Shown here in pieces: positions 1 to 34,560 of a stretch of 34,560 nucleotides of DNA (positions are counted from its first letter, which is position 1; the number at the start of each line of letters is the position of its first letter). The stretch covers positions 1 through 34,560 of the forward strand of contig JAEUHT010000298.1 of NCBI GenBank assembly GCA_016793265.1, given 5' to 3'. The DNA is from Planctomycetota bacterium. Its GTDB lineage: Bacteria > Planctomycetota > UBA1135 > UBA2386. The notes under the pieces were generated by a model. The model searched no databases and was not told where the DNA came from. It saw only the letters and a list, made by a program, of their open reading frames with translations. The position numbers were made by a program, and so were the translations under genes.

Positions 1-159
1 GTGCGCTTCCACAAGGACGGCTACACCGACCTGCGCGGACGCTTCGACTACGCCTCGGTCTCCGACGACCCCGACAGCAACGCCACCAGATACGCCGTGC
101 TCGTGCTGCACGACCAACGCGGCGCCGCCATCCGCGAAGTCGACCCGCCGACCAAGTGA
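1..159 (+). CDS. C-terminal end of a large secreted protein (partial)
   Basis: Frame 1 is open from the window edge to a TGA at 157-159, giving 52 residues. The visible part contains GYTDLRGRFDYAS, followed by a beta-strand-like AVLVLHDQRGAAIREVDPP. From memory this tail ends long alpha-2-macroglobulin/MG-like exported proteins of planctomycetes, where it probably forms the last beta-sandwich. That family assignment is recollection, not something the fragment proves. The first triplet happens to be GTG, but the sequence starts in mid-domain, so the gene is cut by the window edge and its true start lies upstream. It converges on the minus-strand operon that ends at 240. Confidence 0.6.
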   Translation: MRFHKDGYTDLRGRFDYASVSDDPDSNATRYAVLVLHDQRGAAIREVDPPTK

Positions 160-180
160 GCGCGGCGGGCCATCGGCCCC

Positions 181-211
181 AAAACGCCGCGCGGCCCATG
201 CGGGCCGCGCG
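181..211 (-). terminator. Intrinsic terminator-like hairpin at the end of the Bat operon
   Basis: A perfect 10-bp GC stem (188-197 with 202-211) encloses an ATGC loop. Read on the minus strand it is followed by GCG and then TTTT (184-181), so it fits the end of the minus-strand operon. It lies 29 bases beyond the second TGA at 240-242, so the transcript would include the 35-codon tail discussed at 240-350. The plus-strand gene ending at 159 has no T-run after the hairpin. Confidence 0.6.
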
Positions 212-239
212 TCACCGACAGCAGGCGTGCGTCAACGGC

Positions 240-350
240 TCAGGAGCCGCCGTTGTCGAACTCGGCACCACCACCGGCGCCGTTGTTCTTCTTCGGGCTC
301 TTGCTCTTGTTCGTGCGAGGCCGACCGGCCTTCGTGCCGCAGCCCTTTCA
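240..350 (-). other. Candidate UGA-recoded (selenocysteine) extension with SECIS-like hairpin
   Basis: After the TGA at 350-348 that ends the TPR gene, the same frame stays open for 35 codons to a TGA at 242-240. No ATG, GTG or TTG occurs in those codons, so it cannot be a separate gene in this frame. Thirty of the 35 codons end in G or C, as in genuine genes here, and the product is a basic tail beginning KGCGTKAGRPR and rich in Lys, Asn and Gly. Reading the TGA as selenocysteine gives E-U-K-G-C, a UxxC motif. A hairpin follows: CG (334-333), bulged A332, AGGCC (331-327), loop GGTC (326-323), GGCCT (322-318), CG (317-316). The loop starts 21 nt after the TGA, compatible with bacterial SECIS geometry as I know it. 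A TGC/TGG-to-TGA mutation, sequencing error or chance are alternatives. No sel genes lie in the window. Confidence 0.45.
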
Positions 351-944
351 CTCACCGGGCAGCGGCAAGCCCTGCAGGTCTTCGATGTCGAGGCGCGCGA
401 GGCGGATGGCGGCTTCGAGGTCGCCCTGGTGCTCGGCCACCTGCTCGCCGTCCTTCGACTGCTCGGCGAGCAGACGGTAGTTCTGCCGCGCGGCTTCGAT
501 CTCCGGCTCCCATGCCTCGCGGTCGAGACCTTCGAGGCGCATCAGCCAGGTCTTGTAGAACTGGGAACGCGCCAGCGCCTGCCGGGCTTCGCGCACGAGG
601 CCGGGATCGGCCTTGGTGTCGGCGTCGAGCTGTTCGACGAGCGTCTGCAGCGCGTCGCGTGCCTCGGGCAACTGCGATGCCTTCATGCGCGCCTTGTTGA
701 GCTCGAGCTGCAGCCGGTAGTTGAGCGCCGGGTCGACGGCCCCTTCCCCGGTCGGCAGCTTGCCGATGGCCGCCTCGTACTTCTCGACGGCACCGGCGAA
801 GTCGCCGGCATCGAAGGCGGCGTGCGCCGCGACCAGCACCGCATCCGCGGCCTCGAAGGCGACCCGATCCTGGCCGGGACCTTCGTGATAGGCCCATGCC
901 CCGATCGGCAGCATGAGCCAGCCCACCAACAGCAGTTTGCGCAT
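348..944 (-). CDS. Secreted TPR protein, BatC/BatE-like, end of Bat operon
   Basis: The product is 198 residues. An N-terminal signal sequence (MRKLLLVGWLMLPIGAWA) has a likely cleavage site after AWA at residue 18. The rest is helical: residues 28-64 (AHAAFDAGDFAGAVEKYEAAI) form a TPR-like hairpin, and more helices follow to about residue 190. The ATG at 944 is preferred to the upstream one at 971 because GGAG lies six bases before it and the signal peptide starts there. In Bat operons a small TPR protein (BatB/C/E type) usually follows two von Willebrand proteins and is thought to act with them in the periplasm; its order here, 3' of BatA and BatB, fits. A 121-base gap separates it from the DUF2809 gene, so it may also have its own promoter. 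The protein stops at LPLPGE, after which open, coding-like sequence continues in frame (see 240-350). Confidence 0.75.
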   Translation of the reverse strand: MRKLLLVGWLMLPIGAWAYHEGPGQDRVAFEAADAVLVAAHAAFDAGDFAGAVEKYEAAIGKLPTGEGAVDPALNYRLQLELNKARMKASQLPEARDALQTLVEQLDADTKADPGLVREARQALARSQFYKTWLMRLEGLDREAWEPEIEAARQNYRLLAEQSKDGEQVAEHQGDLEAAIRLARLDIEDLQGLPLPGE

Positions 945-1065
945 GATCGACTCCGTCGCGAATGCGGCCAACGTGGCGAAGTTGCGGGATCGCCGCAGGG
1001 GCGCCCGAGGTGACGCGGGAGTCTATCGGGCGGCCGCGAGCCCGGGGGCGAGGCCGGCGGAAAAG

Positions 1066-1479
1066 TTACGACCGGCCGGTGCGGGGGTGCGATCCTGGCC
1101 GGCGCGCGGCGCCCGGGCGCGAGAGTCGCCACCATCCGGCCAGCGCGAGCGCCACGCCGGTGACCTGGGCGCAGAGGTCGGCGACCTGGAAACCCTGCCC
1201 GAGCAGCAGCGCCCCGACCCGGGTCCGCCGCCAGGCCACGAGCCACGGCCACGGCAGCAGCTGCGCGCCTTCGACGGCGAACGCCAGCGCCAGCGCCACG
1301 GCAGCGAGCGTTCGTGACCGCGCCGATGGCCAAACGCAGGCCAGCACGAAGAACACCGCCGTCGCATAGAGGGCGTCCCCGGCGTGCTCGGCCAGCAGCC
1401 CGGGCAGCGGCCAGCGCCGCGAAGCGAGGCCGGCGGCGATGGTGACGGCGAGCGCTGCCAAGGCCCGGCCGCGGCTCAC
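1066..1479 (-). CDS. DUF2809 family membrane protein
   Basis: This 137-residue protein has four hydrophobic segments (about residues 5-19, 36-50, 57-72 and 100-117). It carries the pattern I associate with DUF2809: GDALYATAVFF near residue 35, E-x-x-QL at 70-74, and LLLGQGFQVADL around 91-102. The GTG at 1479 is chosen because it overlaps the stop of the upstream batB-like gene as GTGA, which implies coupled translation; an ATG at 1527 would give a 52-base overlap and an arginine-rich leader. The family has no established function. Its place inside a Bat operon suggests an envelope role but does not define one. Confidence 0.7.
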   Translation of the reverse strand: MSRGRALAALAVTIAAGLASRRWPLPGLLAEHAGDALYATAVFFVLACVWPSARSRTLAAVALALAFAVEGAQLLPWPWLVAWRRTRVGALLLGQGFQVADLCAQVTGVALALAGWWRLSRPGAARRPGSHPRTGRS

Positions 1480-2462
1480 GGCGCTGGCACGGCGTCGACG
1501 GCGACCGGCGCCGCACCCGGCCGCCACGCCGAGCCGCGGTAGTGCAGCAGCAGCGGCAGCAGCGCCAACAGCGCACCCCCGAACCCGATCGCCAGCAGCG
1601 CGTACTCCCGCAGCGTCAGTCGTTCGATCAGCGGCTTGCGCGCATCGGCCGACGCGGCCGCCAGCACGTCGCTCGGCACCTGGCGTTTGTTGCCGTTGTG
1701 GAACTCGCCGCCGAGGCGATTCGCGACCTGCCGCAGCGTGCTCTCGTCCTGGCGCGACTGGTGGCCGGCGATGAACTTGCCGGCGAGGTTGTCACCGACG
1801 CCGATGACGAGCGTGCCGCCGATCGACGGCGGCAGCTCGGGCATGCCGCTCGCCGGCACGGTGTCGCCGTCGCTGACGATCACCAGCAGCGAGCTGCGCA
1901 CCGGCCACGTCTTCGCCAACCTGGCGGCCTCGCTGATGCCGTCGAACAGGCGGGTCGTGCCGGGCTGGAACGCGAACCGCATGTCGACCTCCGACAACAG
2001 GTGCCGCACCACCTCGAGGTCCTTGGTGTCCTCGACCACGGGCTTGGCGCCGTTGTAGGTGGCGATGACGCTGACCTTGAACTTGCCGATCGGCACCCGC
2101 TCGAACAGCGAGTCGACGAGTTCGCGCGCGCGCTGGTGCCGGGTCTGGTCGCCGTTCACGCCGGCGTCCTTGAGGAACATGCTCGGCGAGACGTCGTAGA
2201 CGAGCAGCAGGTGCCGCCACTCTTCGTCCTTGACCTCCTGCCCCTGGTGCACGACCGGGTCGGCCTGCAGCAGCGTCACCAGCCCCCACGCCAGCGCCCC
2301 GTGCGCGAGCACGCGCAGGAACGGCACCGTGCAGAGCCACGCGCCGGGCGCGCCGTCGGGCCCGAACACCAGGTGGGAAAGCCGCCGCAGCCGGTTCGTG
2401 TGCAGCAGCTCGGCGATCGCCGCCACCAGCACGACGCCGAGCGTCACCCACAGCGTCACCAT
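1476..2462 (-). CDS. BatB-like von Willebrand factor A membrane protein
   Basis: The product is 328 residues, with N-terminal transmembrane segments (about 3-19 and 45-66), a VWA domain (about 84-265) and a C-terminal membrane segment (about 285-305). The metal-binding MIDAS motif reads VYDVSPSM, with D90, S92 and S94; TTRLFDG (about 159-165) and VSDGD supply the expected downstream threonine and aspartate. Such proteins anchor a metal-dependent adhesion domain in the inner membrane and are thought to work with MoxR AAA+ ATPases in protein maturation or stress tolerance. The ATG at 2462 overlaps the end of batA by seven bases. A second start-stop overlap joins it to the DUF2809 gene downstream. 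Confidence 0.85.
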   Translation of the reverse strand: MVTLWVTLGVVLVAAIAELLHTNRLRRLSHLVFGPDGAPGAWLCTVPFLRVLAHGALAWGLVTLLQADPVVHQGQEVKDEEWRHLLLVYDVSPSMFLKDAGVNGDQTRHQRARELVDSLFERVPIGKFKVSVIATYNGAKPVVEDTKDLEVVRHLLSEVDMRFAFQPGTTRLFDGISEAARLAKTWPVRSSLLVIVSDGDTVPASGMPELPPSIGGTLVIGVGDNLAGKFIAGHQSRQDESTLRQVANRLGGEFHNGNKRQVPSDVLAAASADARKPLIERLTLREYALLAIGFGGALLALLPLLLHYRGSAWRPGAAPVAVDAVPAP

Positions 2463-3379
2463 GGCGTGTACCTCAGCCCGAGCTGCACGAGGCCGTAGAG
2501 GCCGAGCACGGCGAGCCCGGCGATGCAGAACGGCGCGAACCAGTCGACCAGCTCCGCGCTGCCCTGTTCGAGCTTCGCCTTGGTCATCTGGTCGATGCGC
2601 TGGAACACCTCGGCGAGCGCCTTGGTATCGCCGGGGCTGAACACCTCGCCGCCGGTCAGCCGCGTCATGTTGACGATCTCGCCGGGCGCCTGCCCGTCGG
2701 TGATGTTGACCGCGAACAGGGTGATGCCGTCGCGCTTGAGCCGCTTGGCGATCTCGAGGTCGGCGCCGTTCATGATGTCGCCGCTCATGCCGTCGGTGAC
2801 CAGGATCAGCATGCGGTCGCCTTCGACGCGCGACGTCAGCACCTCGCGCGCGCCGAGCACGGCCTTGCCGATCTCGGTGCCACCGAACGCGGGCGGCGCG
2901 TTCTCGGGCCGCATGAACGGGATCGAGCAGCGGAACGCCGACGGGTCGCTCGTCAGCGGCACCCAGTGCAGGTAGTTGTTGCCGAAGAAGGTCAGCCCGA
3001 ACGAGTCGCCCTGGCGGTAGTCGAGGAACTCGTTGATCGCCTGCATCGAGGCGTCGTAGCGGCTGCCGCTGCCGAACTTCGCCGTCATCGAACCGGAGAT
3101 GTCGACGAGGAACTGGATGTTGGTCAGCGCCCGCTTCTGCCGCGGCGCCGCCAGTTCCTGCGGCAGCGACAGCAGCAGCACGGCGACGGCGAGCAGCAAG
3201 GCCGGCAGCGACTCGCCGACGCCGAGCACGGCGCGCACGAAGCGGCCGCTGCCGCGCGGGCGGCCGTCGGCGGCGGTGTCGAACGGCAAGACGACGCGGC
3301 GGCCGCGGCGCTGCCAGACCCAGCACAGGTGCAGCAGCGGCAGCACCAGCAGCAGCAGGAGCCATGGGCGCGCGAACAT
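2456..3379 (-). CDS. BatA-like von Willebrand factor A membrane protein
   Basis: The product is 307 residues and follows the classic BatA layout: an N-terminal hydrophobic helix (about 5-20), a second (about 57-72), a VWA domain from about 87 to 270, and a final helix at about 281-300. The MIDAS is complete: DISGSM (D93, S95, S97), threonine in GGTEIG (T168) and aspartate in VTDG (D196). It should present the VWA domain on the periplasmic side of the membrane and pair with BatB. Its ATG overlaps the upstream stop codon as ATGA, so translation is coupled to the BatD-like gene at 3379-4224. It is one of three VWA-fold proteins in the operon, with BatB and DUF58. Confidence 0.88.
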   Translation of the reverse strand: MFARPWLLLLLVLPLLHLCWVWQRRGRRVVLPFDTAADGRPRGSGRFVRAVLGVGESLPALLLAVAVLLLSLPQELAAPRQKRALTNIQFLVDISGSMTAKFGSGSRYDASMQAINEFLDYRQGDSFGLTFFGNNYLHWVPLTSDPSAFRCSIPFMRPENAPPAFGGTEIGKAVLGAREVLTSRVEGDRMLILVTDGMSGDIMNGADLEIAKRLKRDGITLFAVNITDGQAPGEIVNMTRLTGGEVFSPGDTKALAEVFQRIDQMTKAKLEQGSAELVDWFAPFCIAGLAVLGLYGLVQLGLRYTPW

Positions 3380-4224
3380 CAGGCCTTCCCCGCCGTGGTC
3401 TGGCCCGGCGCCGGCAGCGGCGCGAAGTCATCGGCGGTCACCGTGCGATACGGCGCCAGCAGGCCGGAGAGGTCGACGCGCGCCGGCGGCGCCGGCATGT
3501 GCAGCCAGGCTTCGATCTGGCGCAGCAGCGCCCCGGCCTCGGGGTGCCGTTTGATGGTGAGGATGGCGTCCGCCGCCTTCTGCTGCTGCAGGTCGAGCCG
3601 CGCCCGCCAGAACGCGAGCAGCAGACGTTCGAGTTCGGCCTTGGCGGCGCTGTTGGCGCGGTCGCCGGCGACGGCCTCGACCAGCGGCCGCAGGCGGTCG
3701 GCGAGCGTCGGCTTCGGCGGCGGCGGTGCCACGGCGGCGCGACGTCGACGGCGCCCGACGAACAGGATCAGCAGCAGCCCGACGGCCCAGGCGATGCCGG
3801 CGATCCCCTGCAGCCGCGAGTAACCGTCGAGCCGCGGCGCCGGCGACGGCGCTGGTTCACTCGGCTCCATCTGCTGCTTCGGCAACGTACGCGTCACCAC
3901 CACCGCGACCTTCGGCAGGTCGTCGCTGGCGGCGCCGTCCTTGCGGCGCAGGAACTTCGCCAGGTCGTACTCGCCGGCCTCGAGCCCGGTCCACTCGAGG
4001 TCGTAGCGCAGCTGGTTGCCGTGCGGCCACACCTTCAGCACGCGCACCACGACCGGCGACTTCATGTCGCCCGGCGCCGGTTCGAGCTCGCTGCCCGGCA
4101 GCACGAGCTGCTCGACGTAGGCGCGCATGCCGACCGCCGCCGAGCGCTGGTCGCGCGACTGCGCCGGCAACGCCGTCGTGACCAGCAGCGCCAACAGCAT
4201 CCCGAACCGACGGACGTTGCTCAT
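3379..4224 (-). CDS. Signal-anchored single-TM protein of the Bat operon (BatD-like position)
   Basis: The product is 281 residues. A signal peptide (residues 1 to about 21, ending LPAQ) precedes a periplasmic beta-rich region of about 100 residues, a proline-rich linker (about 119-132), one membrane helix (about 140-157), a stretch of arginines, and a cytoplasmic helical domain (about 173-260). This layout, exported domain, single helix, cytoplasmic helical tail, resembles a shortened BatD, and it sits where BatD-like or DUF4381-like genes are found, between DUF58 and BatA. I recognise no catalytic motif. The ATG at 4224 has a strong G-rich ribosome site (AGGGGGGCACG just before it) and overlaps the DUF58 stop as ATGA. 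The BatD relationship is inferred from architecture and context, not from a clear match. Confidence 0.65.
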   Translation of the reverse strand: MSNVRRFGMLLALLVTTALPAQSRDQRSAAVGMRAYVEQLVLPGSELEPAPGDMKSPVVVRVLKVWPHGNQLRYDLEWTGLEAGEYDLAKFLRRKDGAASDDLPKVAVVVTRTLPKQQMEPSEPAPSPAPRLDGYSRLQGIAGIAWAVGLLLILFVGRRRRRAAVAPPPPKPTLADRLRPLVEAVAGDRANSAAKAELERLLLAFWRARLDLQQQKAADAILTIKRHPEAGALLRQIEAWLHMPAPPARVDLSGLLAPYRTVTADDFAPLPAPGQTTAGKA

Positions 4225-5129
4225 CGTGCCCCCCTGCCGAGCCCGCGCGAACGGAAGAAGTGCCGCAGCCGGTGCACGAACGGCTGGTCCGTGCGCACGA
4301 GCATGTGGTCGACGCCGCCGCGGCGCAGTTCGCCTTCGATGCGGCCCTGGTCGAAGAACCCGCGCTTGCCGCTGCCGACGAAGTCGTGGCCGCTCTCGGC
4401 CTCGGCCGCGCGCAGGAAGCCGCCGCCGCGCAGGCCGAGCTCGGCCGGGTCCTGCAGCTGCACCACGGCGACCTCGTGCCGCTGCGCCAGCAGCGCCAGC
4501 GCGTGCACGGCGCCGGGCTCGTGCAGGTCGCTCAGCACGATCACGATCGAGCGCCCGGTCAAGGTCGGGCGCAGCTCGGCCACGCGCCGCGACAGCCGCG
4601 TCGACTCCTGGAACGAGTACCGCCGCAGCCGCAGCAGCCACTGCAGCACCTGGTCCTTCGCCAGGCTCGGTTCGATGCGCACGTCGCGCTGCCCGCAGCC
4701 GATCACGCCGACCGGGCTGGTGCGATCGAGGCAGGCCATGGCGAGGCCGCCGGCGATGTGCAGGCCGAGCTCGTACTTGCTGCGCGCGATCGAGGCCACC
4801 ACCATCGACGCCGAGGTGTCGATCAGGAACCAGGCCGGGATGCGCCGCTGCGCCTCGTATTCCTTGACGTGCACCTTGGTCGAACGCGCGGTGACGCGCC
4901 AGTCGATCGACTTGATCGGGTCGCCGGCCTGGTAGAGCCGCGACTGCACGTAGTCGATGCCGCTGCCGAGATAGCGCGAGCCGTCGAGGCCGTAGGTGAT
5001 GTCGTCGGCCAGCCGCCGCACGGCGATCACGAACTTGCGCGCCGCCAGCGGTTCGACCTTGTGCAGCAGCCCCGGCAGCGCCCGTTCGCGCGCCGAGATC
5101 CCAGCCGAGCTGTCGCGACCCGTGGCCAT
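4221..5129 (-). CDS. DUF58 domain protein (VWA-like)
   Basis: The product is 302 residues with no membrane helix. The DUF58 signature lies at about 69-96 (GDPIKSIDWRVTARST, then KVHVKEYEAQRR). It is followed by a VWA-like fold with MIDAS-type residues D104-T-S-A-S108 (LIDTSASM) and a VLSDLHEPG segment. DUF58 proteins are encoded directly after moxR in most MoxR operons and are regarded as MoxR partners, possibly as substrate-binding or adaptor proteins; the biochemical role is not settled. The gene overlaps moxR upstream and the BatD-like gene downstream by ATGA, so the three should be made in a fixed ratio. Confidence 0.88.
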   Translation of the reverse strand: MATGRDSSAGISARERALPGLLHKVEPLAARKFVIAVRRLADDITYGLDGSRYLGSGIDYVQSRLYQAGDPIKSIDWRVTARSTKVHVKEYEAQRRIPAWFLIDTSASMVVASIARSKYELGLHIAGGLAMACLDRTSPVGVIGCGQRDVRIEPSLAKDQVLQWLLRLRRYSFQESTRLSRRVAELRPTLTGRSIVIVLSDLHEPGAVHALALLAQRHEVAVVQLQDPAELGLRGGGFLRAAEAESGHDFVGSGKRGFFDQGRIEGELRRGGVDHMLVRTDQPFVHRLRHFFRSRGLGRGAR

Positions 5130-6133
5130 CAGCGCGCCGCTTCCGACAGGATCTCCTGCAGCACCTGCTGGCTCGTATGGCCCTCGGCGACGGCCTCGTA
5201 GCTGAGCCGCACGCGGTGCAGGATGACGTCCTCGGCCAGCGCGAACAGGTCCTCGGGCAGCACGTAGTCGCGGCCGTGGATCAGCGCCCGCGCGCGCGAA
5301 GCCTTGACCAGCGAGATGCCGGCGCGCGGGCTGCAGCCGAGCTCGAGCTGCGGGTGCCGGCGCGTGCGGTTGACGATCTCGACCACGTGCTGCAGGAACG
5401 CCTCGCTGACGTAGACCTGTTGCACGTCCTCCATCGCCTGCACGAGCCGATCCGAGCTGCCGACCGCCTGGTCCCCGAGCACGTCGAACTCGGTGCGCGC
5501 CACCGCGCCTTTGCCGTCGCGGCGCACGCCGAGCGCGGCGTTGCGGCGCAACACCTCGATCTCCTGCTCGGTGGTCAGGTACTCGAGCCGGTGCAGCAGC
5601 ATGAAGCGGTCGAGCTGCGCCTCGGGCAGCTCGAAGGTGCCGGCCTGCTCGACCGGGTTCTGCGTGGCGATGACGAGGAACGGCGCCGGCAGCGCGTAGT
5701 TCTGGTTGCCGATGGTGACGCGCCGTTCCTGCATCGCCTCGAGCAGCGCCGACTGCACCTTCGGCGCCGCGCGGTTGATCTCGTCGGCGAGCAGCAGGTT
5801 GGTGAAGATCGGCCCCTTGTGGGTGCGGAACTCGTGCGTCTTCTGGTCGAGGATCTCGCTGCCGACGATGTCCGAAGGCAAGAGGTCGATGGTGAACTGG
5901 ATGCGGGCGAAGGCGAGGTCGACCGTCTTCGACACCGCGGCGACCAGCAGCGTCTTGGCGAGCCCGGGCACGCCCTGCAGCAGCAGGTGGCCCGAGGTCA
6001 ACAGCGCGATCAGCACCCGCTCGACGACGACGTCCTGGCCGACGACGACCTTGCCGACGCGGGTACGGATCTGGTCGAGGAACTCGCGCGTCTCGGCGAA
6101 ACGCGGCTTGGTGGTGGCTTCGGGGGCGGTCAT
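5129..6133 (-). CDS. MoxR-family AAA+ ATPase
   Basis: The product is 334 residues, the usual length for the family. The Walker A motif is GVPGLAKT (54-61), Walker B is LLLADE (113-118), and sensor 1 is in IATQNP (155-160). The segment ELPEAQLDRFMLLHRLEYLT is the conserved arginine-finger region, and SPRAGISLVKASRARA near the C-terminus is the MoxR lid signature. MoxR ATPases act as chaperone-like motors for VWA-domain partners, here DUF58, BatA and BatB. The ATG at 6133 lies 44 bases after the stop of the giant upstream gene, and the 3' end overlaps the DUF58 start by ATGA. It is the best-supported member of the operon. Confidence 0.95.
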   Translation of the reverse strand: MTAPEATTKPRFAETREFLDQIRTRVGKVVVGQDVVVERVLIALLTSGHLLLQGVPGLAKTLLVAAVSKTVDLAFARIQFTIDLLPSDIVGSEILDQKTHEFRTHKGPIFTNLLLADEINRAAPKVQSALLEAMQERRVTIGNQNYALPAPFLVIATQNPVEQAGTFELPEAQLDRFMLLHRLEYLTTEQEIEVLRRNAALGVRRDGKGAVARTEFDVLGDQAVGSSDRLVQAMEDVQQVYVSEAFLQHVVEIVNRTRRHPQLELGCSPRAGISLVKASRARALIHGRDYVLPEDLFALAEDVILHRVRLSYEAVAEGHTSQQVLQEILSEAAR

Positions 6134-6177
6134 GAGGATGGCGATCGTGCGGGCACTCGGGGGAGGGAACGTGCGTT

Positions 6178-9100
6178 TCAGCCGAGGCGGCTGAGCCAGC
6201 GGGTGGCGACGTCGGTGAGGTCGATGCTCTGGTCGTCGCCGCGTTCGAAGTGGCAACGCTCGATGCGGCGGATGTCGGCCGCCAGCAGCTCGCGGTCGGC
6301 TGCCGGGAAACGGCCGCGCGCGGCAACCTCGCGCAGGAGGCCGAGCACCGAGAAGGCGGTGACGTGGCGCGGCAGCGTCAGCTCGGCGCCGGCCGCCGGA
6401 CCGCGGCCCATCGCCGGCTTGCTGAAGAACCAGATGCAGTAGACCACCAGCGCGAGGCCGAGCAGCAGCCACGCCCACCACGGGTTCTCGACGCGCAGCC
6501 GCGCCTGCAGCGCCACCAGCGGGGACACCGTCTCCAGGTCGGCGTCGGCGTAGCGCTGGTAGCTGACGACGAACGCCTCGTCGCGCGGCTCGCCGAAGCG
6601 GAAGCTGCCGGGACGGCTGGCCCCGCTCGGCTCCAACGACAACAGCCAGACGCGTTCGCTCTCGATCGTCTTCTGGTCCTCGCTGAACTTGACCACCGCG
6701 GCGCCCTGGTCGTCGCGCTTCTTGACCGTGAAGCCCGGCGTCGTCAGCGTCAGCAGCGTATCGAGGTCCGGCACCAGCCCCTTCGCCTTGGCCTTGATCT
6801 CGAGCGTGACCTTGCCTTCGTCGGTGCGGCGTTCGTCGAGGATCTGCGCGATCTCGACGCCCGCGAACGGCCGCGGCTCCGGCTGGTGCGAGGCATCGAT
6901 CACCACCGGCGCGGTGCCGACCGGCAGCACCATGTAGCCCGAGGTGTCGTTGAAGTCGAAGTCGATCTGCAGCACCGGGATGCGGTCCACCTGCGGCCCG
7001 CGCGCCTGCAGCAGGAGCCACGCGTACGGCGTCATGCGCCAGCCCGGCTCGTCGGCCGGCTTCGACGCCATCACCTCGCTGTTGAACGTCACCGACAGCA
7101 CCTCGAAGTGCTCCTGCAGCGCGGCGGTGACCGCCTCCTGGAAGCGGTCGCGGTAGTTCTCCAGCGGGCGACCGTAGTTGTAGTAGAAGCCGGCGCCGGT
7201 GTTCTGGTTGGTCGCGTACTTCTGGAAGCCGCCGCTCTCGCGCTCGATCGCGCGCGTGTGCACGATGTCGATGCGCACGCCGAACGGTGCGGTGCCGACC
7301 TGCGTCGAGCCGTCGACGACGGCCTCCAGCCGCAGCTCGTGCAGCAGGTCCTGGTAGTAGTCCCAGACCTTCTTCGCCTCGTACGCCTGCGGGTGGTCGC
7401 CGACCAGGCCGAAGCCGGCCTCGAGGTAGCGGTACTTGATCTGCGGTTTGACCGCCGACATGCGCGTGAACAGCGCGTTGGCGAACATCGACAGGTGGCG
7501 CTCGTCGCTGCCCTTCGGCAGGGCGTCGATGGCGGCGCGGATCAGCGGGATCTGGTTCTTGGCGACGACCTTGTCCTCGTCGACGGCGCCGAGGTCGGCG
7601 GCGCCGAGCGCGGCGTAGAACCAGGTGTCGAACGGCGCGATCGTCTCCTCGTCGAGGCGCAGGTCGCCGGCGCCGTCGGCGTAGGCCTTGGCGGCCTCCT
7701 GGAACAGCGCGAACGCGGCCTTGCGACGATCGGCGAAGCCGCTGTCGTTGGCCTGCTCCTGGGCGAAGTTGTTCTGGTCGTGCAGGATCGAGGCGACCAC
7801 CGCGAGCAGCGCCCAGTGGCGACCGTGGGTGCGCAGGCCGTCCTGGGCGATGGTCAGCGCCGTCTCGTAGCCGTTCGCGACCTCGAGCATCGTCTCCCGC
7901 TGCGAGCGCTTCGTCTTCTCACGCTCCTGCACGGCGGGCACGCGCCAGACGGTGGCGAGGTTGGTGCGCATCTTGCCGAGCAGCTCGGCCAGCAGCTGCG
8001 GATCGAGCGCGCCGATGTCGCCGAACACCTTCTGGATGGCGTCGAGCCGGTAGACCTCGGCGGCGCTGTGCGCCGACTGGAACGCCTCGGTGAGCAGCTT
8101 CTGGTCGACGCCGCCCTCGATCGGCAGCCGGCGCAGCCGTTCGACCCACGTCGCCAGCTCGGCGAGGTTGCGCTCCTGCTTGCTGCGCGTCAGCGGGATG
8201 CCGTCGGCGCGCTGGTCGAACCCGTACATGAACATGTAGCGGTTCGTGCGGTTCTGGTTCGGGTTGTGGTTGCGCGTCCACACCCGCAGGAACTCGCCGG
8301 CCAGCTCCTTCGCCTTGCGCGGGTTGATGCCGGCGAGCTGCTCGATGAACGGGAACGCGCGCGCCGGCTCGTTGACCTTGAGGCACAGCTGGGCGCTGAT
8401 GGTCAGGAAGTGCGGCGCCAGCGACTCGTCGAGCAGCGTGGCCCACTCTGGCCCCGGCTGCGCCTTCAGCACGTCGTCCGGTTCGATCGCCGCGACCTGG
8501 CCGCCGCCGCCGCGCCGCATCGAGCCGTAGAAGAAGTTGCCGTACTCGTCGCGCTGCAGCATCGGCCCGAGCGAGTCCGACTGCGAGTTGGTGTAGCTGT
8601 AGGCAGCCTCGTTGATCCAGCCGGCGGCGAGCAGCGCCAGCGTCGGCCGCCACTGCCCGGCGAGCTCGGGCGCCGTCTGCAGCAGCGCTTCGACCGCGGT
8701 CTTCTGCAGGGCGAGGCCGACGCCGCGGAAGTCCGCGTCCTGCGCGTTCTCCTGGAAGCCGCGCGCCACCAACGTGCCGATCGTGGCGATGATCTCCATG
8801 CCGCGCTCCGGCCGCTGCGTGAAGCTCTCGGCGAGCCACGCCGGGCCGAGGTCCGCGTGCACCTTCGGCGCCAGCTCGACCGCGCGCCGCAGCGCCTCGG
8901 CCTTCTCGTCGTCGCCGATCTCGCCCTTGGCCAGCGCCGCCTGCGTCACCCGCCACGCCGTCTCCAGGTGCGTGGTGCGCTTCTCCTTCGCGTACATCGC
9001 CAGCGCGTGGCGCGCGATCAGGTTGAGCCCCTCACGGTCGTTGTCCTTCTCGGCGTCGGCCGCCGTCGGCAACAGCGGCCCGATCTCGACGTCCTGGCCG

Positions 9101-10038
9101 AGCGCGATCAGCAGCAGGGCGGCCTCGCGGCGGTCGAGCCGTTGCTCGGCCGGCGGCTTGCCGGTCTCGACGACGAGCTGGCGCAACAGCTCCTCGAGCA
9201 CCGAGCCGGCCTCCATCGCCCGCGTCACGATCGGCGCCAGCAGCGGCGCCTGCTTCTTGTCGAAACCGCCCGGTGCGATGCCGGCGATCGCGATCGCGTC
9301 CTCGAAGCCGAAGCGGTTCTTCTCCTGCAGGTTCGGCGGCACCCGCTGGTCCTCGGGCCGCTGCGGGTGCGTCAGTGCCATGCGCAGGAAGTGCTCGTAG
9401 GCGGGCTTCCGGTCGGCTTCGACGAGGCTGCCGAAGAACTCGCCGAGCCGCGCCCAGCGGCCCAGCGTGACGTCGCGCTGCAGCATCTCGAACTCGCGCG
9501 CGAGCCTCTTCTCGGCGAGCTCACGTTCCTGCTGGGCGGCGGCGGCGGCAGGATCGACGGCGACCGCCGCGGCCCCGGCCGGCGGCTCTTGGCCGAACTG
9601 CCGCGTCAGCTCGGCTTCGATCTCCTCGGCGGTCATCGGCTTCACCTCGACCGACTTCGCCTTGGCCGCTTCCTCGGCCGGATCGTACGGCTTCAGCTCG
9701 GGCGCCACCCACGCCTTCAGCACCGTCGACGGCCGGCGGTCCCACGGCAGCGCCTTGAAGCGCTCGAAGCGGCCCTTCGCGGCCAGGGCCTGCTCGGCCG
9801 TCCACGTGGTCGTCGGCGCGTCCACCGCCTCGACCTTGCCGGCGCCCGGCGCCGGCTCCTGCGGCAGCTCCAGCGACACCGCGGTGCCGCGCACCAGGGT
9901 CACCGACTTCGCCGGCACCGCGCGCACCGACGGCACCGGCCCGGTGCCTTGCGCCAACAGGCTGGTGCCGAGCAAGGTGAGGACGATCGGGCGGCAGAAC
10001 GCGGACAAGTGGGGCATCGGCGTGGCTGGCGGGCGCAT
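6178..10038 (-). CDS. Giant signal-anchored protein (1286 aa) upstream of MoxR
   Basis: The product has a signal sequence (to about residue 30, ending LLAQG), a long exported region of roughly 1150 residues, one membrane helix (about 1188-1206), and an 80-residue cytoplasmic helical tail. The N-terminal two-thirds is alpha-helical and resembles degenerate TPR/armadillo-like repeats; residues of about 640-1100 mix helices and beta-rich parts. An alanine/glutamate-rich stretch (about 140-185) looks disordered. I recognise no enzymatic motif. The tail (FSVLGLLREVAARGRFPAAD) recalls the cytoplasmic end of BatD, so this may be the cluster's large exported BatD-like partner, but that is an inference from topology and position. 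The start at 10038 is preferred because GAGG lies eight bases upstream; an alternative ATG at 10017 has no ribosome site. Confidence 0.75.
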   Translation of the reverse strand: MRPPATPMPHLSAFCRPIVLTLLGTSLLAQGTGPVPSVRAVPAKSVTLVRGTAVSLELPQEPAPGAGKVEAVDAPTTTWTAEQALAAKGRFERFKALPWDRRPSTVLKAWVAPELKPYDPAEEAAKAKSVEVKPMTAEEIEAELTRQFGQEPPAGAAAVAVDPAAAAAQQERELAEKRLAREFEMLQRDVTLGRWARLGEFFGSLVEADRKPAYEHFLRMALTHPQRPEDQRVPPNLQEKNRFGFEDAIAIAGIAPGGFDKKQAPLLAPIVTRAMEAGSVLEELLRQLVVETGKPPAEQRLDRREAALLLIALGQDVEIGPLLPTAADAEKDNDREGLNLIARHALAMYAKEKRTTHLETAWRVTQAALAKGEIGDDEKAEALRRAVELAPKVHADLGPAWLAESFTQRPERGMEIIATIGTLVARGFQENAQDADFRGVGLALQKTAVEALLQTAPELAGQWRPTLALLAAGWINEAAYSYTNSQSDSLGPMLQRDEYGNFFYGSMRRGGGGQVAAIEPDDVLKAQPGPEWATLLDESLAPHFLTISAQLCLKVNEPARAFPFIEQLAGINPRKAKELAGEFLRVWTRNHNPNQNRTNRYMFMYGFDQRADGIPLTRSKQERNLAELATWVERLRRLPIEGGVDQKLLTEAFQSAHSAAEVYRLDAIQKVFGDIGALDPQLLAELLGKMRTNLATVWRVPAVQEREKTKRSQRETMLEVANGYETALTIAQDGLRTHGRHWALLAVVASILHDQNNFAQEQANDSGFADRRKAAFALFQEAAKAYADGAGDLRLDEETIAPFDTWFYAALGAADLGAVDEDKVVAKNQIPLIRAAIDALPKGSDERHLSMFANALFTRMSAVKPQIKYRYLEAGFGLVGDHPQAYEAKKVWDYYQDLLHELRLEAVVDGSTQVGTAPFGVRIDIVHTRAIERESGGFQKYATNQNTGAGFYYNYGRPLENYRDRFQEAVTAALQEHFEVLSVTFNSEVMASKPADEPGWRMTPYAWLLLQARGPQVDRIPVLQIDFDFNDTSGYMVLPVGTAPVVIDASHQPEPRPFAGVEIAQILDERRTDEGKVTLEIKAKAKGLVPDLDTLLTLTTPGFTVKKRDDQGAAVVKFSEDQKTIESERVWLLSLEPSGASRPGSFRFGEPRDEAFVVSYQRYADADLETVSPLVALQARLRVENPWWAWLLLGLALVVYCIWFFSKPAMGRGPAAGAELTLPRHVTAFSVLGLLREVAARGRFPAADRELLAADIRRIERCHFERGDDQSIDLTDVATRWLSRLG

Positions 10039-10150
10039 CAGAGGGTCCTCGGGGGCGCGGAAGGTATCACACCAAGTGCCGGTGCGAGGGGGCGGTGGCG
10101 AGAAGTCCCGGCCGTCGCCGATGCGGCGTCAACACGCGGACGCAGGCGGC

Positions 10151-10855
10151 TCAGACCGGCACCGCGGGCTGCAGTTGCCGCAGGTCGACGGCGCCTTCGC
10201 GGGCGGCGGCGACCCGTTCGAGGTACTGCCCGCGCGGCAGCTCGTAGACGCCGAAGCGGGCCAGGTGCTCGGTGACGAACTGCACGTCGAGCAGCTCGAT
10301 GCCGGCGGCGAACAGGCTGTGCACGAGCGCGACCAGGGCGACCTTCGACATGTCGGTGGCGCGGTGGAACATCGACTCGGCCGCGAACAGGGCCCCGACC
10401 TGCACGCCGTAGATGCCGCCGACGAGGTCCTCGCCGTGCCAGACCTCCAGGCTGTGGGCGTGGCCGAGCCGGAACAGGCGGGTGTAGGCGGCGACCATGT
10501 CGGGGATGATCCAGGTGCCGCCGAAGCGCTGCCGGCCGCACTCGCGCATGACCCGTTCGAAGCAGCGGTTCCAGCTCAGCGTGAAGGCGCCGCGACGGAG
10601 CGTGCGCCGCAGGCTGCGGGCGACGTGCAGGTGCTCGGGATCGAGCAGGGCGCGCGGGTCGGGGCTCCACCACATCGGCACGTAGCCCTCGGCATACCAC
10701 GGGAAGATGCCGCCGGCGTAGGCGGTCAGCAGCCGCTCCGCCGACAGGTCGCCGCCGATCGCGAGCAGCCCTTCGCGGTCGAAGTGGCGCGGGTCCGGGA
10801 ACCGCGGCGCCGAGCCCGGCAGCAGGATCTCGGGGGAGCGGCGCGGCGCCTTCAC
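10151..10855 (-). CDS. aat: Leucyl/phenylalanyl-tRNA--protein transferase
   Basis: The product is 234 residues. It carries the L/F-transferase signature: FPDPRHFDREGLLAIGGDLS near the N-terminus, GIFPWY and WWSPDPRALL, then GGIYGVQVGALFAAESMFHR and MSKVALVALV, with LLDVQFVTEHLARFG toward the end. The enzyme transfers Leu or Phe from aminoacyl-tRNA to proteins with N-terminal Arg or Lys, marking them for ClpS/ClpAP degradation by the N-end rule. It starts at a GTG immediately after the stop of the coiled-coil gene (TGAGTG), so expression is probably coupled to that unrelated gene. Neither clpS nor clpA is in the window. Confidence 0.95.
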   Translation of the reverse strand: MKAPRRSPEILLPGSAPRFPDPRHFDREGLLAIGGDLSAERLLTAYAGGIFPWYAEGYVPMWWSPDPRALLDPEHLHVARSLRRTLRRGAFTLSWNRCFERVMRECGRQRFGGTWIIPDMVAAYTRLFRLGHAHSLEVWHGEDLVGGIYGVQVGALFAAESMFHRATDMSKVALVALVHSLFAAGIELLDVQFVTEHLARFGVYELPRGQYLERVAAAREGAVDLRQLQPAVPV

Positions 10856-11869
10856 TCAGCGCTCCTTGAGCCGGCGCAGGGTCGTGTTCTGGTCCTCACG
10901 ATCGCCGAGTTCGATCAGCTCGATGTCGCCGTCGGGCAGTTGGCGGAAGTAGATGCGCAGGCCGAGCGACACCCGCAGGCTCCAGGTGTCCTGGCCGCCG
11001 AGCTGCTTGACCTCGAGGCCGGGGTAGGCGTGGCCCTCGGTCAGGAACAGGAGGATCGCCTGATGCGCCCGTTCGACGGTGCGGCGGTCGCGGCCTTCGA
11101 GCGACTTGTAGAACGACGGCAGGAAGCGCGGCAGCCGCACGTGCTTCTCGGCCTCCGGCGCGGCCGGCGGTGGCGGCGGCTTGTGCCGGCGCTTGCCCTT
11201 CGGCAGCAGCGATTCGAGCTCCGCGTTGTGCAGTTCGAGCAGGCGCAATCGGGACTGGTTGTGCGCGAGCTGGCGACGCAGCGCCTCGTCGGCGGCCAGG
11301 AAGCCTTCACGTTCGTTCTCGAGGTCGTGCACCAGCTGCTCCAGCTCGCGCACGGCGCGGTCGTCGCGCGGACCGCCGGGCGCCGACGGCTCCCGGTGCA
11401 CGTGGGCGAGGTCGCGGCGCAACGCCGTCACCACCTGCTCCTCGTGGGCCAGGCGCCGCTGCAGCTCGGCTTCGCGGTCGCGGGCGCGATTCTGGCCCTC
11501 GCGCGCCCGTTCGAGGTCCTCACGCAACCGCGACACCTCGGCGTCGCGCAGCGCCAGCAGCGCCTGCTGCTCCGCGCTCGGCGGCGCCACCTCCGGCTCG
11601 GGCTCCGGCGCCGCGGCCGGCACCAGCAGCTCGATGACCTCCTGCATCTGCTTGCCGTCGCGGAGCTCGGCCAGCAACGGCGCCAGCACGTTGGCCGGCG
11701 CCTTGTCGAGCCGGAACCCACCCTTCGGCGACAACCCGAACTTGCGCGCCAGTTCGCGCAGGCGCCGCACCGGCACCAGCGATTCGAGCAACAGCGCGAG
11801 CGGCAGCTCACCAGCCTTGGCGAGCGCCCGTTCGGTCAGCTTGCGAATCGCCAACCCGGCGTTGTTCAT
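10856..11869 (-). CDS. Coiled-coil protein with C-terminal RelE/ParE-like domain
   Basis: The product is 337 residues in three parts. Residues 1-83 are a compact helical domain (GLSPKGGFRLDKAPANVLAP resembles a small SAP-like or helix-extension-helix unit). Residues of about 98-220 are a heptad-rich coiled coil full of Glu, Arg and Leu. After a basic, proline-rich linker (about 224-240), residues of about 248-337 look like the RelE/ParE fold: SFYKSLEGRDRRTVERAHQA helices, then TWSLRVSLGLRIYF and DIELIELGDR strands. RelE-like domains are usually free-standing ribosome-dependent RNases or gyrase poisons with a neighbouring antitoxin. Here there is none, and the toxin-like domain is fused to a long coiled coil, so it may serve binding rather than toxicity. 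The downstream neighbour is aat, with no gap. Confidence 0.6.
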   Translation of the reverse strand: MNNAGLAIRKLTERALAKAGELPLALLLESLVPVRRLRELARKFGLSPKGGFRLDKAPANVLAPLLAELRDGKQMQEVIELLVPAAAPEPEPEVAPPSAEQQALLALRDAEVSRLREDLERAREGQNRARDREAELQRRLAHEEQVVTALRRDLAHVHREPSAPGGPRDDRAVRELEQLVHDLENEREGFLAADEALRRQLAHNQSRLRLLELHNAELESLLPKGKRRHKPPPPPAAPEAEKHVRLPRFLPSFYKSLEGRDRRTVERAHQAILLFLTEGHAYPGLEVKQLGGQDTWSLRVSLGLRIYFRQLPDGDIELIELGDREDQNTTLRRLKER

Positions 11870-11920
11870 CCTGCCGAATCTACCGCGACCACACGCCCGA
11901 AAGCACCCCGCGGTTCGGGC

Positions 11921-12382
11921 TCAATCCTGCGGCTCGGGCGGCTTCGGGTAGACCGGCGTCACCGGGTACTCGCTGTACTCGCGGGCGTCCCAGGCGCGCT
12001 CGATCGCCTCACGTTCCTGATCGGTCACCGCAGGCGGCTCCTGCCAGGACCGCCAGGCCAACCACTCGGCGGCGTCGAACGGCGCGCCGACGAGGGCGCC
12101 GACCTTCCACAGCACGAACGACGGGAACAGGAAGATCGACAGCGGGTCGCGCGACTCCTTCGGCTGCGAGTGATAGAAGACGAACGTCGCCGGCCAGGCG
12201 GCGATGTCGACCGGGACCGCGAGCACGAAGCCGACGGTCGCGCCGAGCGTCGCCGGGAACCGCGTGAACCAGGTGCGACCGTCGCGCACCCCGACCAGCG
12301 CGTCGGAGTAGCGCACGACCGAGGCGCAGCCGCCGAACGCCGGCAGCGACGCGAGCAGCGCACAGCACGCGGCCCGTTGCAT
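11921..12382 (-). CDS. Small exported protein, probable lipoprotein
   Basis: The product is 153 residues. The N-terminus (MQRAACCALLASLPAFGGCASVV) looks like a lipoprotein signal with C19 as lipidated residue, though the phenylalanine at -3 departs from the canonical lipobox. The middle has hydrophobic stretches (about 42-72 and 83-98) that could lie in or against a membrane, and the C-terminus is acidic and proline-rich. I do not recognise the family. It starts six bases after the stop of the PilO-like gene and so belongs to the same transcript as the PilM/PilN fusion; a role as an accessory of that apparatus is a guess from position. Confidence 0.6.
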   Translation of the reverse strand: MQRAACCALLASLPAFGGCASVVRYSDALVGVRDGRTWFTRFPATLGATVGFVLAVPVDIAAWPATFVFYHSQPKESRDPLSIFLFPSFVLWKVGALVGAPFDAAEWLAWRSWQEPPAVTDQEREAIERAWDAREYSEYPVTPVYPKPPEPQD

Positions 12383-12388
12383 GCCGAC

Positions 12389-13021
12389 TCAGTCCTTGTC
12401 CTTGCGCGGCTCGCGGCGGGCGAACTTCATCTCGTCGATGACCCAGCGGTCCTCGAGCTCCGGCGGCGGCGTCTTCTTGGCGCTGACGAGGTTCTTGTCG
12501 GTGTTGTTGGTGATGGTCAGCGACCGCAGCTTCCACACCGACGGCTGCCCGGCCTGGGCGCCGCCGGCCTGGGCGCCGGACTCGCAGTTCCACATCACCG
12601 CGTAGACGAACTCGAGCGGCACGTCGCGTTCGCGCTTCCAGCTGATGTCGACGACGTGGTCGGCGATCGGCTGCTTCGAGCCCGGCAGCGTGCCCTTCTC
12701 GATCTTGGGCTCCGCCGGCGAGAAGTCGGTGGTCTTGAGCCCGCTGCCGCCGGCGGCCAGGATCTGGCCCTCGAAGTAGGTGCGCGGCTCCTTGATGGCG
12801 TCGCTGGCGCTGCGGCGGTTCTGCGCCACGATCTCGACACGGCGCTGGTACTGCCCGATCTGCTCGAGCTGGCCGCCGCTCTTGGTCGCCTCGGTGACGG
12901 CGCGGTTGCAGGCTTCGATCTGCTGGTCGAGGGTCGTGATGTACCAGTAGCCCGCCGGCAGCAGCACCAGCGACAACAGGACGATGACCTTGTAGAGGTC
13001 GAGGTTGCGCAGGAAGTTCAT
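12389..13021 (-). CDS. PilO-like single-TM protein
   Basis: The product is 210 residues: a short cytoplasmic N-terminus, one membrane helix (about 11-28), then a helical stretch (about 30-65) and a mixed region with a beta-rich end. This is the topology of PilO/PilN-type inner-membrane components of type IV pili or GspM-type components of type II secretion. Sequence similarity is weak, so the assignment rests on topology and on its place directly after the PilM/PilN fusion, whose stop it overlaps by ATGA. The C-terminus is basic and charged (ARREPRKDKD). No other pilus gene (pilB, pilC, pilQ) is nearby. Confidence 0.55.
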   Translation of the reverse strand: MNFLRNLDLYKVIVLLSLVLLPAGYWYITTLDQQIEACNRAVTEATKSGGQLEQIGQYQRRVEIVAQNRRSASDAIKEPRTYFEGQILAAGGSGLKTTDFSPAEPKIEKGTLPGSKQPIADHVVDISWKRERDVPLEFVYAVMWNCESGAQAGGAQAGQPSVWKLRSLTITNNTDKNLVSAKKTPPPELEDRWVIDEMKFARREPRKDKD

Positions 13022-14898
13022 CGTTGGGCGCTCGGGCCGAAGGGTGGGAAGGAGTCCTTGAGGCCGATCGAGAACGTGTAGTACGCGCCGGGGCTGCCGC
13101 CGCTGTTGACGTCCTTGAACGGGTCCTCCTTGGCGCTCTTGACCTCGGCGAACGGTGAATCCGGCTTGCCGATGTCGCGCTCGAAGGCGCGCTGCAGCGC
13201 GGTCTGGCGGCTGCGGAAGCCCTCCTCGCGGAAGGCGACGGTGAAGTCGAGCGTCGGCGAACGCCCGGCCATCTGCAGGCTGATCTTGGGCAGCAGGTAG
13301 CGACCGAGCTCGGCGTCGCAACTGCGCAGCACCTCGCTGAACCGCACCATCACGGCGAGGCCCGATTCGAGCGAGACGTCCTCGTAGACGCCCGAATCCT
13401 CCTGCTTCTGGTCGGCGACCTTCTTGAGCTGGTCGCGCACGATCTGCACGCGCCGGGCGACCGGCGCCGCGTCGAGCTCGGCGAGCAGGTCCTTGAAGGT
13501 GTAGTCCTTGCCCTTGGCCTGCAGCCGGAAGTGCTGCGCATCCTCGAACCACTTGCCCGACAGCACCGAGTTCAGCATGCCGAAGAACTGCGGCGGCGCC
13601 TTCGGGTCCTTGGGATCGCGCCAGGTCGCGCCGATCTGGCGTTCGAGCAGGCGCAGCTCGAAGGTGCGCTTCTGCACGAAGACGAGCATCGCCAAGAGGC
13701 CGACCATGCAGGCGATCGCCAGCGGGAACTTGATGCGCTCGAAGCCACGCGCCAGCAGCAGGTCCTCCTGCCGCAGCTGGAAGCCGTCGGGGCCGCCCAT
13801 CGGCAGGAGCGCGAGGCCGATCGCGGTCGTCAGCGTCGGGCCGAGGCGCTCGACTTCGTCACCATCGAGGTCGTGGTTGAGCCGCGACAGCAGGTCGAGC
13901 TCCTTCACCTCCATGCTGAACACCGCCGCCAGCATGTCGCGCACACCGGCCAGGCGGCAGGCGCCGCCGGTGACCCACACCGCACGCAGCGCCGCGGCCT
14001 TGCCGGAGGCGGTCAGGAAGCGCGTCAGCTCGCGCGCGAGCCGCTGCAGGTAGTTGGTCTGGGCGCTGTCGACGTCGCCGTGCGCGATGACGACCTCGCG
14101 CGTCGGCGGCGGCGCCGCCGGCTGGCCGTCGCCGGTCGCGGCCGGCAGGCCATCCGGCACCTCGAGGCGCTGGTCGGCGCCGGAGTCGAGGCAACGCTGC
14201 ACCGCGTCGCGCGCGGTGGCGGCATCGAGCCGGTGGCGCTGCGCGAGCTCATCGGCGACCGCCCCGGCGCCGAGCCGCAGCGCGCGCATCTCGATCAGCC
14301 GTTCCCCCTCGACCAGCAGCACCTTGACGCTGCGCGCGCCGAGATCGACGACCGCGGTCACCGCGGCCGGATCGACGGCGCCATCGGCACCGGCGAAGGC
14401 ACCGGCCCAGTGCGCCGCGCGCCACAGCGCCAGGGTGTCGAGCTCGACCGTCTCCGGCTCGATCTTCTGCGCCGACAGCGACGCCAGCTGCGCGCGCAGC
14501 GGCGGCTTCGGCACCGCCGCGACCAGCACCCGGGTGCCGCCCTCGTGGCCGGCGCCGATCTCGAGGAAGTCGACCACCATGTCGTCGACCGCCTGGCTGT
14601 AGATCTCGCCTTCGATCTCGTTCTTGACGACCTTCTTGATCGCGTCGTAGCCCTTGAACGGCAGCTCGATGATGCGCAGCACGGCCTCGCGGCAGGCGTG
14701 GCCGAGCACGACGTCGCCGCGCATGCCGAGGTCGATCGCGGCGCGGGCGACAGCCGCCACCGCATCCGGCCGCGGACCGCTCTCGGCGGCCGCCGGCGCC
14801 GCATGCACACGCACGAGGCGGGGCTTCTTGTAGCTGCCGTCGAGTTCGACCACCTTGATGGCGTGGTCGCCGGGGTCGATGCCGATGCTCTTCACCAT
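13018..14898 (-). CDS. pilM: PilM-type ATPase fused to a PilN-like membrane domain
   Basis: The product is 626 residues. Residues 1 to about 365 have the actin/FtsA-like fold of PilM: SIGIDPGDHAIKVVELDGSY as phosphate-1 loop, VVDLGARSVKVLLVEGERL as the second, and WVTGGACRLAGVRDML as the adenosine-side motif. A membrane helix follows at about 391-408, then a cytoplasm-distant region of about 215 residues with the helical and ferredoxin-like layout of PilN. PilM normally binds the N-terminus of a separate PilN; here they appear as one chain. It would anchor an inner-membrane platform of a type IV pilus or type II secretion-like machine. The ATG at 14898 has AGGTGA six bases upstream. No pilus motor or pilin gene is in the window. 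Confidence 0.8.
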   Translation of the reverse strand: MVKSIGIDPGDHAIKVVELDGSYKKPRLVRVHAAPAAAESGPRPDAVAAVARAAIDLGMRGDVVLGHACREAVLRIIELPFKGYDAIKKVVKNEIEGEIYSQAVDDMVVDFLEIGAGHEGGTRVLVAAVPKPPLRAQLASLSAQKIEPETVELDTLALWRAAHWAGAFAGADGAVDPAAVTAVVDLGARSVKVLLVEGERLIEMRALRLGAGAVADELAQRHRLDAATARDAVQRCLDSGADQRLEVPDGLPAATGDGQPAAPPPTREVVIAHGDVDSAQTNYLQRLARELTRFLTASGKAAALRAVWVTGGACRLAGVRDMLAAVFSMEVKELDLLSRLNHDLDGDEVERLGPTLTTAIGLALLPMGGPDGFQLRQEDLLLARGFERIKFPLAIACMVGLLAMLVFVQKRTFELRLLERQIGATWRDPKDPKAPPQFFGMLNSVLSGKWFEDAQHFRLQAKGKDYTFKDLLAELDAAPVARRVQIVRDQLKKVADQKQEDSGVYEDVSLESGLAVMVRFSEVLRSCDAELGRYLLPKISLQMAGRSPTLDFTVAFREEGFRSRQTALQRAFERDIGKPDSPFAEVKSAKEDPFKDVNSGGSPGAYYTFSIGLKDSFPPFGPSAQR

Positions 14899-14949
14899 GC
14901 TGTCACCTGTTCGAGGGGGCGACAGCGTGGCCGCCGCCGCCCTTTGCTG

Positions 14950-15339
14950 TCAATCGCGTTTGCCACGCGGCCACTCGCTCTGTCGATCGAAGAGGTCCCG
15001 CTGCCGCTCGTCGAGCACCATGCGGATCCGCTTCTTGGTCTGGTCGCGCACCACCAGCAGCCGGGCCAGGATCGGCGGCGGCAGCTGCGCCCACTCGGTG
15101 CTGCTGAGGATCGTGTACTCCGATTCGCGCTCGTTCTGCAGCACGAGGCGCAGGCTGCGCTGCTGGCTCGCGGTCAGGCCGAAGCGAGTGGTCAGGTCCT
15201 GCAGGTAGTCGTCGTCGAGGCCGGCGGCGGCGCGCGTCGAGGCGAGCAGTTCGCCGCCGACCCAGGCCGTGACCACACCCGCGGCGAAGCACCCGAGCGC
15301 CATGCCTAGCATCCAGGGGCGCAGCGCGCGCGCGTTCAC
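14950..15339 (-). CDS. Membrane-anchored CpxP/Spy-like helical protein
   Basis: The product is 129 residues: one N-terminal hydrophobic segment (about 9-27) followed by a wholly helical periplasmic part. The pattern FGLTASQQRSLRLVLQNER followed by a second long helix pair resembles Spy/CpxP-like or heavy-metal-sensor proteins often encoded with ECF sigma factors. The match is by pattern, and there is no clear LTxxQ repeat pair beyond the single one. It starts at a GTG that overlaps the anti-sigma stop as GTGA, so it is coupled to the sigma/anti-sigma pair and could act as its periplasmic sensor. That role is inferred. Confidence 0.6.
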   Translation of the reverse strand: MNARALRPWMLGMALGCFAAGVVTAWVGGELLASTRAAAGLDDDYLQDLTTRFGLTASQQRSLRLVLQNERESEYTILSSTEWAQLPPPILARLLVVRDQTKKRIRMVLDERQRDLFDRQSEWPRGKRD

Positions 15340-15803
15340 TTGCCGCGGTGCCCCTTCGGTTCGCTGGCCGCGGCCCCCGTCACCAGGCTGTCCAGGCGAT
15401 CCATCTCCTGCTGCACCTCGTCGGGCGTCGCCTGCAGCGTGCTCGGCTGGTGGCGGAACAAGCCGAAGTGGAAGCCCAGCGCGCCGACGGTCAGGATCGC
15501 AGCAGCGAGCAGCAGCCGGCGGCAGAACGCCACCGCGCCGGCGGTCACGTCCGCCTGCTGCAGTTCCTGGCGGCTCGGCAGCCGGCGGGCGGCGGCCACC
15601 ACCGCGGCGGTGAAACCGGCGGGCGCCCGGCGGCCCTCGGCGCGCATCGCGGCGAAGCCGGCGGCGAACCCGCGCAGGCTGTCGAGCCGCTGCCGCAGCT
15701 GCGGCTCGGCCAACAGGCGGGCATCGCAGGCAGCGCGCGCCGCGGCATCGAGCTCGCCGTCGAGGTAGCGCTGCAGCAGGAGGTCTTCGGGGTCAGGGTT
15801 CAT
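15336..15803 (-). CDS. Membrane-bound anti-sigma factor
   Basis: The product is 155 residues. The N-terminal segment (LLLQRYLDGELDAAARAACD) is the helical anti-sigma signature that clamps the sigma factor. A single membrane helix lies at about 96-113, and the C-terminal part is periplasmic. The zinc-type HxxxCxxC motif is absent. The ATG at 15803 is chosen because GAGGAG lies seven bases before it; the stop of the sigma gene is TGA overlapping that ATG by one base. A GTG three bases earlier is possible. Such a pair is normally released by a signal across the membrane, often through proteolysis. Confidence 0.8.
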   Translation of the reverse strand: MNPDPEDLLLQRYLDGELDAAARAACDARLLAEPQLRQRLDSLRGFAAGFAAMRAEGRRAPAGFTAAVVAAARRLPSRQELQQADVTAGAVAFCRRLLLAAAILTVGALGFHFGLFRHQPSTLQATPDEVQQEMDRLDSLVTGAAASEPKGHRGK

Positions 15804-16447
15804 CACTTCGCTCCTCGCGCCGGGCGCGCGCGGGGTGCGCCGGGCACATCGGGGACCAGATCGGGATGGCGGCGCTCGAGCGCCTCCTTGAAGCGCTGGC
15901 GGGCGCGGAACAGGCGCGACTCGACGGTGCCGAGCTGGATCTGCAGCACCTCGGCGATCGCCGTGTAGGAGAGGTCTTCGAACTCGCGCAGCACCAGGAT
16001 GGTGCGGAACTTCTCGGGCAGCGAGTCGACGATCTCACGCGTCACCTGCGCCAGCTCGCGGCTCATCATGCCGGCCGCCGGGCTCGCCGCCTCGCGGTCG
16101 CCGGGCAGGCCCGGATCGTCGAGCGTGCTGTCGTCCTCGACCAGCCGCAGCCGCCGCGAGCTGGCGCGCGACAGGTGGTCGGTCGCGGCGTTGACGGCGA
16201 TGCGGTAGACCCAGGTGTAGAAGGCCGATTCGTGCTGGAAGGTGTGCAGCTTGCGGAACACCTTCAGGAACACCTCCTGCGCCAGGTCCTCACACTCGAC
16301 CTGGTCCCGGCAGTAGCGCGACAGCAACCGGAAGACCCGGTCCTGGTAGCGGTCGACGAGCGCGGCGAACGCGACCTCGCTGCCATCGAGCACGGCGGCG
16401 ATCAGGTCCTGGTCGGAGGCTTCGGGCTGGAGCTTCAAGGCGAACAC
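15803..16447 (-). CDS. ECF-family RNA polymerase sigma factor (RpoE-like)
   Basis: The product is 214 residues from the GTG at 16447. Region 2 covers about residues 24-95, with DLAQEVFLKVFRKLHTF and SAFYTWVYRIAVNAATDHL, the -10 recognition helices. Region 4 covers about 136-190, with LPEKFRTILVLREFEDLSY and VESRLFRARQRFKEAL, the helix-turn-helix for -35 binding. It looks like a RpoE/SigW-type stress sigma. The reading frame is open further upstream, but the extra residues do not look like sigma sequence and would run into ribBA, so the GTG at 16447 is the likelier start; no clear ribosome site precedes it. Its stop overlaps the anti-sigma start. Confidence 0.9.
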   Translation of the reverse strand: MFALKLQPEASDQDLIAAVLDGSEVAFAALVDRYQDRVFRLLSRYCRDQVECEDLAQEVFLKVFRKLHTFQHESAFYTWVYRIAVNAATDHLSRASSRRLRLVEDDSTLDDPGLPGDREAASPAAGMMSRELAQVTREIVDSLPEKFRTILVLREFEDLSYTAIAEVLQIQLGTVESRLFRARQRFKEALERRHPDLVPDVPGAPRARPARGAK

Positions 16448-16511
16448 GCGGCGCTTGGAGGGACTCGACAGCCCTTTCTTCCCCGCCGCGACGAATGGCG
16501 GGCCGGGGCCG

Positions 16512-17744
16512 TCATTCGGGCTTGGCGAAGAGGTGGCCGAGCTTGTCCCGTTTGGTCTCCAAGTACTTCTGGTTGTGGGTGTTCGGGCCGATGACAAGGG
16601 GCACTTGGGCAGCGACCTCGAGGCCGTAGCCCTGCAGCCCGACGAGCTTCTTCGGGTTGTTGGTCAGGAGCCGCAGCTGGCGCACGCCGAGGTCGTGCAG
16701 GATCTGCGCCCCGGTGCCGTACTCACGTTCGTCGGCGCGGAAACCGAGGTGCACGTTGGCCTCGACGGTGTCCATGCCGCCGTCCTGCAGCTCATAGGCG
16801 CGCAGCTTGTTGGCGAGGCCGATGCCACGGCCTTCCTGGCTGATGTAGAGCAGCACGCCGCGACCTTCCTGCTGGATCTGGCGCAGGGCGGCCTGCAGCT
16901 GCGGGCCGCAGTCGCAGCGCAGCGAACCGAAGGCATCGCCGGTCAGGCACTGCGAGTGCACGCGCACCAGCACCGGGTCGGCGATCGGCGGGAAGCGGCC
17001 GCCCTCGCCGACGCGCTCGATGCCGACCGTCAGGGCCATGTGGGTGCGGCCGTCGACGGTGCTGCGGTAGGTGTGGCAGTCGAACATGCCGTGCGCCGTC
17101 GGCATCTGCGCCACGGCGACGCGCTCGATCAGGCGTTCGCGGCGGCGGCGGTACTCGACCAGGTCGGCGATGCACCCGATCTTGATGCCGCGCTTCTCGG
17201 CCCAGACCTGCAGCTCGGGCAGGCGCGCCATCTCACCGTCCTCGCGCTGGATCTCGCAGATGACGCCCGCGGGGCGCAGGCCGGCGAGCCGGCAGAGATC
17301 GACGATGGCCTCGGTGTGGCCGGAGCGCACCAGCACGCCGCCGTCGCGCGCGCGCAGTGGGAAGACGTGCCCCGGACGGGTCAGATCCCCCGGCTTGGCG
17401 GCAGGGTTGACCGCTGCCAGCACGGTCTTGGCCCGGTCGGAGGCCGAGATGCCGGTGGTGACGCCGGTAGCGGCGCCGACCGACACGGTGAAGGCGGTGC
17501 CGTGGCGGGTCGTATTGTCGGTGACCATCTGCGGCAGGTTCAGCTGGTCGCAGATGGACGCCTCCAGCGCCATGCAGATCAGGCCGCAGGCGTGCCGCGA
17601 CATCAGGTTGATCAGCTCGGGCGTGGCGAACTCGGCGGCGAAGCAGAGGTCGCCTTCGTTCTCGCGGCCGGGGTCATCGACCAGCACGACTGGGCGGCCG
17701 GCCTTCAGGTCTTCCAACAACTCGGGAATCGAAGCGATCGTCAT
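16512..17744 (-). CDS. ribBA: Bifunctional RibBA (DHBP synthase / GTP cyclohydrolase II)
   Basis: The product is 410 residues, both enzymes of riboflavin entry in one chain. The DHBP synthase half (1 to about 200) has DDPGRENEGDLCFAAEF, SRHACGLICMAL and GHVFPLRARDGGVLVRSGHT, with the acidic and histidine residues used on ribulose 5-phosphate. The GTP cyclohydrolase II half (about 205-405) has the zinc ligands C266, C277 and C279 (SQC then RCDCG) and the GTP-binding RGVLLYISQEGRGIGL. Its products feed ribulose-derived and pyrimidine precursors into riboflavin synthesis. No other rib gene is in the window. The ATG at 17744 has no strong ribosome site; the upstream frame is open but not protein-like. 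Confidence 0.95.
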   Translation of the reverse strand: MTIASIPELLEDLKAGRPVVLVDDPGRENEGDLCFAAEFATPELINLMSRHACGLICMALEASICDQLNLPQMVTDNTTRHGTAFTVSVGAATGVTTGISASDRAKTVLAAVNPAAKPGDLTRPGHVFPLRARDGGVLVRSGHTEAIVDLCRLAGLRPAGVICEIQREDGEMARLPELQVWAEKRGIKIGCIADLVEYRRRRERLIERVAVAQMPTAHGMFDCHTYRSTVDGRTHMALTVGIERVGEGGRFPPIADPVLVRVHSQCLTGDAFGSLRCDCGPQLQAALRQIQQEGRGVLLYISQEGRGIGLANKLRAYELQDGGMDTVEANVHLGFRADEREYGTGAQILHDLGVRQLRLLTNNPKKLVGLQGYGLEVAAQVPLVIGPNTHNQKYLETKRDKLGHLFAKPE

Positions 17745-18074
17745 CGGGAACAGGCCGCGAACAGGCGGCGGGGCCGGGCAGTGTAGCGACCGACCTGCCC
17801 ACCACCGCACCTGCTCTGTGGAACGTGTGGCCACCGCGGCCATGCCCACCGGGACTGACGCAGAAGCCGACGATCGGGCGCGGCGAGTGCCGCAGAGTGC
17901 AGCAGTCGGCGCCCAGCGCCGACGCTGACCCCGGCCCCGAATCCCCACTGGCATGGGAGACGTAAGTGACTGTGGAGCCTGTAGTTGTTTTTTTCTTCAG
18001 CCCCTCGGGAACGACCGCCGAAGCCCAGTGCGCGCAAGGGACGGTCGGACGCAACCGGGGAAGAGACAACGGGG
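17745..18074. other. Structured intergenic region between divergent ribBA and protease genes
   Basis: These 330 bases separate two divergently transcribed genes and so should hold both promoters. Three inverted repeats are visible: GCGGC/GCCGC (17880-17884 with 17889-17893), a perfect 8-bp repeat with a CCA loop (17905-17912 with 17916-17923), and TGGCC/GGCCA around 17830-17845. A run of T (17988-17994) follows. I looked for an FMN riboswitch ahead of ribBA and did not find its conserved boxes. No gene is supported here. What the repeats do (leader structure or protein sites) cannot be told from one sequence. Confidence 0.5.
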
Positions 18075-19253
18075 ATGAAACGCACGCTCGTGGAAGTGTT
18101 CTGTGGCTTGGCTGCGCTGGTGCTGATGGTCTCGTTCCATCACCAGATCGCGCGGCTCGAGACGCGGCAACAGGACGTCGGCGCGCTGGAGAAGAAGCTC
18201 GACGCGGCGGTCGCCAAGGTCGGCGACACGCACGAGTTCGACCAGATGCGCCAGCAGATCCTGGCCGAGACCGAGTCGCGCATCCGGGCGTTGGAGAAGG
18301 ACCTGCACCAGGCGGCGGCGGGCTCCGAACAGGCCGGTCGCATCGCCGACGACCTGCAGCGCGCCAAGCAGGACGTGGCCCTGTTCCGCAGCCAACTCTC
18401 GAACGACTTCGACCGCACCAAAGCGCTCGTCGACGCCTACATCAACGAGGTACGCAAGAAGGAGCAGGACGCGGCGACCAAGCTCGGGGAGACCCAGGTG
18501 GCCATCGCGCTGCTGGCCAACCAGCTCTACCGCGACCCGAAGGAGCTGACCCGGACCATGCTGTCGCCGACCGTGCAGCTCAACGGCGAGGACACCGTCG
18601 GCTCCGGCACGGTGGTGTTCTCCGGCCCCAACCCGAAGAACGGCGACAAGGTCGAGACCTACGTGCTGACCTCGAACCACGTCGTGCGCAACATCCTCGC
18701 CGACACGCCGAAGGCGCAGCGCGAGGGCTTCGACGTCACCATCTACCTGCCGGACGGCAAGCTCGTCGTGAAGGGTCGTGCGGTCGCCAGCGAGCCGAAG
18801 ATCGACGCCGCGCTGATCAAGCTGGAGACCGATCGGGTGCTGCCCAACGTCGCCAACGTGCTGCCGCGCGACGAGACCGGCCAGATCAAGGTCTGGGACC
18901 CGGTCTGCGCGGTCGGCTGCCCGCTCGGCAACGACCCGGTGCCCAGCCAGGGTGAGATCAGCTCGCTGCACAACGAGCTCAACGGCAGCAACTACTGGAT
19001 GATCAATGCGCCGACCTACTTCGGCAACAGCGGCGGCGGCATCTACCGCGCCAATACGCGGCAGCTGATCGGCGTGTTCTCGAAGATCTACACGCACGGC
19101 AAGGGCACGCCGGTGGTGGTGCCGCACATGGGCCTGTGCACGCCGATGACGCTCGTCTACGACTGGCTCGACCGCGAGAAGCTGGCGCACCTGCTGCAGA
19201 GCCGGCCGGTCGAGATCGCCGACCTCAGCCAGCTCGCGACGCCGATGAAGTGA
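18075..19253 (+). CDS. Membrane-anchored coiled-coil trypsin-like serine protease
   Basis: The product is 392 residues. An N-terminal membrane anchor (about 5-21) is followed by a coiled coil (about 24-115) and a trypsin-fold domain (about 165-375). The catalytic triad is visible: H202 in TSNHVV, D244 in KIDAALIKL and S319 in FGNSGGGIY, the DegP-like arrangement. Unlike DegP/HtrA there is no PDZ domain; the coiled coil may do oligomerisation instead. It is likely exported and acts on envelope proteins. The ATG at 18075 is preferred to an upstream one at 17985 because the hydrophobic anchor begins there. Context: divergent from ribBA, convergent with a TPR gene 24 bases on. Confidence 0.85.
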   Translation: MKRTLVEVFCGLAALVLMVSFHHQIARLETRQQDVGALEKKLDAAVAKVGDTHEFDQMRQQILAETESRIRALEKDLHQAAAGSEQAGRIADDLQRAKQDVALFRSQLSNDFDRTKALVDAYINEVRKKEQDAATKLGETQVAIALLANQLYRDPKELTRTMLSPTVQLNGEDTVGSGTVVFSGPNPKNGDKVETYVLTSNHVVRNILADTPKAQREGFDVTIYLPDGKLVVKGRAVASEPKIDAALIKLETDRVLPNVANVLPRDETGQIKVWDPVCAVGCPLGNDPVPSQGEISSLHNELNGSNYWMINAPTYFGNSGGGIYRANTRQLIGVFSKIYTHGKGTPVVVPHMGLCTPMTLVYDWLDREKLAHLLQSRPVEIADLSQLATPMK

Positions 19254-19277
19254 CGCCGGGCGCCATGGCGCGCCTCG

Positions 19278-21146
19278 TCACGGGCGCGGCAGCCGCCGGC
19301 GCAGCTTGCGCAGCTCGGGGCCGTCGATGCCGTCGGCCAGCGCCGCCTCGACCAGGTTGCGGGCCTCGACGCCGCGGCCCAGGTGCTGCAGGTAGCGGGC
19401 GCGGGCGCCGTGGAAGCGCGGCTCGTCCGGACGGCCATCCATCGCCTGCTCGACGAGCTCGAGCGCGCGCTTGGGATTGCGGCGGCGATCGAACAGCTCC
19501 GCCATCTCGAACTGCACGTCGGGCTGGCCCGGCGACACCTCGAGCGCGGCCGCCAGCAGGTCGAGCGCTTCGTCGGCGGCACCGAGCCGGCGCTTGGCGA
19601 TCGCCGAGTAGTAGAGCGCCGGCCAGAACTCGGGCTGCAGGTGCAGCCAGAGCTGGAACTCCGCCAACGCCGGCCGCGGGTTGCGGGCCCGCGTGGCGCG
19701 GTCGGCGGCGCGGGCGAAGCGCGCTTCGAAGTCGGCGACATCGAGCTGCAGCAGGGCGCGCACGGCGCGGTCGCGCACGTCGAATTCGCCGACGTCACGC
19801 AGCCCCTGCACGAGCTCGACCCGCGCCTCGCGGCGCAGGCCGCTGGCCAACAGGCACAACCCGAGCCAGACGCGGTCGCCTTCGCGCAGCAGCGTAGAGA
19901 GGCCGCCGAGCGCCACAGCGATGGCGTTCGGCGCTTCACGGCGCACGAGCTGCGCCTGCAGACACTCGAGCAGTACACCCGCCCCGCGGCCGAGGTCGTC
20001 CCATTCTCCGGCGCGCAGCGTACGTTCGCGCAACCGCCGGAGCCCGTGCTCGGTGAGCTGCCAGGCATCGCCGTCGCGACCTTCGGCGAAGGCGAGCTGG
20101 GCCAGGTGGGAGAAGAAGTCGGGGTGGCCGTCGAGGTCGCGCCCCTTCTGCCACAGCTCGCGCGCAGCGTTGGCGTCGCCGCGCCGCGCCATCAGCAGGC
20201 CGAGGTGCTCCAGACCGCGCGCCGGCGGCGGATCCAGTTGCGTCGCGTGTTCGAGCCAGGCGAAGGCGCGCTCGTCGTCGCCCATCTCCGACAGCTGTTC
20301 GGCGACCGCGACACAAGCCTCGCCGTCGACCGGCGCCGTCGAGTAGCAGCGGTCGAGGAAACGCCGCACCGCTTCCTGGTCGAGCTGCTGGCCGTAGAAC
20401 GCCGTCGCCGTGGTCGCATTGGCGACGCGCAGGGCGAGGCCGAAGCCCGGATCGAGCTGCAGCGCGTCGGCGAACGGCCGCATCAGGGTCTCACGGTCGT
20501 CGGGCAGGGCGATCTCGAGATCGCCGCTCAACAGCATGGCATTGTCGAGCCCCTGCAAGAACAGCCGGAACGCCTCGCCGTTGCGCGTCAGCAGCCCGGG
20601 CGGCGGTTCGTGGTACGGCAGGTCGAGCGCGCGCGCCAACAGCCGGGTCAGCCGCAGCAGCGTCGGCACCGGATCAGAGAGCTGCAGCACGGCGCCGATC
20701 TTCTCGGTCACGTAGGCGTCGACCTGCTCGTCGCGGAAGACGTGGAACTCGACACGCACGCCCGCCTCGGCCGGCGCCAGGAACCCGGCGACGACGGCGC
20801 GCACGTCGACCTCCGACGGCAGCAGGTCGAACGCTTCGTCGTGTTCGAGCGGCGTGTCGAGCGTGACCCAGGTCACCGGCCCCGACTCGGCGGTGGTCTG
20901 CAGTTCGAGCATCGCAGTCGGTCCGATCTGCCCCTGGTTGAGCACCTGGTGCACGAAGTCGGGCAGCCGGCGGGCCAAGAGGCCGCGGTCGGTGCCGTGC
21001 CAGGGCGCCCCGTCGGCCGGCTCATCGGCCGACGCAGCGCCAGTCGCCGAACCACCAGGAGCCGCCTCGCCCGGCGTCACCGCCAGCGGCAGGAACATCA
21101 CCTGGGGCTCGTCGAGTTCGTCAGGTCGGATGCGGCGTGCGGGCAT
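19278..21146 (-). CDS. TPR-repeat protein
   Basis: The product is 622 residues without a signal peptide or membrane helix, so it is probably cytoplasmic. The N-terminal 250 residues are a mixed alpha/beta region I cannot assign. From about 240 to 620 it is helical, with TPR pairs most regular near the C-terminus (EFWPALYYSAIAKRRLGAAD, QPDVQFEMAELFDRRRNPKR, EPRFHGARARYLQHLGRGVE). TPR arrays bind other proteins, but the partner is unknown. The start lies seven bases after the HIT gene stop, so the two are likely cotranscribed. No strong ribosome site is seen. Confidence 0.8.
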   Translation of the reverse strand: MPARRIRPDELDEPQVMFLPLAVTPGEAAPGGSATGAASADEPADGAPWHGTDRGLLARRLPDFVHQVLNQGQIGPTAMLELQTTAESGPVTWVTLDTPLEHDEAFDLLPSEVDVRAVVAGFLAPAEAGVRVEFHVFRDEQVDAYVTEKIGAVLQLSDPVPTLLRLTRLLARALDLPYHEPPPGLLTRNGEAFRLFLQGLDNAMLLSGDLEIALPDDRETLMRPFADALQLDPGFGLALRVANATTATAFYGQQLDQEAVRRFLDRCYSTAPVDGEACVAVAEQLSEMGDDERAFAWLEHATQLDPPPARGLEHLGLLMARRGDANAARELWQKGRDLDGHPDFFSHLAQLAFAEGRDGDAWQLTEHGLRRLRERTLRAGEWDDLGRGAGVLLECLQAQLVRREAPNAIAVALGGLSTLLREGDRVWLGLCLLASGLRREARVELVQGLRDVGEFDVRDRAVRALLQLDVADFEARFARAADRATRARNPRPALAEFQLWLHLQPEFWPALYYSAIAKRRLGAADEALDLLAAALEVSPGQPDVQFEMAELFDRRRNPKRALELVEQAMDGRPDEPRFHGARARYLQHLGRGVEARNLVEAALADGIDGPELRKLRRRLPRP

Positions 21147-21153
21147 CGTTCGA

Positions 21154-21507
21154 TCAGCCGGGTGGCCAGGCCAGCGGACGGCCGGCGAGCACGTGCACGT
21201 GCAGGTGGAAGACGCTCTGACCCGCGCCAGCGCCGTTGTTGACGACGACGCGCGAGCCCTGGTCGTCGACGCCGAGCTGCTTCGCCACCGCGGCCGCGGT
21301 CAACAGCAGATGGCCGAGCAGGGTCGCATGCTGCGGACCGGCATCATCGAGTCGGGCGATCGGCGCCTTGGGCACCACCAGGAAGTGGGTCGGTGCCTGT
21401 GGCGACACGTCGCGGAAGGCGAGGCAGTGTTCGTCTTCGTGCAGCACCTGCGCCGGGATCTCGCGGCGCAGGATGCGGGCGAACACGTTGGCGGGGTCGT
21501 ATTGCAA
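21154..21507 (-). CDS. HIT-family nucleotide hydrolase (HinT-like)
   Basis: The product is 117 residues, the usual HIT length. It carries NVFARILRREIPAQ at the start, the HFLVVPKAPIARL strand, and the catalytic HIT motif HLHVHVL with H101, H103 and H105 near the C-terminus. HinT proteins hydrolyse nucleoside phosphoramidates or aminoacyl-AMP. There is no ATG or GTG in frame before the domain: the TTG at 21507 begins directly at the domain and is my choice, while another TTG at 21573 would add 22 residues of unlike sequence. Neither has a clear ribosome site, so the start is uncertain. Confidence 0.85.
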   Translation of the reverse strand: MQYDPANVFARILRREIPAQVLHEDEHCLAFRDVSPQAPTHFLVVPKAPIARLDDAGPQHATLLGHLLLTAAAVAKQLGVDDQGSRVVVNNGAGAGQSVFHLHVHVLAGRPLAWPPG

Positions 21508-21648
21508 CGGGGAGGGGTCGCCCGGGGACCGGGGGAACGGCCGCGAGAGTAGACCGCTGGCGGCCCGGCTCAAGCCCTTCCTGGGCCTTCACGGCCAGTT
21601 CCCGCCATCCTCTCGAACCGCCGCGGCGAAACGCTACCTTGCGCCGCC

Positions 21649-22281
21649 ATGGCACTGCGCATCCGGCCCTTCACCGTCGCGATCGCCGGCGGGTCCGGCA
21701 GCGGCAAGACCTCCCTGACCCGGGCCCTGGCCAGAGCCCTCGGGGAGCAGCAATGCGCGGTGCTCGATCACGACTCCTACTACCGGGACCTCTCGCACCT
21801 GCCGTTCTCCGCCCGCGCGGCGACCAATTTCGACCACCCGGAGAGCCTGGAGAACGGGCTGCTCGCCGACCATCTGGAGGAGCTGCGGGAAGGTCGCGCC
21901 GTCACCCGGCCGGACTACGACTTCAAGACCCACACCCGGCTGCCGAGCAGCCACCGCATCGAGCCGCGGCCGATCATCCTCTGTGAGGGCATCCTGCTGC
22001 TGGCGGTGCCCGAGCTGCTGCGGGCCTTCGACCTGCGCGTCTTCGTCGACACGCCGGCCGATGTGCGCGCCCTGCGCCGCGTGTTGCGCGACATCGTCGA
22101 ACGCGGGCGCACCGTGCAGTCGGTGGTGCAGCAGTACCTCGACAGCGTGCGGCCGATGCACGAGCAGTTCGTCGAGCCGGCGCGCGCCACCGCCGACCTC
22201 GTGCTCGGCTGGCAGCACACGCCCGAGCAGTGGGCGGCGACGGTGATGGCGACCATGCGCGGGCGCATGGCGCTCGGCTGA
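21649..22281 (+). CDS. udk: Uridine kinase
   Basis: The product is 210 residues. The P-loop is GGSGSGKT (14-21), the substrate region contains HDSYYRDLSHLPF and NFDHPESLENGLL, and VTRPDYDFKTHTR holds the conserved motif of nucleoside-binding kinases. ILCEGILLLAVPELLRAFDLRVFVDTP is the Walker B-like and lid region. The enzyme phosphorylates uridine or cytidine in pyrimidine salvage. It is divergent from the HIT gene, with about 141 bases between. The ATG at 21649 lacks an obvious ribosome site. Confidence 0.93.
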   Translation: MALRIRPFTVAIAGGSGSGKTSLTRALARALGEQQCAVLDHDSYYRDLSHLPFSARAATNFDHPESLENGLLADHLEELREGRAVTRPDYDFKTHTRLPSSHRIEPRPIILCEGILLLAVPELLRAFDLRVFVDTPADVRALRRVLRDIVERGRTVQSVVQQYLDSVRPMHEQFVEPARATADLVLGWQHTPEQWAATVMATMRGRMALG

Positions 22282-22338
22282 GGTCTGCGGTCACCGCCAG
22301 CTCGCTGGGGACTTCGTTCCGATCGGTGCATCAGGGGG

Positions 22339-22369
22339 TTGACTCTCTCTCTCTCTCTCTCTCTACGTT
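22339..22369 (+). promoter_or_regulatory. Promoter-like element with a CT-repeat spacer
   Basis: TTGACT (22339-22344) matches the -35 consensus in five of six positions. TACGTT (22364-22369) fits a loose -10 box (T, A and final T kept). The gap between them is 19 bases, filled by the CT tract. Bacterial promoters work best with about 17, so losing one CT unit (two bases) would give the ideal spacing. The element lies about 80 bases before the ATG at 22450. It is a prediction; no transcript is known. Confidence 0.5.
22343..22364 (+). repeat. (CT)11 dinucleotide microsatellite
   Basis: Eleven exact CT units occur in a row, an unusually long simple repeat for a GC-rich chromosome. Such tracts change length by slipped-strand mispairing. 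It lies upstream of, and not inside, the gene at 22450, although a TTG-started reading frame (from 22339) runs through it. Confidence 0.95.
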
Positions 22370-22449
22370 GGTGCACAGCCAAGAAGTCGGGGGGCGTGTT
22401 CCACCTGCTTCTTGCCGGAAGAACATCGCCGGGACCAGAGGAAGGGAAC

Positions 22450-22914
22450 ATGGCAATCGTGAAGACAATCTCATGCATGGTGGCAATCCTCGTTGGATCG
22501 ACGGCACCCGACCATCACCCTGCTGGGGAAGAGAAGGGGAGGACTGCGATTGACAAGGCCTACGCGGCCATGCTGCGACCACTCGACTCGGGCTGCACCC
22601 CGACCCTGCGGAAATGGTACGACGGATCCATCTCGTGGGGTGGTTGCCCCAACGCGCAGTGCACCGACTTCGGCTGCGTTGCCGACGGCAGCGACAGCGA
22701 TGAGATGTTGAGCTGCCACTGCCAGGACGGCGGACCAGGTGTCAAGTGCAAGGGCGTGGTCATCTTCTCCGAGTGGGGGTTGGTCGTCGATTGGGACTGC
22801 CCCAGGGCCTCGGCCCCAAATGGCTGCCCCGCCATTCTCAGTTGCGTGAAGCAGGAGGATCCCGAGGCCCCCGAGTCGAACTACGTGGCGTTCGCCACCT
22901 GCAGCTGCGAATGA
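22450..22914 (+). CDS. Cysteine-rich probable secreted protein
   Basis: The product is 154 residues. The N-terminus (MAIVKTISCMVAILVGSTAP) looks like a weak signal sequence. The rest carries twelve cysteines (49, 66, 71, 76, 89, 91, 100, 117, 126, 132, 151 and 153), enough for six disulfides, with C-x-C pairs CHC and CSC. I do not recognise the family. The ATG at 22450 is chosen because AGAGGAAGG (22437-22445) is a good ribosome site before it. Its stop overlaps the next start as ATGA, so it forms a two-gene operon with the surface protein downstream. Codon use is less GC-biased at third positions than in neighbours, which suggests transfer or recent acquisition. Confidence 0.6.
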   Translation: MAIVKTISCMVAILVGSTAPDHHPAGEEKGRTAIDKAYAAMLRPLDSGCTPTLRKWYDGSISWGGCPNAQCTDFGCVADGSDSDEMLSCHCQDGGPGVKCKGVVIFSEWGLVVDWDCPRASAPNGCPAILSCVKQEDPEAPESNYVAFATCSCE

Positions 22915-24485
22915 AGCGCTCGCTTCTCTGGCCCCTCCTGTTGGCGATCTGCGTCCTGCTGGCCTTCGGCATCTGGCGTCAGGCCTCGGGCCCCAGCAAG
23001 GAGGTCGATAGCGCTGCGGTGGCGCCCACTCGGCCGACCTCGAAGGTCGCGGCAACAACCGAAGCCACCCTGGAGCGGGTGCCGGTCGTGAATTCGATCG
23101 TCATCGTCGACCAGGAGACAAGGCAGCCGCTGCCCACTGCCTCCGCCACGTGGCTGGAGCCCACAGCAGACCAGCACACACTCTCGGACGCCCCCTTCGC
23201 CACCGCCGACGCCGATGGGCGCGTCACGCTGGATGTCCAGCAGGGGGAACAACGGCCCCTGCTCCTCCGTGCGCGCGGTCACGTCCCGAGCATCGTCGAA
23301 CCACTGCGGCAGGAGAACGCCCCGGTCGAACTGCAGAGGTCGGCGACACTGGACCTGACCGTGATCGACACCAAGGGCCAGCCGGTCGTCAACGCCATGT
23401 GCGTGGTCGCTGCCCAGCTACTCACCGACTACTCGGGTAGCCTGACCGCAGTGGGCATCGGCCATCCCCTGGTGCCCAATCCTCGCTGGCGTTCGCTCAC
23501 GGATGCACTCGGCACAGCGCACATCGACGAATTGCCACCCGGCCCCTACTACCTGGCCGTGCTGTGCGACTCGATGTTCCCGATCGACGAGACCGGGGCA
23601 AACGGCCACCTCGACCTGGCAGCCGGCACCCAGCGTCTCACGGTCACCCTCGAGGAGGGCGAGGGCGTGGTCTTCCAGTGCCCGTCGTCATCACCTGTAG
23701 CCAAGCTGGTCTGGAGCGTGAACCACACCCTGCTGGACACGGCCCCTCGGGTGACCGCCCGCCTCGGACTGGTTCGCCAGGCGTTGGTCGATCGTTTCCC
23801 AGACACCATCGTCTACGCACACAGGACGCTTCTCCGGGCAAAGGAAACCCCGATCCGCTGTTTCGTCGCGCTGGCCGACGGCACCCTGTGGAAGGGAGAC
23901 GCCTCGCTGACACCGCTCAGCCAGATCGAGGCGCCCGTGTTCCTCGAGCTCGAACAAGGACCGATGCGGCCCCTGACCGTCCAGGTGGCAGACCCGAATG
24001 GCAAGGTCTACCCCGACGTCCCCATCGTCCTGCGCAATCGCGGCGGTGGCATGTCGCTCGATGCCGTGACCGGCGAGCAGATCCTGGTGCCGCACGGGAC
24101 GTACAAGATCAACCCCAAGATGGACCTGGCCTTCTACACGGCCTTTCAGGACTTCGTCATCACCGTCGACGACAACACTCCTGACGTGGTGACCGCGAAG
24201 CTGGAGGCGCCGATGTCCCAGGTGGTCGTCCACGTCGCCTATCCATCCAAGGAGGTCTTGTCCGTGTTGTCCATCCATCTCGACGCTGAGCATGACCGCG
24301 GATCGGCGGTCGTGAACTACCGGCCGGAGCACGGCGACATCCGACGCTGGCTCCCAGGATCGACGATCACCCTGCGGGTGACCTCCGTGGGTTATGAGGA
24401 CCTGGAGATCCCCGCTACCCGACTCGACCCCGAGAAGGCGACGAACATCACCGTGACCCTGACCGAGAAGGCAAGACGACGGTGA
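22911..24485 (+). CDS. Membrane-anchored beta-sandwich surface protein
   Basis: The product is 524 residues. An N-terminal hydrophobic anchor (about 4-21) is followed by a threonine/alanine-rich linker and a beta-rich ectodomain. Several parts follow the carboxypeptidase-regulatory/Ig-like pattern, for instance VIVDQETRQPLPTASATWLE, LDLTVIDTKGQPVVNAMCVV and LTVQVADPNGKVYPDVPIVL. The large repeat protein at 26598-29633 shows the same pattern, but I saw no close match between them. No enzyme motif is apparent. It starts at an ATGA overlap with the cysteine-rich gene and is presumably expressed with it. Base composition is again milder than in flanking genes. Confidence 0.7.
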   Translation: MKRSLLWPLLLAICVLLAFGIWRQASGPSKEVDSAAVAPTRPTSKVAATTEATLERVPVVNSIVIVDQETRQPLPTASATWLEPTADQHTLSDAPFATADADGRVTLDVQQGEQRPLLLRARGHVPSIVEPLRQENAPVELQRSATLDLTVIDTKGQPVVNAMCVVAAQLLTDYSGSLTAVGIGHPLVPNPRWRSLTDALGTAHIDELPPGPYYLAVLCDSMFPIDETGANGHLDLAAGTQRLTVTLEEGEGVVFQCPSSSPVAKLVWSVNHTLLDTAPRVTARLGLVRQALVDRFPDTIVYAHRTLLRAKETPIRCFVALADGTLWKGDASLTPLSQIEAPVFLELEQGPMRPLTVQVADPNGKVYPDVPIVLRNRGGGMSLDAVTGEQILVPHGTYKINPKMDLAFYTAFQDFVITVDDNTPDVVTAKLEAPMSQVVVHVAYPSKEVLSVLSIHLDAEHDRGSAVVNYRPEHGDIRRWLPGSTITLRVTSVGYEDLEIPATRLDPEKATNITVTLTEKARRR

Positions 24486-24498
24486 TCCCTGCTGCGCA

Positions 24499-26355
24499 TC
24501 ACTCGACGCGCAGCCCCGGCGGCATCAGCGCGTAGACCTTCGCCGCGCCGCGGCTGGTGAACGCCTCGCGCAGCATGCCGAGCAGTTCGCCGTAGGGGCC
24601 GAACTGCGCCGCCACCGCGCGCAGCAGGTCGGCGTCACCGCCGAGTTGGGCATGGGCGTCGAACATCGACGACAGGAACGAATCGGCGAAGTTGCGGCCT
24701 TCGGGCAAGTGGCGCACCTCGACATCGGCGCCGACCTTGGCTTGTTCGCGCACCATCGCCAGGGCGTCGTCGAGGCCGCCGATGCGATCGACGAGGCCGT
24801 TGTCCACCGCCTGCTGGCCCGACCAGACGCGGCCGCCGGCGATGTTGTCGACCTGCTCCACGGTCTTGTGGCGCGAGCCGGCGACGTTGGCCAGGAAGCG
24901 CGCGTAGATCTCGTCGACCGAGCCCTGCATGCGTTCGCGCGCGGCGTCGCTCCACGGCCGGTCCATGGCGTCCATCAGCGGCCCGTCGTCGAGCCGCACC
25001 ACGTCGGTGTGCACGCCGATGCGGCGCATCAGGGCGCCGAGCTGGAAGCGCATGCCGAACACGCCGATCGAGCCCGTGATGGTGCCGGCTTCGGCGAGGA
25101 TCGGCTGGCCGATGGTCGTGATCCAGTAGCCGCCGGAGGCCGCCAGTTCGCCCATCGAGAACACCACCGGCTTCACTGCGGCGAGCCGCTGCAGCGCCTG
25201 CCGGATCGCCTCGCTCGCGGTCGCCGAGCCGCCCGGCGAGTTGATGCGCACGACCACGCCCTTGACCAACTCGTTGGCCGCCAACTCGTCGAGCTTCTTG
25301 ACCACCGGCCCGCTGACCATGCTGCCCGGCGAGGCGTTGTCGCCATCGACGATCTCGCCGGCGAGGTGCATGACGACGAGCTCGGGATCCTCGATCTCCT
25401 CCTCCTTCTTCGGGCGGAACATGCTCGACAGCATCGACATGAAGTCGCGGTTCTGGTTGCGCTTCTTCGGCGCCGCGTCGACGAGCTCGAAGGCGTCGTC
25501 GCCGCGCATGGTGGCGATGGCGCGTTCGGCGCCGGCCCACGGCACCAGGCGATCGACGAGCCCGGCGACCAGCGCGTCCTTGGCGGTCAGCAGGCGCTGC
25601 GCCTGCAGCTTGCGGACGGCGTCCGGGGACAGCTTGCGGCCGGCGGCGATGCGCCGCACGACGTCGTCGTTCATCGACTTCAGCATCGCCTCGTAGTGCT
25701 GGCGCAGGTGGTCGCTGATGGTCGGCAGCAGGTAGGGTTCGACCGCCCCCTTGAAGGCGCCGACGCGCGTCACCTCGACCTGCACGCCGAGCAGGTCGAG
25801 CGCGTCCTTGTAGTGCATCACGGTCAAGGCCGGCGAGCGCAGGTCGAGCGAGCCCATGTCGGCCATCAGGATGCGATCGCACAGCGCGGCGACCTGGTAG
25901 GCGGCCTGGCCGGCGTTCTCGACGTAGCAGGTGATCTGCTTGCCGGCGCCGCGCACGCGCGTGATGGCGCGTTCGAGCTCGCGCAGCTGCGGCAGGTTGA
26001 AGCCGACGCCGGCCGACAGGTCGAGCACGACCTCGGTCTCGGGGCGCTTCACCAGGCCGTCGATCAGCTCGATCAGGGCGTAGAACGACTTCGGGGGCGC
26101 ACCGCCGCCGGTCAGCAGGCTCATCGGGCTGAAACCCGACTCGGCGAGGTCGGCGTAGGCACCGCGCGGCTTCAGGAACGGTACCTTGGCCTTCTCCGGC
26201 GCGGCCGGCGCCGCCGGGTCGGTGGTCTTCGCCTCGGGCGGGGCGGCCGCTTCCGGGGCCTTCGCCTCGGCGGCCGGCGGGTCCTGGGCGAGCAGGTGGG
26301 TCGACGGCGTGGCGAGCAGGAACAGAGGGAACAGGGTGAAGAACGGCGTGCGCAT
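24499..26355 (-). CDS. sppA: Signal peptide peptidase SppA, S49 family (long form)
   Basis: The product is 618 residues with two S49 domains, like E. coli SppA 67K. A signal sequence (to about 24, LLAQ) precedes an alanine/proline-rich linker (about 25-58). In the N-terminal domain the catalytic lysine is K202 in RVGAFKGAVEPY, and in the C-terminal domain the nucleophile is S407 in GELAASGGYW, the expected Ser/Lys split between halves. INSPGGSATASEAI precedes the active serine as usual. The enzyme cuts remnant signal peptides in the membrane. The gene is convergent with the surface protein gene (13-base gap) and divergent from tRNA-Arg. Confidence 0.92.
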   Translation of the reverse strand: MRTPFFTLFPLFLLATPSTHLLAQDPPAAEAKAPEAAAPPEAKTTDPAAPAAPEKAKVPFLKPRGAYADLAESGFSPMSLLTGGGAPPKSFYALIELIDGLVKRPETEVVLDLSAGVGFNLPQLRELERAITRVRGAGKQITCYVENAGQAAYQVAALCDRILMADMGSLDLRSPALTVMHYKDALDLLGVQVEVTRVGAFKGAVEPYLLPTISDHLRQHYEAMLKSMNDDVVRRIAAGRKLSPDAVRKLQAQRLLTAKDALVAGLVDRLVPWAGAERAIATMRGDDAFELVDAAPKKRNQNRDFMSMLSSMFRPKKEEEIEDPELVVMHLAGEIVDGDNASPGSMVSGPVVKKLDELAANELVKGVVVRINSPGGSATASEAIRQALQRLAAVKPVVFSMGELAASGGYWITTIGQPILAEAGTITGSIGVFGMRFQLGALMRRIGVHTDVVRLDDGPLMDAMDRPWSDAARERMQGSVDEIYARFLANVAGSRHKTVEQVDNIAGGRVWSGQQAVDNGLVDRIGGLDDALAMVREQAKVGADVEVRHLPEGRNFADSFLSSMFDAHAQLGGDADLLRAVAAQFGPYGELLGMLREAFTSRGAAKVYALMPPGLRVE

Positions 26356-26503
26356 CGGGGCGGATCTCAGGGGGCAACGGTCGCGAACGAGAGGCGGCAG
26401 CGTAGCCGGCTCGGCGCGCTTCCTGTCACCCCCCTGCCTCGGGGCGTGAACTCGCGGGCGAGGCTGGAGCCGGGGCGAGTGGTGCTCTACGGTGCCCCGC
26501 CAC

Positions 26504-26580
26504 GCGCCCGTAGCTCAGTTGGATAGAGCACCGCTTTCCTAAAGCGGGGGTCGCAGGTTCAACTCCTGCCGGGCGTGCCA
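26504..26580 (+). tRNA. tRNA-Arg (anticodon CCT)
   Basis: A full 77-nt cloverleaf is present: acceptor GCGCCCG pairs with CGGGCGT (with one G-U at the end), the D-arm is GCTCAGTTGGATAGAGC, the anticodon stem is CCGCT/AGCGG with loop TTCCTAA, the T-arm contains GGTTCAACTCC, and the CCA end is encoded. The anticodon CCT at 26538-26540 reads AGG codons, which are rare in this GC-rich genome. It stands alone on the plus strand between two minus-strand genes. Confidence 0.97.
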
Positions 26581-26597
26581 GACCACGCTGGGGCGAT

Positions 26598-29500
26598 TCA
26601 GAAGGTCGCGTCGACGGTCTCGCCGGCGACGACCTCGACGGTGAGCTTGTGCTCGCCCTCCGAGTCGTGCACCTCGACCTCCCACGTGCCCGGCAGCAGT
26701 CCGTCGAGCGTGGCCTTGCCCCGGCGCAGCATCTGCACGACCGGCGCCGGTCGTTCGCCGTCGCCGACGAAGCGCGCGCGCACCACCGCCTGCGGCCCTT
26801 CGCCGCGCGCCGCGACCTTGATGCGGCCGGCAGCGCGCAGCTGCAGCACGACACTGCTGTCCATGCTGCCGGCCGCGGCCGTGACAATGGCGACCGCGGG
26901 CGCCAGCCCCTTGCTGGTCGCGGTGATGCGCAGCGGCAGGCCGGCTTCGACGCCGCGCAGCAGGAACGTGCCGTCGTCGCCGCTCTTGATCGAGCTGCCG
27001 TTGCCGAAGCCCTGCGGCATCATGCCGCCAACGGCCTCCTCCATCTCGTCGGCTTCGTCGGGCACGGCCTTGACCACACGGACGAGAATGCGCGCGCCGC
27101 TGACGACGGCGCCGTCCGGGCCCTTGACCACGCCGCGCACCGACGTCATGTCGAGCTCGAAGTCCTGCGTGTTGTCGCCGTTCTGCAGCACCACCGGCAG
27201 CAGCGCCGGGCGGGCGCGGTCCTTGTGGGTGACGCGCACCGAATGCGCACCGGCCGGCAGCTTGCTCAGCGCGTAGCGGCCGTTCTCGTCGGTCTTGCTG
27301 CTGCTGCCGCGCTTGCCGAACTGCTCGAGCATGCCGCCCATCATCTGTTCGGCGAGCGCATTCTCGGCCGTGCTGTCGGCGGCGACGAAGACGACGCGGG
27401 CGCCGGCCAGCGGCACGCCGTTCTCACGCACGACGCCGTGCAGCGCCGCCGTCGGTTGTTGCACGAGCTGCAGCGCGACCGTGGCGTGGTCCGCCACCTC
27501 CACACCCGGCGCCTCGGGCTCCGCGTCGAGCGAGGCAACGCCCCGGGCCCCGGCGAGCGAGGCGATCTCCCCCAACAGCCCCTCGTCGCCGCCGAGGCGG
27601 AAGCGGTGCGTGCCGGGCACGATGTGCTCGAAGCGGGTGCGGCCGGTGGCGTCGGTCTTCTGCCGGCGCGGCATGCCGTCCGTGACCTGCTGCTCCACCG
27701 ACACGTCGGCCACCGGCTTGCCGGCCTCGTCGACGACCGTCACCTCGACCGTGCCGCCGACCAGCAGGCGGGCCATGTACTCGCTGCGGCCCTCCGCCGC
27801 GAAGTGCAGCTCCTCGCTGGTGAACCGCGCGAAGTCCGCGCTCTCGACGGTGATGGTCGCCGCCTCCGTGGCGGTGGCGTTGAGCAGGCAGCGGCCCTGC
27901 GCGTCGGTGGTCGCCGCCGACGGCCCACCACCCGCCATGCCGGCCATGGCCATCCAGCGCTCGCGGCGGCCGCGGCCCTCCGTCTGCACACGGACCTTGG
28001 CGCCGGCCACCGGCGCCCCGGTGTCCTGCGCGATCACGGTCACCTGCACGACCGGGCGCGGTTCGAGCCGGATGGTGCCGAGGTCGAGCGTGCCGAGGCG
28101 CGGCAACTCGATGTCCTTGCGCTCGAACGCGGCATAACCGACGGCCTGCAGCTCGATCGACAGCGTCTGCTTCGCCTTCGGCCGCAGGTTGGGCACCGTC
28201 ACCGCACCGTTCGGGAAGTCGCGTGCACGATCGCCGCCGCCCGACATCGGCATGAAGTCACCGAAGCCGCCGTTGCCGCCGCGCAGGCGGTGCGACACCC
28301 ACAGCTTCTCGATCGGGGTGCCGGTCTTGCCGTCGACGACGGTGAGCGTCACCGTCACCCCGGCTTCGTAACGCAGCTGGATGCCGTGCGCCGGCGCCGT
28401 CACGTCGACCCGCTCGCTGCAGATCGCCGCCCCAGCGAAGCCTTCGCCGACCTGGGCCAGCGTCAGGCGGTACTCCTGCGGCCGCAGCCCACGCAGCACG
28501 AACTCACCATCGGGGCCGACGTCGGCCGCACGTTCGCCGAACGGCACGCCGAGGTCGCCGAGGAACTCGCTCGGGTCGGCGCCGACCATGTCCAGGAACG
28601 GCATCGCCGGGTTGTTGCCCGCCTTCTTGGCGGCGACGACGCGCAGCTTGAGGTCGCCCGCCGGCCGGTCGATGACGCGGCCACGCACTTCGGCACCGCG
28701 CGGCATCGTGATCAGGACCTCGACCTCGCGGCCGGCGGTCGCGCTGCCGTCCTGCCGTGTGGTCGGGTAGTCGGGGTGCCTGGCGCGCAGCGTGAAGTCG
28801 CCGATCGGCAGGTGCGCGAGTTCGAAGCGGCCGGCGGCGTCGCTGCGGGCGATGTCCCCGATACGAATCTCCTCCGACGCCTGCATCTCCGGCGCGTCGA
28901 CCTCGAACTGGCCCATCGGTCCCTTCTCGATGTCGAGCAGGCGGCTGACGGTGACGGCCGCGACCGGGTTGCCGGCGCCGTCGACCACCCGACCGCGCAC
29001 GATGACGCCGACGGTGAGCTGCAGCGCGCCGACGTCGACGTCGCGATCGGCCGGGCTCGGCACCACCCGGTCGAGCAGCACATAGCCGCGCGCGACGACC
29101 CGCAGCCACGCACGGCGCCCGCTGGCCTTCGGCACGACGCGGAAGCTGCCGTCGGCCGCCGTCGTGGTGCGCACGAGCTCCGCGATCTGCTGCCGGCTCG
29201 ACTCGCCGATGCGATCCGGACGCATCTGGTCGAAGTCCTCGTCATCCAGGTCGGCGAAGTCGAACCGGCCCGAGGCAGCCACCATCATCGAGCCCCTGCC
29301 GACGCACAGCTCGGCGCCGGCGACCGGGTTGCCATTCTGGTCGACGACCTTGCCGACCAGGGCCGGCACGTCGACGGGCGCGCCGGTGGCGCCGGTCGCC
29401 ACGGCCGAACGCTCCAGGCTCGCTTCGCTGGTCGTCCCGGTCGCAGCAGCCGCCGGATCGGCCTGGTCGGCGAGTGCCGCACCTTCGGCTCCGGCAGGGC

Positions 29501-29633
29501 CGCGCGCCTGTTCGGCGGTGGCACCAGCTCCGGGCGCGGGCGCCTTCGCATCAACGCCGACGAACAGCCAGAAGGCGGCGCCGGCGAGCACGAGCAGCAG
29601 CAGGACGAACGACAGGATGCGGTTGGCTGGCAT
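26598..29633 (-). CDS. Large membrane-anchored protein with carboxypeptidase-regulatory-like repeats
   Basis: The product is 1011 residues. A membrane anchor (about 7-26) is followed by an alanine/glycine-rich linker (about 30-88) and some eight Ig-like beta-sandwich repeats. Repeat openings are easy to see: VGKVVDQNGNPVAGAELCVG, VRGRVVDGAGNPVAAVTVSR, VTLTVVDGKTGTPIEKLWVS, VTVIAQDTGAPVAGAKVRVQ, VTVVDEAGKPVADVSVEQQV, LHGVVRENGVPLAGARVVFV and VRGVVKGPDGAVVSGARILV. These match carboxypeptidase-regulatory (CarboxypepD_reg) domains, which act as structural or adhesive modules on the surface. No catalytic domain is seen. It ends 18 bases from the tRNA. Confidence 0.85.
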   Translation of the reverse strand: MPANRILSFVLLLLVLAGAAFWLFVGVDAKAPAPGAGATAEQARGPAGAEGAALADQADPAAAATGTTSEASLERSAVATGATGAPVDVPALVGKVVDQNGNPVAGAELCVGRGSMMVAASGRFDFADLDDEDFDQMRPDRIGESSRQQIAELVRTTTAADGSFRVVPKASGRRAWLRVVARGYVLLDRVVPSPADRDVDVGALQLTVGVIVRGRVVDGAGNPVAAVTVSRLLDIEKGPMGQFEVDAPEMQASEEIRIGDIARSDAAGRFELAHLPIGDFTLRARHPDYPTTRQDGSATAGREVEVLITMPRGAEVRGRVIDRPAGDLKLRVVAAKKAGNNPAMPFLDMVGADPSEFLGDLGVPFGERAADVGPDGEFVLRGLRPQEYRLTLAQVGEGFAGAAICSERVDVTAPAHGIQLRYEAGVTVTLTVVDGKTGTPIEKLWVSHRLRGGNGGFGDFMPMSGGGDRARDFPNGAVTVPNLRPKAKQTLSIELQAVGYAAFERKDIELPRLGTLDLGTIRLEPRPVVQVTVIAQDTGAPVAGAKVRVQTEGRGRRERWMAMAGMAGGGPSAATTDAQGRCLLNATATEAATITVESADFARFTSEELHFAAEGRSEYMARLLVGGTVEVTVVDEAGKPVADVSVEQQVTDGMPRRQKTDATGRTRFEHIVPGTHRFRLGGDEGLLGEIASLAGARGVASLDAEPEAPGVEVADHATVALQLVQQPTAALHGVVRENGVPLAGARVVFVAADSTAENALAEQMMGGMLEQFGKRGSSSKTDENGRYALSKLPAGAHSVRVTHKDRARPALLPVVLQNGDNTQDFELDMTSVRGVVKGPDGAVVSGARILVRVVKAVPDEADEMEEAVGGMMPQGFGNGSSIKSGDDGTFLLRGVEAGLPLRITATSKGLAPAVAIVTAAAGSMDSSVVLQLRAAGRIKVAARGEGPQAVVRARFVGDGERPAPVVQMLRRGKATLDGLLPGTWEVEVHDSEGEHKLTVEVVAGETVDATF

Positions 29634-29720
29634 GGGATCCGTCTCGGGCGGGCGAAGGGCGCGAGGGTAGCCGATGCAGGGCCGAAGGTGTCGCCGCGGC
29701 GGCGCCTGGCGCGGCTTTCG

Positions 29721-31193
29721 TCACGACGGCGGCGCGCTCCATCGCTGCAGCCAGGCCTTCAGCTTCAGCTTCTTCTGCGTATTGGTGCTGCTCATGTAGC
29801 GCAGCACGCCGTAGACGTCGCGCTCGGGCGCCCACGGCCGGTCGTAGCGACCGAACACCCAGGCGATGCCGGTGTAGGAGTTCGGGTTGCGGCCATCGAG
29901 CGCGTAGCGGTTGTTGAGCTCGAGCAGGCGCGCGAAGGCCTCGGCCGGCGTCGGCGACCACTCCAGCACCTTCTTGCCCCACAGCATGCGCAGGTAGTTC
30001 TGCATGACGCCGCTCTGGCGCAGCTGGTGCTGGGCCGCGTTCCACAGCGGGTCGTGGGTGCGCGCGGCGGCCAGCTCATCGAGCGAGTAGAGGTGCTGGC
30101 GGGCGTCGCCGGCGTGCTCGTGCAGCGTGGCCAGCGCCCATTCGGGCAGCGACTCGAAACGATCGTGGTCGTCGCGCCGAGCACAGAAGTTGAAGCCGAG
30201 TTCGCGCCAGGTCACGAGTTCGTCGAGGAAGGCCTCGGCCGGCTCGCTCATGCCATACCAGCCGCGCTGGCCGTTCGTCGTCGGCACCAGGCGCCGGGCG
30301 TTCCACTTCTCCTTGGCGGCGAGACCGGCGAACACCTGGTGCACCGAGAGGTGGCCGAAGTGCAGGTACGGCGACAGTTCGCTCGCGCAGTCGGCATCGG
30401 GGTGGCTGCGTTCGCCGTAGCGAGCGAGCCGTTGGTCGAGGAACGTGCGCAGCGTGGCGCCGGCGGCGACGGCGCCGCCGCGGCGTTCGGCAGGGGCCAC
30501 CGTGTGGTCGATCGGCAGCGCCGCCAATGCCGCGGTCTCGGCCGCGAGCAGCGCCGGCGTCGCCGCCGGCCAACGGGCGGACACGCCAGCGGGCAGGTCC
30601 ACCGTGCCGAGCGTGTAGTCGGCAAGCGGGTCGCCCGCGGGGAACGCCGTCAGGTGCGCCGGCAGCACCTTCTGCAGGAAGCGGCGGAAGTCGAAGGCGC
30701 GCGAGAACACCCGGTCGCCGACGGCGACCGGCAAGAGGCCGTTGCCGTCGACCGCCTCGACCCGCACCGGCAGCGCGCTGGCGGCAGCGGTGACCATGCG
30801 CGGCAGGAAGAAGCACGGGAAGTCGTCGGTGACGACCGCATTGGCGCGCACAGCCAGCGCCGCCAGCAGGCCGCGGCCGGCGCCGGGCGCCGGCTCGACG
30901 TAGGGCAGGTAGGTGACGTTCGCCGCCGCGAAGTCGCGGGCGTTGTCGTTCATGCCCTGCAGCACGAACGCGTGCAGCCGGTCGCTGGCCCAGCGGTAGT
31001 CACAGCGCAGCGCCTCGAGCACCAGCAGCGGCCGGCCACACTCGCGCGCCAGCTCGACCGCGCGCTGCAGCGCGAAGTTGGCGCGCCGCCGCCGCGCGGC
31101 GATCATCCAGCAGAGCACGAACTCGCCGTCGCGACGCAACGGACGGTCGTTGGCGGCGCGCAGGCGGACGTCGGGAACGCAGCGGGGAGTCAT
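29721..31193 (-). CDS. phr: Class II CPD photolyase
   Basis: The product is 490 residues, typical for class II. The N-terminal part (25-150) is the photolyase alpha/beta domain, with GEFVLCWMIAARRRRANFAL at its start. The C-terminal FAD domain carries SELSPYLHFGHLSVHQVF (about 271-288), WRELGFNFCARR (329-340) and HDPLWNAAQHQLRQSGVMQN with MLWGKKVLEW, features of class II rather than class I enzymes. It uses light to split cyclobutane pyrimidine dimers. It starts 13 bases after the HTH-shikimate-kinase gene, the last of a three-gene run with the Kelch protein. Confidence 0.92.
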   Translation of the reverse strand: MTPRCVPDVRLRAANDRPLRRDGEFVLCWMIAARRRRANFALQRAVELARECGRPLLVLEALRCDYRWASDRLHAFVLQGMNDNARDFAAANVTYLPYVEPAPGAGRGLLAALAVRANAVVTDDFPCFFLPRMVTAAASALPVRVEAVDGNGLLPVAVGDRVFSRAFDFRRFLQKVLPAHLTAFPAGDPLADYTLGTVDLPAGVSARWPAATPALLAAETAALAALPIDHTVAPAERRGGAVAAGATLRTFLDQRLARYGERSHPDADCASELSPYLHFGHLSVHQVFAGLAAKEKWNARRLVPTTNGQRGWYGMSEPAEAFLDELVTWRELGFNFCARRDDHDRFESLPEWALATLHEHAGDARQHLYSLDELAAARTHDPLWNAAQHQLRQSGVMQNYLRMLWGKKVLEWSPTPAEAFARLLELNNRYALDGRNPNSYTGIAWVFGRYDRPWAPERDVYGVLRYMSSTNTQKKLKLKAWLQRWSAPPS

Positions 31194-31205
31194 GCGCAGT
31201 GGCAG

Positions 31206-31964
31206 TCAGCCGGCGGCCGGCAGCACCGCGGCGCAGACGGCGTCGACGACCTGATCGACGTCCTGCACCGAGGTGTCGACGACGACGTCGGCCTGGCGGT
31301 AGAGGGGGTCCCGCTCTTCGAGGATGCGCCGCAGGTCGCCGAACGCCTGTTCGTTGTCGGCCATCGGCCGCAGGTCGCCCTGGTTGATGACGCGCTGCCA
31401 ATGATCCTCGGGCGCGGCGCTGAGCCACACCGTGCGCGCCCGCTGCCGCAACGTCTGGTAGCTCTCCGCGTCGGTGACGATGCCGCCGCCGACCGCGAGC
31501 ACGCAGCGCGGACCGAGCAGGCAACGCCGCAGCTCGGCGCGTTCGGTGGCGCGGTAGTAGGCCTCGCCGTGCAGCTGGAAGATCTCGCTGAGCCGCAGCC
31601 CGCTCGCCGCTTCGATACGTTCGTCGAGCTCGACGAAGGTGCAGCCGAGCCGTTCGGCCAGCCGCGGCCCGATCGTGCTCTTGCCGGCGCCACGCAGGCC
31701 GAGCAGGGCCACGTGCGGGCGGGCGCCGCCGCCGAGGTCCTCGATGAGCCGCGGCAACTCGACGCCGAACGCAAGAGCCAGCGTCGACAGGCGCAGCAGC
31801 GACGGGTTGGCGACGCCGGTCTCGACGTCGGCGAGGAAACGTTCGCTGATGCCGGTGTGGCCGGCCAGGTCGCGCCGGCTCCAGCCACGCGCCTTGCGCA
31901 GCGCGCGCACGTTGGCGCCGAGGCGCTGCAACAGCGGGTGGTGGTGGCTCAGAAGAAGTACCAC
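31206..31964 (-). CDS. HTH (XRE)-shikimate-kinase-like fusion, BzdR/BoxR-type
   Basis: The product is 252 residues from the GTG at 31964. Residues of about 14-73 form an XRE helix-turn-helix (ALRKARGWSRRDLAGHTGIS, then ERFLADVETGVANPSLLRLS). Residues of about 84-245 form a shikimate kinase fold: P-loop GLRGAGKST (89-97), LDERIEAASG, GEAYYRATERAELRR, and the glycine loop VGGGIVT (158-164). The first Asp of the usual D-x-D shikimate motif is Glu here (E112). BzdR/BoxR proteins have this architecture and bind benzoyl-CoA as repressors, so it may be a regulator or still a kinase. A TTG at 31931 is an alternative start. The GTG overlaps the Kelch gene by 16 bases. Confidence 0.75.
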   Translation of the reverse strand: MVLLLSHHHPLLQRLGANVRALRKARGWSRRDLAGHTGISERFLADVETGVANPSLLRLSTLALAFGVELPRLIEDLGGGARPHVALLGLRGAGKSTIGPRLAERLGCTFVELDERIEAASGLRLSEIFQLHGEAYYRATERAELRRCLLGPRCVLAVGGGIVTDAESYQTLRQRARTVWLSAAPEDHWQRVINQGDLRPMADNEQAFGDLRRILEERDPLYRQADVVVDTSVQDVDQVVDAVCAAVLPAAG

Positions 31965-33487
31965 TCCGTCGAGGTCGTGACGGCGCCGCCCGTCGTCGAT
32001 CCGCCGCCGAGCAGCACCTGGCCCTGCGGCGTGCGCAGCATCGCCGGCGCGGCGCGGGCCGTGGTCAGCGCCGGACCGGCAGTGAACGAGTTCGTCGCCG
32101 TCGAGAAGACCTCGGTGCTCGACAGCGGGTTCGGCGCCAGCACGGTGCCGTCGGCGCCACCGGTGATCAGGAACTGACCGCCGCCGAGCGGCCAGCTCTT
32201 GTGGTAGCCGCGCGCGTGCGCGAGCGGCCCGACGGTGGTCCAAGTGCCGGCCGCCGCATCGTAGATCTCGGCGTTCGCAGTCGGCGTGCCTGGGTTGGTC
32301 AGGGTCAGGGCCGTGATGCCGCCGGCGAACAACCAACGATCGTTGCCGAGCGCGACCGGCTCGATCAGCGACCGCGGCGTCGCCATCGACGGCGCGCTGC
32401 CGAAGGTGTTGGTGTTGGGGTTGAACAGCTCGCAGCTGCTGCGCATCGCCGGCAACCAGCCGATGATGATCACCGAGTCCCAGCTGATGCCGCCGGCGAG
32501 CAGCACCTTGCCGTCGGGCCGCAGCACGGCCATGTGCGCGGCGCGCGGCGTGCTCATGTTCGGCAGCGAGGTCCAGGTGTCGAGCGCCGGGTCGTAGAGC
32601 TCGGCGGTGTTGGTCGCATCGTGGATCGCCGACAACTGGGTCGGCGTCACCGTCAACGCCTGCAGGCCGCCGGTGACCAGCACCTTGCCGTTCTGCAGCA
32701 GGGTCGCCGTGTGGCCCATGCGCGGCACGTTCATCGTGGCGACGGGATAGAACAGGTCGAGGTTCGGGTCGTAGACCTCGCACGACGGCTGCGGATCGTT
32801 GCCGGCGTTGACGCCGCCCGTGATCAGCCAGCGGCCGTCGTTCAACTTCGTCATCGTGTGCATCGAGCGCGGCGCGGTCAGGGTCGGCCCCGGCACGAAG
32901 GCATCGTTGAGCACGTCGTAGACCTCGGTCGTATCGGTGGCGACCTGCGCCAGCAACTGCCCCTGGGCCCCGCCGACCAACATGTAGCTGCGATCCTGAC
33001 GCGCCACCGCGGTGGCGAACACACGCGGCGTGCCGGTCTGCACGTTGCGGTTCCTTAACGCGCCGGCATCGGCGAGCCGCGTCGCGTTGGGGTTGCTGAG
33101 GCGGCCGACGAAGGTCGGCGAACCCGAGATCGTCAGCGCCTGGTAGAACAACGCCGCATCCTGCAGCGCCGGCAGCGCCGGCAGCGGCAGGTCGATGCGG
33201 AAGTGCCCGTCGAGGCCGGTGACGCCGATCCATGCCAGGCCGAGCAGATCGAGGCCGACGCTGAGTTCGCGCACGTCGAGCGGATCGATGATCCACAGCG
33301 GAATCGGCCCGGTCGAGGTCGACGGGATGACCATCACCAGCTCACCGGGGAACAGGCCGGGGAAGGTGTCGAGCTGCAGCAGCCCTGGGGTGGAACCGCC
33401 GACCGCGTCGAGTTCGAGCAGTTGGGCGCGCGCCATCGGCGCAATGAGGCCGGCGACGAGGACGAACGGGAGCGAGCGTGCGAGCAT
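31949..33487 (-). CDS. Secreted Kelch-repeat beta-propeller protein
   Basis: The product is 512 residues. The signal peptide ends at ARAQ (about 22). After an N-terminal region of about 130 residues with beta-rich sequence, some six Kelch repeats follow. They can be seen as repeated TAELYDPALDTWTSLPNMST, SCEVYDPNLDLFYPVATMNV, KVLVTGGLQ, KVLLAGGIS and QFLITGGAD. Each forms one propeller blade. The family binds other molecules or has galactose-oxidase-like folds, but no copper ligands are evident. A good ribosome site (GGAGG) lies five bases before the ATG at 33487. It is first in a run with the HTH-kinase fusion and photolyase, with no obvious functional tie. Confidence 0.8.
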   Translation of the reverse strand: MLARSLPFVLVAGLIAPMARAQLLELDAVGGSTPGLLQLDTFPGLFPGELVMVIPSTSTGPIPLWIIDPLDVRELSVGLDLLGLAWIGVTGLDGHFRIDLPLPALPALQDAALFYQALTISGSPTFVGRLSNPNATRLADAGALRNRNVQTGTPRVFATAVARQDRSYMLVGGAQGQLLAQVATDTTEVYDVLNDAFVPGPTLTAPRSMHTMTKLNDGRWLITGGVNAGNDPQPSCEVYDPNLDLFYPVATMNVPRMGHTATLLQNGKVLVTGGLQALTVTPTQLSAIHDATNTAELYDPALDTWTSLPNMSTPRAAHMAVLRPDGKVLLAGGISWDSVIIIGWLPAMRSSCELFNPNTNTFGSAPSMATPRSLIEPVALGNDRWLFAGGITALTLTNPGTPTANAEIYDAAAGTWTTVGPLAHARGYHKSWPLGGGQFLITGGADGTVLAPNPLSSTEVFSTATNSFTAGPALTTARAAPAMLRTPQGQVLLGGGSTTGGAVTTSTEWYFF

Positions 33488-33657
33488 GGAGACCTCCAGG
33501 GGGCGGCGGATTATGCGTCGCCGCGCGACGGTGTGCAGTCGCCATCTGCGAACGCACGCAAACGGTCAACCGACAACGGCCCCCGGCTTCGGGTCAGGCC
33601 CTGACCTTGATTCAGCCCTTGGCGTCGGATAGAGGCGTTCCTCCCGTACTCGGTACA
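33488..33657. other. Intergenic DNA between divergent Kelch and candidate RNA genes
   Basis: No protein-like frame and no repeat of note were found. The segment should contain promoters for the Kelch operon (minus) and for the RNA or adenosyltransferase transcript (plus), but I saw no convincing -35/-10 pair. A TTGATT at 33607 is the nearest candidate for the plus strand, without a good -10. Confidence 0.4.
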
Positions 33658-33821
33658 GCTCTCTGTCTGCATTGGGGCCGAGACCTGGGCGGCTGGCATT
33701 CCTCTCGCCAGGAGTGTTGAGCCACGGCCCCCGGCAGGGCCTCTCCATCGCCTTCGGGCATCCCTGTCAGATGTGGCACAGAGATTCCGGCCCGGTGGCT
33801 TCGGCCGCCGGGCCGGGTTTT
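33658..33821 (+). ncRNA. Candidate structured RNA (6S-like or attenuator leader)
   Basis: A rod-like fold is possible. The outer ends pair as TCTCTGT (33660-33666) with ACAGAGA (33778-33784), then GCAT with ATGT, and GGGGCCGA with the TCGG and TCCC of the 3' side. A central hairpin forms from GGCT-G-GCATTCCT and AGGAGTGT-TG-AGCC (about 33691-33723). The 3' end GAGATTCC is the same as I recall for E. coli 6S RNA. A strong intrinsic terminator follows directly. It precedes a cobalamin adenosyltransferase by 79 bases, so it could instead be an attenuating leader. The cobalamin riboswitch boxes were not seen. Ends are estimates. Confidence 0.4.
33787..33821 (+). terminator. Strong intrinsic terminator
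   Basis: A 13-bp stem (33787-33799 with 33804-33816, one G-U pair) closes on a TTCG tetraloop and is followed by G and TTTT (33818-33821). This is the clearest terminator in the window, yet no protein gene on the plus strand ends before it. It therefore marks the end of a non-coding transcript or an attenuator. Confidence 0.85.
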
Positions 33822-33899
33822 CCTTGGCGACGGCGCCCCGCGTTCGCGTTTCGCCGCCGGCCCGTTGCACGCCGCGGCCCATTGCCTACGAAGTTGCTC

Positions 33900-34457
33900 A
33901 TGCCCATCTACACCGGCACCGGCGACGAAGGCGAAACCGGCCTGTTCGGCAACCGCCGCGTGCCGAAGGACCACCTGCGCATCGAGGCCTACGGCACCAT
34001 CGACGAGCTCAACTCCCTGCTCGGCCTGCTGCGCGCGGAGTCGCTGCCGCAGCAGTTCGACCACCAGCTCGCCACCGTGCAGAGCACCTTGTTCGATCTC
34101 GGCGCCGACCTCGCCACCGAAGGCGGCCGCGCCTCCTTGCCGCGCGTCGAACGCGCCATCCAGGACCTCGAACGCTGGATCGACGCCTCGGAAGGACGCC
34201 TGCCCCCACTGCGTAGCTTCGTGCTGCCGGGCGGCTGCCGTGTCGCCGCGCTGCTGCACGTCGCCCGCACCGTCGCCCGCCGCGCCGAACGCCGCTTCTG
34301 GACGCTGGTCTGGGCGGTCGAGCGCGACACCCCCGAACTGGCGCTGCCGCGCCCGATCGGCGTCTACCTGAACCGGTTGTCCGACCTGTTCTTCTCGTGG
34401 GCGCGGCGCGCCAACCTCGACGCCGGGGTCGCCGACGTGCCCTGGCAGCGCGAGTAG
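33900..34457 (+). CDS. PduO-type cob(I)yrinic acid a,c-diamide adenosyltransferase
   Basis: The product is 185 residues, the usual length of PduO/MMAB-type enzymes. Conserved features are YTGTGDEGETGLFGNRRVPK (ATP-binding N-terminus), HLRIEAYGTIDELNSLLGLL, FVLPGGCRVAALLHVARTVA and RRAERR, ending in LNRLSDLFFSWAR. It transfers the adenosyl group of ATP to cob(I)alamin to give coenzyme B12. The ATG at 33900 starts at the domain edge, but the ribosome site is weak. No other cobalamin gene is near. It lies downstream of the structured RNA and terminator at 33658-33821, which may control it. Confidence 0.93.
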   Translation: MPIYTGTGDEGETGLFGNRRVPKDHLRIEAYGTIDELNSLLGLLRAESLPQQFDHQLATVQSTLFDLGADLATEGGRASLPRVERAIQDLERWIDASEGRLPPLRSFVLPGGCRVAALLHVARTVARRAERRFWTLVWAVERDTPELALPRPIGVYLNRLSDLFFSWARRANLDAGVADVPWQRE

Positions 34458-34485
34458 ACCGTCCCGGCCCGCGTTGCGTCGCCCC

Positions 34486-34525
34486 TGGCAATCGGGGCAC
34501 TGGCAACCGGGACACTGGCAACCGG
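34486..34525 (+). repeat. 15-bp tandem repeat downstream of the adenosyltransferase
   Basis: A 15-base unit (TGGCAATCGGGGCAC, then TGGCAACCGGGACAC) occurs twice and starts a third time as TGGCAACCGG. It lies 28 bases after the stop codon, in non-coding sequence, with nothing else seen to the window end. The copies differ at two positions. Confidence 0.8.
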
Positions 34526-34560
34526 CATAATCGGGAGCCGGCTCGCCCTCACACCGGGCC

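Follow-up and report, generated by a model that had tools for sequence, protein, structure and literature searches.

Comparative evidence for a selenocysteine codon in the TPR protein gene of the Bat-type operon of Planctomycetota

Gene content of the locus and the frame behind the TPR gene

The window, that is, the whole stretch of 34,560 nucleotides analyzed here, belongs to a genome assembly that is 81% complete and is distributed over 316 contigs. On its (-) strand, which also holds all the other features described below, it carries the gene of a MoxR AAA+ ATPase (5129–6133), followed by those of a DUF58 protein (4221–5129), of a conserved operon protein with a signal-like N-terminus and no Pfam match (3379–4224), and of two VWA proteins, one BatA-like (2456–3379) and one BatB-like (1476–2462). 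The TPR gene that is the subject of this work (240–944) comes after them, so that what defines a Bat-operon TPR protein, i.e. a TPR domain together with MoxR, DUF58 and two VWA neighbors, is fulfilled. A DUF2809 gene of uncertain start (1066–1527), found only in near relatives, lies between the BatB-like and the TPR genes. The order MoxR-DUF58-VWA-VWA-TPR is kept in the loci of relatives where the contig is long enough, with the exception of one locus (L055), in which the putative TPR selenoprotein gene is on a long contig without Bat genes within 5 kb upstream. In other families, a protein of about 1,270 residues without Pfam match is encoded directly after the TPR gene. Its homologue in the window (about 1,240 residues; 6325–10005, as the extent of the tblastn match) stands before MoxR, and this large protein is a conserved component of the Bat operon.

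The TPR gene opens with the ATG at 944, and its frame of 198 amino acids is closed by the TGA at 350–348. Beyond it, 35 further codons (243–347) stay open in this frame up to a second TGA (242–240); no ATG, GTG or TTG is among them, and 30 of the 35 have G or C at the end, as counted here. If the first TGA (348–350) is read as selenocysteine (Sec, U), the peptide across it is E-U-K-G-C, the read-through product ends in ...LPLPGE-U-KGCGTKAGRPRTNKSKSPKKNNGAGGGAEFDNGGS, and the complete gene (240–944) consists of 234 codons, with Sec as codon 199 and the second TGA as terminator. Codon 199 would then be the first of a UxxC motif, Sec-Lys-Gly-Cys (339–350). An earlier note on this DNA had described the TGA, the 35 start-less codons with their G/C endings and the E-U-K-G-C peptide, and all of them were recovered on the sequence. 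It had also placed a terminator-like hairpin past the second stop; this hairpin is present at 210–189, followed by GGCGTTTT, but with four T only it stays below the threshold of the terminator scan. The scan for sigma-70 promoters and terminators gave no match, the Rfam scan of window positions 1–1200 gave none above gathering, and none was obtained in the plasmid and phage collections searched. A separate small gene after the first TGA was considered and discarded, as the frame has no start codon and the Cys homologues are continuous.

Sec/Cys exchange, selection on the tail and the Sec genes

When the source genome was searched at the protein level together with 100 relatives, the gene was located in 46 genomes, with a TGA inside the aligned region in all but a few. 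When the tails were read, the position equivalent to residue 199 was an in-frame UGA in 42 of the 46 distinct homologues and Cys in the other four: L032 (LPLPCQCKGC), L072 and L074 (LPLPKNCSGNC) and L073 (LPLPKDCKCNC). In an alignment of 45 sequences, this column was a UGA or a Cys codon in 45/45, and the preceding Leu-Pro-Leu-Pro and the tail residues Gly222, Gly233 and Ser234 were likewise invariant. As the earlier note had proposed, it was checked whether TGA or Cys stands at this point in the homologues; one or the other occupies the exact position, and the tail is common to the homologues. Its tentative statement that planctomycete homologues have Cys-rich tails was also right (CKCNC, NCSGNC, CKCKGCC). 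A class-wide search found the gene in 74 of 154 genomes, with a TGA within 71 of 75 places. In a phylum-wide search, again with the tails read, Sec forms were found also in families f11, f23, f24, f26, f32, f41, f47 and f58, and further Cys forms in families f17, f32, f47 and f54. The Cys homologues are L032, L072–L074, L096, L098–L102 and L106–L108. At this position both Sec and Cys are missing from L121, a distant homologue.

In the tree set, Sec occurs in 61 rows, with the motif types UxxC (40), CU (12), UxxU (4), U-x5-U (4) and UxxS (1), the last having neither a nearby Cys nor a second Sec. The maximum-likelihood tree requires four Sec/Cys changes; branches with good support make at least three of these unavoidable, and the Cys form L032 (genome G024) lies within a clade of Sec forms. 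Two observations can be added on the variety of these genes. In family f23 (L109–L120) a vicinal Cys-Sec pair, GGCUQG, replaces UxxC, and the hairpin differs (CTCGGTTCGA type). The TPR selenoprotein gene occurs twice in genome G487, on contigs G487:C160 and G487:C282.

Selection was estimated in two groups of homologues as pairwise Nei-Gojobori dN/dS, with the 30 codons past the second stop as comparison. The values for the two groups were 0.31 and 0.40 in the body of the protein, 0.50 and 0.33 in the tail, and 0.84 and 0.69 past the second stop. The comparison of the tail with the codons past the stop indicates therefore that protein-level selection crosses the first TGA and ceases at the second.

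Concerning the genes needed for Sec insertion, the source genome contains selA (459 bits), selD (360 bits) and tRNA-Sec (75.8 bits, gathering 47). Of selB, only the C-terminal half was found, at the end of contig C245 (L075, 2807–3634, (-) strand); it matches positions 457–578 of TIGR00475 with E 1.9e-8 and 33.5 bits, below the family cut-off, and the remainder is either absent from the assembly or unrecognised. The search for this machinery, suggested in the earlier note, thus yielded selA, selD and tRNA-Sec plus a part of selB. A SelB-like match on contig C256 was rejected, as by eye it reads as a different translation factor. The selD of the source genome, directly behind selA (L076, contig C15 of G000, about 6184–7215), is itself a selenoprotein gene, with a UGA in SSG-U-AAKL. 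Among the 101 genomes of the relatives set, selA was found in 95 and tRNA-Sec in 91. Each of the 42 Sec genomes of the 46-homologue search had selA or tRNA-Sec, and selA was present in 11/11 additional Sec genomes tested. Among the 13 Cys genomes, selA was present in seven and absent from six; these six are all of family f32 and 99–100% complete, and the sole f32 Sec genome has selA.

These results bear on a rival reading of the locus, in which translation simply terminates at the UGA, the TPR protein of 198 residues is the product, and the likeness downstream is that of an untranslated or regulatory conserved segment. In its favor, the gene has a clean end at the UGA, a stop there is not contradicted by any protein data, and the hairpin described below has by itself an unremarkable energy. 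However, conservation at the protein level extends in the downstream frame as far as the second stop and not past it, the Cys homologues read through the position without any stop, and the presence of selA follows the Sec form within f32 as just described. A plain stop is thus regarded as very improbable. The outcomes that the earlier note had named as refuting a Sec extension, i.e. homologues without a conserved tail, or a genome lacking the Sec genes and reads with TGC or TGG at the position, were not met.

The hairpin downstream of the UGA

The putative SECIS hairpin of the window gene (core 318–331) is formed by a 5-bp stem, 331–327 with 322–318 (AGGCC/GGCCU), and a GGUC loop (326–323), and lies 21 nt past the UGA at 350–348. 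The earlier note had pointed to this stem and loop at this distance, and both were found as described, the hairpin being conserved in relatives. A published model of bacterial SECIS elements specifies a loop of 3–9 nt, an upper stem of 4–16 bp, an energy of -7.5 kcal/mol or lower, a G within the first two loop positions and a distance of 16–37 nt from the UGA (PMC13188914). With a loop of 4 nt, a stem of 5 bp, GG as the first loop positions and a distance of 21 nt, the window hairpin meets this model (PMC13188914), which answers a check proposed in that note. Its energy was -8.2 kcal/mol for the isolated 5-bp hairpin and -10.1 kcal/mol for the stretch from +10 on. Folding energy alone is ordinary for the GC-rich DNA of this locus and not significant (z = -0.43), so the support from the hairpin is taken from comparative evidence only.

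The two strands of the window contain 554 TGA triplets. When a qualifying hairpin was defined as a GGTC loop on at least four Watson-Crick pairs, 15–34 nt downstream of a TGA, only TGA 350–348 and TGA 354 had one, and these two have one hairpin in common. The window hairpin exceeds chance expectation. In the UGA genes of the 46-homologue set, a loop beginning with GGTC on a stem was found in 42/42; the stem has at least five pairs in 40 of them and four pairs in one. The remaining one, L045, was taken at first sight as an exception without hairpin, and this was rejected: it does form one, in a shifted register and with the loop GGUCU. The distance of the loop from the nearest upstream TGA was 18–27 nt, mostly 21. 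The Gly codon in the loop was GGT in all 42 genes, versus 72 of the 431 upstream Gly codons of the same genes; because the genes are related, this does not amount to 42 independent events.

Covariation was studied with 42 distinct 24-nt hairpins, of which the relatives set supplied 35 and other families 7, with L045 excluded. Stem cells were paired in 99.5% of cases, versus at most 62% in slid controls, and the covariation score was 0.818 versus 0.252 for shuffles. The score is partly a two-clade effect, with stems built around KAGRP and GRGRG, and additional pair types are present. Concerning the folds, minimum-energy structures of a 48-nt stretch often favor an alternative pairing. In the stretch from +10 on, which is taken to be the RNA that is free while the ribosome occupies the UGA, the GGUC hairpin was the minimum in 41 of 42 cases, the last being L045 with its GGUCU loop. 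Both the hairpin and the basic peptide encoded by it, KAGRPR or GRGRG, were absent from the four Cys homologues of the 46-homologue set.

Genes with two UGAs display particular arrangements. In the UxxU genes (L024, L026, L028 and L030) a single hairpin lies 27 and 18 nt past the two UGAs, a geometry by which one SECIS may serve two Sec codons. In the U-x5-U genes (L040, L041, L042 and L044) the two UGAs are six codons apart; the first has its own hairpin, which holds the second UGA in its loop, and the second is followed by a GGTC hairpin 21 nt on.

Coding past a UGA is by itself no proof of Sec, and one has to consider that the codon could be read through with another amino acid, for instance Trp by nonsense suppression, or be a sequencing error for TGC or TGG. 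Against this, TGA recurs across dozens of separately assembled genomes, the exchange is always with Cys and never with Trp, and the UGA genes have retained a SECIS-type hairpin that the Cys genes have lost. Nor can UGA be simply reassigned in general, because it is also the terminator of the same gene. Such read-through or error is considered hardly credible. That the TPR gene is a selenoprotein gene, in which SelB and the GGUC hairpin would direct Sec at UGA 350–348, is instead held to be highly probable from these comparisons. The Sec extension read by the earlier note is supported by the Sec/Cys exchange, the tail, the SECIS and the Sec genes. The comparative support for recoding is strong, and there is no protein or selenium-labelling evidence.

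Protein architecture, known systems and possible function

The AlphaFold2 model displays a helix at residues 2–21, a confidently predicted TPR-like helical solenoid at residues 25–190 (375–872) and, from about residue 196, a disordered tail with pLDDT below 50. The N-terminal helix (882–941) is hydrophobic, and AWA stands before YHEGPGQ; from these features it is inferred to be a probable export signal or anchor. Foldseek against the PDB returned only generic TPR folds, none of them at E ≤ 0.001. Neither AlphaFold2 nor Foldseek gave a thioredoxin fold around UxxC, the Sec being placed in the disordered tail of the solenoid.

A working mechanism can be proposed from these elements. SelB with Sec-tRNA(Sec) would bind the GGUC hairpin just past UGA 350–348, and the ribosome would not stop there but insert Sec; the Sec UGA would be told from the genuine terminator, the UGA 35 codons on, by the hairpin together with its distance. 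The resulting protein of 234 residues would begin with a helix for export or anchoring, continue as a TPR solenoid and end in a flexible tail that bears Sec199-Lys-Gly-Cys202. By inference, the tail would be outside the cytoplasm and cycle between selenol-thiol and selenenylsulfide, and it may act together with the MoxR/VWA (Bat) complex, docked to a partner through the TPR part. Both the redox role and the extracytoplasmic location are inferred only from the motif and the signal-like sequence.

Even if Sec is accepted, the tail could bind a metal, e.g. in metal loading of MoxR/VWA proteins, rather than being a thiol-type redox centre. Several Cys homologues are cysteine-rich in a way that would suit such a role (CKCKGCC...C, CKCNC...CQGKC), whereas most Sec forms have just one Sec and one Cys (the UxxC and CU types, 40 and 12 of 61) and the UxxS form lacks any partner nearby. 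An exchange of Sec with Cys is characteristic of redox centres, as are the pairs CU and UxxC. Metal binding is thus judged unlikely, without being negligible. Going further along the redox reading, the Bat/MoxR system of Planctomycetota might be a selenium-dependent extracytoplasmic redox relay, in which the mobile Sec-Cys arm of the TPR subunit passes reducing equivalents; this is a tentative idea, possible rather than probable.

Work on Bacteroides led to the proposal that the Bat (Bacteroides aerotolerance) proteins either act on oxidised proteins of the periplasm by reducing them or export reducing power (PMC3557215). Reports on Bat phenotypes vary by species, and bat deletions in Leptospira biflexa were equal to the wild type in growth and morphology (PMC3557215). 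The proposed periplasmic role lacked a chemical basis, and with the present arm the Bat/MoxR-VWA operon has a candidate for its redox centre. As a hypothesis, the Sec-Cys arm is a suitable chemical centre for that proposal, which becomes thereby directly testable; were the relay true, the old idea of reducing power supplied to the periplasm would gain a concrete centre. The planctomycete protein shares with the Bat TPR protein the export-type N-terminus and the position behind MoxR, DUF58 and two VWA genes, and differs from it in that its C-terminal tail, which is flexible, bears a redox-type motif with Sec or Cys.

Other known systems are similar in part. Thioredoxin-like UxxC selenoproteins also have UxxC, Cys homologues and a bacterial SECIS right behind the UGA, but the planctomycete protein has a TPR-like solenoid and a tail instead of a thioredoxin fold, and Sec on the disordered tail of a TPR scaffold is its unusual feature. 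Thioredoxin reductase likewise carries a redox pair on a flexible C-terminal arm, its Cys-Sec tail being comparable to the GGCUQG of family f23, whereas here the arm is on a TPR scaffold and there is no flavoprotein reductase domain.

Concerning novelty, none of the 119 families and subfamilies in a 2026 inventory of prokaryotic selenoproteins is related to TPR or Bat proteins, and no NCBIfam model was above cut-off for any of 45 members. Weak NCBIfam matches to Amuc_1098 and BamD/YfiO were dismissed as TPR look-alikes far under cut-off. No report of a TPR, MoxR/Bat-operon or planctomycete selenoprotein of this kind was found in open-licence papers; this scope leaves out subscription papers, preprints and supplementary tables, so priority is probable and not certain. 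The gene appears to add a prokaryotic selenoprotein family, widespread in Planctomycetota, whose members standard gene calling would truncate at the UGA.

A last comparison concerns the hairpin itself. The SECIS of E. coli fdhF has the same GGUC apical loop at a similar distance from the UGA, but it differs in stem sequence, the planctomycete stem encoding KAGRPR or GRGRG. An RNA signal can in this manner dictate a segment of the protein, the hairpin-encoded peptide being missing in those Cys homologues that were examined for the hairpin.
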